Source: Candidatus Bathyarchaeota archaeon
GTDB taxonomy: Archaea > Thermoproteota > Bathyarchaeia > Bathyarchaeales > Bathycorpusculaceae
DNA: 64,000 nucleotides
NCBI GenBank assembly: GCA_026014485.1
Contig: JAOZIE010000012.1
Coordinates: 1-64,000, forward strand
Direction of reading: 5' to 3'
A model generated the notes under the pieces. It made no database searches and was not told the DNA's origin. It worked only from the letters and a program-made list of their open reading frames with translations. Position numbers and translations under genes: made by a program. Below, piece after piece: positions 1-64,000 of this stretch (positions within the stretch are counted from its first letter, which is position 1; every line of letters begins with the position of its first letter).

Positions 1-1
1 T

Positions 2-148
2 GCAGCTTTTGCTTTGTCAGTTGGTATTTACGGCATATCGTTTGAATTTCAGTTCTGTTTCTTTGAGTTCAACCGCATATATGGTAATTCGCCAAGTTAC
101 AAAAAGCATTTACCCTTTTTTATGCTTTTAAAAAACCTTGTAAATTGA
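2..148 (+). CDS. Possible C-terminal end of a gene entering from the left
   Basis: The reading frame is open from base 2 to a TGA at 146-148 and encodes about 48 residues rich in Phe, Tyr and Leu. No start codon is visible because the frame runs off the left edge. It may be the tail of a membrane or enzyme gene, or chance. I do not recognise the family. Confidence 0.25.
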   Translation, partial: AAFALSVGIYGISFEFQFCFFEFNRIYGNSPSYKKHLPFFMLLKNLVN

Positions 149-552
149 CTATTTTCGCCTTTAAAGCTTGTTTTAAGTTCTTTATGTGGCGGGTATGTCA
201 GCGTTCCATCTACAGTTAACAATTTCATGCGCTTCAGCGCCCATTTTCTATTAGAAAGAATTCACGATGAATCGCAGTTCCTAGTGGCATCAAAATTTTG
301 AGAAATGCCCGATACAACCATTTGTGGAATAAATCTAAATATTTGAAGGACAAAAGAGACCCTATAAAGTATCCCTCCAAAATTATTTGGCAGACGATTA
401 TGAGCGCGATGAAAATTGATTGGTCACGTGCCCCGAATGCCCTGATCAAGGTACAATATGCACGGGAGATTCTAGAAAACGCTGCATAAAATGCACTGGA
501 GCAGGAAGACGAAACCCAAACGGTTAAGCAATTTAAGGTATGAGTCTAAGGT
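149..552. other. Stretch without a supported gene
   Basis: Two overlapping antiparallel frames are open here: 298-489 on plus (63 aa, TTG start) and 234-449 on minus (71 aa, hydrophobic). Neither has a recognisable domain or a clear ribosome site, and at most one can be real. I see no RNA gene or repeat. Confidence 0.4.
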
Positions 553-909
553 ATGTATCGACGTAGCAAAATAATTGTGGGCATTTTCGTCGCGGTTCTT
601 ATTGCCATGATCTGTTTCCTCGCGTGGACTGAGACTGAGCGTGGACCGATTTCAGAGGATTACATAACCGTAATAGGTTTGGCCGCAGCGGCACTGGGTG
701 GTTTTTCACTTTTTCCTCAATTACTGAAAGTTTTGAAGACAAGATCCACCAAAGACCTCTCTCTTGGAATGCTTATTGTTTTTTCCAGCAGCATATTTTT
801 GTGGCTCGTTTACGGAATTTTAGTGAATAATCCCCCCATCATAATCGCTAATTTTTTTGGGTTAATCGAAGCTCTCATCACCTTATTATTTAAAATAAAA
901 TATAAATGA
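553..909 (+). CDS. SemiSWEET-like PQ-loop/MtN3 sugar transporter
   Basis: A 118-residue membrane protein. An extra N-terminal hydrophobic segment (about residues 7-25) precedes a three-helix SemiSWEET/MtN3 unit (about 38-117). The first helix of that unit ends in Phe-Pro-Gln (PQ motif) followed by KVLKTRSTKDLSLGM, the typical cytoplasmic loop. The third helix carries the ANFFG pattern normal for the family. Known members dimerise and carry mono- or disaccharides across the membrane; the substrate here is unknown. Canonical SemiSWEETs are about 85-100 aa, so the N-terminal helix may be a genuine extension or the true start may lie further in. A TrmB-like relic follows directly, but no functional link can be shown. 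Confidence 0.8.
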   Translation: MYRRSKIIVGIFVAVLIAMICFLAWTETERGPISEDYITVIGLAAAALGGFSLFPQLLKVLKTRSTKDLSLGMLIVFSSSIFLWLVYGILVNNPPIIIANFFGLIEALITLLFKIKYK

Positions 910-910
910 A

Positions 911-1370
911 AAATCAACATTTACCATCATAACAGGAAATGAAACAGCAACAAATGAAGGCCGAAAAATCGCTATTACCAGCGCCAGAGAAGACCTGGAC
1001 TGTCATTTCAGTGAAGAGTTTGTTTTCCGGTTTTCACAAGATTTATGGCGCGAGGCGTTTCAAATTCACACCCAGAAGGGAGTAAAGCTGCAACCGCGTA
1101 CTAATCGCAACTACAAACAGGAAGGAAGACATAAAAGAGCTAATCAAAAACATAAAACCACCCAAAGGCCGATTCACAACAAAGATCACAGACAAAAGCC
1201 CCTGCGATGACTACATGATAATAGACCACAACAAAGCATTAATAGTCACACAAAAAGAGCTATGTCTCGAATCGTTATCCACAAACAACAGGAGTATTGT
1301 CAGAATTTTGGAAGAGAATTTTGAGGCAGCATGGACTGATCCGAAGTCGAAAACTCTATACGAACAATGA
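911..1370 (+). pseudogene. Relic of a TrmB-like regulator: C-terminal ligand/PLD-like domain with one frameshift
   Basis: No ATG-to-stop gene exists here, but two adjacent frames read as one protein. Frame 1 (from 911) runs through EEFVFRFSQDLWREAF to QKGVKLQ. The next frame continues VLIATTNRKEDIKELI and ends with SIVRILEENFEAAWTDP before TGA at 1368-1370. Removing one C from the CC near 1090 joins them. The pattern (a phospholipase-D-like fold ending in an 'ILEENFEAAW' helix) matches the C-terminal domain of TrmB/HTH sensor proteins such as the one at 38138-39355. The N-terminal HTH is missing, so this is a truncated remnant even if the frameshift is a sequencing error. Confidence 0.6.
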
Positions 1371-1602
1371 TGCAGCGGGAAAGATTCGTATTTAAAAGGT
1401 GAATTTGAACAAGCAACGACCCCCGTAAACTCAATAATTAAGTGCCTTAAGCATAAACGTAACTTTGCTTTAGAGAGCATTCTGTCATTGAAAGGTTTTT
1501 GACCCCAAATCAGCTGCTCTCAGCGTACTCCACAGACTAACTGCAACAAGAAACATGGTTTTCCAGCTTCAATGCAAAAACAGAACCAAGAGAGTGGGCA
1601 GT

Positions 1603-2508
1603 TCAGTGTTTTCGTTTTTCCAGAACCATTATCAACAAAACTGCAACCACTAGAACCGCAACCACGACGAGGATGACCGTTAAAGTTTCGCCGCTCAGGA
1701 AAGGCGTAGCTGGAGAAGTAGAGGGCTCAGCAGTCGCGGATACAGAAGGTGAAGTTGGGGGTTGGGGAGTTGAGGTGGGTTGGGCTGTTGGAGTTGCTGT
1801 TGGCTTTGTTGTTGAGGTGGGAGAAGGGGAAGGGGATGGAGTGGGAGTTGAAGTGGGTATTGACGGGGGCGCTACACCAAATACTCTCACCGCAGAGGCA
1901 CCAGTTAACCCTTCTCCCACAATGGCGTAGACCACGAGGTTGTGTCTGCCCCCCGACAAGTCAGCTAAAGTTGCGTTATTAGTCAAAGTCACATTTGCCT
2001 GTCCATCTAGGGAGTAGAACATTTCAGAAACTGGTTCCTCCAAAGCGAAACGTAGGGGTATCTCGGATACGTTGTACGTTAAGGGTTCAGGAGACAAAAT
2101 CCTGACCCGGGGAGGGGTAATGGTATCCACCGTGAAACCGACCATAAGGGAATCCCCACGGTTATAGCCATTCCCGTCAGTCGCCGCTTCAATGCGTATA
2201 GTGTGGTAGCCATCACTTAAACCGGTTATATTCAAGGTTCCGTGATACTCCTGAAAACTTCCCGGAGGCGCTTCATTAGGAAGCTCATAGAACGTATAAT
2301 TTATCCAGTAAATGTTCTCCCATTCGCCCTCGTCTATACGATAATTGATGACTCTGATGTAGGGGTCTTGTGTGGAAACCTCGAATTCCACTAACAAAGG
2401 GCTTCTAACCACTGCATTGTTTTTGGGGTAAAGGATGGAAATCTTGGGAAGCCCCGAATCAGAGGCTTTTGCCAAAGCTACGAGCAAAGCTGAAGCCAAC
2501 AGCACCAA
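1603..2508 (-). CDS. Secreted surface protein with Pro/Thr/Ser stalk and C-terminal membrane anchor
   Basis: The open frame gives 301 aa from a TTG at 2508. It contains Ig-like beta-sandwich sequence (about 20-215, with repeated 'sDGYHTIRIEA' and 'SGGRHNLVVYA' patterns), a long PTS-rich stalk (about 216-268) and a C-terminal hydrophobic helix followed by EKRKH. The TTG would cut into the signal peptide: the frame upstream still reads KTRKRRLLISILLLVLLAS. An ATG at 2587 is in another frame, but dropping one G from the GGGGG run near 2567 brings it into frame and gives a complete signal peptide. The true gene is therefore probably 1603-2587 with a one-base indel. The function is unknown; it is probably displayed on the outer face of the cell. 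A conserved dyad lies upstream. Confidence 0.7.
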   Translation of the reverse strand: MVLLASALLVALAKASDSGLPKISILYPKNNAVVRSPLLVEFEVSTQDPYIRVINYRIDEGEWENIYWINYTFYELPNEAPPGSFQEYHGTLNITGLSDGYHTIRIEAATDGNGYNRGDSLMVGFTVDTITPPRVRILSPEPLTYNVSEIPLRFALEEPVSEMFYSLDGQANVTLTNNATLADLSGGRHNLVVYAIVGEGLTGASAVRVFGVAPPSIPTSTPTPSPSPSPTSTTKPTATPTAQPTSTPQPPTSPSVSATAEPSTSPATPFLSGETLTVILVVVAVLVVAVLLIMVLEKRKH

Positions 2509-2619
2509 GAGCAGAATTGAGATGAGCAGTCGTCTTTTGCGTGTTTTGCAGAGCGTCCTTGTTACCCCCTACACTGTTTCCCAGCATAAAACTATTTTTT
2601 CAGAAGAAATTTAAGCGTT

Positions 2620-2641
2620 CTTATCAAGGTTTCTTGACTAA
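2620..2641. promoter_or_regulatory. Dyad operator, single copy (surface-gene motif)
   Basis: CTTATCAA-GGTTTC-TTGACTAA is a 22-bp imperfect dyad. The right half (TTGACTAA) is identical to that in the four copies at 23.7 and 56.5 kb, and the left half differs at two positions from TTTGTCAA. It lies 33 bp upstream of the ATG at 2587, close to the 37 bp seen at the two other loci. Confidence 0.6.
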
Positions 2642-2773
2642 GTCACACTGACGATAATCATAAACAGCATTACCGTAATTACAGTTGCTGTAACAACGCT
2701 ATTTTACTTAAGAAACGCTTTTGTTGAGGATGTTTCGCGTAAGTTTAATTGATTTGAAGTTTGATTAGTTGGT

Positions 2774-4126
2774 ATGCCTCGTTTGTGGTTTGATAAAGGC
2801 ACGCTTCTGTTGAAGGGAGAGGTGGGGACGCCGTATGGTAAATGGGACCCGAGGAGGGGTTGCTACCGAATTAAAGCCTGCCACTACAGGGACGTCTTGG
2901 ACTATTTTCGGGAAAGCAACATCAAAATTGACGATGCTGCCCCGAACCCGCCTGCTCTGGAACAAATAAACAGCAGCATCGAGTTAAGGTCGTACCAAAG
3001 CAAGGCGCTGGACAAGTGGCAATCCTCAGGCAACCGAGGCGTAATGGTTTTGCCCACAGCCGCGGGAAAAACATTCATCGCACTAAAGGCGATTGCGCTG
3101 TTTAAAACGCAGACCATGATAGTTGTTCCCACGCTGGACCTGCTGGACCAGTGGAAAAAACGAGTGAAAGAATGCCTCGACGTGGATGCGGGGGTGGTGG
3201 GCGGCGGCGAAAACGACGTGCGAATGATAACGGTTGCAACCTATGATTCCGCGTACGCTCAGGCACCGCATTTAGGCAACAAATTTCTGTTTTTGGTTTT
3301 CGACGAAGTACATCATCTGGCTTCGCCGGGTTACATGCAAATCGCGGAAATGCACATTGCACCCTACCGCATGGGCTTAACCGCCACGTACGAGAGAAGC
3401 GACCAACGCCACACGCTGCTACCCCTGCTGGTAGGCGACCCCGTTTACTCTGCCTCTGTTGAAGAACTCACCACAGAAAAGCATCTCGCGCCCTACACAT
3501 ACGAGAAAGTATCCGTGGAGCTCACGGCTGAGGAGCAGCAAACCTACGATGCGCAAATGGGCGTTTTCAGGAAGTATCTGCGGGATAGGCGCATTGTTCT
3601 TGGCAGCGCCGCTGATTTTCAACGGTTCATAATGACCACAGGCAGAGACCCCCGCGCCCGAGAAGCGCTTCTTGCAAGAAACAAAGCCCTAAAAACTGCT
3701 GTTAACTCCCAAGCTAAGCTGGATTTGCTGGCGGAAAAACTGGAAGAGTACCAAAACGAGAAGATACTGATTTTTACGCTTCACAATGACTTAGTCTACG
3801 CCATAAGCAGGCGCTTCCTGATACCAGCGGTCACGTATCAGACGCCCAGAGAAGAACGCCGCAGCATAATGGCTAACTTTGGAAGCGGCAAGTACAAAGT
3901 GATTGTCACCTCGCAGGTTCTGGACGAGGGCGTAGATGTCCCAGACGCATCCGTCGGCTTGGTGCTTGGCGGAACAGGCAGCAAACGCGAATACATACAG
4001 CGGCTGGGGCGGCTCCTAAGAAAGAAAGAGGGCAAAACCGCCAAGCTGGTGGAGATAATCTCCAAGGAAACGGTGGAGGTGGGCATCAGCCGTCGACGCC
4101 ACCAAAAAACGGAGGAGACCCAATAG
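2774..4126 (+). CDS. xpb: XPB/Rad25-family SF2 DNA helicase
   Basis: A 450-residue helicase of the archaeal XPB family, which opens DNA in repair together with the nuclease Bax1. After an N-terminal damage-recognition-like region (1-70) comes motif I LPTAAGKT (93-100), motif II DEVH (177-180), motif III GLTATYERSD (201-210), which overlaps the RED-motif position of XPB, and motif VI QRLGRLLRKK (409-418). The length matches archaeal XPB. The ATG at 2774 gives the expected N-terminus. The gene ends at 4126, and the Bax1 gene starts at the very next base behind GGAGGAG, so the two are cotranscribed and probably translationally coupled. This is the known XPB-Bax1 arrangement. Confidence 0.93.
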   Translation: MPRLWFDKGTLLLKGEVGTPYGKWDPRRGCYRIKACHYRDVLDYFRESNIKIDDAAPNPPALEQINSSIELRSYQSKALDKWQSSGNRGVMVLPTAAGKTFIALKAIALFKTQTMIVVPTLDLLDQWKKRVKECLDVDAGVVGGGENDVRMITVATYDSAYAQAPHLGNKFLFLVFDEVHHLASPGYMQIAEMHIAPYRMGLTATYERSDQRHTLLPLLVGDPVYSASVEELTTEKHLAPYTYEKVSVELTAEEQQTYDAQMGVFRKYLRDRRIVLGSAADFQRFIMTTGRDPRAREALLARNKALKTAVNSQAKLDLLAEKLEEYQNEKILIFTLHNDLVYAISRRFLIPAVTYQTPREERRSIMANFGSGKYKVIVTSQVLDEGVDVPDASVGLVLGGTGSKREYIQRLGRLLRKKEGKTAKLVEIISKETVEVGISRRRHQKTEETQ

Positions 4127-5692
4127 GTGCTTCCCAGCAGCCTACTTGTGGTGTGGAAGCGGAAAGGAGAAATCCAGCCCCGCTACGCAAAGCTGTCTTC
4201 AGACAATCTTGAGGTAGCAAATCGCCTAATCGAAGCCTACAAAGCCAGTGTAGGAAAGAAGAAAAGAGCGCTCAAAGAGTTCGTTGTGGACTTGGAGAAT
4301 CAGGGATACGAGTACCGTTTCGTTAGGGCGTTGGCGTTGCTGCTTGACCGAAAAGGCACTTTCGTCTGCAACAGCAAAATTGACCCCGCTGATTTGAGAC
4401 GGAAAATCTTTGAAGCTACAGAAAAACTTGGGTTACCCACCACGCCAAAACAGCGACAGCAAATTCTCGGGTTTGTTGCTTCTGAAACGGGGCTGACAGA
4501 GGAGCAGATTGAGGAGCAGTTATACGCGGATTTAGACGCGGAGCTGGTTCTCACAGAATTTGATGCGCCCTCGCCGTTGGAGTTGCTTCAGCAGTATAAT
4601 CTTAGTTTAGTGCAGACGCTTCTTTTCGACTGCTCCGAGCTAAGTTTCAAAGCGTCGGGTAACTGGCAGTGGCTGTTTTATTCCGTTAAGAAGTTGGGAC
4701 TCATCTACGAGGTTCTCCGCGATGAAGGCGTCTTCTGGGTGAAGGTGGATGGCCCCGCCAGCCTCTTTAAACTTACAAAACGGTACGGAATCAACATTGC
4801 CAAGCTGCTTCCGGTAATCACTGCCAATCAGGAATGGGTCATAAACGCGAAGATACTGTGGAAGTACACAAATGAGATATGTAACTTTAAAATGGAAAGC
4901 ACAAAACACAGCGCCCTAATACGGAAGCCCAAGCTGCAACCGCAAACCTACGACAGCGCCCCAGAAGAGAGTTTCGCTTCGCAGTTTCAAGCCTTAGAAT
5001 CAGGCTGGGCACTCAAAAGGGAACCAGAGCCTGTTTTGGCGGGAAAACAAGTTATTGTGCCTGATTTCTCGCTTGAAAAATCGGGCTTGAAGATTTACTT
5101 GGAAATTGTGGGGTTCTGGACGGAAGAATACCTGCTTCGGAAAGCCGAAAAACTCAAGCACGTAGCAGACAGGATGATTCTGTTGGTTAATGATGCGTTG
5201 GCGTGTGAGAAGCTTGTTCCGTTAGAGAAGCGCCCGCAACTGCACTTCATTTATTATCGGGACAAAATCTCGTTGGCGCCCATTCTCCGCTATCTGCAGG
5301 CGGAGTTTGAAGAGGTTAAAGCAAAAGAAATCGAGTTGCTGAAGAACCTGCCAGTGAAGTTCACCGAGCCAAACATCGCTTACGCCGAATTCGCGGGCAG
5401 AATCGGGGTTTCAATTGAAGCTGTGCAGGCAGTTCTCGCCGCTAATCTGCCTTTAGGCTACGTGTCACTGCCTAACAGTTTGGTAAGCAAAGAAAAACTC
5501 CAGCAAGCATCCCGTGCCCTCAACCAAGCCATGAAACAGGCAGGAAAACTGACGCTTACCCAAGCAACCCAGATAGTTGAAGCAGAAGGAATAAGCGAAG
5601 CCTCTGCAGCGTTAACTCAACTGGGCTACAGAATAGTTTGGCGTGGAATAAGCAGCGCCCAAGCGGAAGTCTTGCCTCCGAAAGACAGGTAG
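4127..5692 (+). CDS. bax1: Bax1-type nuclease (DUF790), partner of XPB
   Basis: A 521-residue protein of the DUF790/Bax1 family. Archaeal Bax1 binds XPB and acts as a structure-specific endonuclease, by family knowledge. The GTG start at 4127 directly follows the helicase stop codon and has a GGAGGAG ribosome site at 4111-4117. The N-terminal part holds the 'LAELFDAPSPLELLQQYNLS'-like helical region (residues about 120-175). The C-terminal half carries the PD-(D/E)xK core: VPDFSLEK, then IYLEIVGFW, then a conserved Lys in LRKAEKLK (about residues 310-345). Roughly 100 residues of basic C-terminal tail follow. All the visible nuclease residues are intact. Confidence 0.9.
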   Translation: MLPSSLLVVWKRKGEIQPRYAKLSSDNLEVANRLIEAYKASVGKKKRALKEFVVDLENQGYEYRFVRALALLLDRKGTFVCNSKIDPADLRRKIFEATEKLGLPTTPKQRQQILGFVASETGLTEEQIEEQLYADLDAELVLTEFDAPSPLELLQQYNLSLVQTLLFDCSELSFKASGNWQWLFYSVKKLGLIYEVLRDEGVFWVKVDGPASLFKLTKRYGINIAKLLPVITANQEWVINAKILWKYTNEICNFKMESTKHSALIRKPKLQPQTYDSAPEESFASQFQALESGWALKREPEPVLAGKQVIVPDFSLEKSGLKIYLEIVGFWTEEYLLRKAEKLKHVADRMILLVNDALACEKLVPLEKRPQLHFIYYRDKISLAPILRYLQAEFEEVKAKEIELLKNLPVKFTEPNIAYAEFAGRIGVSIEAVQAVLAANLPLGYVSLPNSLVSKEKLQQASRALNQAMKQAGKLTLTQATQIVEAEGISEASAALTQLGYRIVWRGISSAQAEVLPPKDR

Positions 5693-5706
5693 AAGAGTTT
5701 TTGGGT

Positions 5707-6879
5707 TTATCCGACGCACCATCCGAAACGTTCCACCTCTGAGGGCGCAATTCCCTCTTCTACGAGCAGATCCTGTAGGCACACAGGGTCAGATTCTAGG
5801 TAGTCGCCGGTGCAGGCGTAGGCGCGTCCTCGACAGCCGCCGCAGACGCCTCTGTAGGCGCAGTCGCCGCATTTGCCCTTCAAATTGCTTCTTTGTCTGA
5901 GTTCCTTGAGGACGGGGGAACCGCGCCAAATCTCCGTTACGCTTTGCTCGCGGACGTTGCCGACTTTGATGGGTAGAAACGTGCAGGGGTAGATGTCGCC
6001 GTTAGGTCGCAGACTGAAGTACACAAGCCCCGCGTGGCAGCCCACGGAGGAGTCAATCCAGAACTCTTTAAGCAACAGGTCACGGGGTTTTGAATCGGCG
6101 TGTTTGTGCATTTCAGAGACGACTTCGGGGAAAAGCGGAACGCCGCCAGACATCGTGAAAACCATGTCCCGGGCATCCTGCATCTTGTGAAGGTACCTTA
6201 TCAGGTTCACCCGCTGCTCAGCGCTCATCGCCTGATCCATGATGTCTCTGCCGCGCCCGACAGGAACCAAATCGTAAACGGCGACCTGCTCCACGCCCAG
6301 CTTGGCGAGGAACTCGATGCGTTTGGGCATCTCGTCGTAGGTATCCCGTAACGCCATGGTGGTGACGACTACTTCCAAGTTGACTTCTTTGCAGGCTTTG
6401 ATGGCTTTGACGGCTTTCTCAAACGTGCCAGGCAGGTTTCGGAGTTTGTCGTGGTTTTCAGGCACAACCGAATCTATGGGTATGCCTACTGCTTTGATTC
6501 CGGCGTCCTTCAACTGCCAAGCCACCTTGCGGCTCAGCAGCAGCCCGTTGGAAAGCATCGCAGGGATGATACCCAAGTCGACGCAGTAGTCTGCAAGCGC
6601 CATAACAAAGTCTTTTCTGAGAAGCGGCTCGCCTCCGCTGAAAATCAAAGCTTCAGTCCCAAGCCCCGAAAGCTCATCTATCACGCGCGTGGCTTCGGTT
6701 AGGTTAAGTTCGCCCTGCATGGCTTCTCTTGCGGAAACGTGGCAGTGCAGGCAGCGGAGGTTGCAGGCTTTGGTTACGGCGTAGGAGACAATTAGCGGGC
6801 TGTTAGGTGTCGCTGATAAGCCTTTGCCGAGGAGTTTTTGGCGAAGCAGCAATTCCAGCAGCTTAAACCCGACGCCCAT
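5707..6879 (-). CDS. Radical SAM/SPASM protein (AhbD/PqqE-like)
   Basis: 390 residues. The radical SAM cluster motif C39-x3-C43-x2-C46 sits in TKACNLRCLHC, followed by the FSGGEPLLR glycine motif (about 79-87). The C-terminal SPASM region has many cysteines (CHAGL, YPCTF, GKCGDCAYRGVCGGC) for two auxiliary Fe-S clusters. The layout matches heme-biosynthesis AhbC/AhbD and peptide-modifying maturases. No peptide precursor or heme genes are adjacent, so the substrate is open. It lies convergent to bax1 with a 14-bp gap. The ATG at 6879 is the first good start. Confidence 0.8.
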   Translation of the reverse strand: MGVGFKLLELLLRQKLLGKGLSATPNSPLIVSYAVTKACNLRCLHCHVSAREAMQGELNLTEATRVIDELSGLGTEALIFSGGEPLLRKDFVMALADYCVDLGIIPAMLSNGLLLSRKVAWQLKDAGIKAVGIPIDSVVPENHDKLRNLPGTFEKAVKAIKACKEVNLEVVVTTMALRDTYDEMPKRIEFLAKLGVEQVAVYDLVPVGRGRDIMDQAMSAEQRVNLIRYLHKMQDARDMVFTMSGGVPLFPEVVSEMHKHADSKPRDLLLKEFWIDSSVGCHAGLVYFSLRPNGDIYPCTFLPIKVGNVREQSVTEIWRGSPVLKELRQRSNLKGKCGDCAYRGVCGGCRGRAYACTGDYLESDPVCLQDLLVEEGIAPSEVERFGWCVG

Positions 6880-6955
6880 ACAGATGCCTCCTTAAATGTG
6901 CCGTTGACGTTTGCCGCCGCCGCTTTTCTGATTCAATCTGCAGTCTCCAAGCAAG

Positions 6956-7903
6956 CTATTTTGAACGGAGTACCCACATCTGGACTGCTCTGCGCAGAAG
7001 CCACGCCACAGCAAAGATTGTGGATACCGCGACTACGGCTATCAGCAGGTTGGGTCCGATGTCGATGGCGGCGTCAAGTGTTGTGGTTTCGGGTGCGAGG
7101 TCGCTGATGTGTACTTCGTCGATGGTGAGGGTGGAGTCGTGTCCGATGTAAACTTCGGTGCCGTTGACGATGGTGCCAACGGGGTTTTGCACGCCGTGAA
7201 TTGCCTTGACAGCCTGCTCGTATCCGTCCACGTACAGGTGCATGCCTGTGGAGTCCCGCACAAATGCTACGTGAGTCCACTCGTTGAGGGTTACAACGGG
7301 TTCAGTGGTGACGATTTCGTTGAATCCTCCAGAGTCTGTGCGTACAAAACCGCTTAAGGCACCCACAGAGGCATCGATACCTGTTTCAAGAGTGGTTCCC
7401 CTCAAGGAAAGCCCCATAACTCGGCTCACGCTCTGCCACTCCGCATCCGTACGGGTGCATTTGACCACGATGTTGTTGTAGGTAGCTTCGGTGTAGCCTT
7501 GCACGTTTATCCAAGCTTCAATCTTTACCTGCTCCTGTATGTCCAAGTTAGGCGAAATTGGAATGAGAATAGGCTCAGGAGCAGGGGGAAAACCTACCAC
7601 AAACGCGATGGGCACATAAACGAAGTCGCTTCCAGAAAACTTGAATGCCGCGTCAAATTTGCCCTCCACAAGCGCAGGCGGCGAAGGGTAACCGCCCAAG
7701 ATTCCAACGTTAACTCCTGACGCGTCAGGCGTCACCTCTTGATAAGAGTCAGGCAGGATTTCGTTAAGATGCCACAAACCCACCGTGTTGTGGTTAACGG
7801 CGTCCTGCGCCTGCACAGGCGAAACCGAGGCGAAGGTGGACATGCCCGAAAGGAACAGAGCCACTATCAGAACCACAACGGCTTTGGATAATGGTTTGTG
7901 CAT
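6956..7903 (-). CDS. Secreted LamG-fold (concanavalin A-like) protein with membrane anchor
   Basis: 315 residues with a clear signal peptide (KAVVVLIVALFLSGMSTFA, cleavage after about VQAQ at 33). A LamG/jelly-roll domain covers about 40-270: GLWHLNE near the start, AAFKFSGSDFVYV, IEAWINVQGYT, EWTHVAFVRDSTGMHLYVDG, then TIDEVHIS. A hydrophobic C-terminal helix (about 283-305) ends in basic residues. Such domains usually bind carbohydrate or act as adhesive modules; no enzymatic residues can be assigned. Unlike the other surface proteins in the window it has no PTS-rich stalk. It probably faces the outside of the cell. Confidence 0.75.
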   Translation of the reverse strand: MHKPLSKAVVVLIVALFLSGMSTFASVSPVQAQDAVNHNTVGLWHLNEILPDSYQEVTPDASGVNVGILGGYPSPPALVEGKFDAAFKFSGSDFVYVPIAFVVGFPPAPEPILIPISPNLDIQEQVKIEAWINVQGYTEATYNNIVVKCTRTDAEWQSVSRVMGLSLRGTTLETGIDASVGALSGFVRTDSGGFNEIVTTEPVVTLNEWTHVAFVRDSTGMHLYVDGYEQAVKAIHGVQNPVGTIVNGTEVYIGHDSTLTIDEVHISDLAPETTTLDAAIDIGPNLLIAVVAVSTIFAVAWLLRRAVQMWVLRSK

Positions 7904-8056
7904 TAAGAGCCCTCCGTTGCCTCAACGCGGCGTCCATGCAAATCCAAAAAAGAAACTAAATCAAAGCTGTTAAATTGAAAGTGAATCCCCGAGTTCATTT
8001 TTAGTCACAGGTTTACCTCTGGCTAAGTAACTTTTAACTCTCCCTGCAGAACAGTG

Positions 8057-8074
8057 TGTTCCGCAAGCGGAACA
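8057..8074. terminator. Perfect 8-bp inverted repeat 3' of the DUF123 gene
   Basis: TGTTCCGC-AA-GCGGAACA is a perfect palindrome with a two-base centre, 22 bp past the stop codon of the minus-strand gene at 8096. It may form a 3' hairpin. No T-run follows on the minus strand, so terminator function is uncertain; a protein-binding dyad is the alternative. Confidence 0.35.
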
Positions 8075-8095
8075 GCACCCCTACGGAAGAGAGGC

Positions 8096-8497
8096 TTACG
8101 GTTCCAAAGTCAGCGGCTGCATCTGACCCCTCAAAACCTGGGGGTTCTCCACGCGGAAAAGGTGGCTTGTGCAGCGGCAGTCTGAGCAGCCGAATCCGCG
8201 GACAGGGTCACCGTGGCATCCGACTTTTTCGGCAACTGCGCATTCCACGGATTTTTTGCCCTGCAGATAAAGCACCTCTACAATTTGGGCGGCGTCGCTG
8301 TCTAATAGGTAGTCTATGTGCCAGAACAGCCGCTTGCCTTTTTTGAGGTGTCGCTTAACCCGTTGCGGTATGCCGTTCTGAGCTGACCCCACATAAACGT
8401 AAAAGCCTCTCTTGAAAGCGAGTTCGCCCAATGCGCCGACATTGACGACAATGTCTTCTTTGAAATGTACGATGAGGGCATAAATTCCCGTTAACAT
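8096..8497 (-). CDS. DUF123 GIY-YIG-like protein
   Basis: The family signature is plain: GIYALIVHF near the N-terminus, FYVYVGSAQNG (the GIY-YIG-like core), RVKRHLKKGKRLFWHIDYLL, then a Cys-rich tail GFGCSDCRCTSHLF. DUF123 proteins are small archaeal relatives of GIY-YIG nucleases, often fused to endonuclease III. Here the domain stands alone. The longest frame starts at 8539, but the family begins close to the Met at 8497 (MLTGIYAL), which gives 133 aa and is preferred. The neighbours are unrelated. Confidence 0.82.
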   Translation of the reverse strand: MLTGIYALIVHFKEDIVVNVGALGELAFKRGFYVYVGSAQNGIPQRVKRHLKKGKRLFWHIDYLLDSDAAQIVEVLYLQGKKSVECAVAEKVGCHGDPVRGFGCSDCRCTSHLFRVENPQVLRGQMQPLTLEP

Positions 8498-8609
8498 AGT
8501 CTCTTGATGATCCCCCGTTGCTGCACGTTCAGTGGTCAAGTGCAGGTATCCTATGAACAGTTTTAAAGTTCTTTGGCGAAAAAGCCGCTTGTTTGTATGT
8601 AAGGCACAC

Positions 8610-9665
8610 CTAGAATTTTCCGAGGTGGTTTTCGAGTTTTCGTGTGAAAAGCGGGGGTAAATAGTCTCGGATGGTTTTCCATGTGTTAACGGTTTTGTTT
8701 CTGCTTATTATAAGAAAATTTCCTGTACAAGTAAAGGGAACCCAAACGGTTGTTTGCCTGCGGAAGGAGCCGCCGACCTCTTTTTTCTGCAGGAAATGCC
8801 GTTCCGCTGGATTGTTAGGCGTTGACCCCAGTGACACAACGTTGCATCCTTCCTCTTCGGCTTTGTTGACCTCTTTCCAAATCAAGTAGGGAACCACAGG
8901 ATATTTGCGGCAGCGTTCTCGGTCAATCCCCACGTATGCGCCGTACACTTTTTGCTTATACTTGAAGTTTGCAGTTCCCCCTATAATCTGGTTTTTACCA
9001 AAAAGCCAAATCCGCAAGTTCTCAGGATGAAGCAAATCCCAAGCTTTTTCCAAAAAAGCATACGAGAAAGGCGAAGCACCGATGTACTCCATGTTTTGCC
9101 TGTAGAGCCGATAGAACTCTTTTAAATCGGATTTTGTCGCCGCTTCTTCAGCTTGGAACCCATTTTTTTCAATGGCCCGCATCTTGTTTCGGAGCTTCGA
9201 TGTGAATTTTTGGCTCCACAGAAACGACGGCGGCGTAGTTTTAAGGTTGATTTCCAGCACGCCCGTGTTTGACTCCGTGAATCCGCTGTCGAAAAAGAGC
9301 TTCTTTGAATCATCTTCCATTAGGCACATCTTCGCGTAAGTTACTCCGATATCGGAGGATACGCTTTGAAGATAGTCAAACAGAGCCTGACATGCCCGAG
9401 CAGAATACTGCCGCGTAACTAGGGGTCCCGCATAGTCAGAGCGGGGCGTTGACTGGTATATTTTGATGCGTCCTGCATTCATGATGAAGCCGGGACATAC
9501 GGCAACTATCGAACCGTGCTCGTTTCGGACACCTAGGTAAAGCGGATGCGTATAAGTATGTTGAAGGACTTGTTTCCACTGGGGGCTATGGTAGAACGTC
9601 GCGTTTGGAGAATCCTGCAAGAACTGTTCCCATTCCCGCGTGTGTTCCAGTTCCTCAACATACAT
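8610..9665 (-). CDS. FemAB-like / GNAT-fold aminoacyl- or acyltransferase
   Basis: 351 residues of the FemAB/Acetyltransf_6 type with two GNAT-like halves: TFYHSPQWKQVLQHTY near the N-terminus, RNKMRAIEKNGF in the middle, then GGTANFKYKQKVYGAYVGID and LIWKEVNKAEEEGCNVVSLGS. Bacterial relatives add amino acids to peptidoglycan bridges. Archaea with these genes lack peptidoglycan, so a role in surface polysaccharide or glycan decoration is more likely. That is inference, helped by the FkbM methyltransferase gene just upstream. An inverted repeat sits 50-81 bp before the start. Confidence 0.78.
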   Translation of the reverse strand: MYVEELEHTREWEQFLQDSPNATFYHSPQWKQVLQHTYTHPLYLGVRNEHGSIVAVCPGFIMNAGRIKIYQSTPRSDYAGPLVTRQYSARACQALFDYLQSVSSDIGVTYAKMCLMEDDSKKLFFDSGFTESNTGVLEINLKTTPPSFLWSQKFTSKLRNKMRAIEKNGFQAEEAATKSDLKEFYRLYRQNMEYIGASPFSYAFLEKAWDLLHPENLRIWLFGKNQIIGGTANFKYKQKVYGAYVGIDRERCRKYPVVPYLIWKEVNKAEEEGCNVVSLGSTPNNPAERHFLQKKEVGGSFRRQTTVWVPFTCTGNFLIISRNKTVNTWKTIRDYLPPLFTRKLENHLGKF

Positions 9666-9714
9666 GGCTATCTTTCCATCTAAGAAAGTTTTTCAAAGGC
9701 TGTTTGAATGATAG

Positions 9715-9746
9715 TTCAACTCAAAACGAATTGACTTTGAGTTCAA
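9715..9746. promoter_or_regulatory. Inverted repeat upstream of the FemAB-like gene
   Basis: TTCAACTCAAA (9715-9725) and TTTGAGTTCAA (9736-9746) form an inverted repeat with one mismatch and a 10-bp loop. It lies between the 8610-9665 gene start and the FkbM gene end. It shares the TTTGA...GTTCAA core with the palindrome at 38097. It could be an operator or a hairpin. Confidence 0.35.
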
Positions 9747-9876
9747 ATCCTTTTTCTGAAAACTAAATTTGCTGTTTTCGAAACAATTACTCCACTAATA
9801 CTTGTGCAAAGTTAAACTGATAAAGATTTTCTAAACCCCAAACCTCAGGAAGACACCAACAAAGCGGTAGCCTAAA

Positions 9877-11010
9877 CTAGTAGGCGAGTAAGACCCTTTC
9901 CAGAATTGGGACAGCCTGATTTAGGCTTAAAAACCTGAAATTGTAAGTCGGCATCCACCTCTTGAGAAGCGGAGGAATCTCAAAAAAGTCTCTGCCGCTA
10001 TGATACACTGAGATAATCAGAACAGGCTTAGACGCCTTAATGGTTTCCTCAGCACCCTGTATGGCATAAAGCTCAGAGCCCTCAATATCCATTTTTATCA
10101 ACCCGACATCCAAGCCGTTTTTTTCTCGGAAAGAATCAATCGTGGTCACAGGCACGCCTTCGCCTTCGCCGTTGGTTAGAAACGAGGCGTTTTCCCAAAG
10201 AAACAAGTTCGAAACGCATTCCCTGTTGCCTAAGGCTGCACGGACGGGCTCAACGTTTGTGAGTTTGTTGAGCTTCACCGTTTTCTCAATGAAAACATGA
10301 TTAGCCGCGGATGGTTCAAAAGCGTAAATCCGCTTCGGTTGCAACTCGTTGAAAATAAGCGCAGTATCCCCGATGTATGCCCCTGCATCAATGAAATCTT
10401 TCCCAGCCAGATTTTCTTTAACTGCCCCAGGCAACGCATCGACACCGTATTTGTGGAAGAAAACCACCTCTTCAAAATGGTGAATGGGCAGAGTGTAGGC
10501 ACGGTTTTCCGCTTCAAGAACATAAGCGCCGCTTCTCTTCTGGATACGTCGCCGTAAAGCCGCATATTTTCGGCGGTACTCCAAGCTGGTTTTGGTTTTT
10601 TGGGGATAACCGCTGGATAAGGCTATGTAAATGTTGTTCCACAGGTGTTCTAAAAGCAGTTTTCTGTCGGCTTCGTTCTCAAAAAAGGCAAGGTCAAAGC
10701 GGAGGTTTCCTGCGTTTTCAAGGCAGTAAGCAAGAAAGTTTAGGCAAACCATTTTGTTGTAACGAAAATCAGCCAAGTCACCGTCCTGTCCAGAGGGAAC
10801 AGAAGACAGCGAAAGGTTGTTTACAATGAAATCAGGAGCCACGCCTCCAAGCTTGCGGAGAAGCCTCTTTGAGCGGCGTTCTTTGTCTTTTATCTCCTGT
10901 TTAATCTCTTCAAGGTTCTCCTTTTCTTTTAGCTCTAAAACTGCCCTAATCACAGACAAAACATAGGCTAGGTCCACTACTTCGCTTTGCAATAGCAAAA
11001 ACCTCGGCAC
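9877..11010 (-). CDS. FkbM-family SAM-dependent methyltransferase
   Basis: 377 residues. The FkbM domain occupies about 170-370, with the SAM motif DAGAYIGDTA (208-217), IYAFEPSAANH, VPVTTIDSF and the acidic motif LIKMDIEGSELYAI typical of the family. The first 165 residues are helical and charged (LKEKENLEEIKQEIKDKERR), perhaps a coiled-coil oligomerisation region. FkbM enzymes O-methylate sugars or polyketides. With the FemAB-like gene downstream in the same orientation, glycan modification is plausible but unproven. Confidence 0.85.
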   Translation of the reverse strand: MPRFLLLQSEVVDLAYVLSVIRAVLELKEKENLEEIKQEIKDKERRSKRLLRKLGGVAPDFIVNNLSLSSVPSGQDGDLADFRYNKMVCLNFLAYCLENAGNLRFDLAFFENEADRKLLLEHLWNNIYIALSSGYPQKTKTSLEYRRKYAALRRRIQKRSGAYVLEAENRAYTLPIHHFEEVVFFHKYGVDALPGAVKENLAGKDFIDAGAYIGDTALIFNELQPKRIYAFEPSAANHVFIEKTVKLNKLTNVEPVRAALGNRECVSNLFLWENASFLTNGEGEGVPVTTIDSFREKNGLDVGLIKMDIEGSELYAIQGAEETIKASKPVLIISVYHSGRDFFEIPPLLKRWMPTYNFRFLSLNQAVPILERVLLAY

Positions 11011-11103
11011 TAATTAACTATGGGGACACAAGGATTTTAAATCTTTCACATCCAGCAGGATGCAAAGCTAGTTTAGCCTACGCATTTGCAAGAAAAGGGA
11101 AAA

Positions 11104-11520
11104 TTAAAGGTTGGGCATCAACTGTTTAAGGGCTACTTCGAGTTCTCCGAACCCTTTTAGCACCATGTCTGAATGCACGATGACCCATGGGCTCAGGCAG
11201 GGCATGTCGGAGACCACGACGATTTTTTTGCCTTTTCGTTTGGCGTAGAAAAGCTCCATGCAGGCGCCCGCTGAAAGCCGTGGCAGATACACAATCATCA
11301 CGTCGCATTGGTCTGCGTCATCCAAGTCTCTCTGAACAAACCCGTCTGCGGGAACCTTGTCCCACCAGCACGGCTCCTCCTTGTTGTAGAGGACTTTTTC
11401 TCGGCGCCACGGGTCAATAACTTCAAGCCCCAAGCGGAGGCAGATGTCGGCGATGACTTCGCGGTAGCCCTGCTCGGTTTCCATGCCCTGAATGGGTCCT
11501 GAAATAAACGCCTTCTTCAT
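11104..11520 (-). CDS. Nucleoside 2-deoxyribosyltransferase-like protein
   Basis: 138 residues. It begins KKAFISGPIQGM, followed by LGLEVIDPWRRE, the DADQCDVMIVYLP strand and SAGACMELFYAKRKGKKIVVV. These are the substrate-pocket elements of the nucleoside 2-deoxyribosyltransferase/DUF4406 fold, with the Glu of ACMELF at the catalytic position. Members cleave N-glycosidic bonds of nucleosides or nucleotides. The gene lies 16 bp downstream of the DUF255 gene on the same strand, so they probably share a transcript. Confidence 0.75.
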   Translation of the reverse strand: MKKAFISGPIQGMETEQGYREVIADICLRLGLEVIDPWRREKVLYNKEEPCWWDKVPADGFVQRDLDDADQCDVMIVYLPRLSAGACMELFYAKRKGKKIVVVSDMPCLSPWVIVHSDMVLKGFGELEVALKQLMPNL

Positions 11521-11536
11521 GGTTTACGTGTCTCGC

Positions 11537-13636
11537 TTAATTCGATTTAACGGTTTCTGCGGCTAACCCAAGTTGCTCAAGCATTTTCGAGGCGCGGTTC
11601 GTTGGGGGTAGACAGGTTTGGTTGCGGCAGACATATGCAGTGGCGGCGCCCTCAATTTGCGCGTAGCCTAAACCTGCTTTGTCGGATGATTTAACCGAAA
11701 CAACCGTGGTGGGCAGGTAATGCCGCTTCAAAGCCTCCAACATATCCAACGTGTCCTTTCTCGTAGCTTCACCCACTAACACGACGCTAAAGGAGGGGCC
11801 AACCGCGAAGTCTACGCCAGCCAGCAGCCACGTAAAAGCTTCAGGAGCAGACTGCACTTCCAGCGAGAAAGCCTTAACCAGCATGCGAGCGTGCATCTCA
11901 AATGAGGAGTCGTTGGTTAATCGGCTAAGCCGCAACAAATTATGCAAAGCCACCGAGTTACCTGAAGGAAAAGCGCCATCGTAGACCTGCTTCATTTTAG
12001 GCATGCCTGATTCAGGTTTGGCGGAAGTCAAGTAGTATCCGCCGTTTTTGTCGTCCCAGAACTTTGCGTTCATTTCCTGCGTGAGCTCCACAGCAGCCTG
12101 CAGGTACTTACCGTCAAAAGACACCTCATAAAGCTCAATGAGACCAAACACAAGGAAAGCGTAGTCGTCCAAGAAACCCGCCACGGCGCGTTCGCCCTTC
12201 GCGTAACGGTGATATAGCGCTCCGTTTTTGCCCCGCATATCTGCCAAGAGAAAATCAGCGGTTTTAAAAGCCGCTTGCAGAAACCTCGGCTCCCCAAACG
12301 CGGAGCTTGCTTTTGCTAACGCGGCAACCATCAAACCGTTCCAGTCAGTGAGAACTTTATCGTCGGTGGCTGGCGGCACCCGCCGTTTGCGCGCTTCGAA
12401 AAGGGCGCTCTGAATTGTACCTAGCCTCCCGATGAGTTCGTCAGCAGTCAACCCTTTTGCAGAGGCAACCTCATCTAGAGGCTGGAGGAGGTGTAGGATG
12501 TTTTTGCCAGTTCTCTTCCCGATGGAAGCGTCAAAGTAGTTGCCGTCCGCCGACAAACCAAACAGGTGAACCGCCAAATCCGCGTCTGCGGGGTCCAGCA
12601 CGTCCACAACTTCCTGGAGAGTCCACAGGTAAAACTTGCCTTCTTCGCCCTCTGAGTCCGCATCTTGAGATGAATAAAATCCGCCTTGAGGCGAAGCTAA
12701 ATCCCGCAGCGCATACTCCAAGGTTTCCTTGGCGGTGAGCTTGAACTCGTCTGCGCCTGTTGCCTGATACATCTCCGTATAAGCCAAAGCCAAAAGCGCC
12801 TGGTCGTAGAGCATTTTTTCGAAGTGAGGCACAAGCCACGCGGCATCAGTGCTGTAGCGGTGGAAGCCAAAACCGATTTGGTCAAAAATACCGCCTAAAC
12901 GCATCTGCCTTAGCGCCTTCTCCGCCATGCCTAATGCATCTTTTGCGCCGCTTCTCTTCCAGTATCGAAGCATAAAAAGCAGGCTGTGAGGTCGAGGAAA
13001 CTTGGGGGCGGTTCCGAATCCTCCGTGTTCCCAGTCAAAATTCCTTGCCAGACCCTCGTAGGCTTCCTCCAAAACCGAACTTCCAAGCTCGTTTTCGGGG
13101 GTACGTTTCTCCATGCCTTCGATGCGGCTTTTGATGTCTGCACCGACGATTTCCATGTGGTTTCCCCGCATCCTCCAAATCTCCATGACCTGAGGCACAA
13201 GCTCCATCATACCCACAGAGCCCCGCATGCTGATTTTGGGTATGTAGCTGGCGGCGAAAAACGGGTTCAGCCGCGGCGTCATCAAAATGTTCAACGGCCA
13301 ACCACAGTTTTTACCCATCGCCTGACAGACAGCCATGTACGCGGCGTCGAGGTCGGGTCTTTCTTCGCGGTCAACCTTCACGCATACAAAGGCGTCATTG
13401 AGGAGTTTAGCTACCTCTTCGTCTTCAAAGCACTCCTTCTCCATGACGTGGCACCAGTGGCAGGAAGCGTAGCCGATGCTGACAAAAATCGGCTTATTCT
13501 CCGCTTTCGCCTTGTCGAACGCCTCTTGACTCCACGGATACCAGTCTACGGGGTTGTAGGCGTGCTGGAGCAGGTATGGGCTCTTCTCGTGGATTAGCCT
13601 GTTGGGTTCCCTTTTATGTTCGAAGTGACTTGCCAA
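11537..13636 (-). CDS. DUF255 thioredoxin-domain protein (YyaL/SPATA20 family)
   Basis: 699 residues, the normal length for the family. The N-terminus shows the hallmark [20 protein letters not shown], then a thioredoxin-like domain with C59-H-W-C62 in [14 protein letters not shown]. The rest is an (alpha/alpha)6 barrel related to N-acylglucosamine 2-epimerases/glycosidases ([48 protein letters not shown]). The biochemical role of the family is not settled; redox-linked carbohydrate handling is often proposed. The +strand frames inside it (for example 12986-13597) are shadows. Confidence 0.92.
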
Positions 13637-13701
13637 AGAAAAAACTTCCTGAAAGTCAGTAGTTGCTTGGTGTTTTATTAAGGATTCGCGTTAGGTTCAC
13701 C

Positions 13702-14145
13702 TTAATACTCGATGCTCATGTACAGCAGCACCGACAGCGCCACGAGTTCAAACATGTCGGGGAGAAACGCAAAGGGACCTAAACCTAACAGTCCAAAGCC
13801 GAACCAGCCAATCACGAAGGGACTCCACGTTACATCTTTAATGAGCAGGAAAGCCGAGAAGAACATCAGTCCAATTGTGAATTCTGACTTTGTCTTCAAG
13901 TAAATGCTAAGGTAGTTAACCATAAGCACAATCAGAAGCGCTATATTGATTGAGGATAGAACCATCCGAACCACATAGTACAACTCTATGTCAGCAGGGT
14001 TAATTCTGGTTACCGTTGACCTAGGACTAAACGGAAAAACAGACGGTGAATTCTGCTGTTCATACCCCACTAAAAGAATGGTTAGTGCAGATGCAGCTAA
14101 CAAAATCGCAAGAAGTATAAGGATTTTCAGGTTCTTGCTCATCAT
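13702..14145 (-). CDS. Small integral membrane protein, partner of the winged-helix regulator
   Basis: 147 residues with four predicted transmembrane helices (about 7-26, 52-75, 88-105 and 117-140). It starts 29 bp after the end of the winged-helix gene on the same strand and so lies in its operon. Pairs of a small HTH protein and a membrane protein are common in archaea, where the membrane partner is thought to sense or anchor. I do not recognise a named family. Confidence 0.65.
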   Translation of the reverse strand: MMSKNLKILILLAILLAASALTILLVGYEQQNSPSVFPFSPRSTVTRINPADIELYYVVRMVLSSINIALLIVLMVNYLSIYLKTKSEFTIGLMFFSAFLLIKDVTWSPFVIGWFGFGLLGLGPFAFLPDMFELVALSVLLYMSIEY

Positions 14146-14174
14146 TATTTCTTCCCTCTGTTATGCTCCTTTTT

Positions 14175-14477
14175 CTACTTTTTCCATATTTTCTTCAGAA
14201 TCTCCTCAAACACGCCATAGTTGTCTTCCATCATCTGAGTCAGAAAATATGTTGCCCCATACTTGTCCCCAACCGACGTTACAATGCGGTTTTTCTCCAA
14301 AACTTCCAGATGATACCGTACAGTTTTATAGTCGACCTTCAGTGCATTTGCTAACTGGTTTGCGTTTTGTGGAGTCTCACGAATAGTCTTAATCAGTTCA
14401 GCACGTGTAACTCCGCCGCGGGTGCCTGCTATCAACCATCCAAGAAGGTACTTTAGAGGACGTGCGCTGGCAGCCAT
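14175..14477 (-). CDS. Winged-helix transcriptional regulator (ArsR/MarR-like)
   Basis: 100 residues. An N-terminal stretch KYLLGWLIAGTRGGVTR leads into the HTH (RAELIKTIRETPQNANQLANALKVDYKTVRYHLEVLEKNRIV), then a wing (VTSVGDKYGATYFLT) and a short C-terminal helix. This is the archaeal winged-helix type that represses by dimer binding near the TATA box. It forms an operon with the membrane protein at 13702-14145. A TATA-like ATATTTAAAA on the minus strand near 14610-14620 would give a leader of about 110 nt. Confidence 0.8.
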   Translation of the reverse strand: MAASARPLKYLLGWLIAGTRGGVTRAELIKTIRETPQNANQLANALKVDYKTVRYHLEVLEKNRIVTSVGDKYGATYFLTQMMEDNYGVFEEILKKIWKK

Positions 14478-14842
14478 GTCTATGCTCCAAGAGATTCTTC
14501 TGTCAACTAACCTGAATTCCGCTATAAACTTGTTCCCAAATCTACCACATCAACCCGTAAACCAAACAGTAATTTGGAAGAGAATTGGGTATAATCCTGA
14601 AAAACCGTTTTAAATATTCCAGACCAACTCATTGCCGAGAGCGAAACGCATCACAAACCCCCCAACTCGCCCTCAAAAACACTCGTGACAGGGCAGGCAG
14701 CGAGAGGACGCATCCCTCTTTTTCATCGCTGCTTGACCCTTAACGAGTCGTCAAAGTCAGTTTCGTTAGGCAACAAGAGGTATAGTGGACAGTATGCACG
14801 TTACAAACACGAATCAGTCTGGCAAACGCAACGTCCAAGCTC
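14478..14842. other. Intergenic stretch
   Basis: This is the upstream region of the winged-helix operon on the minus strand, with the TATA-like element near 14615. From about 14640 on I see no sustained reading frame and no RNA. The 5' part of the ABC ATPase whose relic begins near 14843 should have lain here, but I cannot recognise it. Confidence 0.5.
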
Positions 14843-14930
14843 TCTCTGGTTACACACGACGGTCAAGTTGCTGCATACACTGAACGCTTGCTCTTTTTGA
14901 GTGACGGAAAAATCACTAAGGAAAAAGAAG
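14843..14930 (+). pseudogene. C-terminal relic of an ABC transporter ATPase (LolD/MacB type)
   Basis: The frame reads SLVTHDGQVAAYTERLLFL then SDGKITKEKEG. This is the switch-His region (VTHD) and closing strand (L-SDGKI) of an ABC ATP-binding subunit of the LolD/MacB export family. Walker A, signature and Walker B motifs are absent upstream, so only the last 30 residues survive. The frame runs without a stop into the zinc-ribbon gene at 14933. Confidence 0.65.
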
Positions 14931-14932
14931 GC

Positions 14933-15091
14933 ATGCATTTGGCGAAGAAAAATATTTGCCCGTACTGCAGAAGCAAACTGCAGCCTACAGACGAGAAGTG
15001 TGCTCACTGCGGAAGAAAACTGCCGTTCAAAAGAAAAACTTCAACTTCCACTTCTACCTTTACTATTAAACGAGACGCCTCATCCCGTTAA
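14933..15091 (+). CDS. Small double-CxxC zinc-ribbon protein
   Basis: 52 residues from the ATG at 14933: NICPYCRSKLQPTDEKCAHCGRKLP gives a C-x2-C...C-x2-C zinc ribbon, followed by a Ser/Thr/Lys tail. The frame is open further upstream (TTG at 14888 and beyond), but that part is the ABC ATPase relic, so the ATG is the better start. Such mini-ribbons occur alone or as N-terminal tags of membrane proteins. HtrA follows 37 bp downstream on the same strand. Confidence 0.6.
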   Translation: MHLAKKNICPYCRSKLQPTDEKCAHCGRKLPFKRKTSTSTSTFTIKRDASSR

Positions 15092-15128
15092 CTAATAAAA
15101 ATTTTGAAACTTAAAGGAGACAAAAAGG

Positions 15129-16394
15129 ATGGAAAACTCAAACGGGGATTTTCCTCAGCAAGTTCCACCGCCCCCACAGCAAACTCCTCAGTCGCCAGAG
15201 CATAAGCCAAAGGCTAAGCGTTCTTCGGCTATTGTTTTAGCGGTTATTCTTTTGATTGGCTTGGTGGGAGGCGGCTTAATCGGGTACTCGCTGAGCTACG
15301 TAACTTTCAACGGAAAAATCGACAGCTTACAGGCGCAGTTGGATGATCTGTCGTCTGCGAACGCCACGTATGTTTCTTACGCTAACACCTCGTATGTTAT
15401 CGGAGACAACGTTTCGCTCGCCTCGTTATATCAGCAGGTCAAGTCGTCGGTGGTTGTCATCCAAGACCTATTGCCGCAGTACAATTTCTTTGGCTCTCTT
15501 GTCGGCTATGTTCAGCAGCAGGGTTCAGGGTTCGTGATGATGGCTAACAATCAACCCGTTGTCGTCACAAACAACCACGTTGTGGAAAACTCAATCAACG
15601 TGACCGTAACCTTCGCAAACGGAGACAGCTACCCAGCCACACAGTTGGGCGCTGACCCCCAAGCGGACCTTGCGGTTCTTTCCGTTAACGGCGCAATCTC
15701 CAGTGACCTGCAGCCCCTAACCGTTGTGGCATCTGCAACTTTGCAGGTAGGCGACCCCGTTGTGGCGGTTGGGTCACCCTACGGGTTATCGGGGACACTC
15801 ACCACAGGCGTAATCAGCGCGCTGGGCAGAACAATAACCGAATCAAGCAGCACAGGCTCAGCAATCACAATCCCAGATGTCATCCAGACAAGCACGGCAA
15901 TTAACCCGGGTAACTCTGGGGGTCCACTCATTAACTACAAGGGCGAAGTTGTGGGCATAACCACGGCGGGTGTAAGCAACTCTGAGGGGTTAGGCTTTGC
16001 CATCCCCTCGGGAACAATACTGCGGGAAGTCAACTCGCTGGTGACCACAGGAAAATACGATAATCACCCATCTATAAACGCTGATGGAAAAGACATGAAT
16101 TACCAAATAGCCCAAGCCATAGACACAAACGTAACATACGGCTGGCTAGTTGAAAGCGTTAACACAGAAAACGGACTCAAAGGCGGTACATCCTACACCA
16201 CCGTTTTGGGTTCACAGATTGCCGTTGGCGGAGACATCATAGTAGGCATAGGCGGAACAAGAATAACTAACGAAGATGCCTTGCTGTCGTATCTGGAGCA
16301 GAACACGCTACCAGGACAAACCGTGGATTTTGAGGTCATACGAAACGGGCAAACCCAAACGGTGGCAGTCACCATCGAGAAACTGTCCACCTAA
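15129..16394 (+). CDS. htrA: HtrA/DegP-family serine protease with PDZ domain
   Basis: 421 residues. The protein has a Pro/Gln-rich N-tail (9-27), one transmembrane anchor (33-56) and a short coiled linker. The trypsin-like domain carries the triad H150 (VTNNHVV), D180 (QADLAVL) and S263 (NPGNSGGPL). A PDZ domain follows at about 320-418 (GWLVESVN, VGGDIIVGIGGTRI, LPGQTVDFEVIRNGQ). All catalytic residues are present. The topology puts the protease outside the cell, where HtrA proteins degrade or refold damaged proteins. AAAGGAG at 15112 supports the ATG at 15129. Confidence 0.93.
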   Translation: MENSNGDFPQQVPPPPQQTPQSPEHKPKAKRSSAIVLAVILLIGLVGGGLIGYSLSYVTFNGKIDSLQAQLDDLSSANATYVSYANTSYVIGDNVSLASLYQQVKSSVVVIQDLLPQYNFFGSLVGYVQQQGSGFVMMANNQPVVVTNNHVVENSINVTVTFANGDSYPATQLGADPQADLAVLSVNGAISSDLQPLTVVASATLQVGDPVVAVGSPYGLSGTLTTGVISALGRTITESSSTGSAITIPDVIQTSTAINPGNSGGPLINYKGEVVGITTAGVSNSEGLGFAIPSGTILREVNSLVTTGKYDNHPSINADGKDMNYQIAQAIDTNVTYGWLVESVNTENGLKGGTSYTTVLGSQIAVGGDIIVGIGGTRITNEDALLSYLEQNTLPGQTVDFEVIRNGQTQTVAVTIEKLST

Positions 16395-16545
16395 CCCCAT
16401 TTTCTTTGCGCTGCACGCCCTACAAAAAGGGAAACATCGTTTACAGAAAGCACCTTTCGTTTCAGTCATCAAAAGCTGATAAAAATGCCAAATGAACATA
16501 CATCACATTTTTCTGAAAAATTATAAAAAACTGTTTCATAGCAAA

Positions 16546-16556
16546 TGTTAAATATA
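16546..16556 (+). promoter_or_regulatory. TATA box, near-leaderless promoter
   Basis: TTAAATATAAA lies about 25 bp before the ATG at 16576. Transcription would start at or next to this ATG, giving a leaderless message, or a 15-nt leader if translation starts at the ATG at 16591. Confidence 0.5.
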
Positions 16557-16575
16557 AAAACCGATTCATTGTATT

Positions 16576-17010
16576 ATGGGGGTTAGGCGCATGGCTGCGA
16601 CGGCTGCTACGGATGTGTCTAATTCAAATTTGCTTGTAAAAACAAGTATTTTCGTTTTTTCGATAGGAGGAACCGCACTAGCCATTTTCCTTTTTGGCTA
16701 CTTCGCCGACAAAAACACCCCCATGTCCTTCTTCTTTCTGCTGCTGTTCATAGCCAGCTCTGCCTCATCAATGAGAAACCGCCGTGGCTTGCACAACTGG
16801 TTCAGCATATCCCTGTTTGCGGCTGCGCTTGTAACGGTTTTCTCGTTGGGAGCCCTCTTCAACCTAACGTTGCTGAATGAGGTTTGTTACGGAGTCGTCT
16901 CCGCGGTGGTTGTATCTGTTTTCAGCCTCGCGTACGCGTGGAAAGAAAAGGACTCTGCAGGCAAAAAAGCAGCCGTTGCCTTCAACATCAACTCTAACCG
17001 CTCGCTGTGA
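16576..17010 (+). CDS. Four-helix integral membrane protein of unknown function
   Basis: 144 residues with four predicted transmembrane helices (about 24-44, 51-66, 77-96 and 103-123) and charged ends (MRNRRG loop, KEKDSAGKK tail). No family is recognised. The ATG at 16576 fits the TATA spacing; the Met at 16591 is the alternative. The mtnP promoter follows closely, so it is probably a single-gene transcript. Confidence 0.6.
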   Translation: MGVRRMAATAATDVSNSNLLVKTSIFVFSIGGTALAIFLFGYFADKNTPMSFFFLLLFIASSASSMRNRRGLHNWFSISLFAAALVTVFSLGALFNLTLLNEVCYGVVSAVVVSVFSLAYAWKEKDSAGKKAAVAFNINSNRSL

Positions 17011-17061
17011 ACGCAGCTTCAATGTTTACTGGTTAGTCGCTATTTTTATAAGGAAAAACCG

Positions 17062-17865
17062 ATGACTAACCGTTTTATGCAAACCGAAATTGGAATCATC
17101 GGAGGAACAGGTCTCTACGACCCCAATTTACTCAAGAACATACGGGAAGTTGAAGTTAACACGCCCTACGGTGCTCCCTCTGACTCGTTTATAGTCGGCG
17201 AGTTGGCGGGCAGGCAGGTGGCGTTTCTGGCGCGGCACGGACGCAAACACACCATACGCCCCACCGACGTGAACAGCCGAGCAAACATGTACGCCTTCAA
17301 GAAGCTGGGTGTAACGCGGGTGCTGGCGGTCTCCACAGTTGGATCCCTCAGAGAAGAATACAAACCTGGAGAGCTGGCGTTTGTGGATCAGTTCATCGAC
17401 CGAACCACCAAGCGGGAGCAGTCGTTTTACACTCAAAACCGCGTATGCCACATTTCAGTGGCGGACCCGATGTGCCCTGAAATACGCAAAACGCTAATAG
17501 AGGTTGCTGAAAAAGCAAAAATTAATGCGCACCCAACAGGCACATACGTGTGTATTGAGGGACCACGGTTCTCAACCAAGGCGGAGTCCCGCATGTTTCA
17601 GATATGGGGCGCTGATGTCGTGGGCATGACGATGGTTCCTGAATGCGTGCTGGCACGGGAAGCTGAACTTTGCTATGCCTCGACAGCCATGATTACCGAC
17701 TACGACTGCTGGAAAGACCACGCCGTCAGCACTGAAGAAATCGTCTCCACCATGCGAGCTAACGTTGAGAAAGTCAAGAAAATAATCGTGGACACTGTGG
17801 CGGCGTTGCCCAAAACCCGAGAAAACTGCCCGTGTGCATCCGCGTTGGCAAACGCATTCATGTAA
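17062..17865 (+). CDS. mtnP: S-methyl-5'-thioadenosine phosphorylase
   Basis: 267 residues of the MTAP/PNP class. The sequence shows the phosphate loop IGIIGGTGLYD, RHGRKHTIRPTDVN, VLAVSTVGSLREEY, CIEGPRFSTKAESRMFQ and VVGMTMVPE with DYDCW. The enzyme cleaves methylthioadenosine (and in some archaea adenosine or inosine) to adenine and the ribose-1-phosphate derivative. It is followed 17 bp later by apt, which recaptures the adenine. AAGGA before 17062 supports that ATG. A TATA at about 17041-17050 would instead favour a near-leaderless start at the ATG at 17077. Confidence 0.93.
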   Translation: MTNRFMQTEIGIIGGTGLYDPNLLKNIREVEVNTPYGAPSDSFIVGELAGRQVAFLARHGRKHTIRPTDVNSRANMYAFKKLGVTRVLAVSTVGSLREEYKPGELAFVDQFIDRTTKREQSFYTQNRVCHISVADPMCPEIRKTLIEVAEKAKINAHPTGTYVCIEGPRFSTKAESRMFQIWGADVVGMTMVPECVLAREAELCYASTAMITDYDCWKDHAVSTEEIVSTMRANVEKVKKIIVDTVAALPKTRENCPCASALANAFM

Positions 17866-17882
17866 CGGAGTGTAAAACAAAA

Positions 17883-18407
17883 ATGGATTTAAAAGCAATA
17901 ATCAGGAGATTCCCCGAGTTCAAAGGTGTAGTCTTCTGGGACATACTACCCCTGCTTAAAGACAAAGCCGCCTTCAAAGAAGCCGTAGACAAACTCGCCG
18001 CGCACTACAAAAACAAAAACATCGATGTTATTGCCTCTAACGAGGCAAGAGGCTTCATCATCGGCGCACCTCTGGCATACGCTTTAGATGTCGGTTTTGT
18101 GCCTATCCGCAAAAAAGGGAAGTTACCAGGAAAATGTATGCCTTTGACTTACCAGAAAGAATACGAGGAAGACACCATTGAAATTCAGGAAGACGCCATC
18201 AAAAAAGGCGAAAAAGTCCTTCTAATCGATGACCTTCTTGCCACAGGCGGCACCGTCAAAGCCAACATAGACCTCATCGAGAAACTCGGCGGCGAAGTTG
18301 TGGGTTTAGGCTTCCTGATTGAACTGGACTATTGCGGTGGACGCAAACTGTTGGGCGACAAACACGAGATTTTCTCGCTCATCAGATACGAAACCCCAAA
18401 CCCATAG
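17883..18407 (+). CDS. apt: Adenine phosphoribosyltransferase
   Basis: 174 residues from the ATG at 17883, which gives the standard APRT beginning MDLKAIIRRFPEFKG. The frame is open 51 nt further upstream, but that part overlaps mtnP. It shows IASNEARGFIIGAPLAYAL, PIRKKGKLPG and the PRPP loop LLIDDLLATGGTVKAN. The enzyme turns adenine plus PRPP into AMP. Downstream of mtnP in one operon, it completes recycling of the adenine released from polyamine and SAM by-products. Confidence 0.93.
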   Translation: MDLKAIIRRFPEFKGVVFWDILPLLKDKAAFKEAVDKLAAHYKNKNIDVIASNEARGFIIGAPLAYALDVGFVPIRKKGKLPGKCMPLTYQKEYEEDTIEIQEDAIKKGEKVLLIDDLLATGGTVKANIDLIEKLGGEVVGLGFLIELDYCGGRKLLGDKHEIFSLIRYETPNP

Positions 18408-18442
18408 CGGCTGGAGAAAGTTACTCCGCCGACCCCAGTTTT

Positions 18443-19108
18443 TTATCTGCTGCTTTCAAGAAGCAAGGAATCTTTCTGCTGCGCATCTGCAACTTTTTTC
18501 AAGGTGCCCTTGCTGCTCAGCGTAAGCTGCTTGACGCCTCGGAAATTGGTTACGTATACGTTCTCAACCTCAATAAAATCACCTTTTGAGACTGCCTCCA
18601 CCTGCTTTCTCCAGAGGCACAGATTGATTTCGCCAGTTTCATCTCTTAGCAACGCCTTTGCTAGACGGATTTGGCTCCCGAACTTGGTGCTTACGTATAA
18701 AGGCTTTGAAACCTTCACGACTTTAGCTCTCAAGTTAACGTGTTTCTTACCGACTTTCAGGTCGGATATCTTGCTGTAAAAGGGGCCTTCAGATTCATCA
18801 GGTTTATAGTTTTGCACCATGTCGGTTTCCATGTAGTTACGAATAGGGTTCCTCTGCTTAGCCATAAACTCTTCCGACACGGGAAACTGAGCCACCACAT
18901 CGGAGTCGTTCCGTATCAGAAAATATATTTGGTTGCCCACTTTTCCGCGGCATTCAACCGATAGCGTGCCGCATTTAGCTTTTCCTATCTCCCCTGCTGA
19001 AAGCAACGCGCAGAAAAGCAGGTCAGGGTGAACATCATACTTCACAGTAAGATACGCCAAGTAGTCTCCTTTGTTCTTTCGTCTTCTCAAACTCTTTTTC
19101 ACCTCCAA
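18443..19108 (-). CDS. OB-fold nucleic-acid-binding protein (RPA-like)
   Basis: 221 residues. The C-terminal half is an OB fold: SDLKVGKKHVNLRAKVVKVS, then a strand into LLRDETGEINLCLW and DFIEVENVYVTNFRGVKQLTL. This is the pattern of archaeal RPA/SSB subunits. The N-terminal 100 residues (YLAYLTVKYDVHPDLLFCALLSAGEIGKAK...) are helical and unassigned. It could be a single-stranded DNA-binding protein or an RPA-associated factor. It is convergent with apt. Confidence 0.7.
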   Translation of the reverse strand: MEVKKSLRRRKNKGDYLAYLTVKYDVHPDLLFCALLSAGEIGKAKCGTLSVECRGKVGNQIYFLIRNDSDVVAQFPVSEEFMAKQRNPIRNYMETDMVQNYKPDESEGPFYSKISDLKVGKKHVNLRAKVVKVSKPLYVSTKFGSQIRLAKALLRDETGEINLCLWRKQVEAVSKGDFIEVENVYVTNFRGVKQLTLSSKGTLKKVADAQQKDSLLLESSR

Positions 19109-19321
19109 CTTTTTCGATTCGTAAATTAAGATGGGTAAGCAGGGAGGTGCCGTGTGGCTTCTGTTTTGATTGAAAATAGCGTCTCTCGTTGGATCCAGTC
19201 AGATTATTGCAAAAGCCGCGAAAGCCTCTCCAAACTCTTACTAATATTTAGGTAGGCACGTTATATTAAGGTAGCCTAAAGAAAAACGGGTTTTGTATGT
19301 TGCTTGCCCAGTTTTGCCTTT

Positions 19322-19912
19322 TCAAACTGCAGTAGAATCCGTGGCTGAATATCGGAATTGGATGGGGGCAGTGCTTAGCCGCTTATACTGGAGATACTTT
19401 GTTCGGGCGCCTCTGTTTCTGAAGGCCAAGGTGGAGATGGCTTCCCACAGGAAAACCCAGCCGCCTATGCTTACGCCGTCGACTAACGTTGTGAAAACGG
19501 CGTTGCCTGTGATTTGCACCTGCAGCGAATAAGACGTGAACAGAAGCAGAAACGACGCCAACACGTAAAGTCCACTTCGCTCGTAGGATGTGCGTATTTC
19601 CCTCTGCACCGAGTTCCGGATGAAAGCAAAATACGTTCTTAAACCCAACTTTATGCGTTCTTCTTTTATTGTATCCTGAGTTTCCTGAGAAACACTAAAC
19701 TGCAGGATTATGTCGTATTTCAACGGGATGTCGGAGGAGGATTCCTCCAGAAAAACCCTCAGGTCATAGTCTAAGTCTCTTCTCCGCCAAGGCGCCGAAT
19801 CCAACTCGTTGAAAACATCAGGGTACTTATCGATACCTATACTTATGATGAACTCGCCTGTGGCGGCGTCACGCTCGTATATGCGTTCCAGAGTTTTCTC
19901 GACTCGCCTCAT
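19322..19912 (-). CDS. Hypothetical membrane protein with cytoplasmic N-domain
   Basis: 196 residues. The first 120 are soluble and charged, with GEFIISIGIDKYPDVFNELDSAPWRRRDLD and a helix-rich stretch. Two hydrophobic helices (about 122-137 and 143-163) follow, then a basic tail. I do not recognise the family; the soluble part could be a small sensor or enzyme-like domain. The start at 19912 is the first Met of the frame and is preceded by a weak purine stretch. Confidence 0.55.
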   Translation of the reverse strand: MRRVEKTLERIYERDAATGEFIISIGIDKYPDVFNELDSAPWRRRDLDYDLRVFLEESSSDIPLKYDIILQFSVSQETQDTIKEERIKLGLRTYFAFIRNSVQREIRTSYERSGLYVLASFLLLFTSYSLQVQITGNAVFTTLVDGVSIGGWVFLWEAISTLAFRNRGARTKYLQYKRLSTAPIQFRYSATDSTAV

Positions 19913-20057
19913 GAATAGAAAGTGAAGTAGGACACCGTTAAAGAGTTATTGCCTCTTCTGCAGCGCATAAAACACAAATAGGGAATTCCTCAGTTAAGCA
20001 GTTGAAGAAAAACTGTAAACAAAACAAAAGAAAGGAAGAGAGGAGAAGAAACTGCAC

Positions 20058-22016
20058 TTACTTGTGCAGTTGTTTGCGCATTTCTTCGTAGGTGTTCTTT
20101 ATGTCTTCTACGGACGCGTCGTCTTCCAGGGTGGATACGTCGCCGATGGGTGCGCCGACCAAGACGGCTTTGAGGATTCTGCGCATGATTTTGCCGCTTC
20201 GCGTTTTAGGCAGCTTGTTGACGATGACTATGGCGTCGGGTGTAGCGATGGGACCGATGGTGGTGCGGATGTGTTTAACAAGTTCTTTTCGGAGGTCCTC
20301 GCTTGGCTGGAATCCGCTACGGAGAACCACGAAAGCCACTGGAACTTCGCCTTTCACAACGTCTTCTTTGCCCATCACTGCGGCTTCGGAGATGGCTGGG
20401 TGCGAGACCAATGCTGATTCTAACTCGACGGTTCCGATTCTGTGTCCTGCCACCTTGAGAACCTCGTCGGCTCTACCCAGCAGCCAGAAGTAACCTTCAT
20501 TGTCGCGGACAGCATAGTCGCCTGTGTAATAGATGTTTGGCCACCTTCCAAAGTAGGTCTGCTTGAAGCGTTCAGGGTCTTTCCACAAAGTCGTTAGCAT
20601 ACCGGGCCAAGGAGATTTTACCACGAGAAAGCCTTTGGTTCCAGTCGGCACTGGTTGACCCTTATCGTCGTAGATGTCTGCGTTGACGGCGGGCAATGGA
20701 AAAGTCGCGGAGCCTGGCTTTTGTGGAGTGAGTTCGATGCCGCTGAGGGGTGCAATCATGAAGCCACCTGTTTCTGTCTGCCACCATGTGTCGATTATGG
20801 CGAGTTTTTCTTTGCCGATGACAGTGTAGTACCATTTCCATGCTTCGGGGTTGATGGGTTCACCTACGGTTCCGAGGATTCGGAGGCTGCTTAGGTTGTG
20901 CTTGTTTGGCCATTGCTCACCGAACTTCATGAACATACGTACTGCAGTTGGTGTGCCGTAGAGGATGTTTATGCCGTGACGTTCAATCATGTCCCACCAG
21001 CGGTCCTGTGCGGGGTAGTCGGGGGTGCCCTCGAACAGGAATGCGGTTATGCCCAGGCTCAGAGGCGCGTAAACGTTGTATGTGTGACCAGTAATCCAGC
21101 CGATGTCGGCTACGCACCAATAGATGTCCTCGTCGGTCGGGTTGAAAGCCCACTTAAGCGTCCAGTAAGCCCAAACCAGATAGCCACCTGTGCCGTGCTG
21201 CACTCCTTTCGGCTTGCCGGTGGTTCCTGAAGTGTACAGAATGAACAGTGGGTCAGATGCCTGCATAGGTTCAGGTTCCACGTAGGCGCTTGAACCCGCT
21301 TTTGCTAAGGCTTGGTCGTACCAGACATCTCTGCCTTCCTGCATCTGAATAGCTTGACCTGTACGTTTGACAACAATGACTTTTTCTACGGTTGTCGCGA
21401 TTTTCAGGGCGCGGTCAGCGTTGTCTTTGATGGCAACGGGTTTTCCGCGTCTGAAGGAGCCGTCGGCGGTAACTAAGATTTTTGCGCCTGAATCGTTTAC
21501 GCGGTCAGCTAAGGCTTCTGCGCTGAACCCTGAGAACACCACTGCGTGGACTCCGCCGATGCGTGCTGTTGCAAGCAAAGTAATTGGAAGCTCGGGAATG
21601 ACGGGCAGGTAAACGGCTACGCGGTCTCCTTTTTTAACTCCTAAGTCTTGGAAGACCTTTGCAAGCCTGTTAACTTCCCTGTACAATTGGTAATAGGTGT
21701 AGGTTCTAACCTCACCCATTTCGCCCTCCCAGATATAGGCGAGCTTGTTTTTCTTAGCGCCCTTTACATGCCTGTCCAACGTGTTATAGGACACGTTTAG
21801 CTCGGCGCCTGCGAACCACTTATAGAACGGCGGATTAGAATCATCTAAAACCTTGGGTGCTGGCTTAAACCAGTCTATGGCTTTTGCTTTTTCAGCCCAA
21901 AACTCCTGCGGATTTTTAAGGGATTCCTCCCAGACTTGTTTACGTTTATCTCCAGAACCAATTTTTTCGGCGCTTGGATAAAACTTATCATTGAAAGGTA
22001 AGCTTGCTTCCGACAT
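20058..22016 (-). CDS. acs: Acetyl-CoA synthetase (AMP-forming)
   Basis: Acyl-adenylate enzyme converting acetate, ATP and CoA to acetyl-CoA. Signatures are YTSGTTGKPKG (about residue 262), WCVADIGWITGHTYNVY, WWQTETGG, YYTGDYA, GRADEVLKVAGHRI, and PKTRSGKIMRR with the regulatory Lys near the C-terminus. The frame is open to a GTG at 22079, but TTATATT at about 22062-22068 is a TATA box whose start site would fall near 22040. The ATG at 22016 behind GGATGGGA is therefore the likely start (652 aa, the normal length). Together with the SatP-like transporter at 30.7 kb it suggests acetate use. Confidence 0.93.
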   Translation of the reverse strand: MSEASLPFNDKFYPSAEKIGSGDKRKQVWEESLKNPQEFWAEKAKAIDWFKPAPKVLDDSNPPFYKWFAGAELNVSYNTLDRHVKGAKKNKLAYIWEGEMGEVRTYTYYQLYREVNRLAKVFQDLGVKKGDRVAVYLPVIPELPITLLATARIGGVHAVVFSGFSAEALADRVNDSGAKILVTADGSFRRGKPVAIKDNADRALKIATTVEKVIVVKRTGQAIQMQEGRDVWYDQALAKAGSSAYVEPEPMQASDPLFILYTSGTTGKPKGVQHGTGGYLVWAYWTLKWAFNPTDEDIYWCVADIGWITGHTYNVYAPLSLGITAFLFEGTPDYPAQDRWWDMIERHGINILYGTPTAVRMFMKFGEQWPNKHNLSSLRILGTVGEPINPEAWKWYYTVIGKEKLAIIDTWWQTETGGFMIAPLSGIELTPQKPGSATFPLPAVNADIYDDKGQPVPTGTKGFLVVKSPWPGMLTTLWKDPERFKQTYFGRWPNIYYTGDYAVRDNEGYFWLLGRADEVLKVAGHRIGTVELESALVSHPAISEAAVMGKEDVVKGEVPVAFVVLRSGFQPSEDLRKELVKHIRTTIGPIATPDAIVIVNKLPKTRSGKIMRRILKAVLVGAPIGDVSTLEDDASVEDIKNTYEEMRKQLHK

Positions 22017-22061
22017 TTTTTCCCATCCAAATATTTTAGGTGGGTCAACCTTAAGACTCAA

Positions 22062-22070
22062 AGAATATAA
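22062..22070 (-). promoter_or_regulatory. TATA box of acs
   Basis: On the minus strand the sequence reads TTATATTCT. About 25 bp downstream would put transcription start near 22040, just ahead of the ATG at 22016. This argues against the longer GTG-initiated frame. Confidence 0.5.
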
Positions 22071-22276
22071 GCTTTTCACTTTTCAGTCATCTAAAAAAAT
22101 GGGGAAAAAATAGACATTTCCTGTTTATTACACGTTTTATTTAACGTCTGTCGCGCGAAAGAAAACCAACAGACACTTCCCCAAAACAACCTCACGGTAA
22201 ACCAAAAAAAAACAACCCTGCAAGCACACCTCTGAGCAGCCAGCAAAAGCACACGACAAAGCGCGAAACGAAAGAA

Positions 22277-23695
22277 TCAGGTAAGGCGTAAACTGGAGGC
22301 GTTTGCTCTGTTACGTTTACGTTTCTTAAAGTAAACCAGTTCACCCACAGACAGCATCAGTACTAATGTCACTATTACATATGAAATCAAATCTGTGCAA
22401 GGATTAGCTCTTGAAGAAGGATTAGGCGTAATGGTAGGCTCTAAAGTTGATTGCGGGGTTGTAGATGGAGAAGGATTAGGAGAAGGGGAAGCACCAAGTG
22501 AAGTCGAAGAATATGCGGGGGTAGCTGCCGCATTTGGTGTTGGTGAGGATTGTTCAGGGGGGTCGGGTTGAGTTATTGTTGGAAGAGGGCTAGGCGGTGC
22601 TTCTCCGTCGTACACCCAAAAGGTAGCATTTGAATTCACCTTAGCACCAAAAGTTGTTTCTCCATAAACGGTGAGCTGATGCAACCCATTAGGCAGACTA
22701 AATAGGCAAGTGTTTGCCAAAGTAGGGTAAGGATGCTGGTGAGGCATGAAGGTGATATTCGTAAAAGAGTATGATGCGCCGTCTATGCTGTAATTAAGCC
22801 AGGCTAGGGTTTCAAATTGAGCGGAACCATTTAAAACAACCCGTTCTGCTAGGGTTTTTGTCTCTATAGACACTTCGGAAGTATTGTAAACGGCACCATC
22901 TACAGGCGAAGAGATTTCTACTTGTGGAAGGGGTGGAACTATTTCAAAAGGTTCTATCTTTGTCGTTCCTGTAATGCTGTTTTCATCTGTCACTTCCACG
23001 TAGATTTGGTGTTCTCCAATAGCTAAAGTGTTTGTAGAGTAATATGTTGAACTTACAGATGAGGTGGTGACCTCAACTTTTTGGTCATCGATATACCAAG
23101 TGTAAGTGTATTGTTTCTGTGCGCCTTCAACATGCACTGCAAAGTTGATGGTTTTACCGAAATAAAGAGGACGTCCTGGTTCACGCAATTTGGCTGTGAT
23201 GGTAGGGGGTGGTTTGGGGTCTAAGGATACTGTAAATTTGTGGGTTTTAGTGGAAGTAAAACTGTGTTTTACATCTTCCCCCTCGTAAATACTGTATGCT
23301 GGAACATTTATTGTAAGGGTGTGTTCACCAAAAGCTAAGGGTCCAACCTTCTCTACATAATTAAGGCGTCTTGAACCCCCACTGCTTGAGTAAACACGTG
23401 TGGTGTCGTCTTTAACTATCTGCTTGCCGTCAAGAAAACACTGTATGGAAGTAACAGTGCCTACGACACTCCCATTCCAAGAACCAGGCATGCTAACGGT
23501 GAAAGCCACCGTAACATTCTGATACATTACCCAATCTGAGGGGCTTGTCAAAGAAATTGAAGGCGTAGATATGTACCTATAACCTGGATGATAAGGGTTG
23601 GCACTAACTCCAGCAATGCAGCCTACCTCAATTACGGAAGCAAACAGCAAACAAAGCAGCAGCGTATAAGTTAATGTTTTATTGTTCACAGGCAT
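22277..23695 (-). CDS. Secreted surface protein with PKD/Ig-like repeats, PTS stalk and C-terminal anchor
   Basis: 472 residues from the ATG at 23695 (MPVNNKTLTYTLLLCLLFAS, a signal peptide); a TTG one codon upstream is also open. The ectodomain contains Ig/PKD-like strands (VTVAFTVSMPGSW, TYTWYIDDQKVEV, EHQIYVEVTDENSITGT, VEISSPVDGAVYNTSEV). A Ser/Pro/Thr stalk (about 375-435) and a transmembrane helix with a basic end (FKKRKRNRA) follow. The N-terminus and upstream DNA are closely similar to the gene at 55389-56468, so the two arose by duplication including the promoter. Two tandem dyads lie upstream. The function is unknown; adhesion or S-layer association is possible. Confidence 0.78.
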   Translation of the reverse strand: MPVNNKTLTYTLLLCLLFASVIEVGCIAGVSANPYHPGYRYISTPSISLTSPSDWVMYQNVTVAFTVSMPGSWNGSVVGTVTSIQCFLDGKQIVKDDTTRVYSSSGGSRRLNYVEKVGPLAFGEHTLTINVPAYSIYEGEDVKHSFTSTKTHKFTVSLDPKPPPTITAKLREPGRPLYFGKTINFAVHVEGAQKQYTYTWYIDDQKVEVTTSSVSSTYYSTNTLAIGEHQIYVEVTDENSITGTTKIEPFEIVPPLPQVEISSPVDGAVYNTSEVSIETKTLAERVVLNGSAQFETLAWLNYSIDGASYSFTNITFMPHQHPYPTLANTCLFSLPNGLHQLTVYGETTFGAKVNSNATFWVYDGEAPPSPLPTITQPDPPEQSSPTPNAAATPAYSSTSLGASPSPNPSPSTTPQSTLEPTITPNPSSRANPCTDLISYVIVTLVLMLSVGELVYFKKRKRNRANASSLRLT

Positions 23696-23706
23696 CAATT
23701 AGATGC
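23692..23706. promoter_or_regulatory. Inverted repeat spanning the start codon
   Basis: GCATC-N5-GATGC overlaps the ATG at 23695 and could fold in the mRNA to hide the start codon. The same arms and loop length occur at 56465-56479 in the paralogous gene. Confidence 0.4.
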
Positions 23707-23731
23707 TAGATTTGCTTGGCTTTAGAGGGTT

Positions 23732-23753
23732 TTTGTCAAAATTCCTTGACTAA
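23732..23753. promoter_or_regulatory. Dyad operator, proximal copy
   Basis: TTTGTCAA-AATTCC-TTGACTAA, 37 bp from the start codon of the minus-strand surface gene. It covers the place where a TATA box would be expected, so the binding protein would probably repress. Confidence 0.65.
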
Positions 23754-23766
23754 ACAGCTTTGAAGG

Positions 23767-23788
23767 TTAGTCAAATTTTCTTGACTAA
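23767..23788. promoter_or_regulatory. Dyad operator, distal copy (perfect)
   Basis: TTAGTCAA-ATTTTC-TTGACTAA is a perfect 8-bp inverted repeat with a 6-bp centre. It lies 35 bp from the proximal copy, start to start. It sits between the divergent surface gene and the candidate regulator at 23972. Confidence 0.7.
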
Positions 23789-23971
23789 GAAAGACGAAAA
23801 GCAGGCTCATCGTCTCTATTCAAAAGTATCTAAACTTCAAAACAGAAAAGTCCTGAAGAGACAGGGTATAGTAAGGCGAATTTGGGAAGTTGAATGGTTT
23901 TTTGACCATACAGGCAAATCAACAAAACAACTTATTATTCAGTTTGTGATAAGTTAACAAGGGCTGGGTAA

Positions 23972-24334
23972 ATGAGTGATGAGCTTAAAGAACTGAAGAA
24001 AATATCAAAAATTCTAACATTGGCTAATGCGGAGTTATTAGAGAAAACAATAGCTGATTATGCTTCAACTAACGAAAGAAAAATGATTTGGGTCCTCATT
24101 GACGGAGTCAGATTTCCTAAGGATATGGCGTCTGAGATTGGCAACATCAAAGTCAGAGCAATTGAAATTTTCCTTGAAGAACTTGAAAAAGCTCAGCTAA
24201 TCGAAAATCCAAAAAGGAAAGCAGCTGAAAAACTAATCGAATATGTACCACCAAGCTGGATTACATTACTAGAAGAAAACAAGAAGCAAACAAAAAATAA
24301 GCCAAGAAAAAGAGCAACTAAACTAAAAAAGTGA
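23972..24334 (+). CDS. Lys-rich winged-helix-like protein, candidate regulator
   Basis: 120 residues. The middle reads like a winged helix: ERKMIWVLIDGVRFPKDM (helix 1 to the turn), ASEIGNIKVRAIEIFLEELE (recognition region) and KAQLIENPKRKAAEKLIEY (wing/linker). A basic tail KKQTKNKPRKRATKLKK ends the protein. No named family was recognised, so DNA binding is inferred from pattern and charge. It is divergent from the surface gene at 22277-23695, and the tandem dyads lie between them, which makes it the best local candidate for the dyad-binding protein. The gene is AT-richer than the housekeeping genes. A 65-codon frame before it (23760-23957, TTG) is doubtful. Confidence 0.6.
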   Translation: MSDELKELKKISKILTLANAELLEKTIADYASTNERKMIWVLIDGVRFPKDMASEIGNIKVRAIEIFLEELEKAQLIENPKRKAAEKLIEYVPPSWITLLEENKKQTKNKPRKRATKLKK

Positions 24335-24340
24335 AAAACA

Positions 24341-24593
24341 AGCAACACAAAATAGATACGTTGCACGTATTGTTCCCCGCTGTTCTCTGAAGAGGAAAAC
24401 ACAAACCTACCAAACAGTATTTGATTACACAGCTTTTTCCTCACAGGGAACAGTATCAGGAATAAGAACTGGACTTGGAGTAGACAGAGTTTTAGTGAAT
24501 GTTGGAAAAACAATAGACGAAGGAAGCAGAGCGGGCAAAGGAGCTAAGAAAGCAAAGTCTGTTTTGGCATCTCTATCTGATTATCTGACCTAG
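24341..24593 (+). pseudogene. Orphan coding-like frame without a start codon
   Basis: The frame is open from about 24341 to a TAG at 24591-24593 and reads protein-like: YQTVFDYTAFSSQGTVSGI, then TGLGVDRVLVNVGKTIDEG and KAKSVLASLSDYLT. It has no ATG or TTG near its beginning, only an internal GTG. It may be the tail of a decayed gene. The family is not recognised. Confidence 0.35.
24386..24447 (+). repeat. Degenerate direct repeat, copy 1
   Basis: About 62 bp beginning TCTGAAGAGGAAAACACAAA and ending TCCTCACAGG. It is roughly three-quarters identical to the segment at 26176-26237. The pair flanks about 1.7 kb that holds a frameshifted surface-protein gene and a signal-peptide relic. Confidence 0.5.
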
Positions 24594-25867
24594 TCTATGT
24601 TTCTTCTTGCAGAATATCACTCCTGCAAATGTCGACACTATAACAAAAGCACCCATAAGGAAAGGTGGAAACTCGGGAATTGAAGGCGAAGGCGACGGTG
24701 ATGGTGACGGCGTGGGTGTCGGCGTGGGCATCGGGGTGGTAACTGACTCGTTCGAAAACGCGTACACTACAGACCCATCCAGATACGAGTATCCAGTGGT
24801 ACGAACGTTCAGGTAGCACAGGTGCGGTCTGCCCTGTGAGTCAAGCGCCAAAGGCATAGTATCTCCCAAAAAGAAGGCTTTGTCCGTCACCAACTGAGTG
24901 CTCCAGCCAGTGCCATTCCAGCTTGCCAAGTAAACTTTAGCGCTGCTATACGCGTAGGTGATGTGTGGATAGTCATTCGCATCTAGCCCCACGAAGCTGC
25001 CGTCCCATATCCCGTAAATTGGAGCCACCGTCTGCATGGACAATACTGAACCATTCAGGCTAGCGTGTACATTATGGACCCGTTGATGGCGCATGTGAAG
25101 TGTGGAATGTTGTTTGAATCTAAAACCAGGTTGCCAATTCGACCGCTGTAGTTTGAGAGCACCGTTTGAATTTCCCAACCAGACGAATTGTGCGTAGCAT
25201 AATTAACGGAGGAGTCCACGTTGTAAACAATATGCGGGCAATCCTCTGAGTCTAATGCCAAATACTGAACCATTTTGATTGAAAAAGCACGTTCTGAACC
25301 CGAGCCAACTGTCTGTGTCGTCCAGTTACTCCCGCTCCAACTTGCATACTTTAGCAGCCCATTTGTGCCCATGTAGGCTATGTGGGGGTTACTCAAAGAA
25401 TCCAACGCAATAGAACCTGAAATGCCCTCACCTACAGTTTCAATTTCCCAGCCGCTTTCAGTATGAACAGCAATCCTTAAGTAATAAGTAATAACGCCAG
25501 TATCATTATCTTCGATAGGACCACTCGTATATGTTACGCATAGGTTGCCGTTGGAGTCAAACACCATGGCGGCGTATCCAACACCCGCTCCTTTGGCTAT
25601 TTTTTGTATGTTCCAGCTTGATCCGTCCCAACTGGCAATGGCTAAGGACCGGTTTGAGGAAGTGTAGCTTGAACCCGTTTCAGTGACTATGTAGGCTATA
25701 TGCAGGTTGTCCTTTGAGTCCACAGCTATGGATAGGTGCCCACCTAACGTGGCTGTTGTGTCAACGCCATGAATATCCCAGAATGCACCAGCACAGACAG
25801 GTGACACATAAAACGTTGCAACTATCAAAATTGCCATTAACAGTAGGCAACAAACACTTCGACTCAT
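24573..25867 (-). pseudogene. Surface protein with beta-propeller-like repeats, split by one frameshift
   Basis: Two overlapping frames (25055-25867 with a signal peptide, and 24573-25178 with the stalk and anchor) together make one protein of about 430 aa. The N-terminus MSRSVCCLLLMAILIVATF is a signal peptide. Repeats of the form LALDS..PHIAY....L.YASW.GS.W..QTV recur about six times, typical of BNR/propeller-type blades. They are followed by PTPTPTPSPSPSPS, PEFPPFLMGAF and a C-terminal transmembrane helix. The break is at ACG-CTA-GCC-TGA near 25057. Adding one G (TGG AAT GGT) restores the blade motif LAWNGS, so this is either a recent null mutation or a base-calling error. Confidence 0.7.
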
Positions 25868-26027
25868 AACCCTGTCCCCCTATTCTGCAAACAAACATCA
25901 GGCACAGCAAGTGCTCCGCAATTAGCCCTGAGCCACCTCAACAAAACTTGCATTCCATCAACTAACGAAATCAGAAATGCACAGGCCATCAATGCAGCTA
26001 TGAACGGTTTCTTATTCATAGGCATCA
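25868..26027 (-). pseudogene. Signal-peptide relic of a surface-protein gene
   Basis: From the ATG at 26027 a 53-codon frame reads MPMNKKPFIAALMACAFLIS then LVDGMQVLL and soon ends in a TGA overlapping the start of the propeller gene (TTATGAG). The MP-x-N-K-start plus hydrophobic core resembles the signal peptides at 23695 and 56468. The region after it in the +1 frame (VEVAQG) fits the cleavage-site region. It is probably the 5' stub of a lost surface gene. Confidence 0.5.
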
Positions 26028-26175
26028 AAAAGATTCTGATTCTCTACATGTAAAAACGTTTTTGTAAAGATTTTTTGTGTCAACAAAAACTTAACCTTCT
26101 TGCTGACCACCCAATTTCCTTTATCATAGTTATTTCTACATTTGCTTGATAAGTAACCTTTTTTGGGTGCAGCAT

Positions 26176-26237
26176 CTGAACAGAAAAACACAAACCCGCC
26201 AAACAGGTATTTGACTAAAACAGGTTTCCCCACAGGA
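26176..26237 (+). repeat. Degenerate direct repeat, copy 2
   Basis: About 62 bp beginning TCTGAACAGAAAAACACAAA and ending TCCCCACAGG, matching 24386-24447 in the same orientation with one gap. It lies upstream of the DUF763 gene. The remaining DNA from 26238 to 26412 has no supported gene. Confidence 0.5.
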
Positions 26238-26412
26238 TGTACAGAAAAGCCCAGTGCTGCCTCAGCAAGCGTTGACAGCATTTATAGAGGGGCTATAGAC
26301 AAAAAAATCGCAGTTGAGAGCCGCAAAACCAGAAGCTTCTTAGCCAAAAATCGCTTCAGACCTGTCAATAATATAGAAATATCGCTTTCCGCTTTCTCAG
26401 TTTGCGAGTGCC

Positions 26413-27558
26413 ATGCAGAGAACGGGTTTTGCAAGTTTGCCTCTTCACGGCGGAAAAGCCCCAGCTTGGTTAACAGGTAGAATGCGCAGACTCGCCAAAG
26501 AAATCAGCGCCATCATCATCGACGAATACGGCACAGACACTTATCTGGCAAGGTTAAGCGACCCCTACTGGTTTCAAGCGTTCGGATGTGTTCTTGGCTA
26601 TGACTGGCACAGCAGTGGCGTAACCACTGTTGTCACAGGAGTTCTCAAAACCGCGCTTTCACCCCAAGAACACGGCATCGCCGTTTGCGGAGGAAAAGGC
26701 AAAACCTCAAAGAAAACACCCACAGAAATCACAGAGACAGCAGACAAATTCGGCTTCTCAGAAAACAAAACCCAGCAACTCACCTACACAAGCAAGATGA
26801 CCGCGAAAATCGACAACACCGCCATCCAAGCAGGCTACCAACTTTACCACCACGCATTCTTCGTCACCGAAAAAGGCAAATGGGCAGTTATCCAGCAAGG
26901 CATGAACCCAGAAGGCAAAACAGCACGCAGATACCACTGGCTAAGCGACACAACCACAAACTTTGTAGTTGAACCACACAACGCCATAGTCTGCGACACC
27001 AAACATCCAGCCGTACTGAACATGACGGCGAAAAACAGCGAAGGCAACCGCAAGGCATCTGTGGATTTAGCCAAAGAACCCACCAGAAAACTCATGCGCC
27101 TAACCCAAGACGCCACCGTGCCCAAGGAAAAACAGCAGACCATGCTCAGCAAATGGCTCCCAGAAATCCAAAGCCGCCCCCAACAAAAGCGAATCGCGAC
27201 GCTATACATGCCTAGAAACATTAACTGGACTGCACTTGCCGAAGCCTACGAAATCCAGCCAAGCAGCTACGAGGAACTGTTAGCTGTGAAAGGCGTTGGA
27301 CCCGCAACCGTAAGAGGATTAGCCTTAGTGGCGGAACTTGTTTACGGCGAAAAACCCAGCTGGCAAGACCCCGTCAAATACAGCTTCGCCTACGGCGGCA
27401 AAGATGGAGTCCCCTACCCCGTGAACCGCCAAGCTATGGACCAATCCATTAGCATCCTTCGTGAAGCCGTGCAGGCAACCAAAGTCGGCGACAAAGAAAA
27501 AACCCGGGCGCTGCAGGGGCTGCGCAGGTTTGTTCCGCTGGACGCAAAAAGCTCTTAA
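26413..27558 (+). CDS. DUF763 protein
   Basis: 381 residues with the diagnostic N-terminus RTGFASLPLHGGKAPAWL. Further conserved blocks are RLSDPYWFQAFGCVLGYDWHSSG, YQLYHHAFFVT, WAVIQQGMN, RRYHWLS, ELLAVKGVGPATVRGL (a helix-hairpin-helix-like element at about 288-303) and YSFAYGGKDGVPYPV. DUF763 occurs in archaea and thermophilic bacteria. The HhH element and basic patches suggest nucleic-acid contact, but the function is unknown. The ATG at 26413 gives the family's normal start. Confidence 0.88.
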   Translation: MQRTGFASLPLHGGKAPAWLTGRMRRLAKEISAIIIDEYGTDTYLARLSDPYWFQAFGCVLGYDWHSSGVTTVVTGVLKTALSPQEHGIAVCGGKGKTSKKTPTEITETADKFGFSENKTQQLTYTSKMTAKIDNTAIQAGYQLYHHAFFVTEKGKWAVIQQGMNPEGKTARRYHWLSDTTTNFVVEPHNAIVCDTKHPAVLNMTAKNSEGNRKASVDLAKEPTRKLMRLTQDATVPKEKQQTMLSKWLPEIQSRPQQKRIATLYMPRNINWTALAEAYEIQPSSYEELLAVKGVGPATVRGLALVAELVYGEKPSWQDPVKYSFAYGGKDGVPYPVNRQAMDQSISILREAVQATKVGDKEKTRALQGLRRFVPLDAKSS

Positions 27559-27595
27559 GCACAACAAACAGAAGTTTCTGTGGAGAGTTGGATAA

Positions 27596-28195
27596 TTGGA
27601 CAGAGGACTCAAAACCTCAGGGATAATTGGCTTCGCGGCGCCAATCTTCACGTTCACCTGCATATTAGCCGCCATCGCTTCTTGGCCACAATTCAGCTGG
27701 ACAAACAACGCGTTAAGTGATTTAGGCGTGCAAAGCGGATTCACCGCAATACTCTTCAACAGCGGACTAGTAATTGGCGGAATCCTCTTCGCCGTTTTCG
27801 CCACTGGACTGTACAGCTTCGCGGGCAAACGCTTCATAGGGAAAGTTGGCGCAGCATGCTTCTTTCTTGCATGGATAGCACTAATTGCCATAGGCATCTT
27901 CAACGAAAACTTCAGACCCACACACTACATCGTTTCCGTGATGCTCTTCGTGTTCTTGCCCATTTCCCTGCTTATCTTCGTAGCAACGTTCTGGATTGAA
28001 AGCAAACGCAGGTTAAGCGGCTTAACTTTGGCGTTGGCGCTGGTTGCAGCTGCAGTTTGGGTGCTTCAACTCACGGTGGAATACGTTCCCAACGTAGCCA
28101 TCCCCGAATTTATCTCTGGCTTGGCAGGTGCAGCGTGGGTTTGGGTCTTAAGCTACCTGATGCTGAAAAAAGCGTCACAAACACCAAACACGTAG
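27596..28195 (+). CDS. DUF998 six-helix membrane protein
   Basis: 199 residues with six predicted transmembrane helices. The motif SWPQFSWTNNALSDLGVQSG after helix 1 is typical of DUF998. The start is TTG at 27596 with GGAGAG about 8 bp before it; no ATG fits. The family has no established role. It lies 37 bp after the DUF763 gene in the same direction, perhaps cotranscribed. Confidence 0.8.
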   Translation: MDRGLKTSGIIGFAAPIFTFTCILAAIASWPQFSWTNNALSDLGVQSGFTAILFNSGLVIGGILFAVFATGLYSFAGKRFIGKVGAACFFLAWIALIAIGIFNENFRPTHYIVSVMLFVFLPISLLIFVATFWIESKRRLSGLTLALALVAAAVWVLQLTVEYVPNVAIPEFISGLAGAAWVWVLSYLMLKKASQTPNT

Positions 28196-28235
28196 AACCC
28201 GAATCCCTGCTGAAGACCTGTTCGAAGCATCGAAG

Positions 28236-29234
28236 TTAAGGTTCAGCTAAATCCGCAAAGATTTGGGCACAGCAAAACGGCGAAAACGACACCGCGAACC
28301 CTGCTCGTCGTGCATAACGGATTGCTTCTTGGCTTGGAAACGCCATCCCATCCACACCAGCCTTCAACGCTAAAACGTCGGTTTCGGCTCTGTGTCTGCC
28401 TTTGGGTCGCATGCATCCCAGCACAAGGGGAGTCTGCGGGAACATTGTTCGGGCGGTTGCGGTTGCTCTGGCGATGTCGTGGGGCGACGGCGGCTTGGTT
28501 TTCTCCATGGCTGTACCTCGAATGGGCATGAAGCTGATTACAACTATAGCTGAAGGGTTATACGGCTTTATCATGTTGAGCGCGGCAAATTCACCTTTCA
28601 ACTCGCCGTGGTGTAAGCCCACAATTACGTGGGGAACAAAAGCGATTTCTGCTTCGTGCAAGGCTCTGAGGGAATCCTCGTAATGCTTGGCGGTAACGTC
28701 TAAGTTGTAGATTTGCCGTATGGTTTCGTCACTGCCGATAACATCAATCAATGCTGCGTCTACACCAGCGGTTTTCAACTGCGAAACGATTTCTGCATCA
28801 ACTATGCCTGTGTGAACAAAAACCGTTAAACCCAAACGCTGCTTAACCTCAGCCAATGCAGGTGCAAATCTGTGCAGCGGCACGGAACCGTCAGGCAAGC
28901 ACCCGCCACTAACCAGAACGCCCAAAGCGCCGTTTTCCTTCAGGTGGGCACATAGAGCCACAAGCTTGTCTGGTGTAGCTGCGGGATGCATAGTTTCAAG
29001 GACTTTCCCGCCACAGTGTCTGCAGTTAAGGGCGCAGACGTTGCCTGTTACGGAGATTGTTGGAAACTCCTTGGATGAACTGCAAAAGCTTGGAGTCTTG
29101 TAGTAGCTAAAGCTTGGCGCGTAGAAACAGACTTTACGAGGCTGAGGAGCAAACATCTTAGAGTTCAGAGTCTGCTCAAGTTCACTTGCAGTGGAGTTCC
29201 AGATTTCCAGCGGAGAAAGTGTAGACATAGGCAT
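28236..29234 (-). CDS. Radical SAM enzyme, possibly LipS-like
   Basis: 332 residues. The radical SAM motif C-x3-C-x2-C sits in VCALNCRHCGG (about residues 67-75), preceded by KVCFYAPSFSYYKTP and FPTISVTGN. LVSGGC follows the cluster, then VHTGIVDAEIV, ALIDVIGSDETIRQIYNLD, HVIVGLHHGEL and LVLGCMRPKGRHR. Archaeal proteins with this layout include candidates for the two-component lipoyl synthase (LipS1/LipS2). That assignment is a guess from memory of motifs. A biotin synthase-like enzyme of other specificity is the alternative. Confidence 0.72.
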   Translation of the reverse strand: MPMSTLSPLEIWNSTASELEQTLNSKMFAPQPRKVCFYAPSFSYYKTPSFCSSSKEFPTISVTGNVCALNCRHCGGKVLETMHPAATPDKLVALCAHLKENGALGVLVSGGCLPDGSVPLHRFAPALAEVKQRLGLTVFVHTGIVDAEIVSQLKTAGVDAALIDVIGSDETIRQIYNLDVTAKHYEDSLRALHEAEIAFVPHVIVGLHHGELKGEFAALNMIKPYNPSAIVVISFMPIRGTAMEKTKPPSPHDIARATATARTMFPQTPLVLGCMRPKGRHRAETDVLALKAGVDGMAFPSQEAIRYARRAGFAVSFSPFCCAQIFADLAEP

Positions 29235-29349
29235 CTGTGGATAGAACGTGTTGAGGTTTGTTTATTTCTTTTGGTTGAGTTCATCAGACGAATATTTATG
29301 CAGGTTCACCAAACTTAAGAGTAGATGAATCTTCTTTGGCGGAGTCCAG

Positions 29350-29784
29350 ATGAGTGAGACAACAATAAGGAAACTCAGAAAAGTAACCGACGGCGTAAAC
29401 GTTAAAAGCTACTTTTTCATGCCGCCGCTCAACTGGCTGAATGTAGTCGAGAAAAAAGAGGGCAAAAAAATCCTACATTTCGCCGTTAAAGCCCAAGATG
29501 AGGTGCTTGTTCTGAACCCTGTTTTCGTGGAGCCTACGGTTTCGGGTCCTAAGAACACGGTGCCTGAAAAGGTTACGCAGATGCTTAAACAGGGCAACTT
29601 GATGGTGAAGCTACGTGAAGTTCACAAAGGAAGAAACATTTACCGAATAATCAACGTGCCCAGGAGTTGGGTGAAGGCAGAAGAGGGACAGAGAAACCGC
29701 GCCGTTGTTGCGGTGCGGGTAACCACTGAACCGGAAAGCATCACTGTAACACCCATCTTTGGCAGCAAACTAAAGCCACGATGA
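29350..29784 (+). CDS. Tandem AbrB/swapped-hairpin-like protein
   Basis: 144 residues. Two halves look alike: VKSYFFMPPLNWLNVVEKK... ending VLVLNPVF, and NIYRIINVPRSWVKAEEG... ending SITVTPIF. Both fit the AbrB-type pattern of a strand, 'P-x-x-W' turn, and a beta hairpin ending in a hydrophobic strand with P[VI]F. AbrB-like pairs bind DNA as regulators or antitoxins; no toxin gene is adjacent. A TATA-like AATATTTATG at about 29290 precedes the ATG. The similarity is read by eye, so the assignment is tentative. Confidence 0.55.
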   Translation: MSETTIRKLRKVTDGVNVKSYFFMPPLNWLNVVEKKEGKKILHFAVKAQDEVLVLNPVFVEPTVSGPKNTVPEKVTQMLKQGNLMVKLREVHKGRNIYRIINVPRSWVKAEEGQRNRAVVAVRVTTEPESITVTPIFGSKLKPR

Positions 29785-29816
29785 AATGAACAGGAGTGAC
29801 TTTTCGCGGCGGTTCT

Positions 29817-30149
29817 TCACCAGCCGAGTTTTGACCTCTTTCTGTTGTTCGGGGAAGAAAGAGCCAGGGGCTGGAGTAGGATTTGGGTCTGAGTTTTGAG
29901 CTTCTCAAGTCGTTTAGTTAGGTCTAACGTTTTGGATATGGCTAACCCTCTTTGCGTTAAAACGTAGTATGCCTTGTTATCAACACCGACTTTTAGGGTT
30001 ACAATTTCGTGGTTGACCAGAAAATCCATCCTTTCCTGAAGCAAAATACAGTTGGTACTACAGTCGTAGGCTAATTCATCTGCAGTTTGAGCCTTTTTGG
30101 CTAAAGCACAAACGATGTCATGGTAGAGTTCCAGTTTGGATCTTCGCAT
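29817..30149 (-). CDS. Winged-helix DNA-binding protein (ArnR1-like)
   Basis: 110 residues. RRSKLELYHDIVCALAKKAQTADELAYDCSTN begins a winged helix of the archaeal single-domain type. A recognition helix (LLQERMDFLVNHEIV), a wing (TLKVGVDNKAYYVLT), RGLAISKTLD and a C-terminal helix for dimerisation follow. It is probably a transcription regulator of unknown target. It is convergent to the gene at 29350. Confidence 0.72.
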   Translation of the reverse strand: MRRSKLELYHDIVCALAKKAQTADELAYDCSTNCILLQERMDFLVNHEIVTLKVGVDNKAYYVLTQRGLAISKTLDLTKRLEKLKTQTQILLQPLALSSPNNRKRSKLGW

Positions 30150-30474
30150 CAGTCAACCCTATCTGTGGATGGTTAATTTTTTAATAAAGCGTTTATGACT
30201 CCAAAATCCATAAGCGAAATCAATAGCGGAACACTCAAAGCCAATAGCCCATGACAAATACGTCAGCGGTTTTCTTCTGGCGGGAGGCTGCTCTGCAAAT
30301 GGTAAGCTGGCGTGCTTTTTCGGTGGTTGCCTAGAATTATCGTAGTAGGGGGATTCGAAGCGTATCCAGACGTGACAAGCAAACATTTTTTTATCAAGTC
30401 ACCCCGCAATCAGAGCCTGTCCAAAAGTAAATTGCAAAAGTTTTAAAAACGAAAGTGAACGGAAATAGGTATCT
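30150..30474. other. Intergenic stretch
   Basis: Only a doubtful minus frame (30159-30386) is open, without motif or ribosome site. TTTTAAAAAC at 30438-30447 is a possible TATA for the small gene at 30475. No RNA gene or repeat was recognised. Confidence 0.4.
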
Positions 30475-30657
30475 GTGGTTCCTTTGGAGAGCTGGATATT
30501 AGGGGTAATACTGGTCTTGGTCGGGGTTTTGGTTTTAACCTGCGGCTTCAAAGAAGTAGAGTACTGCGTTTTCTTCAGGGCAATCGGTGCGGGTCTGGCA
30601 AGCGTCGGATTTCTCACTTTCGTCGTGAAGTTTTGGAAATGGATACAAAGCATCTAG
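30475..30657 (+). CDS. Small two-helix membrane protein
   Basis: 60 residues with two hydrophobic helices (about 8-25 and 32-52) and a GTG start. TTTTAAAAAC about 28 bp before the GTG would give a near-leaderless transcript. No family is recognised. Confidence 0.45.
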   Translation: MVPLESWILGVILVLVGVLVLTCGFKEVEYCVFFRAIGAGLASVGFLTFVVKFWKWIQSI

Positions 30658-30700
30658 CACAATCGAGTTGAAAAAGACCGCGATAAAAGAAAAAAGTAGG

Positions 30701-31300
30701 TTATTTTGTTGGGCAAATGGGTAGGACTGTTTTTGCGTGTACTTCGTTGAGGACTTCTGCAATTGCCAAGTAAACTGCGCTTAAACCGCAGATGACGCCT
30801 TCGATGCCGGTTATTGTGTTGAAGGTTATGTTTCCGAAGAGCACTGGGTTATGTGTCAAGTCTCTGATGGTTAGCATAAAGAACAGAACCGCTAAGCTAC
30901 CGAAGACGAACTGTAGAGCGCGGTTCGCCTTTAGGGTACCAAAGAACATCGCAAACGTAAACAGGCCCCACATGAAGAAGTATGCCGCCGTAGCCGTTGA
31001 TGACGGTGAAGTAAACCCAGACAGGAAGGATATTTCAGGAAGAACCCAGAGCAGCACCAGACTCCACCAGAACAACCCGTAAGACGTGAATGCTACTGTG
31101 CCGAATGTGTTGCCCTTCTTGAATTCCATGATGCCGACAAGCACCTGCGCTAAGCCACCGTATGCCAAGCCCATAGCTAAAATCATTGTATTCAACTGAA
31201 ATAAGCCAGCGTTGTGCAGGTTCAGCAGAACCGTTGTCAAGCCGAAGCCGAGCAGCCCAAGCGGTGCAGGATTTGCTAATTTAGCCACTTTATCACTCAT
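30701..31300 (-). CDS. satP: SatP/GPR1-FUN34-YaaH acetate transporter
   Basis: 199 residues with six transmembrane helices. The family signature [21 protein letters not shown] is at residues 8-28, and [26 protein letters not shown] follows. SatP proteins carry acetate or succinate with protons. With acs 9 kb away the cell has both steps of acetate assimilation. The ATG at 31300 fits the family start. Confidence 0.9.
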
Positions 31301-31371
31301 TTTTCCTCATCGTATCCGTTTCAGTGTTTTAGACGCTTGTTCAATGTTTTCTCATATATCTTTGTTGTAAG

Positions 31372-34146
31372 CTACATGGTTCCGTTTCTTTTACATGCAA
31401 CATATTTGCCTATTTCTATTGCACTAAACACTATACCCGCGAACAGTACTGCAATTCCCCAGTCGGCGTATCCGGGCGCGTTTACGTCAAAGATTCCCTG
31501 AAGACCTGGTATGTAGAGTATTAAGAGCTGCAGCGCAAACGACGAGATTATGGCGTACCAAAGGTACTTGTTCTTGAACACACCAACTTTGAACACTGGA
31601 AACTTGTATGAACGCGAAGACAACGCTATAGCTAACTCAATCAGGATCATAGCGGTTAAGAGTTGAGTGCGAGCCTCAATCAGTTGATGCTCACCAAGCC
31701 AAGGCTGATGCATGAAGTACCCTATCAACAGCAACGTTGAAGTCAAGATGGGCGATGCAATCAGGAACGTTTTGACGTCACGCGTAAATATGCTTTCTGT
31801 AGGCTTACGTGGCTGGCGTTCCATCAGGTCGGGGTCGCCTGGGTCTACACCTAAAGCGATTGCGGGTAAGCCGTCTGTGACCAAGTTCATCCAAAGCAGC
31901 TGCACCGCAGTTAACGCAATGGCAGCGCTGCCCAACGTAGGCGTATCTAAGCCTGGCGACAGCAAACCTGCTAGGTGCGGGACAGCAACGATGGCAACAA
32001 ACATGACAAGGATTTCCATGATGTTACATTGCAGCAGGTAAGTGAGGTATTTCTTGATGTTGTCGTAGATTTCTCTGCCTTCCTTGACCGCTTTAACTAT
32101 GCTTGCAAAGTTATCGTCAGCCAAAACCATGGCGGCAGCTTCTTTGGTGACCTCCGTGCCTGTGATGCCCATCGCAACACCTATGTCAGCCATTTTGAGT
32201 GCGGGTGCATCGTTCACGCCGTCTCCAGTCATAGCGACAACTTGGTCTTTCGCTTTCCACGCTTTGACTATGCGCATTTTGTGTTCAGGTGCAACTCGAG
32301 CGTATATGACAACGTTTTCGACTACGTCGACGAGTTGCTGGTCAGTCATCTGTTCAAGTTCGCTGCCTGTGAGAACTTTGCCTTCTTCCTCGTTTTCGCC
32401 CAGAAGGTTGAGTTCTTTTGCGACGGCGGTTGCGGTGAGTTTGTGGTCGCCAGTTATCATGATTACGCGGATGCCAGCTTGCTTGCAGATGGCTATGGCA
32501 TCTTTGACTTCGCTACGCGGCGGATCAATCATGCCCATGATGCCCGCAAAGATGAAACCTTCTTCGATTTTTTCATCGAAGTTTTCGACGGTTGGGGGCA
32601 GTTCCTTGTAGGCGAAGCCCAAGTTCCTCAGCGCCTGTAAAGCCATAACCTCAGTGACTTTACGCAGTTCGGTACGTTGGTCACTGGTTAATTTTTGGAC
32701 TTTACCGTCGAGTAGGAGGTGAGTGCATCTTTCCAGAACAATTTCAGGTGCTCCTTTCATGTAGGCTATTTTTTTGTCGCCTGCATTGTGGATGGTGGTC
32801 ATGCGTTTGCGTTCGCTGCTGAAGGGAACTTCGGCTATGCGGGGTTCCTGCTGGTCAAGTTCTTGTTTGGAGATTCCTGCTTTGGCGGCTGTGACTATGA
32901 GTGCGCCTTCGGTTGGGTCGCCTTTAACGGTCCATTTCTTGGTTTCCTCGTCTTTTTCAAGGGCTGAGTCGTTGCATAAGGAGGCTATTTTGAGGAGTTC
33001 TTGCAGTTGCTTGTCAGGCGCATATGGTTTGTTGTCTTTTTCGAATTCGCCGTCAGGAGCGTAGCCTATGCCTGTGACTTTGATGGCTGCGTTGTTGGTG
33101 TAGATGCGCTGCACGGTCATTTCGCCTTTGGTCATGGTACCTGTTTTGTCGCTGCAGATGACGCTTGTGCTACCCAAAGTTTCTACTGCGGGGAGACGTT
33201 TGACGACGGTGTTGACTTTTGCCATGCGGTACATGCCTATGGCGAGTGCACCTGTGACGATGGCGGGTAAGGCTTCGGGAACGGCGGCTACTGCAAGGCT
33301 TACTGCCCAGAGAACCATATCCAGTATGGGGCGTCCTTCTACGACTATGCCAACTGTTGCTACGCCGATGCAGACTGTAACCGCAAGGATACCTATCCAC
33401 TTGCCAACTGAAGCCAGCCGCTTCTCCAGCGGTGTTTCTTCAGTTTCGGTAGTTTGAACCATCTGGGCAATTTTGCCAAATTCCGTTTCCATACCCGTAG
33501 TTGTTACAACAGCTTTTGCGCGACCGTAGGCAATGATTGTGCCTGTGTAAACCATGTTTTTGCGGTCGTTCAACTGGGCATCTTCAGCGATGGAAGCGGT
33601 TGTTTTCTCGACGGAAGTTGACTCGCCGGTTAAGGCGGCTTCCTCGACTTTGAGGTTATGAGCTTCAATTAGGCGTCCATCCGCAGGTATCTTGTCGCCC
33701 GTATAAAGCAGAACAATGTCACCTGGGACAAGCTGATTAGCAGGAATTTTAGTTTCTTTACCGTCACGTATAACCGAAGCAGTTGGAGCAGTCATCTTTT
33801 TGAGTGCTTCAACAGCTTTTTCGCTACGGTATTCTTGAGTAAAACCTAAAATTGCGCTGGCGATGACGATTATAAAAATGATTAAGGCATCTATGGCTTC
33901 GTCAATCGAGTTTTGGTATAGCCCAAGCCCCAACGACAGAAACATAGCAAAAAGAAGAATAATCATGAGAACATCGGTAAATTGACTCAGGAAAAGCCTG
34001 ATGGGAGATTTACCTTTAGCTTTCTTGAGTTCATTAGAGCCGTACGTGGCAAGGCGGCTTTGAGCTTCCTGCGAAGTTAAGCCTTCCTCGCTGGTTTTAA
34101 GTTCCTCTAGGGCGTCCTTTGTTTTTAGGGCGTGCCAAGTTTTCAC
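31372..34146 (-). CDS. P-type Ca2+-transporting ATPase (P2A-like)
   Basis: 924 residues, full length. The N-terminal cation-ATPase domain TWHALKTKDALEEL leads to the actuator motif LTGES (172-176), the transmembrane-4 site VPEALPAI (289-296), the phosphorylation site D333 in CSDKTGTMT, the nucleotide domain KGAPE, the hinge TGDGVNDAPALK and six C-terminal helices. The PEALP site is close to the PEGLP of SERCA/PMCA pumps, so Ca2+ (perhaps Mn2+) export is likely. The start is GTG at 34146. Plus-strand frames inside are shadows. Confidence 0.93.
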   Translation of the reverse strand: MKTWHALKTKDALEELKTSEEGLTSQEAQSRLATYGSNELKKAKGKSPIRLFLSQFTDVLMIILLFAMFLSLGLGLYQNSIDEAIDALIIFIIVIASAILGFTQEYRSEKAVEALKKMTAPTASVIRDGKETKIPANQLVPGDIVLLYTGDKIPADGRLIEAHNLKVEEAALTGESTSVEKTTASIAEDAQLNDRKNMVYTGTIIAYGRAKAVVTTTGMETEFGKIAQMVQTTETEETPLEKRLASVGKWIGILAVTVCIGVATVGIVVEGRPILDMVLWAVSLAVAAVPEALPAIVTGALAIGMYRMAKVNTVVKRLPAVETLGSTSVICSDKTGTMTKGEMTVQRIYTNNAAIKVTGIGYAPDGEFEKDNKPYAPDKQLQELLKIASLCNDSALEKDEETKKWTVKGDPTEGALIVTAAKAGISKQELDQQEPRIAEVPFSSERKRMTTIHNAGDKKIAYMKGAPEIVLERCTHLLLDGKVQKLTSDQRTELRKVTEVMALQALRNLGFAYKELPPTVENFDEKIEEGFIFAGIMGMIDPPRSEVKDAIAICKQAGIRVIMITGDHKLTATAVAKELNLLGENEEEGKVLTGSELEQMTDQQLVDVVENVVIYARVAPEHKMRIVKAWKAKDQVVAMTGDGVNDAPALKMADIGVAMGITGTEVTKEAAAMVLADDNFASIVKAVKEGREIYDNIKKYLTYLLQCNIMEILVMFVAIVAVPHLAGLLSPGLDTPTLGSAAIALTAVQLLWMNLVTDGLPAIALGVDPGDPDLMERQPRKPTESIFTRDVKTFLIASPILTSTLLLIGYFMHQPWLGEHQLIEARTQLLTAMILIELAIALSSRSYKFPVFKVGVFKNKYLWYAIISSFALQLLILYIPGLQGIFDVNAPGYADWGIAVLFAGIVFSAIEIGKYVACKRNGTM

Positions 34147-34425
34147 CGCGTTGCAACTCCGATTTAAAGTAACTTACGCGATAGCCCCTATAGGTTTTTC
34201 TGAAGGAACACTCCAAACGCGACAAGCAGAACCGTTAAGTGAACACATGAAAATATGACTTCTGGGTACATGCGTCGAAAGGTTCATAAGTGAATAGGTC
34301 TTTCTCCTAACGGCAATAACCAATCCAAATTCACAGTTAAGCACAGACTTGCTCCATTTAACCGTGGAAAACGAGTCAGTGCAGGCTGAAAAGGTTAAAA
34401 TACCCGAATAAAGAGGTGAAAAGAT

Positions 34426-34749
34426 ATGGAAAACATATACGCAGCTATGCTCCTCCACAAGGCAGGGAAAGAAATCAACGAGGAAACAGTCACCGCAGTT
34501 CTTACCGCAGCAGGCGTCACCGTAGACCAAATTCAAGTTAAAGCACTAGTTGCCTCACTCAGCGAAGTCAACATTGATGAAGCAATTAAAGCCGCACCGA
34601 CCATGATGGCAGCAGCTCCAGTAGCAGCAGGCGGTGCACCAGAAGACAAGCCAGCAGCCGCACCACCAGAAGACAAGAAGAAGAAAGCTGAAGACGAAAA
34701 AGCCAAGGAAGATGCAGCTCTCGAAGGATTAGGCGCCCTATTCGGGTAA
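34426..34749 (+). CDS. rpl12: Ribosomal protein P1/L12 (acidic stalk)
   Basis: 107 residues. The protein is N-terminal helical ([20 protein letters not shown]...[21 protein letters not shown]), with an Ala/Pro-rich hinge (about 62-80) and a charged [17 protein letters not shown] tail. It ends in GLGALFG, the stalk tip that recruits elongation factors. The ribosome site GAGGTGA (34413-34419) lies 6 nt before the ATG. It is normally cotranscribed with rpl10 and rpl1; here it stands alone, beside the Ca-ATPase gene. Confidence 0.95.
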
Positions 34750-34757
34750 ACGCCAAA

Positions 34758-34802
34758 ACCCTATTTTTAACCCATTTTCTATATTTGCCGTTTTTTATTT
34801 CT
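34758..34802 (+). terminator. T-rich archaeal terminator after rpl12
   Basis: Three T-tracts (CTATTTTTAA, CCATTTTC, CGTTTTTTATTTC) follow the stop codon within 55 bp, as expected for factor-independent archaeal termination. Because the next gene is convergent, the region may serve both. Confidence 0.4.
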
Positions 34803-34847
34803 TAAAAGCAGAGCACATTTTGGAAAATAGAGAATCCTGCGCCAGTT

Positions 34848-35930
34848 TTAGTTCTGCGGCAAAGTCCACTGTTGAGCAAGCGGCGCGGCGGATTCTGGTT
34901 TAGGCTGTTGCCGTCGGCTAATCAGCAGCCGTGCTCCGATAACGGGAAGCCAGCCTAAAAGAATAGGCAACGTTGCAGGAAGCGCTTTAATCGGGAGAAT
35001 ATCGGCTAATTCAGGATTCATCAACATCAGTTCAAACAAGCCGAAAGATATTGCTATGGCAGCCAAAGAAATCACGGTAGTTTTTGTACCAAATTTCTTG
35101 AGCGTCTGGAACGACAGGGAGCCCGAGAAGAAGAGGTCGCCCAACCCAAGACCATGTAATATGAGAATCCCCTCAGAGGAAAATAGCGGGGGGACATTTG
35201 GAAACCACACTAGCACAGGCAGATTCATGCTGGTGAGGGTGTTTGCGGCTTGAATCATAAGATGACCCGGTCCCCAAACTAAGATTATGTCCATCACGGT
35301 TATGGCGGCGGCGTATGCAAATAGGATTTTCCAGTTGAACATCGGAGATAAGTAGATGATAATCAAAATCGCAAAAAGTAACCCGTACACGTCCAGCAGG
35401 TAGGGGAACCAGAGTTGTGTTCCGTTGAAGAATATGAAAAGCAGCAGAAACAGTGCAGGTGACAACGCAGCCACGTACCATTTATGTGTCGGTCGGCTTC
35501 TTCGCTGAATATGAACCAAAACGCCCAAAGAGCAAGCGGCCAGACACGTAAACGCTGTGAGGGCATACGGCTGCACATCTGGGGGCACCACACCTAAAAG
35601 ACTGGCAATTGCCGCTAGCGCGCTGGCAGCAATGAAGAGTCCACAGTATAGGATAGCCCGTTTAGGGCGCATGTCAGAGTAGGTGTAGGAAACCGTAAAC
35701 AGCAGGGAAACATAAGAGAAAAGGAAGAAAGCCAGAATAGCCATATTTGGGATAAAAGTAACCACGGACACCGCCGCAACAATCATTACGATGAATAGAG
35801 CAGTTTCTTTGTTTCCAAAAGTGCGTTCTTCAAGGGTTGACTGGACTTTTGCTTCGGCCCGTTTACCCAAAAATATAGCCACCAGTGTAACGGAGAACAG
35901 CAACGCAGGCATCAGGATGTCAAAGTACAT
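34848..35930 (-). CDS. Presenilin/SPP-like intramembrane aspartyl protease
   Basis: 360 residues with about nine hydrophobic helices. The signatures are an Asp in helix 6 (D214 in AITVMDIILV, where presenilins usually have YD), GLGD at 262-265 (second catalytic Asp D265) and a PAL-like ALPATLP at 317-323. These are the three elements of the presenilin/signal-peptide-peptidase fold (DUF1119 in archaea). Such enzymes cut transmembrane segments within the bilayer, and remnant signal peptides of the many surface proteins here would be suitable substrates. The MD in place of YD is the one deviation. It could be an inactive relative. Confidence 0.78.
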   Translation of the reverse strand: MYFDILMPALLFSVTLVAIFLGKRAEAKVQSTLEERTFGNKETALFIVMIVAAVSVVTFIPNMAILAFFLFSYVSLLFTVSYTYSDMRPKRAILYCGLFIAASALAAIASLLGVVPPDVQPYALTAFTCLAACSLGVLVHIQRRSRPTHKWYVAALSPALFLLLFIFFNGTQLWFPYLLDVYGLLFAILIIIYLSPMFNWKILFAYAAAITVMDIILVWGPGHLMIQAANTLTSMNLPVLVWFPNVPPLFSSEGILILHGLGLGDLFFSGSLSFQTLKKFGTKTTVISLAAIAISFGLFELMLMNPELADILPIKALPATLPILLGWLPVIGARLLISRRQQPKPESAAPLAQQWTLPQN

Positions 35931-36105
35931 AAAAAGAGATTCCTCAAAGCCGCATTTATCTCTTTAGCCGTTTAAGCAGAGATTGAACCGTTCAGACAAG
36001 CGGCTATAGTGCAACGCAAAAACCGTCGGAAAGTAGTAGTGAGAACAGAAAAAACAAAGATGAAATAAGGATTTTGGAACGAAGTAAGATATTTAGCTTG
36101 AATGC

Positions 36106-36246
36106 TTAATATCGGCGTGGTGGTCTTCGTTTTGAGTAGCATTCTCGGCAGTAAACTGGCCTGGTGCCGTCTGGCTTGAACGGAACTTCACATTCCTTCC
36201 CGCAGTCAGCGCAGGTTGCCTTGTGCATCTCTCTTGGATATGACAT
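36106..36246 (-). CDS. CxxC-x17-CxxC zinc-ribbon protein, small copy
   Basis: 46 residues from the ATG at 36246: ATCADCGKECEVPFKP, then PVYCRECYSKRRPPRRY. The cysteines are C12/C15 and C33/C36 with exactly 17 residues between the pairs. It is paralogous to the gene at 36462-36722. GGAAGTGA about 8 nt before the ATG is the ribosome site. The Arg-rich tail suggests nucleic-acid contact. A palindrome lies 28 bp upstream. Confidence 0.8.
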   Translation of the reverse strand: MSYPREMHKATCADCGKECEVPFKPDGTRPVYCRECYSKRRPPRRY

Positions 36247-36273
36247 TCTCTTTTTCACTTCCTATTACGTTTG

Positions 36274-36294
36274 GTGCAAAAACGTGTTTTGCAC
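36274..36294. promoter_or_regulatory. Palindrome upstream of the small zinc ribbon
   Basis: GTGCAAAA-ACGTG-TTTTGCAC is a perfect 8-bp inverted repeat, 28 bp before the ATG at 36246. It is likely an operator or a 5'-UTR hairpin. Confidence 0.5.
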
Positions 36295-36461
36295 AACCCA
36301 ATACGTGCACACTTAGGTTTAAACTTATCCGTGGCAGAATCATATTCAGCCACACAACTTGAGCCTTTCCACCCGGAAACCGTAAACCGAACCTGAAGCC
36401 CTTAGCGCGGTGCAACATTTTACCCGCGCATAACGTTCAACTGTGAACCCTTCAACCAATT

Positions 36462-36722
36462 TTAGGGTGCATACGTAAACCTGCTGAATGCACCTACATC
36501 GTCCTCGCTTTTTCTCACGTGCCCGTTGTCTCTTCGCCTCGCCCAGCCTTCTTTGCCTACGGCAGGGGAAACGGTTTTGCTTGCTGTCTCTTGAAGTTTC
36601 TCACGGTGTTTTGAGAAGCATTCCCTGCAGTAAACAGGTTTGCCAGCGGTTGGCTTGAACGGAACGGCGCATTCTTTTCCGCAACTTGTGCATTTAGCGT
36701 CAAACATTGTTCTCTGTGTCAT
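36462..36722 (-). CDS. CxxC-x17-CxxC zinc-ribbon protein, larger copy
   Basis: 86 residues from the ATG at 36722, preceded by GAGGTGA with 5-nt spacing; the frame is open 16 codons further, but this start is clearly better. The core DAKCTSCGKECAVPFKP...KPVYCRECF repeats the spacing of its paralog (17 residues between CxxC pairs). A 50-residue polar tail follows. This zinc-ribbon family is common in archaea, with unknown partners. Confidence 0.8.
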   Translation of the reverse strand: MTQRTMFDAKCTSCGKECAVPFKPTAGKPVYCRECFSKHREKLQETASKTVSPAVGKEGWARRRDNGHVRKSEDDVGAFSRFTYAP

Positions 36723-36852
36723 TATTTCACCTCGGTTACTTTTTGAGGTAATTGAAAAACAAATTTCCAATTATCACCCAGAGCAAAGACACGCGGCGAA
36801 CATAAAGGTTGTCGTCGCAAAAAAGAGAAAGCTTCAAGGTTTTCTTACGTTT

Positions 36853-37246
36853 TTAGGAAAGTTTACTAGATGATATTTCGGATGGTTTATCAAATTGTTG
36901 TTTCTTCATTTTAACATACTCAGTGAAGGTGAGTTCAGCTGAGGCCTGTGTTTGGATTTTTGTTTGCTGCACTCTGTTTAGGTTCTTGTTGAGGTTTTTC
37001 ATGACCAGAATTTCAAGGTAACCCGCACCAACGCCGAAAATTTTGTAGAGAGCACTTGAAAAATCGTCTATGCGCGGAGGAATCTGCATTTTGGGTATGC
37101 CGAACTTCTTTTCCAGATGGAAATAGATGGCTTCTTTGGGCGAGGGACCCAGAGAAGAAAAAGCTTCATCTACGGCTTCGAGAAGGAACTCGTTAAAAAC
37201 GGTTTCTCGATGCTTTGTGCCATATTTTCCAGCTGTCAGAGGTCAT
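36853..37246 (-). CDS. Small helical protein; start restored by a one-base correction
   Basis: The open frame reads ETVFNEFLLEAVDEAFSSLG, SPKEAIYFHLEKKFGI, IDDFSSALYKIFGVGAGYLE then a Lys/Gln-rich tail. It extends well upstream of the first in-frame ATG (37089), back to about 37239, without a standard start. An ATG at 37246 is in the next frame. Shortening the AAAA run near 37228 by one base joins it and gives a natural N-terminus MTSDSWKYGTKHRETVF. About 130 aa. This 'FNEVLLEAVDEALSSLG' type is seen in archaea, often near signalling genes, but I know no assigned function. Confidence 0.6.
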
Positions 37247-37260
37247 CGTCTCTTCTTAGC

Positions 37261-37749
37261 CTAAAAGTGTGATACTTCTAGATTTGGTTTTTCTATTGTC
37301 TGTTTTAGGGTGTATTCAAGTTCCAGTTGGTCGTCAAAAGGGTCCAGCTCTGTTTTCTCCCATACGAAACCCACGGACACAGATGTTGAAACGTCACTGA
37401 AGACTTCAAGAATAGCTTTTATGCTTTGAATTATTTCGCCCTCCTTGCCCTTGGGACAGAAAGCAAGAATGTTCAGGTCTTGGTCTCCGTATGACCGCAC
37501 AAGAAGTTTAACGTTTCTGTGAGCTACAAGCAAACGTGATGCCTTATCCAAATCTGCCTGTGCCATCTTCACGCCTATGTAAATTGGGGTTATGTCCAGT
37601 CGATCCAAGTTTATGATGCAGCGGATGGTGTTTTTTATGATGCCTGCATTTTCTAGAGCGGCTATGCGTCGGTAAATGGTGTTGCGGGTAACTTTGCAGG
37701 TACGTGCAAGTTCCTCATATGAACTAATGCCAGTACTTAGATTCCGCAA
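37261..37749 (-). CDS. Lrp/AsnC-family transcriptional regulator
   Basis: The TTG at 37749 gives 162 aa, but the frame upstream reads DVTLDDLDKKIL, the usual Lrp N-terminus, without a start codon. ATGATG at 37779-37784 is one base out of frame; adding a G (ATG GAT GTA ACA) restores MDVTLDDLDKKILRNLSTG. The HTH is SYEELARTCKVTRNTIYRRIAALENAGII (about 15-43 of the restored protein). A RAM-like ligand domain follows (ITPIYIGVKMAQAD, GDQDLNILAFC, VSVGFVWEK). It is probably a dimeric or octameric regulator. The restored ATG overlaps the stop of the small gene at 37781-37995, implying coupling. Confidence 0.78.
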   Translation of the reverse strand: MRNLSTGISSYEELARTCKVTRNTIYRRIAALENAGIIKNTIRCIINLDRLDITPIYIGVKMAQADLDKASRLLVAHRNVKLLVRSYGDQDLNILAFCPKGKEGEIIQSIKAILEVFSDVSTSVSVGFVWEKTELDPFDDQLELEYTLKQTIEKPNLEVSHF

Positions 37750-37780
37750 TATTTTCTTGTCTAAATCGTCTAGTGTTACA

Positions 37781-37995
37781 TCATCGCCCCCTTATTTCAC
37801 GATTCAGTGGAAAGCCAGTAATTTGAGGAAACTCAACATAATATCCTTTGAAGTCTTCAGGCGCCATTTTTCTTGCAAATTCAGTCTTTTTTTGATCTGC
37901 AGTATTGCGGATGGTGCTGTACTGGAGAGTCCTCCATGTCCAGAGGTAAGCGCCGTCATGCAGGTACGGAAAAACGGTTCTTATTAAATTGCCAT
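37781..37995 (-). CDS. Small unknown protein coupled to the Lrp regulator (one-base correction needed)
   Basis: The minus frame reads RTVFPYLHDGAYLWTWRTLQ, STIRNTADQKKTEFARKM and EDFKGYYVEFPQITGFPL. It ends in a TGA that overlaps the ATGATG of the Lrp gene. The ATG at 37995 (behind AGGGGG) is out of frame by one; lengthening the TTT just after it gives MAILIRTVFPYLHDG, 71 aa in total. The composition is clearly protein-like. No family is recognised. It is missing from simple ORF calls because of the frame break. Confidence 0.5.
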
Positions 37996-38096
37996 CCCCC
38001 TAAAGTCTGCTCCATTAAGAATTAATATATCAGGTATTCTATAAGAAATGGTTGGTGCGGGTTGAGACAACACTGCGATAAGTAACAGTGCAGGTC

Positions 38097-38113
38097 TTTG
38101 AACTGAGTTCAAA
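38097..38113. promoter_or_regulatory. Palindrome upstream of the TrmB-like gene
   Basis: TTTGAAC-TGA-GTTCAAA is a perfect 7-bp inverted repeat directly before a TATA-like CTTAAAATC and GGAGGGG. It is well placed for autoregulation of the TrmB-like gene. Confidence 0.5.
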
Positions 38114-38137
38114 CTTAAAATCGGAGGGGCTACGTAA

Positions 38138-39355
38138 ATAAGCAAAGAAAACCGCGACACTTTAATCGACTTCGGGTTAAACGGTTCCCAAGCTAGCGTC
38201 TTCTTAGCGCTCCTTGAGGGAGGAGTCGCCACAGTCAGAGAAGTCTCCAAAGCGTCAGGGGTTTCCCGCCCAGACACGTATCGAGCAATCATCAAGCTTG
38301 AAGATATGGGTCTTGTCGAAAGAGTAATCACTAAACCAACCAAGTTTAAGCCCCTACCGATTTATGATGCTTTGTCGATACTGGTTGGGCGCAAAGAGAA
38401 AGAAAACATTGAACTGCAACATAAAGCAGCCGCACTCTACGAAAGCTTCAAAGGAAACTCGTATGCAGTAACTGCAGAAAACGCCAGTCACCAATTCATT
38501 CTTATACCTGAGGGCGAGACGCTTTTGCTAAAACTGCAGAAGATGGTGGATAACGCCCAAAAAAGCATACACGTGGTTCTGTCTCAGAAGAAACTTTTGC
38601 CTTGGCTTCTCAACGATGAAGCTGTTGAGAACGCCTTAGTAAGAGGTATAGACATAAAGGTCCTCACTGAAAAAAAGGCGGGGCTGATGGTTCCAAAAGA
38701 TGTGTACGAGCTTAAAAGATGGCACTCATTTGACATCAGGTACTCACCAGCTCCGCTTTCCGTGTGTTTTAGGATTTACGACAACAAAGAGACCCTGCTG
38801 ACAACTTCAGTGAAAAACGACCACACCGAATCTCCTGCCGTGTGGTCAAATAATCCTAGTTTTGTGGAGCTATCCCGAAACTACTTTGAATCCGCATGGT
38901 TCGCAGCAGAACAAGAACAGGAAGTTAAGCGGGACAACCGACAAATGGAATATTTGCTTGCAAACATGATGGAAGGTTTCGCCTACAACCAAATCATCTT
39001 CGGCGCAGATAATCAACCCACAGATTACATAATCCTTGATGCAAATGACGCATTTTTTGCCATGACAAACTTAAGCAGACAAAGTCTAGGAAAAAGGGCT
39101 AGCCAAGTGCTTCCAGAACTACAGCAGAACACTTCTTTAATGAAGGCATTGGAGAAAGTAGCTCTTGGGGAAGGGACAAAACTTGAGCATTACTCTCGCC
39201 TACAGGACCAATGGTACTCTATCGCGGTTTATAGTCCAAAAAAAGGCTATTTCGCTCTAATAATCGAAGACATAAGTGAATGCAAAAAAGCCTTAAAGAA
39301 ACGTCAAGAAGCCGAGAAGAAATTCAGGAACTTAGCCGAAGAAGCACCAACATAA
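38138..39355 (+). CDS. TrmB-like HTH regulator fused to PAS; 3' end decayed
   Basis: The frame from about 38138 contains a TrmB HTH (SQASVFLALLEGGVATVREV, SKASGVSRPDTYRAIIKLE), a PLD-like ligand domain (about residues 125-265), and a PAS domain (about 270-385: LLANMMEGFAYNQIIF ... WYSIAVYSPKKGYFALIIEDI). It then starts a linker of sensor-kinase type (KRQEAEKKFRNLAEEAP) and stops. The first standard start is the ATG at 38306, which would remove the HTH. The natural position, 10 nt after GGAGG, is an ATA at 38138. Beyond the stop, a second PAS continues in shifted frames (IIFIHKK, GKTVYAKMKC) to about 39440. The gene appears 3'-truncated. Confidence 0.72.
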   Translation: MSKENRDTLIDFGLNGSQASVFLALLEGGVATVREVSKASGVSRPDTYRAIIKLEDMGLVERVITKPTKFKPLPIYDALSILVGRKEKENIELQHKAAALYESFKGNSYAVTAENASHQFILIPEGETLLLKLQKMVDNAQKSIHVVLSQKKLLPWLLNDEAVENALVRGIDIKVLTEKKAGLMVPKDVYELKRWHSFDIRYSPAPLSVCFRIYDNKETLLTTSVKNDHTESPAVWSNNPSFVELSRNYFESAWFAAEQEQEVKRDNRQMEYLLANMMEGFAYNQIIFGADNQPTDYIILDANDAFFAMTNLSRQSLGKRASQVLPELQQNTSLMKALEKVALGEGTKLEHYSRLQDQWYSIAVYSPKKGYFALIIEDISECKKALKKRQEAEKKFRNLAEEAPT

Positions 39356-39443
39356 TTTTCATACACAAAAAGGCAAAACTGTCTACGCTAAAATGAAATG
39401 TAAAGAAACAGAATACACAGATTTTTTTGAATAAACCAGAATG
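39356..39443 (+). pseudogene. Decaying second PAS domain of the TrmB-PAS gene
   Basis: Across shifted frames the DNA reads NIIFIHKK, GKTVYAKMKCKETEYTDF and LNKPE, as in PAS domains of archaeal sensor kinases. Joining these needs one-base changes at an AA, a GG and a T run. The rest of the kinase is gone, and the kelch-type surface gene occupies the opposite strand from 39383. Confidence 0.5.
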
Positions 39444-40681
39444 AGTATAATGGCGGTCACGAGAACAACAACTAGGACAAGCACCGCAATTGCCGCATCG
39501 TTTAGGAAAGACTGCGCAGGGGAAGGAGATGATGAGGGTAGCGCCGATTCCTGAGGTGATGGTGAGGCGGTTGACGTGTTGGAAGTGGGAGAGACTGCTG
39601 GTGTGAGAGAGGGGGAAGGGGTAGAAATTTCGGTAGCGCCCGGCGTTGGGGTTGGAGAGATGGTCGGGGTAGGTTTTGGTGAGGTTAAGTTGTTTTTGTA
39701 GCCAATAGGTATGAATTTTTGGACAGTAAGGTCTTTGGGGTTTAATCCGAGCGCCCACATCGATGCACCGCCAACAACATATAAAACATCTTCAATGTTT
39801 TCTGAGCAGGCTCCAAATCTTGGCGACGGCATCGTCGTCGTGGACCAGTAACCTCCTCCAGAAGGATCAAATACTTGCACAACATCGATGGGGTCCATGC
39901 CTTTTGGGGATGTTCCTCCGAAGACGTAGATTTTCTTGGGGGCAAACAGACCTGTAGTGTGGCTTGCAGTTGTATGTGTGACAGCAACAGGCATGGGGGT
40001 TCCCAGCGTCCAACTATCAAGTTCAGGGTCGTATACTTGAACTGCGTTTGTATACGAACTCCCATTTACTGGGAGATTTGTTGATCCGCCCATAATGTAT
40101 ATTTTGTTGTCTATTACGGTGGAAGCGTAGCCGCTTACTGGAATAGGCATAGAAGCCTTGGTGACCCACGTCTGGGTGGATGGATCATAGACCTCGTTTG
40201 TACCTACATTGGAACTTGGTCCGCCCGTATGACCACCTATAATGTATATTTTTTCGCCAACAACATTTGCGGTAATTTGGCCTCTGGGAGTGGGCATTGA
40301 TGTTTCCAGCTGCCAGAGATCAGACGCAGGATCATAGGTCTCTGTTATCCCCATATATGTCCACCAATTTACTCCGCCGAATGTGTATATCTTGCCCTGA
40401 AAATAAGCGATACCAAAACTGCTCCTGGGATTTGGCATAGACGTTTTAGAAAGTAGGGCATTGGTGAGGGGATCATATAAGAAAGTTTGGTTGGTATCTC
40501 CCTGCGTGAAAATGTATAATTTGTCATTAACCGCTATGACCCGCGTAATTGATGAATCTAAGTCTAATGTGCTCAGAGTCCAAGTGTTCTCAGTCTCGGC
40601 GTTGACAGGCATTGCAGTAACTATGAAAGTTATGAACAATACACTAAGTATTGTTGCTGTTTGCGGCTGATTTTTGTTCAT
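39383..40681 (-). CDS. Secreted kelch-repeat surface protein with PTS stalk and anchor
   Basis: 432 residues from the ATG at 40681 (MNKNQPQTATILSVLFITFI, a signal peptide); the frame is open 5 codons upstream. Six kelch blades follow, each with a double-Gly strand such as KIYTFGGVNWWTYMG, KIYIIGGHTGG, KIYIMGGST, KIYVFGGTS and VLYVVGGASMW, plus 'W....MPTPR' links. A Pro/Thr/Ser stalk (about 335-395) and a transmembrane helix end the protein. Kelch propellers bind proteins or sugars. The last residues SVYSVSLHFILA overlap the decayed PAS on the other strand. Confidence 0.82.
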   Translation of the reverse strand: MNKNQPQTATILSVLFITFIVTAMPVNAETENTWTLSTLDLDSSITRVIAVNDKLYIFTQGDTNQTFLYDPLTNALLSKTSMPNPRSSFGIAYFQGKIYTFGGVNWWTYMGITETYDPASDLWQLETSMPTPRGQITANVVGEKIYIIGGHTGGPSSNVGTNEVYDPSTQTWVTKASMPIPVSGYASTVIDNKIYIMGGSTNLPVNGSSYTNAVQVYDPELDSWTLGTPMPVAVTHTTASHTTGLFAPKKIYVFGGTSPKGMDPIDVVQVFDPSGGGYWSTTTMPSPRFGACSENIEDVLYVVGGASMWALGLNPKDLTVQKFIPIGYKNNLTSPKPTPTISPTPTPGATEISTPSPSLTPAVSPTSNTSTASPSPQESALPSSSPSPAQSFLNDAAIAVLVLVVVLVTAIILILVYSKKSVYSVSLHFILA

Positions 40682-40966
40682 ACGCCATTTTTCCACATAC
40701 GTCTTATTAACAGCCGATCAACCAATCAGGTATTAGAGCTTTAACTATTCAAGCCTTTTCTGAAACCAAATTGCAACAAAATAGAACCTGAAAAAGACGA
40801 GAGCGGCACTTAACGCTTCGGCGCAGTCTTTAAGGTGTTGGAAAAGGTTCACACACTCTCCCGATTTGGCAGACTTAAAGAGCGGAAAGAGCGGAAAACA
40901 ATTTGCAAAAATCAGCTATCTGGACAAGGCATAACCAAGCAGAAGAAAAGCCGCAAAAGCTGCAGG

Positions 40967-41830
40967 CTAAGCGTTAGGCTGATTTGTAAATTGTACGTTT
41001 AGGATAGCCAAAGTCGCAAAAAGGGCTTCTTCCGTTCGCACCGTCTCAGTTCCCTGCGCGGGCACCGTGTTGACTACGAAATCCGCCAAGTCGTTCAGGT
41101 TGACGCCTTCATCTTGGGCTATTTCGTGCAGTCCCCGCGCGGGCGCCCCAAATAATATGAGGATGCTGTGGGCTTTTCGCCATCTTTCGCCAAGCCGCTG
41201 GGAGGCGTCTTGGATGCGTGTGGCGAATTTGGAGGTAGCCACCGTCAAGTCGAAGCTCCGGTGCTCCAGCAGTTTACTCAGCGACTGCCGCTCCGCCGAA
41301 ACCGTGTAGCCCCAATACTGCGAGATTTTGTTGCGGTCAGCAACTTGGACTTCCACGCGGTCGCCGATGCCTGCGACTTTGACGGTTAGCCGACTGTTGA
41401 GGGCAACTTGGGTCTGCGGTATCACAGCAGGTTTCTCTACGCCGATGTCCACCAGCGTGCCCTCTTTAGATTTGGATACGGCTACAGCTTCTCGGAATTC
41501 ACCTACACGCAAATCGCGGATTCTGCTCTGCAAAGGATGGTTCGGTGTACGCAGAGGCGGCAGTATCCCAGCATACTGTAGTTCAGGTTTAAGCTCGAAA
41601 AGCCGTTTACGCAGATATTGGGGGGTCTCCATGTAGCTCAGCAGCGTAGCGGCTAACTCAAGGTCTCGGCGCTGGTTTACTTGGGGATTGTCTGGGTAAA
41701 CTACGATTTCGTCAACGCGGAATATGGCGGCTGCTCGCCCAATGAACCCAATTTTGGAGGTTTTTTCACGCAAATGCGGCGTATCCGCAATCATGGACGC
41801 TGGAACCGCCACCGCCAACCGTTTCTTAGC
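40967..41830 (-). CDS. SPOUT-family RNA methyltransferase (putative RNA uridine N3-methyltransferase type)
   Basis: 287 residues from the ATG at 41830 (MAKKRLAVAVPASM); the frame is open 7 codons further. Family blocks are VDEIVVYPDN, QYLRKRLFELKPELQYAGILPPLRTPNHP, VEKPAVIPQ (an inserted OB-like part) and the SPOUT knot ILILFGAPARGLHEIAQ ... FVVNTVPAQGTETVRTEEAL. These are the features of the MTH1/C9orf114 class thought to methylate rRNA or another RNA. Confidence 0.88.
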   Translation of the reverse strand, partial: AKKRLAVAVPASMIADTPHLREKTSKIGFIGRAAAIFRVDEIVVYPDNPQVNQRRDLELAATLLSYMETPQYLRKRLFELKPELQYAGILPPLRTPNHPLQSRIRDLRVGEFREAVAVSKSKEGTLVDIGVEKPAVIPQTQVALNSRLTVKVAGIGDRVEVQVADRNKISQYWGYTVSAERQSLSKLLEHRSFDLTVATSKFATRIQDASQRLGERWRKAHSILILFGAPARGLHEIAQDEGVNLNDLADFVVNTVPAQGTETVRTEEALFATLAILNVQFTNQPNA

Positions 41831-41894
41831 CATGTATAGTCCCACTTGCAAACTAAGTTGCTGCTATCTGATAACGAGGCTATAGAGTGAAAAA

Positions 41895-41903
41895 CCAAAT
41901 ATA
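41895..41903 (+). promoter_or_regulatory. TATA box of the isomerase gene
   Basis: CAAATATAAAC lies about 37 bp before the GTG at 41936, giving transcription start about 10 nt upstream of it. Confidence 0.5.
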
Positions 41904-41935
41904 AACCTGCAGAGCATTCACTACTGGGAGATGCC

Positions 41936-43045
41936 GTGCCAAACTCGATTCTTGACGATATGGAAGAAATGCAAAAAATAGACAAAAGCAGCACGATAAA
42001 CTTCTACGTCAACGCTGCAAGCCACTATCGGCAGTCGCTGGAAAACGCCCAAAAAATCAAACTTGACTACCCAACCCCCAAAAACATCGTCGTGGCAGGC
42101 ATGGGAGGCTCAGCCATCGGAGGCGAACTCCTCAAAGATTACACTCGCACAACTGCAAAGGTTCCCGTGGAAGTCAGCAGACATTACCATCTGCCCGCGT
42201 ACGCCGACAAAAAGACCCTTGCGGTCTTGGCAAGTTACTCGGGAGACACAGAGGAGACCTTAAGCAGCTTCTTGGATGCCGTTAACCGCGGATGCATGGT
42301 TTTCTGCGTGAGTTCAGGCGGAAACCTCATTAAATACGCAAAAAAACTCAACGTGCCCCGCCTTCAGGTTCAGGGCGGTATGCCCCCGCGTGCAGCGCTA
42401 CCCCACATGTTGATGCCGCAGCTTAAGTGTATGGAAAAACTTAACTTGATACCATCCTTCGCAGACGAGTTCGTTGAGGCTGAGGCGTTGCTCAAGAAAG
42501 TCAGCAGCGAAAACGCGCCCGTCACCCCCGCAGGCGGCAACGTCTCCAAAACCCTTGCCGCAAAAATCAATGGCGCTATCCCAGCGGTTTACGGGTTCGG
42601 GGTCTATCGCAGCGTCGCGTTGCGTTTTAAGCAGCAGTTCAACGAGAACGCGAAGGTTCCCTCGAAGTGGGAAATATTCAGTGAACTCAACCACAACGAA
42701 ACGATGGGGTGGGAAGGCGCAAAGGAGCTTGCCCGATGCTACGCCATCGTGTTTTTGAGGGATAAAGCGGAGCCCGTGGAGATTCACAGCCGAATCGAAA
42801 ACACCAAGGCGCTGATACAGCCCACAGTTCCCAAGATGTTTGAGGTTTGGGCGCAGGGCAAAAGCAGCCTCGCCAAGATGTTGTCCACAAGTTTAGTGGG
42901 CGACTTTGCAAGCGTGTACCTTGCTATGCTTCGCAACGTGGATCCCACACCAGTGAAAACGATAACGGTAATGAAAAAGAAGAATGAGCAAAACGGCGTG
43001 AAACAGAAAATCCTTCAGGAACTGGAAAAACTCGCCTCCAAATGA
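41936..43045 (+). CDS. pgi-pmi: Bifunctional phosphoglucose/phosphomannose isomerase
   Basis: 369 residues with two SIS subdomains. VVAGMGGSAIGGELL (about 52-66), SYSGDTEETLS (about 101-111) and GGMPPRAALPHML are the sugar-phosphate contacts. LNHNETMGWEG carries the catalytic Glu/His. The enzyme interconverts glucose-6-P, mannose-6-P and fructose-6-P. The start is GTG at 41936 with GGGAGATG in front and a TATA at about 41895. It feeds the sugar nucleotide genes nearby (48899) and inositol-phosphate synthase (43682). Confidence 0.93.
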   Translation: MPNSILDDMEEMQKIDKSSTINFYVNAASHYRQSLENAQKIKLDYPTPKNIVVAGMGGSAIGGELLKDYTRTTAKVPVEVSRHYHLPAYADKKTLAVLASYSGDTEETLSSFLDAVNRGCMVFCVSSGGNLIKYAKKLNVPRLQVQGGMPPRAALPHMLMPQLKCMEKLNLIPSFADEFVEAEALLKKVSSENAPVTPAGGNVSKTLAAKINGAIPAVYGFGVYRSVALRFKQQFNENAKVPSKWEIFSELNHNETMGWEGAKELARCYAIVFLRDKAEPVEIHSRIENTKALIQPTVPKMFEVWAQGKSSLAKMLSTSLVGDFASVYLAMLRNVDPTPVKTITVMKKKNEQNGVKQKILQELEKLASK

Positions 43046-43133
43046 AACCCGCAACCACTTTGTAGAAAAGGCTACGGGAGCAAAAAGCTCTAAAGCGCAT
43101 CAGATTACAAATGGAAGCAAGAAGGGAAGAGGT

Positions 43134-43670
43134 ATGGTTGGGAGCCGCTGGTTTTCGAGTTCCCGTTTGTTTTTAGGATTGGGGATTGCGCTTGTTGTTT
43201 TGGCGTTTGTCAGCTTTCCAATTAGAATACCTCTTCAGGCTCAGCCGGGGGATGTAGAGTACTATAGGGCAGGATGGCTTTTTGCGCCTATAGTCGGCGT
43301 GTGGGGACTTGCAAGCGCTGTTTTGGGGCTGGTTCAGTCTTCGCTGCCGAAAAATAAAATTGAAACTTACCTGCTGCCCGTCTTGGCGGTGGACAGCGTC
43401 GGCTTGGCGTATGCGGGTTATCTGGCGGTTGTTTTCGGTTCAGGCATAATACGCAGCGTTGGTAGAGGTGAACCGTTTTTTTGGGTTTACTTTGGCTTGT
43501 TTCTGGTGCCGAGCGTCTTGATTTATGCCTTCTCAATTAGGTTTATGCGGGCAAAAGAGAGAACGGAGTTTTTAAGAAACAAAAGGTGGAGGGCAACCGC
43601 CTTTGTTTTGTTGGCTGCGGTACCCCTATCTTATACCGCGGGGTTCCTTCTTATCCTGTACCTGCTGTGA
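43134..43670 (+). CDS. Hypothetical membrane protein (four to five helices)
   Basis: 178 residues with hydrophobic helices at about 11-30, 46-68, 77-101, 112-130 and 150-177. No family is recognised. The ATG at 43134 follows GGGAAGAGGT. It may be cotranscribed with the isomerase gene 88 bp upstream. Confidence 0.6.
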   Translation: MVGSRWFSSSRLFLGLGIALVVLAFVSFPIRIPLQAQPGDVEYYRAGWLFAPIVGVWGLASAVLGLVQSSLPKNKIETYLLPVLAVDSVGLAYAGYLAVVFGSGIIRSVGRGEPFFWVYFGLFLVPSVLIYAFSIRFMRAKERTEFLRNKRWRATAFVLLAAVPLSYTAGFLLILYLL

Positions 43671-43681
43671 GGCACCCATTT

Positions 43682-44737
43682 TTAGGCGGTTTGTGTGACG
43701 AATGTTTGGAAGGCCTCTTCAGCTGCCTCCAGCGCCATCATCTTAGGCGGATGTTTGAAACCGTAAGCGCAAACTGCGTCTACTGCGCCGCCCTGTTTCT
43801 TGTTGAGCGCCAGTTTCACGGCTCGCACTATGTCTAAGAGTACGCTGCCCGCGTTTGGGGCGTCTACGGTGCAGAATTTGAGGTCTATACGCATGGGGGC
43901 GTTGCAGAAGTATGTGCCGCTTATCCAGAAGTAGCTGTCACGTTTGTTCTGCAGAAAATCCACGTAATCTGTGGAGCCCGCAACCACTTCAGTTTTGTAT
44001 GGCAACGAGGAAGCTACAGCTTGAGTTTTAATTTCACGTTTGGAGTCGCGTGTCCGCTCCATGGTATCTAATGATTCGGTGCCGCCGCCTACGTCTAGCT
44101 GGTAGGTTTCATCAATTTTTACGCCGTTCTTGGAGAGCAACTGCAGCAGCGTCTTGTGCAGGGCAGTAGAGCCAACTTGGTCAACAAGGTCATCACCCAC
44201 CAAAGGTAATTTCGCGTCTGTGAAGCGTTTTACCCATTGGGCGTTGCTGGCTATGAAGGTGGGTGTAGCATTTACAAAGCCACAGTTTGCAGCCAATGCT
44301 TGGTGCGCGTAAAATTCGCAAGCTGCGGATGCCCCGCTTGGAAGCAAACATAAGACAATTTCGGCGCCTGCCTGTTTGAGAGCCGCTGCAACATCAGCGT
44401 CGGGGGCTTGGCTAATCTGCACGACATCTCTTGTGGATTCTCCTACACCATCAAACAGTGAACCCTTCTGTACAATTACCCCTGTATTGGGTACGTCAGC
44501 AACTTTAGGTACGTTGTTTGGGGATGCAAAAATGGCTTCAGAGAGGTCTTTGCCCACTTTGCTTGCGTTTACATCAAACGCCGCCACAACTTCTACGTCA
44601 CTGGGGGTTAAACCGCCTAAGCGGGGATTACGTAGCCCCGTATAGTCTTTTTGCTCAGGCTTACCGTAATATTGTAATCCTTGGATTAAGGCTGAAGCGC
44701 AGTTACCCACGCCAATTAATGCAACTTTGACTTTCGG
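43682..44737 (-). CDS. ino1: Myo-inositol-1-phosphate synthase
   Basis: 351 residues from the ATG at 44737 (MPKVKVALIGVGNCASALIQ, the Rossmann loop); 12 more codons are open upstream. Conserved parts are VVAAFDVNASKVGKDLSEAI, LPSGASAACEFYAHQAL, FVNATPTFIASN, GDDLVDQVGSTALHKTLL, LDVGGGTESLD and the C-terminal SVLLDIVRAVKLAL. It converts glucose-6-P to inositol-1-P with NAD, for archaeal inositol phospholipids. AAGGTGGCG precedes the start. Confidence 0.92.
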   Translation of the reverse strand, partial: PKVKVALIGVGNCASALIQGLQYYGKPEQKDYTGLRNPRLGGLTPSDVEVVAAFDVNASKVGKDLSEAIFASPNNVPKVADVPNTGVIVQKGSLFDGVGESTRDVVQISQAPDADVAAALKQAGAEIVLCLLPSGASAACEFYAHQALAANCGFVNATPTFIASNAQWVKRFTDAKLPLVGDDLVDQVGSTALHKTLLQLLSKNGVKIDETYQLDVGGGTESLDTMERTRDSKREIKTQAVASSLPYKTEVVAGSTDYVDFLQNKRDSYFWISGTYFCNAPMRIDLKFCTVDAPNAGSVLLDIVRAVKLALNKKQGGAVDAVCAYGFKHPPKMMALEAAEEAFQTFVTQTA

Positions 44738-44886
44738 CATCCATCGCCACCTTATTTGGCTTTTCTTATTCACGATTGCCTATAAAAGGATACGGTGAAG
44801 TAAAGAAAGGCGGCATCTTTGCAGAGGGAAAACAAAGCTCAGGCTTTTATTCGCAAGCTAACACTGTATAGGGGGAGATAAGATAC

Positions 44887-45567
44887 ATGAGGGTTTTTGA
44901 AAGAGCAGGTCCAGTGAACACTAGCCAAGTTGTGGATGCTGCAGCGGATGCCGCGGCTCGTGTAGACAGCGTGGTTGTTGCTTCGGTTACGGGTGAAAGC
45001 GCGGTCAAGGTTGCACAGAAAATTCGGGATAAAAAAGTTGTCTGCGTGACCTGTCCTCAGGGTATGAGTTGGCAGGTGAATAACATGGGTGAGGATGTGT
45101 TTGCGGAAATCCCCGAGTTGCGGCAAAGGCGTGATGCATGGGTTAGAAGGGGACTTGAGGAGGTGCCTATGTGTATCACGCAGGAAAATCAACAGAAGCT
45201 AAAAGAGCTCAAAGTTGAAGTTGTACGGGGAACAATACCGCTTTTTGGACCAAGCTTTTCCATGAGAAGCCACCTACAGAAAACCACCGCTCTTGACGTA
45301 ATGGCGAAAACCCTTGAATTAATCTCCACAGGCACACTGGTATGCATGGAAACGGTGCTTATGGCAACCGATGCAGGAATAATACCCCAACACAAACGGG
45401 TTCTTACATGTGCAGGCACAGAAATGGGGCTTGACACAGCATGGATTACGAGAAACTGCCCATCAGCCCAACTGTTTCACCCCACCGAAGGCTTCAGATT
45501 CTTAGAGTGCCTAGCCAAGCCAGAACTCTCCCAAATTCCACGCATAAACGCAAAATACCTACGCTAA
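44887..45567 (+). CDS. Pyruvate-kinase alpha/beta-domain-like protein
   Basis: 226 residues. The N-half resembles the C-terminal (allosteric) domain of pyruvate kinase: RVFERAGPVNTSQVVDAAA, DSVVVASVTGESAVKVAQKI and KVVCVTCPQGM. The rest (TALDVMAKTLELIS, CMETVLMATDAGIIP, VLTCAGTEMGLDTAWI) belongs to the same stand-alone archaeal family. No catalytic barrel is present, so it is not a kinase. A nucleotide- or metabolite-binding role is possible. Confidence 0.8.
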   Translation: MRVFERAGPVNTSQVVDAAADAAARVDSVVVASVTGESAVKVAQKIRDKKVVCVTCPQGMSWQVNNMGEDVFAEIPELRQRRDAWVRRGLEEVPMCITQENQQKLKELKVEVVRGTIPLFGPSFSMRSHLQKTTALDVMAKTLELISTGTLVCMETVLMATDAGIIPQHKRVLTCAGTEMGLDTAWITRNCPSAQLFHPTEGFRFLECLAKPELSQIPRINAKYLR

Positions 45568-45786
45568 AACCCACCTATATTTTGCCCAGCCAACACCAAA
45601 CACCTGTGCTCATCACCATTCACCAACCTATCAGCAGCCTATTAGGAGCCCAATAGCCATTCAATGTAGAAACCTATAGAGGGGTCTATACGCACACTCA
45701 ATACTAAACTGCCATGAGAAATTTGTTGAACTCTAGCAAGCTTTAACTTCTTAGGGGCATCTAAGCTAAAAACGGGTCGTTAATCA

Positions 45787-47562
45787 ATGAGCGATGAAGT
45801 CAAGTGTGACAAATCTCCATGTGACAAGTTCACAGCAATCAATGAGTTAGCCCGGCGCAGAGGCTTCTTTTGGAATTCATATGAGATTTACGGCGGAGCA
45901 GGCGGATTCGTCGCGTACGGTCCACTGGGCACCCGCCTAAAACAGAACATTGAGAACAAGCTCCGCGAACTCTTCGTGAAGCAGACTGGCATCCTTGAGA
46001 TGGAGTCCAGCGTTATCACGCCTGGCAAGGTGTTTGAGGCTTCAGGGCATGTTGACCACTTCAAGGAGCCCATGGTGGAATGCGTAAAATGCAACAGGCG
46101 GTTCCGCGCCGACCACCTGCTGGAGGAATACGCCAAGATATCTTGTGTACAGGCAGAGAAGATGACGCTAAAAGAAGTTCAAGCTGCCTTAGAAGAGAAC
46201 GGCGTCACCTGCCCCGACTGCGGCGGAGGCTTCAGGGCACCCCAGCAGTTCTTAACCATGTTCACGACAACCATCGGCCCCTACTCTGGCGCAACAGGCT
46301 ACGGCAGACCCGAAGCAGCACAGGGCATATTCGTCGAGTTCAACAGGCTCTACTCGGCGGCCCGCGAAAAACTGCCGTTTGGCGTCATCCAAATTGGGCA
46401 TGCGTTGCGCAACGAGATTTCTCCTCGGCAGGGTCTGATTAGGCTGCGGGAATTCACCATCTGCGACTTAGAGTTCTTCTTTGACCCCGAAGAACCCAGC
46501 TGCCACCTGCTCAAAGAAGTAGAAACCGAGGTCTTGCCCATGTTGCTCTGTGACAAACGAGAAAAGGACTGCGAGGACATAACCAACTTCACGGTTCGAG
46601 AGGCACTAGACAAAGGTGTTATCCACAGCGAATGGCAAGCTTTTTTCATGGCTATGGCAAAACGTTTGCTGACGGAAATCGGGGTACCCGCCGAGAAACA
46701 GCGGTTCATCGAGAAGCTTCCATGGGAAAAAGCCCACTACAGCAGCCAAAGCTTCGACCAGGAAGTGCTGCTTGACCGCTACGGTTGGACAGAAGTTTCA
46801 GGGCACGCTCACCGCACCAACTTCGACTTAGGCTGCCACATGAAAGCCAGCGGCACCGACATGATAGTCTTCAAAGAATACCCTAACCCCGTGGAAACCG
46901 AACAGCTTACAGTTAAACCTGTCCTGGCAAAGCTGGGTCCAGTGTTCAAGAAGGACGCAGGCAAAGTCGGGGAACTGCTCGCCAAAGCCGACCCCAAAAC
47001 AGTTGAGGCAGCGCTCAAGAAAGACGGTTTCTTCATGGTTGAAGGCTTTAAGGTGCTTTCGGAGCAGGTGCAGATTGCGCCGCAGAAAGTGGTTGTGCGG
47101 GGCAGGCATTTTGTGCCGCATGTGGTGGAGCCCAGTTTCGGCTCAGACAGGCTTTTCTATGTGGCGTTGGAGTACGCTTACGGCATAAAGGAAGACCGGG
47201 TCGTTATGAGTTTCCCAAGGAGCATAGCCCCCGTGCAGGTCGGGGTTTACCCGTTGATGAGCAAAGACGGTTTAGCTGAGAAAGCCCAAGAAATCCGCAA
47301 GAGGCTAGCCGAGGCAGGCTTCATGGTGGAGTATGACGAGGCAGGCTCTATAGGCAGACGCTACGCGCGCGCAGACGAAGCAGGTATCCAACTGGGCATA
47401 ACCGTAGATTACGAATCCTTAACTCAGGACACCGTGACGATTCGCGACCGAGACTCTTGGCAACAGGTCAGAAGCGAAATCAAAGCTTTACCTGAACTGT
47501 TATACAGTTACTTCCAGCGAAAAATAAACTTTGAAGATTTAGGCACATTAGTTAAGTGTTAA
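45787..47562 (+). CDS. glyS: Glycyl-tRNA synthetase (alpha2, archaeal/eukaryotic type)
   Basis: 591 residues. The class II core starts ARRRGFFWNSYEIYGGAGGF, then motif 2 (GHALRNEISPRQGLIRLREF) and motif 3 in VEPSFGSDRLFYVALEYAY. A CxxC pair (CVKCNRRF / CPDCGGGF) lies in the insertion, and the anticodon-binding domain (PVQVGVYPLM, YDEAGSIGRRYARADEAG) closes the protein. It charges tRNA-Gly. The first gene of a run with the DUF47 and endA genes (72- and 17-bp gaps). Confidence 0.95.
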   Translation: MSDEVKCDKSPCDKFTAINELARRRGFFWNSYEIYGGAGGFVAYGPLGTRLKQNIENKLRELFVKQTGILEMESSVITPGKVFEASGHVDHFKEPMVECVKCNRRFRADHLLEEYAKISCVQAEKMTLKEVQAALEENGVTCPDCGGGFRAPQQFLTMFTTTIGPYSGATGYGRPEAAQGIFVEFNRLYSAAREKLPFGVIQIGHALRNEISPRQGLIRLREFTICDLEFFFDPEEPSCHLLKEVETEVLPMLLCDKREKDCEDITNFTVREALDKGVIHSEWQAFFMAMAKRLLTEIGVPAEKQRFIEKLPWEKAHYSSQSFDQEVLLDRYGWTEVSGHAHRTNFDLGCHMKASGTDMIVFKEYPNPVETEQLTVKPVLAKLGPVFKKDAGKVGELLAKADPKTVEAALKKDGFFMVEGFKVLSEQVQIAPQKVVVRGRHFVPHVVEPSFGSDRLFYVALEYAYGIKEDRVVMSFPRSIAPVQVGVYPLMSKDGLAEKAQEIRKRLAEAGFMVEYDEAGSIGRRYARADEAGIQLGITVDYESLTQDTVTIRDRDSWQQVRSEIKALPELLYSYFQRKINFEDLGTLVKC

Positions 47563-47634
47563 GGGGGTAGCTTTTTTAATGCACCCACACACTACCAATA
47601 GGAAAACCAGCGTTGAATATGGATGGAATGAGAG

Positions 47635-48294
47635 ATGGTACTTCCAGCAGAAACAGAAGAGCGTGTCAAACGTCGGGCTTTAGCCGCCTGCCAAGATAAC
47701 CTACGCAGAGTGCTGGAGGTCACCCGAAAAATCCCCCAGATGGCTGAACACTTCGCCCGAGGCGACAAAGAAGCGGCTAGGCAACTTTTCAGCGAAATCA
47801 AAAAAGGGGAAGAAGAAGTCATCAAAGCCAGACAACTCGTCAGCAAAGAACTAGCTGAGATAGGCGCCATCCTCATCAGCCGAGAAGACTTCCTTAGATT
47901 CACAAATTTAACCAGCGAAATCGCGGATTTTTCCGAAGGCATAGCTTTTTACCTTGTTGAAATAATGGAGCACAACTGGAACGTCCCCGCAGACGTACGC
48001 AATGACCTCCAAAAACTCGCCGACTCCGTTTTGGACGCGGTGCTTAAGCTCAGAGAAACCATGATGGTTCTAAGCTACGGCTCCACTAAAACGCTGGAGA
48101 AAGCCAAAGATGTTGAGATTGCCGAGAGAGTTGTGGACGAACACTACCGCGCCTTGGCGATAAAAGTTCTCAGCAGCAAAATGGACTTGCCCGCGCTGCT
48201 TCTCATGAGGGATGTTCTGCAGCTACTGGAGAACTCAGCTGACAAAGCCGAGGACGCCGCAGACGCCGCTAGACTGCTTTCCTTCATAATGTAG
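47635..48294 (+). CDS. DUF47/TIGR00153 PhoU-like protein
   Basis: 219 residues, almost wholly helical with the PhoU-like metal-binding repeats EIADFSEGIAFYLVEIMEHN and LENSADKAEDAADAARLL, whose acidic residues bind metal clusters in PhoU folds. DUF47 proteins are often linked to phosphate transporters; here the neighbours are GlyRS and EndA instead. The ATG at 47635 is preceded by GGAATGAGAG. Confidence 0.85.
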   Translation: MVLPAETEERVKRRALAACQDNLRRVLEVTRKIPQMAEHFARGDKEAARQLFSEIKKGEEEVIKARQLVSKELAEIGAILISREDFLRFTNLTSEIADFSEGIAFYLVEIMEHNWNVPADVRNDLQKLADSVLDAVLKLRETMMVLSYGSTKTLEKAKDVEIAERVVDEHYRALAIKVLSSKMDLPALLLMRDVLQLLENSADKAEDAADAARLLSFIM

Positions 48295-48311
48295 GTGCAG
48301 GCGGCGGTTCT

Positions 48312-48887
48312 ATGCCCAAAAAGCCCCAGAAACCACAGAAAATCGGCGTGGAACTTCTCGAAAACTTTCTGGTCGTCTGGGACTCCACATCTGGCTCGCA
48401 GCTCTACAAAAACGGGTACTACGGCAAACCTTTGGGCATTGCAAAACCTAAGATTCCAGAGTTTGATGTTCCGCTGATTCTGGATTTAATGGAAGGCGTC
48501 TACCTTACCGAGAAAGGTACCATAACCGTTTTTGAAGGCACAAAGAAAACCAAAGTCGGCTTGGTAAAGCTGAAGCAGAAAGCAAAGCAGCTCTACAGCG
48601 AATTCGACGAGAAATACACCGTATATCAAGACCTACGGGATAGCGGCTTAATTGTCACTCCTGGAATAAAGTTCGGCTGCGACTTCGCCGTCTACAAGTA
48701 CGGTCCAGGCGTGGAACACGCGCCCTACATGGTTTCAGTTAAAACGGCCAGTGCAGATATCTCAGCAACGGAAATCGTGAAGGCGGGGCGGCTGGCAACG
48801 ACCGTTCGGAAACGGTTCATAATTGCGGTTCCTGGACTGGGCGAAGATAAAGTGAAGTATCTGATTTTCAAGTGGTTTAAAGCCTAA
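48312..48887 (+). CDS. endA: tRNA-splicing endonuclease
   Basis: 191 residues, the homotetramer-type length. The catalytic triad is readable: Y128 in DFAVYKYG, H136 in VEHAPYMV and K167 in TTVRKRFIIA. The N-terminal domain has YGKPLG and EGVYLTEKG. The enzyme removes tRNA introns at bulge-helix-bulge sites. It lies 17 bp after the DUF47 gene, in one operon with glyS. Confidence 0.94.
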   Translation: MPKKPQKPQKIGVELLENFLVVWDSTSGSQLYKNGYYGKPLGIAKPKIPEFDVPLILDLMEGVYLTEKGTITVFEGTKKTKVGLVKLKQKAKQLYSEFDEKYTVYQDLRDSGLIVTPGIKFGCDFAVYKYGPGVEHAPYMVSVKTASADISATEIVKAGRLATTVRKRFIIAVPGLGEDKVKYLIFKWFKA

Positions 48888-48898
48888 CCCTTGGTGCC

Positions 48899-50194
48899 TC
48901 AGTTTGTTATCAGGATTTGGTTGAAGAAGTCGCCTCTGACATGCTGATGGGGATAAATTTTTGATGCCATTAGTGAACTGCCTTCTTCGATGGTGACGTC
49001 GTCGGCGACAACGGAGACTTCTCCAAGCTTGGTTTGTTTACGCATACTTGAAGACACCGTGGTGTGTCTGCCGATGATGCTTTCCCGTATTTGAGCGTGC
49101 TCTCCGATGGTGGCGCGGTCCATGATGGCGGAGTTCTCTATGACGGCGCCTTTACCGATTCGGGTGAAGTTGTCTATGCAGGAATCCACGATTTTCACGT
49201 TGTCATCAATTTCGCAGTGTCGCCCAATCAGAACGGCTCCTTCGATTTCGATTTTGCCCTGCCTAATCTTGCGCACAATCTCTTGTCTTCTGATGGCGGC
49301 GTCGTTGCTTTCGCCCTGAACCCAAATCTTCTTGTCGGGGCTGATTCTGCCGCCGAATTCAGTGAGCATCTTAAAGCCGCCGTGCAGCAGGTTTTTCATG
49401 GCTTCCAGATAGTTTTTGGGTGTACCCACATCGAACCAGCTGCCTTTCAGCGTGTAACCGTAAACTGGACGCCCCGTCTGTGTCATGTAGGGGATGAAGT
49501 CGTAGCCGAAATCAAGGCGGTGCTTCTCGGCAGCTATGTTTTTGATGCCGCTTTCTTTGAATACCTTTTTGATTTCAGGTGAAACCACGTACAAACCTGT
49601 GTTGGCAAGGTTGCTTGGCGCGTCTTTAGGCAAGGGTTTTTCGACGAATCGTTTGATGCGGCTGTTTTTGTCGATGTCTGCTATGCCTAAGCCTTCCACG
49701 TTGTCCACCTCGCGTAGAACAATGGACATGAGGGCTCCTTTATCGCGGTGGAACTGCATGATGTCTTTCACGTCTATGTCAAAGATGTTGTCGCCCTGCA
49801 CTGCGAAAACAGGAGTGTTCACCTCGTAGTAGTCCATGTTGATGCGGGCTGAGTCGGCGCTGCCGATGTCCTCCACGTTAGGCTGATATTTAATGTGAAT
49901 ACGGGGTTTAATGTTGTATCGAACTGAGAAGCCGTATCCTGACTCAAAATAGTCGTACAGGTCACGATAGTTAGTGTAACCCTTCACGCCAAAGATAAAG
50001 TGGCGTATACCCTGATTTGCAAGCGACAACAACGAAAACTCCACCAGAGGTCGGTTCAGCAACCTAATGCAGGCTTTGCTTGTCTCAGCCGTGAGGGGCA
50101 GCAACCGCGTTGCTTTACCGCCCACCGGAATTATAACTCTTATCCGTTCCGGGTCGTAGTTATCTCCAACCAATGGTGCGTAGTTGTCGCTCAA
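48899..50194 (-). CDS. Sugar-phosphate nucleotidyltransferase with left-handed beta-helix
   Basis: 431 residues. The catalytic loop is IPVGGKATRLLPLTAETSKA (about residues 20-39), followed by NRPLVEFSLLSLANQG, AVQGDNIFDIDV (metal site) and VEKPLPKDAPSNLANTGLYV. The C-terminal part (about 300-420) has hexapeptide repeats (IEGAVLIGRHCEID, IGKGAVIENSAIMDRATIG). It makes an NDP-sugar (glucose, mannose or GlcNAc), and the exact sugar cannot be read. It supplies precursors for surface glycans. Confidence 0.88.
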   Translation of the reverse strand: MSDNYAPLVGDNYDPERIRVIIPVGGKATRLLPLTAETSKACIRLLNRPLVEFSLLSLANQGIRHFIFGVKGYTNYRDLYDYFESGYGFSVRYNIKPRIHIKYQPNVEDIGSADSARINMDYYEVNTPVFAVQGDNIFDIDVKDIMQFHRDKGALMSIVLREVDNVEGLGIADIDKNSRIKRFVEKPLPKDAPSNLANTGLYVVSPEIKKVFKESGIKNIAAEKHRLDFGYDFIPYMTQTGRPVYGYTLKGSWFDVGTPKNYLEAMKNLLHGGFKMLTEFGGRISPDKKIWVQGESNDAAIRRQEIVRKIRQGKIEIEGAVLIGRHCEIDDNVKIVDSCIDNFTRIGKGAVIENSAIMDRATIGEHAQIRESIIGRHTTVSSSMRKQTKLGEVSVVADDVTIEEGSSLMASKIYPHQHVRGDFFNQILITN

Positions 50195-50300
50195 AATGTT
50201 TCACCTGCAAATGTAGATAGTACTTTAACTCGGGATGTAATTAACCTTTTTAACATTAAAATCTGCAGATTTCAGGGAAAAACAAGCCTAAAAACCAGTT

Positions 50301-50660
50301 TCACAGCTTCTCCAGCGCCGCCTTTAAGACTACAGCATTATTGTGCAGGGGGTCTCGAGCGGAATAAACCAAGGTTACAGTGCCTTTTTCTTTTTCCAGC
50401 CGCTTGATTTCGCCCAGCAGGTCTTTTTTTGCGGAGAGCTCCAGTTGGTAGGTTCTTTGGAATTCGTCCCAGTTTTCAGGTTCATGGCTGAACCGCCGCC
50501 GCAACTCGGCGCTGGGCGCTACCTCCTTCATCCACTGGGCAAGGCGGGCTTTTGCTTTAGACATACCTCTGGGCCACAGGCGGTCAACAAGAATACGAAA
50601 ACCATCATCATCACTTGCCAAATCATATACTCGTTTGATTTTTATCAAAAAATCCGCCAC
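50301..50660 (-). CDS. DUF488 protein
   Basis: 119 residues of the YeaO-like DUF488 family: IKRVYDLASDDDGFRILVDR, LWPRGMSKAKARLAQWMKEV, LRRRFSHEPENWDEFQRTY and TLVYSARDPLHNNAVVL. The conserved Arg/His/Asp residues suggest an enzyme, but none has been assigned. It stands alone. Confidence 0.88.
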   Translation of the reverse strand: MADFLIKIKRVYDLASDDDGFRILVDRLWPRGMSKAKARLAQWMKEVAPSAELRRRFSHEPENWDEFQRTYQLELSAKKDLLGEIKRLEKEKGTVTLVYSARDPLHNNAVVLKAALEKL

Positions 50661-50855
50661 TTAAAGCACATCTTACGAGTGCTTATATGTTTTACGCAGG
50701 GCACCAGCTTTTCCTTTGAATAACCCACTGATTTAGCAGGTTACCTAAAGATACGTACTGTAAAGAAGCATTTGGCGTCAACGGGAAGAGCGGTGTAAAT
50801 GGGAAAAGCTTTTCAGGTTCAGGGTCTAGATGTGTTCTCGCACTAGGGGAAATAC

Positions 50856-51758
50856 ATGAACATTAAACTTCCTTCCGAGCAAGCTGTTGTTAAGGCGTTT
50901 GCGGAAGCAAGCCAAGCTCTGGGGGTAGAGCAAGTTGATGACAGCTTGAAGGATTTAGTAATCTATGAAATGACGGATGGCATGAGGACATCAACGCAGC
51001 TGGAGGGGGATAACGCCTACTTTGACGGCGGAATATTCTGTTTAAGATTCATCCACATGCTTAGAATCCTTGGCATGTCATCCTGCTACGTTAACGTCAT
51101 CGAAGAAAAGCACACGCACCGAGAAAACTACACTCACATCTTTGGGGGACTCAGAAAACTGTACCCTATATACGAGGAGTACGCACAGCAGCACAACGTG
51201 AGGCTGATTTTTCTGGGTGACTTGGAGGGGTCGCTGGAGCCGAAAGGCTACGAGGGAAACTTCTCGCAAGCCCTGAAGCATCTGGAAAGCAAAACTGAAA
51301 AGAACTCGGGGTTCACAGCGTATTTCTTGATTAACTACTCTCTTGACTGGGCGATGAAAAACGAATCCAAATTCGCGTCTATGCCTATGCTGGATGTTAC
51401 GGTTCGCCACACTAAATTCCAGTTCCCCACAGGCATGATGCTGCCCGCCGCGAAGTCAGATTTCTGCAGCCTCATATACGTTCAGCAGGGCTCCGCGGGC
51501 ACAACATGGAGCGACGAGCAAATCATCCAGCTAATCACGCTTGCCCTAAGAAGCAAACTTCTCAACAACGGAACACAGTACCTGAAATGCTACAAGGAAG
51601 GCGAAAAAGACGCAATCAGGTCCAAACGAGAAACCGAGCTGTTCATGGTTCACCGCAAACTCAACGCCGAAAAAGCAGCAGAGGCTTCTGGGGGGGCGGT
51701 CAGCACGAAGCGGGCGATTCTCGCGGGACCTGCGGGACCCGAAATATACGAGTTCTAG
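50856..51758 (+). CDS. Divergent cis-prenyltransferase (UppS)-like protein
   Basis: 300 residues. Blocks line up in order with undecaprenyl/polyprenyl diphosphate synthases: MTDGMRTS (cf. MDGNGRW), DGGIFCLRFIHMLRILGMSS (cf. G...L..V...C...GI), VRLIFLGDLEGSL (cf. V...GDL..L), SKTEKNSGFTAYFLINYSLDW (cf. T..N....LN...NYG) and DVTVRHTKFQFPTGMMLPAA (cf. D..IRTSGE.RLS.FLLWQ). The catalytic Asp is kept, but the usual NGRW, NxRTSGE and FPxF residues are changed. It lies 11 bp before the UbiA-type gene. It may be a lipid-binding or specialised prenyl enzyme. The assignment is by eye and tentative. Confidence 0.55.
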   Translation: MNIKLPSEQAVVKAFAEASQALGVEQVDDSLKDLVIYEMTDGMRTSTQLEGDNAYFDGGIFCLRFIHMLRILGMSSCYVNVIEEKHTHRENYTHIFGGLRKLYPIYEEYAQQHNVRLIFLGDLEGSLEPKGYEGNFSQALKHLESKTEKNSGFTAYFLINYSLDWAMKNESKFASMPMLDVTVRHTKFQFPTGMMLPAAKSDFCSLIYVQQGSAGTTWSDEQIIQLITLALRSKLLNNGTQYLKCYKEGEKDAIRSKRETELFMVHRKLNAEKAAEASGGAVSTKRAILAGPAGPEIYEF

Positions 51759-51769
51759 CAAGGTGAAAC

Positions 51770-52612
51770 TTGACGAGCAAAGCCTCCGCCATTTTTAGTC
51801 TTGGAAGACCCTTCACGTCGCTGCTTGGGGCAGTGGCGATTTTCGCGGCGAGCTTTGTAGGCGCAGGAACCAGCCTTGGAAACTACTGGATAGGCGTAGC
51901 CCTCGGAGTAGCCATAGGATACCTGTTCACTTCGGCAAGCAACGCCTTAAACGACTACTACGACCGCGACATAGACCGCGTCAACCACCCCGAAAGACCC
52001 CTCCCCTCAGGCAGAATCAGCCCAAAAACCGCACTAGTTTTTTCCGCCACAGCGTTCGGCATCTCAATTGCCCTCGCCATCGTGCTAGCTATCGTTGCTG
52101 GATTAGTCACGTTTGGCGTTTTTTTGGCGGCGTTAGCGGTTCAAGTCGCCTACGATTTGAAAGTAAAAAAAATCAAAACCATCGGGAACCTCTTCATCGG
52201 ATTCCAGACCGTTCTGGCATTTCTCTTCGGCGGCGTAATCGTTAACAACCTTGGTCCAGTGGCGTTCATGGCGTCAGCGTCTTTTCTGGCTATAACGGCG
52301 CGGGAGGTCGTCAAAGACGTCGAAGACATCAAAGGCGACGTGGACAAGGTCAGCCTGCCCAAACTCATCGGCGTAAAAAACGCCAACTTCATCGCGCTGA
52401 CGCTTATTTCGCTTGCACTCGCCCTCAGCATAATTGCCTACTACCCGCTGGGCATATTGGGGGTAGGCTACTTTGTTGTGGTGCTTGTGGCTGATGCGGT
52501 TTTCGTCGGTTCGATGCCGCTGCTGTTTAGAAACCCCAATGCGGCAAGGAAAACATGGAAGTACGCCATGCTGTTGGCGCTGATTGCTTTCGTAGTCGGC
52601 GGAGTCGCATAA
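51770..52612 (+). CDS. UbiA prenyltransferase, likely digeranylgeranylglyceryl phosphate synthase
   Basis: 280 residues with eight to nine transmembrane helices. The first Asp motif is NALNDYYDRDIDRVNHPERP (about 59-78) and the second is DVEDIKGDVDK (about 181-191). PLPSGRIS and the helix pattern match archaeal DGGGP synthases, which add the second geranylgeranyl chain of the ether lipid. The start is TTG at 51770, following AAGGTGA. It is in an operon with the cis-prenyltransferase-like gene. Confidence 0.85.
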   Translation: MTSKASAIFSLGRPFTSLLGAVAIFAASFVGAGTSLGNYWIGVALGVAIGYLFTSASNALNDYYDRDIDRVNHPERPLPSGRISPKTALVFSATAFGISIALAIVLAIVAGLVTFGVFLAALAVQVAYDLKVKKIKTIGNLFIGFQTVLAFLFGGVIVNNLGPVAFMASASFLAITAREVVKDVEDIKGDVDKVSLPKLIGVKNANFIALTLISLALALSIIAYYPLGILGVGYFVVVLVADAVFVGSMPLLFRNPNAARKTWKYAMLLALIAFVVGGVA

Positions 52613-52628
52613 GCTCAGTTGACTTGCA

Positions 52629-53255
52629 TTACTGTGTCTGTTCGGCGGAAGCGTAAAGCTCCAGCAAATCCCGCTTGAAACGTTCAGGCTGACCCACGTA
52701 GGCAGAGTGCGCTGCGCCCTCGTAGGTTACCAGCTTCGCCTTGGGAAGTTTGTCAGATAGAACGCGCATCTCTTCGCCTGAAATGACGTTGTCTTCTGAG
52801 CCCCAGATGATGCGTACAGGAAACCTAAACCGCTCAAACAGGGGGACAAGGGCTTCGTCGAGGGCTCTTGCGGGTGCCACAAGCAGCAATCCTTTAACTG
52901 GAAACTGCGCCGCATACTGCAACGCGATGTGTCCGCCTAAGCTTGCGCCGACCAAAACGGGCTGTTTTTCTCCAAAGGCATCATGGATTGCTTGTTTGGC
53001 GAAGGCGACGTTTTTCTGGGGGTCATGAGTTTTAGGTATGCACTCACTTTTGGAGCCATACGGCATATCTAACGCTAAAAAGGGCACATGCTTCTCCATA
53101 AGCAGAGGGGTAACGCCGATGCGTTGCCAAACCTCACTGGTGTACGAGAAACCATGCAAAAAGACGACGGGCACGCCCTCTGCGTGGAACAATATACTTC
53201 TGCATTGGAAGCCACCTAATTTCAGGGTTTTTTCAGACAAACCGTTTACCCGCAT
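52629..53255 (-). CDS. Alpha/beta hydrolase
   Basis: 208 residues. The oxyanion region is VVFLHGFSYTSEVW, the nucleophile elbow VGASLGGHIAL (Ser about 99), the acid IWGSEDNVIS (Asp) and the His in YEGAAHSAYV, so the triad is complete. It is a small lid-less esterase/lipase-type hydrolase of unknown substrate. It is convergent with the UbiA gene (16-bp gap). Confidence 0.82.
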   Translation of the reverse strand: MRVNGLSEKTLKLGGFQCRSILFHAEGVPVVFLHGFSYTSEVWQRIGVTPLLMEKHVPFLALDMPYGSKSECIPKTHDPQKNVAFAKQAIHDAFGEKQPVLVGASLGGHIALQYAAQFPVKGLLLVAPARALDEALVPLFERFRFPVRIIWGSEDNVISGEEMRVLSDKLPKAKLVTYEGAAHSAYVGQPERFKRDLLELYASAEQTQ

Positions 53256-53382
53256 ACATCTTGGCGACGCAGCTTATAACGGTATTTTCGCCGCCGCATC
53301 AGGCAGTGACCCCTCCTGTGCGATGGTGTCAATCAGAAAAAGATATAGGTTCCTTGGAGACTGGGAAAGGGGTGCGTTCTTG

Positions 53383-53454
53383 ATGGCTAACGTGGCGAAA
53401 AAAGGAGTCCGCGACGCTTCACTTGAACCAGAGGGAAACGGAAATCATGCTTGA
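53383..53454 (+). CDS. Possible 23-codon leader ORF before the CysRS-like gene
   Basis: The ATG at 53383 has AGGGGTG 8 nt upstream. The frame ends in a TGA that overlaps the CysRS-like start (CATGCTTGA). A TATA-like AAAGATATAG lies at about 53338-53347. It could be a regulatory leader peptide, or chance. Confidence 0.3.
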   Translation: MANVAKKGVRDASLEPEGNGNHA

Positions 53455-54691
53455 ACTCTGCAACACATTAACCCGAAAGCTTGAGGTGTTCCAGCCAGCT
53501 GAAGACCGCAAAGTCAAAATGTACACGTGTGGGCCATCTACGTATCAGCGTCCCCACATCGGCAACTACCGCACCTTCCTTTTTGAGGATGTTTTGCAGC
53601 GTTACTTGGAGTATTTAGGTTTCAAGGTTTCCCGCTTGGTGACGTTGACAAACATCGAAGATAAAGCCGTAGACTACGCCGAAGTCGCTGGAGTTTCAGT
53701 TGATGAACTTACCGACCGCAACGAAGCCATATTCTTCAAAGACTTCGAATTACTCCGCATTAAACCCCCTGACTACTCTGTCCGAGCCTCCACCATAATA
53801 GACCCCGCGGTAAAGCTTATTCAGATGCTTATGGAGAAAGGCATCGCCTACAAATACACACATGAAGGCGCAGAAAACATCTACTACGACCCCCTCAAAT
53901 TCAAAGGCTTTGGCAAACTCGCCCATCTAAACATGCGTAAGTGGCCAAAACAGAAACGGCGCTTTCACCTAGACACCTATCAGGGGTCGCCTTGGAATAG
54001 GGGCGATTTCGTTTTGTGGCGTGGCTGCAGGAAAAACGACAAGGTCTGCTGGGACACCGATATCGGCAGGGGCAGACCCGCGTGGAACATTCAGGACGCC
54101 GCCATGGTGACTGAGCATTTGGGGTTCCAGATTGATGTGGCGTGCGGTGGCGTTGATAACCTTGTGAGGCACCACGACTACACCATTGCCGTGGCAGAAG
54201 CCGTTTCAGGCAAACCGTTCGCAAACTATTGGTTGCATGGCGGGCACCTGTGTGTGGACGGCGAAAAAATGTCGAAAAGCAAAGGCAACGTTCTCTATCC
54301 TGAAGACCTCACCGAGAAAGGCTACAGCGGCGAGCACATCCGCTTCTTCTTAATTTATGGTCGCTACAGGCAGAAACAGAACTTCACTTGGGAAAACCTG
54401 GCGCAGACAAGCCAAAAACTCGACGCCCTCAAGCAGGCGGTGGCGGCGCTGCAGAAAACCGAAACCGAAGGCTCAACTCCCGCGGGGAAACGTGCAGCGG
54501 AAAGGTTAGTTTCGGTGTTTGAGACGCATATGAACAACGATTTAGACCTCAAGTCCGCTTTCGACGCCGTTCAGTCCGCGGTTGGAAAGCTTGAGGCGCT
54601 GAGACAAAAGCAGAAACTGGGCAAACAAGACGCAAAAGCCGCGGTGGATGGCTTGCGGAAAGTGGATCAAGTGCTGCAAGTCATTTTCTGA
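53447..54691 (+). CDS. cysS: Cysteinyl-tRNA synthetase-like protein with altered zinc ligands
   Basis: 414 residues from the ATG at 53447 (a TTG at 53423 is also open). The class I motifs are kept: YTCGPSTYQRPHIGNYRT (HIGN in place of HIGH) and KMSKSKGN. NIEDKAVDYA, QGSPWNRGDFVLW and YWLHGGHLCVDGEKM also match CysRS. Of the four zinc ligands (C, C, H, E in E. coli), the first Cys (YTCG) and the His (RHHD) are present. The second Cys (in GWHIECSAM) is Asp here (AWNIQDAAM), and the Glu of HHENE is Thr (HHDYT). The C-terminal anticodon part is about 45 residues shorter than usual. It may be the cell's CysRS or a CysRS-like paralog. Confidence 0.78.
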   Translation: MLELCNTLTRKLEVFQPAEDRKVKMYTCGPSTYQRPHIGNYRTFLFEDVLQRYLEYLGFKVSRLVTLTNIEDKAVDYAEVAGVSVDELTDRNEAIFFKDFELLRIKPPDYSVRASTIIDPAVKLIQMLMEKGIAYKYTHEGAENIYYDPLKFKGFGKLAHLNMRKWPKQKRRFHLDTYQGSPWNRGDFVLWRGCRKNDKVCWDTDIGRGRPAWNIQDAAMVTEHLGFQIDVACGGVDNLVRHHDYTIAVAEAVSGKPFANYWLHGGHLCVDGEKMSKSKGNVLYPEDLTEKGYSGEHIRFFLIYGRYRQKQNFTWENLAQTSQKLDALKQAVAALQKTETEGSTPAGKRAAERLVSVFETHMNNDLDLKSAFDAVQSAVGKLEALRQKQKLGKQDAKAAVDGLRKVDQVLQVIF

Positions 54692-54782
54692 TTCTGTTCA
54701 AGAACGATTCGCGTGCTTTTGTGAGGCGGGTGGAAAAAAGAAAAAGTGAGGGGAAATTGTGAAAGCAGCGTGGGCTGAGAAC

Positions 54783-54968
54783 TTACCGAGTCATCGGCTC
54801 TACTTTGATGGCGTTCTTTATCTTCTGTGCCAGCTCGGGAGAAACCGTTTGTATGTTATGCACCGACGCGGCGTGGGCTGTAATTTTCTTCATCAATTCT
54901 TCTTCGGTTGCCGCTGAAGTTTCAAAACCACATTTCATGCCAATGTCTGCACACTTAAAAGAAGGCAA
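54783..54968 (-). CDS. DUF1059 small protein
   Basis: 61 residues: FKCADIGMKCGFETSAATEE, then LMKKITAHAASVHNIQTVSP and ELAQKIKNAIK. This is the standard DUF1059 pattern with two conserved Cys and a His. The function is unknown. The ATG at 54968 is followed directly by the conserved region. Confidence 0.85.
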   Translation of the reverse strand: MPSFKCADIGMKCGFETSAATEEELMKKITAHAASVHNIQTVSPELAQKIKNAIKVEPMTR

Positions 54969-55046
54969 AACATCACCCTATAGTAAGGGTTGAAACTTTC
55001 TAATAAGAGTTCCCAGACAGAAACCAAACACTGCAGAAGGCGCTAT

Positions 55047-55307
55047 CTACTGTAGTACGCCTACGATTTTGACGCGGTCCACGTTTTCAGGGCCATGAGG
55101 TGCCATGTCAATTTCTTCGGTGAGGTCTTTTCCCGCTTGGTGCGCGCCAAGGTGGTCCCCATCCAGCCAGAAGCTGCTATCGGAAACATCGTAAACTTTC
55201 CCCTTGAATGCGATGTATGCGGGGTTACCGTTTCTTCCGTCGAATTTTGAGAGCTCCTCAACTGTAAACTTTTTCTCTTCACCCAAAAACGTCACCTTCG
55301 TATGCAC
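55047..55307 (-). CDS. Cytochrome b5-like heme/steroid-binding domain protein
   Basis: 86 residues. KKFTVEELSKFDGRNGNPAY, IAFKGKVYDVSDSSFW and GDHLGAHQAGKDLTEEID form a compact cytochrome b5 fold, with His residues in the DHLGAHQAGKD loop near the heme-ligand position. VKIVGVL closes it. The partner is unknown. It stands alone between DUF1059 and the surface protein. Confidence 0.85.
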   Translation of the reverse strand: MHTKVTFLGEEKKFTVEELSKFDGRNGNPAYIAFKGKVYDVSDSSFWLDGDHLGAHQAGKDLTEEIDMAPHGPENVDRVKIVGVLQ

Positions 55308-55388
55308 TGTAGATAGCGAAGGTTTTGTTTAAAGCTTTAGGAGGTAAAAGAAATGAAGTTTTAAGGTTGACCTGTTCAAAAATTTCCT

Positions 55389-56468
55389 CTAGTTCTCTTT
55401 GTAGCCCTTCTTGAAGTAAATCGTTAAAGCTAAAACGGTGATTGCTATCAAAGCAGTTACTCCAACAAGAATGGACAGGCTGTTGTTGTCTGGTTCTGAG
55501 TTTGGCTTTGCTGTAGGAAGAGCTGTTTGAGTAGGTTCTGTGGTGGGTTCTTGTGTTGGGGCTGGTGATGAGTTAGAAGACAGTGAGGGATTCTGTGAAG
55601 GGGGTGGTGTGGGAGTTGGGGTAGGTTCAGTTGTAGGTTCCATGGTTGGTGTGGGGCTTGGTGTAGGTGTTGGAGTGTTTACAGTGAAGATAATAGTGTC
55701 AGATTCGCACATTGTGCCAGCTGAATTGTTTGAGTAAACAACGATACTGTGAATGCCCTCAGATAAATCTGTCAACATACTTTTTCCCTTTATGGTAGAA
55801 TTAAAGCCAGTTAACACAGCTTTCACTGATACGGTAGAGTTTTCTTGGTTGTCTAAGCTGTAACCTGTCCAGGAAGGTTGATTATCAACTGTGAAATTAA
55901 ACTCAAGATTAGGAGAAGTGTAGGTTTTGTTTTCTATAGACAGATTGGAGATTTTTGGAGGATTGGCATCAACGTAAAATGCTATCTGGATTGATTTGCT
56001 GTTCTGTTCTTTTTGAGGTGTGGTGGTCAAGCCTCCATAGAAATGCCATGCGTGCACCTCGATTCCCACTTCATGTTTACCCCCTGTCAAATTCTCCAAT
56101 TTAATGGTGTACTGATTTTTTTCGGGTAGCCGATCATCTATTCTGTTGCTGTTGTAAACAAGAACATATTTCCCGTCTATGTAGTAACTGACGCTTGCTA
56201 TAGCACTGCTGGGAGGTATTCCATATCCACCCCAAAACCATGAATTATCTGGTTTAGTAACGTTGAAATCTAAAATGGCTTCACCTATGGGGTAACTTCC
56301 ATTTTGGGTTGGTGTCTGCACAGTTAATATTGGCAGAGTCATATTAGGGCTGTCTGGAAAGATTACAACGTTGGGGTTGGCTTTAACAAAGTTTTCAGTC
56401 ATGAATATAGAAAGTAGGAGTGCAGAAATGATTGTTAGCGTCATGAATGTTCTTTTGTTTACAGGCAT
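55389..56468 (-). CDS. Secreted surface protein, paralog of 22277-23695
   Basis: 359 residues. MPVNKRTFMTLTIISALLLS begins a signal peptide ending near VKANP. Ig-like beta strands follow (VSYYIDGKYVLVYNSN, YTIKLENLTGGKHEVGIEV, EGIHSIVVYSNNSAGT), then a long PTPTPSPTPT-type stalk (about 264-330), a transmembrane helix and the basic end YFKKGYKEN. The start codon, its hairpin and both upstream dyads are arranged exactly as in the 23.7 kb gene. The ectodomain is otherwise diverged. It is probably displayed on the cell surface, with unknown ligand. Confidence 0.8.
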   Translation of the reverse strand: MPVNKRTFMTLTIISALLLSIFMTENFVKANPNVVIFPDSPNMTLPILTVQTPTQNGSYPIGEAILDFNVTKPDNSWFWGGYGIPPSSAIASVSYYIDGKYVLVYNSNRIDDRLPEKNQYTIKLENLTGGKHEVGIEVHAWHFYGGLTTTPQKEQNSKSIQIAFYVDANPPKISNLSIENKTYTSPNLEFNFTVDNQPSWTGYSLDNQENSTVSVKAVLTGFNSTIKGKSMLTDLSEGIHSIVVYSNNSAGTMCESDTIIFTVNTPTPTPSPTPTMEPTTEPTPTPTPPPSQNPSLSSNSSPAPTQEPTTEPTQTALPTAKPNSEPDNNSLSILVGVTALIAITVLALTIYFKKGYKEN

Positions 56469-56479
56469 CAGTTAGATGC
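56465..56479. promoter_or_regulatory. Inverted repeat spanning the start codon (copy 2)
   Basis: GCATC-AGTTA-GATGC covers the ATG at 56468, as at 23692-23706. Confidence 0.4.
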
Positions 56480-56504
56480 TAGTTTTGTTTGTCTTATGAG
56501 GATT

Positions 56505-56526
56505 TTTGTCAATTTATCTTGACTAA
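56505..56526. promoter_or_regulatory. Dyad operator, proximal copy
   Basis: TTTGTCAA-TTTATC-TTGACTAA, 37 bp from the ATG at 56468, the same distance as the proximal dyad at 23732. Confidence 0.65.
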
Positions 56527-56538
56527 GCCGCTGGAAGA

Positions 56539-56560
56539 TTTGTCAACTTTTCTTGACTAA
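56539..56560. promoter_or_regulatory. Dyad operator, distal copy
   Basis: TTTGTCAA-CTTTTC-TTGACTAA, 34 bp from the proximal dyad, start to start (35 bp at the 23.7 kb locus). Confidence 0.65.
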
Positions 56561-56672
56561 GAAAAGCATAGACTGCAAAGAGTAACCTTAGAATTAGGAT
56601 TGCCCTGTCAAGTATCTGTTGGCGTATCCATTGACCAAGCTAAAGGCGTTTCAGGCCTAAAATTAAGTTTTA

Positions 56673-56703
56673 TGGTGGGCGGGGAGGATTTGGCCCTTCG
56701 ACC
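56673..56703 (-). other. Degenerate tRNA 3'-end-like fragment
   Basis: On the minus strand the DNA reads GAAGG-GCCAAAT-CCTCC then CCGCCCACCA. This looks like a T-arm (one mismatched pair, loop GCC in place of TTC) followed by a 3' acceptor strand with CCA. No 5' half exists, because the upstream DNA is coding. It could be an old integration scar (attachment-site remnant) or coincidence. Confidence 0.3.
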
Positions 56704-56716
56704 CTAACTTAGGTGG

Positions 56717-58084
56717 TTACTGGGCGAAAACGTAGTTTTTCTCGGTGATTGTGCTGTTTTGCCATGTGCCTTCCCAAATTACCCTGTATGGTATGCCTGT
56801 TTCCTGCGTTTGGTAGTCGGCTGTGATGCTGTAGATGGGGTTGGGGATAACGGGGTATGTCATGGTGAAGTTCCATCCGCCGCTGAGGTAAGTGTAGAGT
56901 TCCGAGCCGACAATCATTCCTCTGTCTACTCTGCCGCCTGTCCAGCTGAGGTTGTCCATGAACTGCGCTGTCTCGGGGTGATTCGTTTTTATGTAGGTCA
57001 TGGCGGCGTCTCGGATTTGCTCCTGCAGGGAAGCTTCAGCTGGTTGGTAGGTTGCGGTTATGTGGACGCTGCCCGTTGTGGTTTCCAAGTTCATCAAGAA
57101 GTTGCTTGCTGCGGGGTAATTGTTGGAGTATATGGGGGATTTGTCGCCGTTGAAGTTCTGCACATCAACAGATATGCTTCCAGTGGTTGTGTGTGACGTT
57201 AAGTGCGCTCCCACGTTGCCGCTTATGTCCATGTCGACGTTGACGCTGCCCGTGGTTGTCACGGCGTTTACCGAAACGTTACCTGCAAGCGGCGGGGTTT
57301 GCGTCACGTTTGCGTTCACAGAACCTGTGGTTGTTGCCAAATTCAACGCGGCATTACCTGTGACCTGAACGTTATCCCAGATGAAGCGGACGCTGCCCGT
57401 TGTGGTGGAAAGGGAAACGTTTTTCGTTAAAGTGGTATCCTCCGTAATGTTGGCTTCGACACCGCCCGTTGTGCTCCGCAGGGTTAAATCTTGGAAAGCT
57501 ACGGGGGAGCTTGTGTTCATGCTTATCCGTCCCACTGAGGTTTTTGCGTTTATGTTCAGGGGAACAGAGGAATCGAGGTAGATGTTGCAGGTTACTTGCA
57601 GGTCAAATGAGAAGGGCCATAGCAGCTCCCTTGAAATATCCGAGGTTACGGTCAGGTTACCTCCCAAAGTTTGGTTAGTGAAAACTACTTCGAGCGGATG
57701 CGTTTCTGAGCCGAAGAGCCCCGTGTTGCCGTTCGCAAAAACCTCCATCTTCACGACCTGAGTGGGTAAATCGGCTACAATCAAGTTGACATCCGCAACG
57801 TCCGCGTCAAAATCAAAGTTAACCGTGTCCACACCTGCAATCTTTGAAGCTTCGTATGTCCTGTTGAAGTGCACCGACTTAACGGGGAAGAAGGCGCCGA
57901 TTGCAACAAAAAACGCCACCAGCAAAAGCACTATCGAGATAATGGCGACCACGGTGTAGCCTGCTCGGGGTCTTCTTCGCGAAGGAACCTCCGCAGGGAC
58001 AGAAGCTTCTACGGGTGCACCGCAGACGCGACAAAATTTTGCGTCCTCATCCAGTTTAGCTCCACAGTTACGGCAATAAAACAT
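56717..58084 (-). CDS. Zinc-ribbon, membrane-anchored DUF4097-like beta-helix protein
   Basis: 455 residues from the ATG at 58084 (MFYCRNCGAKLDEDAKFCRVCG, a CxxC...CxxC zinc ribbon); 4 more codons are open upstream. A basic stretch, one transmembrane helix (about 45-65) and then an outside domain made of repeats containing TTTGSV (six times: RSTTGGV, STTTGSV, ATTTGSV, VTTTGSV, HTTTGSI, ETTTGSV) follow. This is the DUF4097/adhesin-like beta-helix. The last 100 residues are different and unassigned. It is divergent from the zinc-ribbon/RDD gene at 58197. Confidence 0.8.
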   Translation of the reverse strand: MFYCRNCGAKLDEDAKFCRVCGAPVEASVPAEVPSRRRPRAGYTVVAIISIVLLLVAFFVAIGAFFPVKSVHFNRTYEASKIAGVDTVNFDFDADVADVNLIVADLPTQVVKMEVFANGNTGLFGSETHPLEVVFTNQTLGGNLTVTSDISRELLWPFSFDLQVTCNIYLDSSVPLNINAKTSVGRISMNTSSPVAFQDLTLRSTTGGVEANITEDTTLTKNVSLSTTTGSVRFIWDNVQVTGNAALNLATTTGSVNANVTQTPPLAGNVSVNAVTTTGSVNVDMDISGNVGAHLTSHTTTGSISVDVQNFNGDKSPIYSNNYPAASNFLMNLETTTGSVHITATYQPAEASLQEQIRDAAMTYIKTNHPETAQFMDNLSWTGGRVDRGMIVGSELYTYLSGGWNFTMTYPVIPNPIYSITADYQTQETGIPYRVIWEGTWQNSTITEKNYVFAQ

Positions 58085-58196
58085 AACCAGACCCAAAACT
58101 ACAGTGCAACTTTTAGAATTTAAGCGTTACACCAGCCAAGGGCTTATCTGAAAGCAGATATATCGGAACACCATAAAGTCTCGTGAGGAGACTGAT

Positions 58197-58751
58197 ATGC
58201 CCTACTGTAGGAAATGTGGAAACGAGTTAACTGCACAAGACATGTTCTGTCCCAAATGCGGAACATCCGTTGCACCTGAGCAAGCAACAGCGGCGGCGCC
58301 AAGGGGATCAGATGCACCTGTGGCTTCGGGGTTGAAGCTGGCGTTCTGGGGGGAACGGTTTGTAGCGTGGCTCATAGATGCCATACTCATCTCAGTAGTA
58401 CTTAGCATCCTTGGCTTGTTCTCTTGGCTGGCGGTCGGTCACTTTGTTTGGTGGTCTGATTGGCCCGTCTGGGTGCCTTTCTTCAACGTTAGCGGTGTCC
58501 TGTACTTCTTTTACTGGTTCTTTATGGACGCTTCCTATGGGCAATCAGTAGGCAAGAGGGCTATGCGGCTGCGTGTGGTTCGAGTGGACGGCGGACGTAT
58601 AACTACAGGTCAGGCGGCCTTGGAAACCGTGGGAAAAGCCTTCCTGCTGCCGATTGATGCCCTATTAGGCTGGATTCTCTACCCGAAATCGCGGCAACGG
58701 CTCTTCAATCACATAGCCGAAACCGTGGTTGTCCGAGAAATCACCGCTTAA
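58197..58751 (+). CDS. Zinc-ribbon RDD-family membrane protein
   Basis: 184 residues. The N-terminus PYCRKCGNELTAQDMFCPKC is a zinc ribbon, followed by an Ala-rich linker. The RDD domain starts WGERFVAWLIDAILIS (the Arg-Asp pattern). FFMDASYGQSVGKRAMRLRV and ILYPKSRQRLFNHIAETVVV complete it, with three transmembrane helices. RDD proteins are thought to be transporters or channel parts. AGATATATC at about 58154 is a TATA, and GGAGAC lies before the ATG. Confidence 0.88.
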   Translation: MPYCRKCGNELTAQDMFCPKCGTSVAPEQATAAAPRGSDAPVASGLKLAFWGERFVAWLIDAILISVVLSILGLFSWLAVGHFVWWSDWPVWVPFFNVSGVLYFFYWFFMDASYGQSVGKRAMRLRVVRVDGGRITTGQAALETVGKAFLLPIDALLGWILYPKSRQRLFNHIAETVVVREITA

Positions 58752-58852
58752 ACGGGCACACCCACCCATTTCTTTGGGAAACAGGCGGGGTGGTAGCGTC
58801 TTTGCTTTGGGGTTGGTTGATGCTGGAAGCTGCGTTGTCACCGTTTAAGTAA

Positions 58853-58863
58853 TAGAATTTATA
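58853..58863 (+). promoter_or_regulatory. TATA box of metG
   Basis: GAATTTATATC lies about 33 bp before the TTG at 58891, giving transcription start a few bases ahead of it. Confidence 0.5.
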
Positions 58864-58890
58864 TCACCTCTAAACATCAAGCTTACAGTA

Positions 58891-60597
58891 TTGGAGAGTG
58901 CTCATACGCCAGAAAAAGTTCTTGTAACCTCTGCTTGGCCCTACATCAACGTGACGCCGCACCTTGGCAACCTTGTGGGCTCCGTGCTTTCCGCTGATGT
59001 TGCCGCACGGTACTACAGGCTGCAGGGCGAAGATGTCCTGATGGTTAGCGGCTCAGATACCCACGGCACACCCATCGAAGTTGAGGCGATGAAAGAAAAA
59101 ATCACGCCCAAGGCGCTGACCGACCGCAACCACGCCAAAGTCGCTGAACTGTTCCGCAGGTGGGATGCCAGCTTTGACAATTACACCAGCACCGAAAGCC
59201 CCGTTCACAGGGAATTTGTTCAGCAGCATATGATGAAAATTTACCAGAACGGCTACATTTTCGAAAAAGAAACGGAGATGCTGTACTGCGAGCATGACCA
59301 GAGGTTTCTGCCCGACCGCTTCGTAGAGGGGCACTGTCCACACTGCGACTACGAACACGCCCGCGGAGACCAATGCGACCGATGCGGAAGGCTCTTGGAA
59401 CCCACCACCCTTAACGAACCGTACTGCATCATCTGCCACAACACACCCGTCATCAAAAAAACCAAGCACTGGTACATCGACCTCTCCAAGTTCGCTGAGC
59501 CCCTATGCAAGTTCTTGGAGGAGAATAGACAAATCTCCAGCAACGCCAAAGCCTTCAGTCTGAACTGGATAAAAGAAGGTTTAAAGCCACGCGCGGTCAC
59601 ACGCGACGTCGGATGGGGGATTCCCGCGCCGTTTCCAGGCGCCGAAGGCAAAACCATCTACGTCTGGGTTGAAGCGGTTCTCGGCTACGTCTCTGCTACC
59701 ATAGAGCAGTGTCAGCGGATGGGGGAACCTGAGAGGTGGCGGGAATTCTGGTTCAACAAAAACGCTAAAACCCTCTACTTCGTGGGCAAAGACAACATAC
59801 CCTTCCACACCATAATTCTTCCTGCGCTACTGTTGGCGTCAGGCGAAAACTACAACCTGCCCTGGAACGTTTCCGCCACCGAATTTCTGCAGTTCAAAGG
59901 CGAGAAAGCCAGCAAAAGCCGCAAAATCGGCATCTGGATAGACGAAGCCCTCGAAATGTTCCCCGTGGATTACTGGCGTTTCTTCCTCATCGCCACCCGC
60001 CCCGAAACCAAAGACAGCGACTTCACATGGGAAGTTTTCACCTCAAAAATCAACGCAGACCTCAACGACACCTACGGCAACTTCATCCACCGAACACTCA
60101 CCTTCATCAACTCCAAATTCAACGGCGAAGTCCCAGCCGCTACCAAACTAGACGCTGACAATGAAGGGATCCTCAAAACCATACGGGAAAAGGTCGAAGC
60201 CATTTCAAGCGACCTAGAAGCAGCGAGGTTGCAGTCTGCAGCTAACACGCTCATAAGCCTAAGCCGCGTGGGCAACCAGTACCTCAACGAAAAGGAACCC
60301 TGGAAGCTCCTCAAAACGGACCCCGCTAAGGCAGGAACCATCTTCTACGTTGCAGCCCAAATCGTCAAAGCCCTCGCCGTGGCTTCAGCGCCCTTCATGC
60401 CCAGCAGAGCCGATGAACTGTGGCACACGCTGGGTTTATCGGGCAAAGTGACACGCTGGGATGAAGCCGTCACGCCTCTGGAGGCGGGGCATAAGGTGGG
60501 TAAGCCGCAGCCGCTGTTCCACAAAATTGACGCTGACGCGAAGGCACTGGATGATCTGCTGCAGAAAAATCGAGAAGAAAAATCAAAGGCAGCCTAA
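58891..60597 (+). CDS. metG: Methionyl-tRNA synthetase
   Basis: 568 residues with a TTG start at 58891. Class I motifs: TSAWPYINVTPHLGNLVGS (HLGN for HIGH), SGSDTHGTP and KASKSRKIGIW (KMSKS equivalent, about 338). Two zinc knuckles are intact: CEHD...CPHC and CDRC...CIIC (about 129-190). It lacks the C-terminal tRNA-binding domain, which is often a separate gene in archaea. It is 19 bp before the PHP gene, in one operon. Confidence 0.94.
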   Translation: MESAHTPEKVLVTSAWPYINVTPHLGNLVGSVLSADVAARYYRLQGEDVLMVSGSDTHGTPIEVEAMKEKITPKALTDRNHAKVAELFRRWDASFDNYTSTESPVHREFVQQHMMKIYQNGYIFEKETEMLYCEHDQRFLPDRFVEGHCPHCDYEHARGDQCDRCGRLLEPTTLNEPYCIICHNTPVIKKTKHWYIDLSKFAEPLCKFLEENRQISSNAKAFSLNWIKEGLKPRAVTRDVGWGIPAPFPGAEGKTIYVWVEAVLGYVSATIEQCQRMGEPERWREFWFNKNAKTLYFVGKDNIPFHTIILPALLLASGENYNLPWNVSATEFLQFKGEKASKSRKIGIWIDEALEMFPVDYWRFFLIATRPETKDSDFTWEVFTSKINADLNDTYGNFIHRTLTFINSKFNGEVPAATKLDADNEGILKTIREKVEAISSDLEAARLQSAANTLISLSRVGNQYLNEKEPWKLLKTDPAKAGTIFYVAAQIVKALAVASAPFMPSRADELWHTLGLSGKVTRWDEAVTPLEAGHKVGKPQPLFHKIDADAKALDDLLQKNREEKSKAA

Positions 60598-60616
60598 AAA
60601 GTGGAGCAGACGGCAA

Positions 60617-61291
60617 ATGGTTGTTAACGCTGACCTCCATGTTCACTCCATCTACAGTTCAGACTCGTTCATATCCCCCAAAGACCTGATCTATTTTGCA
60701 AAGAAACGCGGTTTAAACGCGGTCGCGGTCACCGACCACAACCGTGTGGAGGGCGCCTTGAAAATCGCCAAAGAAACCAGCTTCCGCATCATCCCAGGCA
60801 TCGAAGTCTCCAGCATGCACGGGCACATTGTGGGGCTCAACGTCACCGAAGTCATCCCAAAAGGTCTCAGCGCAGACGAAACCGTGGATAGAATCCACGC
60901 TGCAGGAGGCGTCGCCGTAGCCTGCCACCCGTACACTTTCTTCAAGTACAGCCTCAAAGAACATGTCTCCGCAAAGTTTGACGCCGTCGAAATCATTAAT
61001 GCCCGAGCGTTCCCGTTTGGTCGAAGCGTCAGAAAAGCGGAGGAGGCAGCAAAACGGTTTGGGCTTTCGCGTGTGGCGGGGACGGACGCGCATTATGGTC
61101 CGCAAATAGGCTTCGCCTACACAGCCATTGACGCTGAGCCGAACGTAGATGATATAGCAGAAGCCATATTGAAAGGGCGCTGTCAACCCTTCGGGACATC
61201 TGTACCCTGGATTTTGAATTTGCAGCAGCAGTTTCAAAGGCTGCGAAGACTCGTAAACAAAGTTGGCAAAGCCCCCGCTGACGTCTTTTAG
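60617..61291 (+). CDS. PHP-domain metal-dependent phosphoesterase
   Basis: 224 residues from the ATG at 60617 with GGAG at 60603; the open frame reaches into metG, but that part is a shadow. Metal-ligand motifs are NADLHVHSIYSSD (HxH), VAVTDHNRVEG (DHN), GIEVSS, VACHPY and AGTDAHYG. It is a stand-alone PHP phosphoesterase (trehalose-phosphate/ RNase AM-like group) of unknown substrate. Its last four bases overlap the convergent gene. Confidence 0.88.
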   Translation: MVVNADLHVHSIYSSDSFISPKDLIYFAKKRGLNAVAVTDHNRVEGALKIAKETSFRIIPGIEVSSMHGHIVGLNVTEVIPKGLSADETVDRIHAAGGVAVACHPYTFFKYSLKEHVSAKFDAVEIINARAFPFGRSVRKAEEAAKRFGLSRVAGTDAHYGPQIGFAYTAIDAEPNVDDIAEAILKGRCQPFGTSVPWILNLQQQFQRLRRLVNKVGKAPADVF

Positions 61292-62769
61292 CTTTTGGTC
61301 GGCGTGAAAGGCACCCGTTTTTCTCTGCAGATTTTCCTGATGAGGTTTCGTCCCTGCGCAGCACATCCTGGAATCCCCGCGCCGCCTGCGGTGGCTCCTA
61401 TCATGTAAAAGTTTTTTAGCCGTGGCAAGGTTTGGGGCGGTCCCTTCAACAGTGACATGCCTTCGAAGAAGCCAAGTTTATTTTCGAATCCCTGTCCGAC
61501 GCCCGTGTAGCGTTCCATAGTTATCGGTGTGGCTACGTCTTGGGCTTCCACTTGGCTTGTGATATCGGGAAAACGGGTTTCCAGTTCGGTTAGCAACGTT
61601 TCTGCTACAGCGGCTTTTTCTTTTTCGTATTTTTCGTGGTTGTCGTAGTAGAGGTCCTTCCAGAAGCTGTAGCTGGTGTCCAGCAGAATTTTGAGGACGG
61701 AATTGCCCACGGGGGCAAGCGTGGGGTCGTAGCCGAACAGTTCAAGGTCCAGTCGGTCGTGTTCCCTGTCGGCTATCTTCACGGGTTTTTTGAGGAAAAG
61801 CACCATTGCGCGAGGCTCCTTGGATAGGTCTCTGGCTAACCCAAAGGAAACTTGAATCCCCATTACCGCGTTGTCGGAAGGTGTAGAATATTGGTTTCTG
61901 ATTTTTTGGTTCCCAAAGCGCCCGCCCAGCAAGTCAAAGATTGTTGTGTACGCAAAGGCGTCAGAAACCACAACATCCGCTTTGTATAGGGTTTCATCCA
62001 CCAATTTGACGCCCACCGCCTTGTTGTCCTCAACCAGAACCTCCTTAACATACGAGTTATAGTTCAGTTCGCCGCCCAGACGCCTGTACCGCTGCTCGAT
62101 GGCTTTAGAAAACTCCAAAGAGCCCCCTACGGGAACCCCATAATTTTTTGCATCACAATTCCCAATCATGTTAAGGTGCACAAACACAGGCGTGTCGGGC
62201 CAGTCATACTGGATTGTGGGGAAAGCTTTGCGCAGAAAAGGGTTTTTGAATTTTTCCGCGTAAACCTTCATGGGTGCCCCCAACCTTGCCAACTTCAGCA
62301 AACTGGGAAGACGTTTGGCGAAGGCGCCTCCGCTGAGAAGAGCAGTTTCCAGCAGGTCCAGATGCGTGAACCCACTGGCGCTTTTTATGTATCGGTCTAT
62401 GGCTGAGGCGTCTTGAGGCGCGATTTCTTTCATGTGCTGCTGCAGTCGGTCAAGGTCAGTGTACACATGGAAGGCTTTGCCGTTCTCGTCCTCGACCTGC
62501 GTCATGTCCTCTGGAAAAATGATTGTGCGCGTGGGTAACGCTCCAAGTTCCTCCCACATGGAGTACAGCAGGTATCCGGGTCTGCAGCCTGCCAAGTGAT
62601 GAATGCAGCCGTCGAAGACGTAGCCGCTTCTTTTCCAAGCGGTACATTGTCCGCCGGGCTTGTTATGCACCTCGAAGATTTGGCTGTCTAAGCCGCTCAT
62701 CTGCGCGTAACATCCAGCGGATAAGCCACCTATTCCTGCCCCGATTATGATTACACTGTTTTTCGACAA
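61288..62769 (-). CDS. Phytoene desaturase/CrtI-like FAD oxidoreductase
   Basis: 493 residues. The N-terminal FAD-binding motif is SVIIIGAGIGGLSAGCYAQM, then FEVHNKPGGQCTAWKRSGYVFDGCIHHLAG. VYTDLDRLQQHMKEIAP and the C-terminal PRLKNFYMIGATAGGAGIPGCAAQGRNL (carotenoid/flavin motif) complete the family. Members desaturate or isomerise carotenoids or saturate isoprenoid chains, and saturation of archaeal lipid chains is equally possible. No other carotenoid genes are in the window. Confidence 0.85.
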   Translation of the reverse strand: MSKNSVIIIGAGIGGLSAGCYAQMSGLDSQIFEVHNKPGGQCTAWKRSGYVFDGCIHHLAGCRPGYLLYSMWEELGALPTRTIIFPEDMTQVEDENGKAFHVYTDLDRLQQHMKEIAPQDASAIDRYIKSASGFTHLDLLETALLSGGAFAKRLPSLLKLARLGAPMKVYAEKFKNPFLRKAFPTIQYDWPDTPVFVHLNMIGNCDAKNYGVPVGGSLEFSKAIEQRYRRLGGELNYNSYVKEVLVEDNKAVGVKLVDETLYKADVVVSDAFAYTTIFDLLGGRFGNQKIRNQYSTPSDNAVMGIQVSFGLARDLSKEPRAMVLFLKKPVKIADREHDRLDLELFGYDPTLAPVGNSVLKILLDTSYSFWKDLYYDNHEKYEKEKAAVAETLLTELETRFPDITSQVEAQDVATPITMERYTGVGQGFENKLGFFEGMSLLKGPPQTLPRLKNFYMIGATAGGAGIPGCAAQGRNLIRKICREKRVPFTPTKS

Positions 62770-62990
62770 GCGTTTTCTCCTCGATGAATATGGTTTCCTG
62801 AGGGTAAAAAACTTTGTAGGCAGCTACAAATGAAAACGGTTTCTGTGCAGGGGTTTCCGCGCAAAAGTTTTTCTGTGTTACTCTGGGGAACCGAGTGCGC
62901 GTGGGTGTATTTGCGTAAATTACATATATCACTTGTGGGGCAACTGTTTCATTCAAGAAAGGCTCAGACTTGATTCTTGGAGGAACAAAT

Positions 62991-63137
62991 TTGGTTTGGC
63001 TATGTGGAAACTGCGGAGCCGAAATGCCAGATGAATGCGTTGTCTGCAAGCGCTGTGGCGCCGTCAAAACGGGCTCTGATGCCCGCGAAGAGGACAGCAA
63101 CCTCGAAGCGGAATTCTGGAAGCAGGAATGGGGCTAA
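62991..63137 (+). CDS. Small zinc-ribbon protein (48 aa)
   Basis: The TTG at 62991 with GGAGG at 62979-62983 (7-nt spacing) encodes VWLCGNCGAEMPDECVVCKR, CGAVKTGSDAREEDS and NLEAEFWKQEWG. The cysteines C5/C8 and C16/C19/C22 form one ribbon. The strong ribosome site and Cys spacing support a real gene, although it is short. The function is unknown. Confidence 0.6.
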   Translation: MVWLCGNCGAEMPDECVVCKRCGAVKTGSDAREEDSNLEAEFWKQEWG

Positions 63138-63234
63138 AACTCCGATTTCAAAACAGAACCACTACAAAAACTAAAATGCTAATTGTAACAGGAAAAAGAA
63201 AAGAAGGGAAGGTAGGGGCTGAAAGGGGGAGCGG

Positions 63235-63888
63235 TTAGGTCTGCGATTTCGAGTTGGCTGAGCCTGCAGTTAACCCCGGGGGTAGGTCGGGGAAGTTTGC
63301 GTTGACTCTTTGTTCTGCGACGGTGGCTGCTTCTGCAAGTATCTTGGATGCGTCTTCGTTTACGTTGCCGAAGTTGAGGGTCATGCCGCTGCCTGAGCCT
63401 GCTTCTAGCATCAAGCCGCTGAGCATGTCGCCGATGCTGCCGAGTTCGTTTTCTGCTTCAGGTAGAACGCCGCACATTCCAACGTTTACGCTGCGTAGGA
63501 CGCCTATGGCTGGTCCCAATGTGGTTACGATGTCTCCGAATTCTGTGACTGTCTTTATTCTAAGGGAGACTTGGTCTAGAGCGAGCCGTGCATTCATGGT
63601 TAGTCGTGACATCTTGCGAACTTCTGCCAGCTCATTTGCGTAGATGTTGGCGTGTGCTGTGTCGTGTTTGGTGTAGGCGTCAACAAGTTTGGTGAAGAGT
63701 GCTTTGTCTTTCTGCGCGAATTTCTCGTTGGCTTGGTCTAGACGGTTAATTTGCATGTCAAGACGCTTAACCGCTTGGTCAAGCCGAGGTTTCAGAGGCG
63801 GTTGCTGCTTAACTGTCCCGCGTAAGGTGTCAAGAAAAGAGTTATCATCTCTCTTGCTTTCCCATTTTTTAGTGAATCGTTCAGACAT
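63235..63888 (-). CDS. cdvB: ESCRT-III / CdvB-like protein
   Basis: 217 residues from the ATG at 63888 (GAGGATG in front); a frame 7 codons longer is open. It is a Snf7-type helix hairpin: PRLDQAVKRLDMQINRLDQA (basic helix 1), DAYTKHDTAHANIYANELAE (helix 2 with the AxxxYAxEL pattern) and MSRLTMNARLALDQVSLRIK. An acidic C-terminal half (AENELGSIGDML, NEDASKILAEAATVAEQRV) and a PPG tail end the protein. This is the CdvB group used for membrane scission in archaeal division and vesicle release. TATA-like TATATAT lies near 63946. No cdvA or cdvC is in the window. Confidence 0.85.
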   Translation of the reverse strand: MSERFTKKWESKRDDNSFLDTLRGTVKQQPPLKPRLDQAVKRLDMQINRLDQANEKFAQKDKALFTKLVDAYTKHDTAHANIYANELAEVRKMSRLTMNARLALDQVSLRIKTVTEFGDIVTTLGPAIGVLRSVNVGMCGVLPEAENELGSIGDMLSGLMLEAGSGSGMTLNFGNVNEDASKILAEAATVAEQRVNANFPDLPPGLTAGSANSKSQT

Positions 63889-64000
63889 GTTAACATCCTC
63901 TAAGCCCAAATCAGCAAGTGAAGTACTTATGGCTTGTTAACATGCAGATATATACATGAAAGTTGAAACTTTTCTGGGAATTGGTTGCAGAAACAAATTG

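Follow-up and report, generated by a model that had tools for sequence, protein, structure and literature searches.

ArnR and ArnR1 of Sulfolobus acidocaldarius are membrane-bound one-component regulators that act as activators, and their binding sites, the ArnR boxes, are two copies of TCGAC-N5-GTCGA located within -43 to -84 of flaB, both of which are needed for binding (PMC6396743). EarA of Methanococcus maripaludis activates a surface-appendage operon and is thought to recruit TFB, and archaeal activators are typically placed upstream of the BRE, where they help to recruit TBP or TFB (PMC5512572). In the case of TrmBL1, activation takes place from sites upstream of BRE/TATA and repression from sites downstream (PMC4706686).

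The present analysis concerns a window of 64 kb, that is, the whole stretch of DNA analysed, from a member of the Bathyarchaeia. These archaea are abundant in sediments, and no described regulon in Bathyarchaeia was found by literature search. Five copies of the dyad TTWGTCAA-N6-TTGACWAA are present in the window, arranged in three clusters (two pairs and a single copy; Table 1). The first pair, consisting of TTTGTCAAAATTCCTTGACTAA and TTAGTCAAATTTTCTTGACTAA, was found where a sequence-only reading of this DNA had placed it, with the offset of 35 bp that it had given. The shared right half-site described there, TTGACTAA, indeed forms part of all five dyads; two extra copies of it (1979 and 26211) are isolated and neither belongs to a dyad. 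In agreement with the same reading, which had located the copies before membrane-anchored surface genes, all three clusters lie upstream of minus-strand genes of this kind. Allowing up to 3 mismatches, the window holds 10 strand-matches against 1.32 expected, a number reached by 0 of 100 shuffles, while an Rfam search of the window gave no match.

Table 1. Coordinates of dyads, promoter-like elements and putative target genes in the 64-kb window
Feature	Position	Strand	Remarks
Proximal dyad TTAGTCAAGGAATTTTGACAAA (gene direction)	23732..23753	-	adjoins putative core promoter of gene 22277-23698
Distal dyad TTAGTCAAGAAAATTTGACTAA	23767..23788	-	35 bp from proximal dyad 23732-23753; palindrome arms perfect
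BRE/TATA-like element	23720..23737	-	BRE-like ACAAAAA overlaps dyad end; TATA-like TCTAAA 23721-23726; inferred from 53-promoter alignment
Putative target gene, secreted, Ig-like (Big_7), C-terminal membrane anchor	22277..23698	-	likely ATG start 23695
Proximal dyad TTAGTCAAGATAAATTGACAAA	56505..56526	-	would serve gene 55389-56468
Distal dyad TTAGTCAAGAAAAGTTGACAAA	56539..56560	-	34 bp from proximal dyad 56505-56526
BRE/TATA-like element ACAAAAATCCTCATAAG	56493..56510	-	adjoins proximal dyad 56505-56526; putative, placed by alignment
Putative target gene, secreted Ig-like, stalk and C-terminal anchor	55389..56468	-	dyads kept by some homologs in other genera
Lone weaker dyad TTAGTCAAGAAACCTTGATAAG, then TATA-like AACGCTTAAAT	2620..2641	-	2 mismatches; upstream of 1603-2508
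Putative target gene, secreted protein, C-terminal anchor	1603..2508	-	called start ambiguous

A genome-wide scan of the motif, proposed at the outset, places its frequency far above chance: when no more than 1 mismatch is allowed, the whole genome contains 44 strand-matches, corresponding to about 22 places, versus 0 for a reversed control pattern. At the level of the class, 28 of 257 genomes have strict tandems, distributed over 7 genera and two families, with one control match. The promoter pattern composed of dyad and BRE/TATA is most frequent in genera g1, g14, g27, g12, g2 and g25 of family f1 and in g41 of family f6. A contig scan for the tandem core (257 Gb) returned scattered bacterial matches too, which were treated as chance. 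The 6-bp spacer lacks symmetry and differs between clades, being GAAAnn (gene direction) in the window's genome and nnTTTC in a second carrier genome, G048. No paper describing this motif or its regulon was found by literature search.

A further 15 loci of the window's genome were read as stretches around the sites, and nearly every cluster in them precedes a gene whose product has a signal peptide, a C-terminal span and a basic tail. Kelch, PQQ, NosD/beta-helix and Ig-like proteins make up the target types, and most sites of G048 resemble those of the window's genome in this respect. When genes were classed by a fixed hydropathy rule, with a hand-assigned target list and the other genes of the same loci as background, signal peptide and C-terminal membrane anchor were found together in 15 of the 17 targets and in 18 of 202 background genes (Fisher p = 2e-12). 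The proposed enrichment before secreted genes is thereby supported. Sequence evidence thus supports the conclusion that the dyads mark a dedicated regulon, comprising about twenty genes here, whose products are surface proteins that are secreted and anchored in the membrane at the C-terminus. The two exceptions are a Kelch gene (L013), with a signal-like stretch outside the called frame, and a NosD-type protein (L017) without a called C-terminal span. Signal-peptide stretches that are out of frame or devoid of a clear start codon were noticed both at this Kelch gene (L013:6200-6300) and at window gene 1603-2508 (2508-2620), and could reflect decay, assembly error or frame switching.

Many targets end in PEF-like C-termini, and IPEFPSW followed by a span and KK/RK tails is present in Bathyarchaeum targets. 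One target scored below the cutoff of TIGR03024 (PEF-CTERM), and the exosortase/archaeosortase family TIGR04178 occurs in 12 of 12 genomes checked (in the window's genome at G000:C12:4640 and C9:41107). Other genes recur beside the motif. A secreted/multi-span protein is a repeated target in different genera (L050:2937-4610, L120:5253-6878, L215:1082-1801), with a ferredoxin-like C-terminus in the first two, and radical-SAM-like genes repeatedly adjoin the sites (L219, L228, L026, L054). In addition, one site is divergent from a gene for an anaerobic ribonucleotide reductase that carries a winged-helix (DUF7347-like) domain at its N-terminus (L059:650-2872).

With regard to conservation, a search of 90 family relatives at 1e-15 gave no match to gene 22277-23698, and gene 55389-56468 has homologs in 11 other genomes. 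For the latter, the motif is present in the searched upstream stretch at 11 of 24 loci (including G030, G007, G019, G146 and G169), a count that takes in both window genes and one site at a stretch edge. In other words, the conservation before orthologous surface genes on which the sequence-only reading had staked its proposal holds at part of the homologous loci and fails at the others, so that the element is retained before some of the homologous surface genes and its turnover is fast.

Alignment of 53 promoters on the proximal dyad gives TTAGTCAAGawwTCTTGACAAA-AA-n-CC-cTTTTA, in which BRE and TATA were assigned by sequence alignment alone: a purine-rich, BRE-like ACAAAAA lies at the edge of the proximal dyad, whose last 3 bp overlap it, and a TATA-like CTTTTA is found 6-10 bp beyond, on the side of the gene. 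The window's own proximal dyads stop 5-7 bp short of the TATA-like TCTAAA and TCATAA, on the side away from the gene, and the claim that the proximal copy covers the TATA position must therefore be abandoned. On the same alignment, a TATA-covering repressor is rejected as the main reading. Accordingly, from the initial proposal of a dedicated repressor coordinating surface genes the dedicated regulon is kept and the repressor is not, as in the 53 promoters BRE/TATA is located between the proximal dyad and the gene. Four tRNA upstream regions were tried as a TATA yardstick and set aside, being too few to provide an independent check.

The spacing between the two dyads of a promoter is 32-36 bp (51 cases) or 41-45 bp (18 cases), and twice 24-25 bp, with nothing in between. 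These values follow a period of about 10 bp (Rayleigh p ~1e-20), and both sites would therefore be bound from the same side of the helix. At L269, L273 and L246 the dyads overlap, with an offset of 15 bp and three half-sites, which extends the series to 15/25/35/45 bp; promoters with a single dyad also exist. In many promoters the start codon is 35-45 bp away from the dyad, a distance consistent with leaderless messages.

One of the G048 sites precedes the gene for a winged-helix membrane protein, and the family of this protein, hitherto undescribed, is a strong candidate for the reader of the dyads. Its members, among them G000:C23:524-1837 in the window's genome and G048:C1:439889-441181, begin with a conserved winged helix of 90 residues. 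A single membrane span (about residues 100-130), a coiled segment and some 300 residues of extracytoplasmic domain follow, and some f6 variants have a second, C-terminal span. The winged helix exceeds the Pfam cutoff for HTH_5 (PF01022), HTH_20 (PF12840) and DUF7347 (PF24038), the HTH occupying residues 18-58, and its recognition helix, SSSHLTYHLENLGEL, is near-invariant across the family. Pfam returned no convincing match for the ectodomain and no HAMP match in the family; HTH_metalloreg scored below cutoff, and among the conserved columns of the winged-helix domain there are no cysteine or metal-site residues. When the N-terminal 100 residues were modelled from a single sequence (pLDDT 65), the best Foldseek counterparts were ArsR/SmtB structures, with NolR on top and HlyU among them, and the modelled DNA-binding domain is assigned to this winged-helix fold; the model of the whole regulator (pLDDT 38) was discarded.

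A profile search, used for the counts since a screen with a short f6 protein had missed or under-scored members, detected full-length or near-full-length regulators in 54 genomes, belonging to 8 of 109 genera and to two families. The genera with a full-length regulator are those carrying the dyad promoter. Specifically, 705 of the 765 promoters with dyad and BRE/TATA are found in the 54 genomes with a full-length regulator, versus 60 in the 203 genomes without, a count that ignores kinship, although the carriers belong to two families in which most genera have neither promoter nor regulator. In two genomes, G131 and G132, the promoter pattern matches 8 and 13 times and no full-length regulator was found, the first-look candidates of G132 having been only partly scored.

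The motif is also found next to the regulator genes themselves. It occurs within 350 bp upstream, mostly in tandem, in 26 of 64 regulator-family loci read, which are taken from the best matches of one search and include 8 motif-bearing loci fetched with a site known nearby; 0.6 such loci would be expected at a 99% shuffle threshold, and p = 5e-23 under an assumed genome rate of 3%. The remaining 38 genes have no motif upstream, and counting the unread regulator loci as motif-negative still leaves about a third positive. In f1 genomes the dyads beside the regulator point away from it, into a divergent gene, whereas in f6 the promoter points into the regulator gene. The divergent partner varies by clade (small cysteine protein, radical SAM protein, NosD-type, NHL-type and others). 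In one clade it is a conserved small cytoplasmic protein of about 125 aa, often with C-terminal cysteines (L189:2019-2405), which receives a dyad promoter there and also at L185, L188, L192, L196, L202, L204, L212 and L244, and which has no informative Pfam match. On the regulator tree, the motif-beside-regulator label changes 11 times, compared with 20 for shuffled labels, so that the adjacency is clustered and yet was gained or lost several times; a simple origin of the motif-bearing regulators in one clade is rejected on account of these changes, at least 11 in number.

The ectodomain profile also matches stand-alone secreted proteins lacking the winged helix, some of them among the motif targets or their neighbours (L039:1601, L043:464, L052:2209, L013:4808, L014:2-706) and others elsewhere in the same genomes.

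Among described systems ArnR is the nearest, and by analogy the dyads may work in a similar way, although membership of the ArnR family is not claimed. Common to the two are a protein that carries an HTH at its N-terminus and is itself anchored in the membrane, a pair of inverted repeats directly upstream of the BRE, and control of the cell surface. ArnR, however, has HAMP, a sensor and two C-terminal spans, in contrast to the one central span and 300-residue extracytoplasmic domain seen here; its box is of 15 bp instead of 22 bp and differs in sequence from GTCAA-N6-TTGAC, and its targets are archaellum and pili instead of dozens of anchored Kelch, NosD and Ig-type surface proteins. ToxR/CadC-type membrane-bound regulators of bacteria likewise possess an N-terminal winged helix, a single span and an external sensor domain, but the helix is of the OmpR type and they act on sigma-factor promoters. 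ArsR/SmtB proteins (NolR, HlyU, CzrA, SmtB) have the same fold of the DNA-binding domain but are small and without membrane span, whereas here the domain is fused to a span and an ectodomain and the metal-site cysteines are absent. EarA resembles the present case as a winged-helix activator with repeated sites immediately upstream of the BRE, and differs in using 6-bp consensus repeats at one operon instead of 22-bp palindromes in a regulon (PMC5512572); nor is it known to be membrane-tethered. Finally, the Thermococcales glycolytic motif of TrmBL1, TATCAC-N5-GTGATA, is likewise a palindrome with a genome-wide regulon and upstream activation, but TrmBL1 is a TrmB-family protein of sugar metabolism, and its sequence and targets are unlike those of the dyad system (PMC4706686).

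Taken as a whole, the reading to which we assign a probability of about 0.6 is that the dyads are paired sites of a dimeric, membrane-anchored winged-helix regulator, most likely activating a surface-protein regulon. The regulator would bind as membrane-tethered dimers, two per promoter and on one DNA face, its ectodomain would sense an envelope or external signal, and the signalled form would recruit TFB/TBP to the adjoining core promoter. Activation is preferred because the sites are upstream of BRE/TATA, a position that we infer to be activator geometry by the precedent of TrmBL1 and of activators generally.

Many proteins of the ArsR fold are repressors, and several Foldseek neighbours of the N-terminal model are named as such. 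A repressor that acts on the same sites and regulon by keeping TFB/TBP off the core promoter might also find some steric conflict in the 3-bp overlap of the proximal dyad with the BRE-like stretch. We nevertheless regard it as unlikely: both dyads lie beyond BRE/TATA, the second of them 34-45 bp further upstream and in helical phase, which recruitment fits better, and with TrmBL1 it is the downstream site that represses (PMC4706686). A slightly less doubtful alternative, though still an improbable one, is that another DNA-binding protein reads the dyads and that the membrane winged-helix family is one more target. Being a membrane protein with an outer domain, the regulator could indeed be a target, sites exist in G131 and G132 where a full-length member was not detected, and further HTH genes adjoin single sites (TrmB-like L012:6401-6826, DtxR-like L049:2181-2870). 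Against this, motif and membrane regulator co-occur at the genus level and the motif adjoins about 40% of regulator-family loci with differing partner genes, whereas the other HTH genes are beside a site once each. These divergent HTH genes were set aside as regulator, as was window gene 23972-24334, beside a site once and with no Pfam match.

The fixed distance to BRE/TATA would also suit an extended core promoter used by a specialised TFB/TBP pair with no regulator, but two 22-bp palindromes whose spacing changes in steps of roughly one turn of the helix are what dimeric regulators typically use, and single-dyad promoters occur, which makes this very improbable. Hardly any weight is given to the idea that the repeats represent ends of mobile elements, or sites of recombination by which surface genes are shuffled. 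Inverted repeats in a surface-gene context would fit it, yet the sequence between and around the dyads varies by site, their position relative to BRE/TATA and start codon is constant, and no flanking element or shared insertion was found at the sites.

Returning to the membrane-anchored activator, a tentative and rather doubtful extension is that its ectodomain reads the composition of the coat by like-with-like contact, tuning coat expression at the membrane, since the ectodomain is common to stand-alone surface proteins of the regulon. The analysis ties together a cis-element, a promoter layout, a surface-protein target set and a candidate regulator family across 8 genera. Moreover, Bathyarchaeum tardum, which is in cultivation, has one of the carriers, G048, as its type genome (PMC10477458), so that the link between regulator and motif is testable. 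If true, surface control of the ArnR type would extend beyond archaella and pili and take in a large adhesin-like protein coat.
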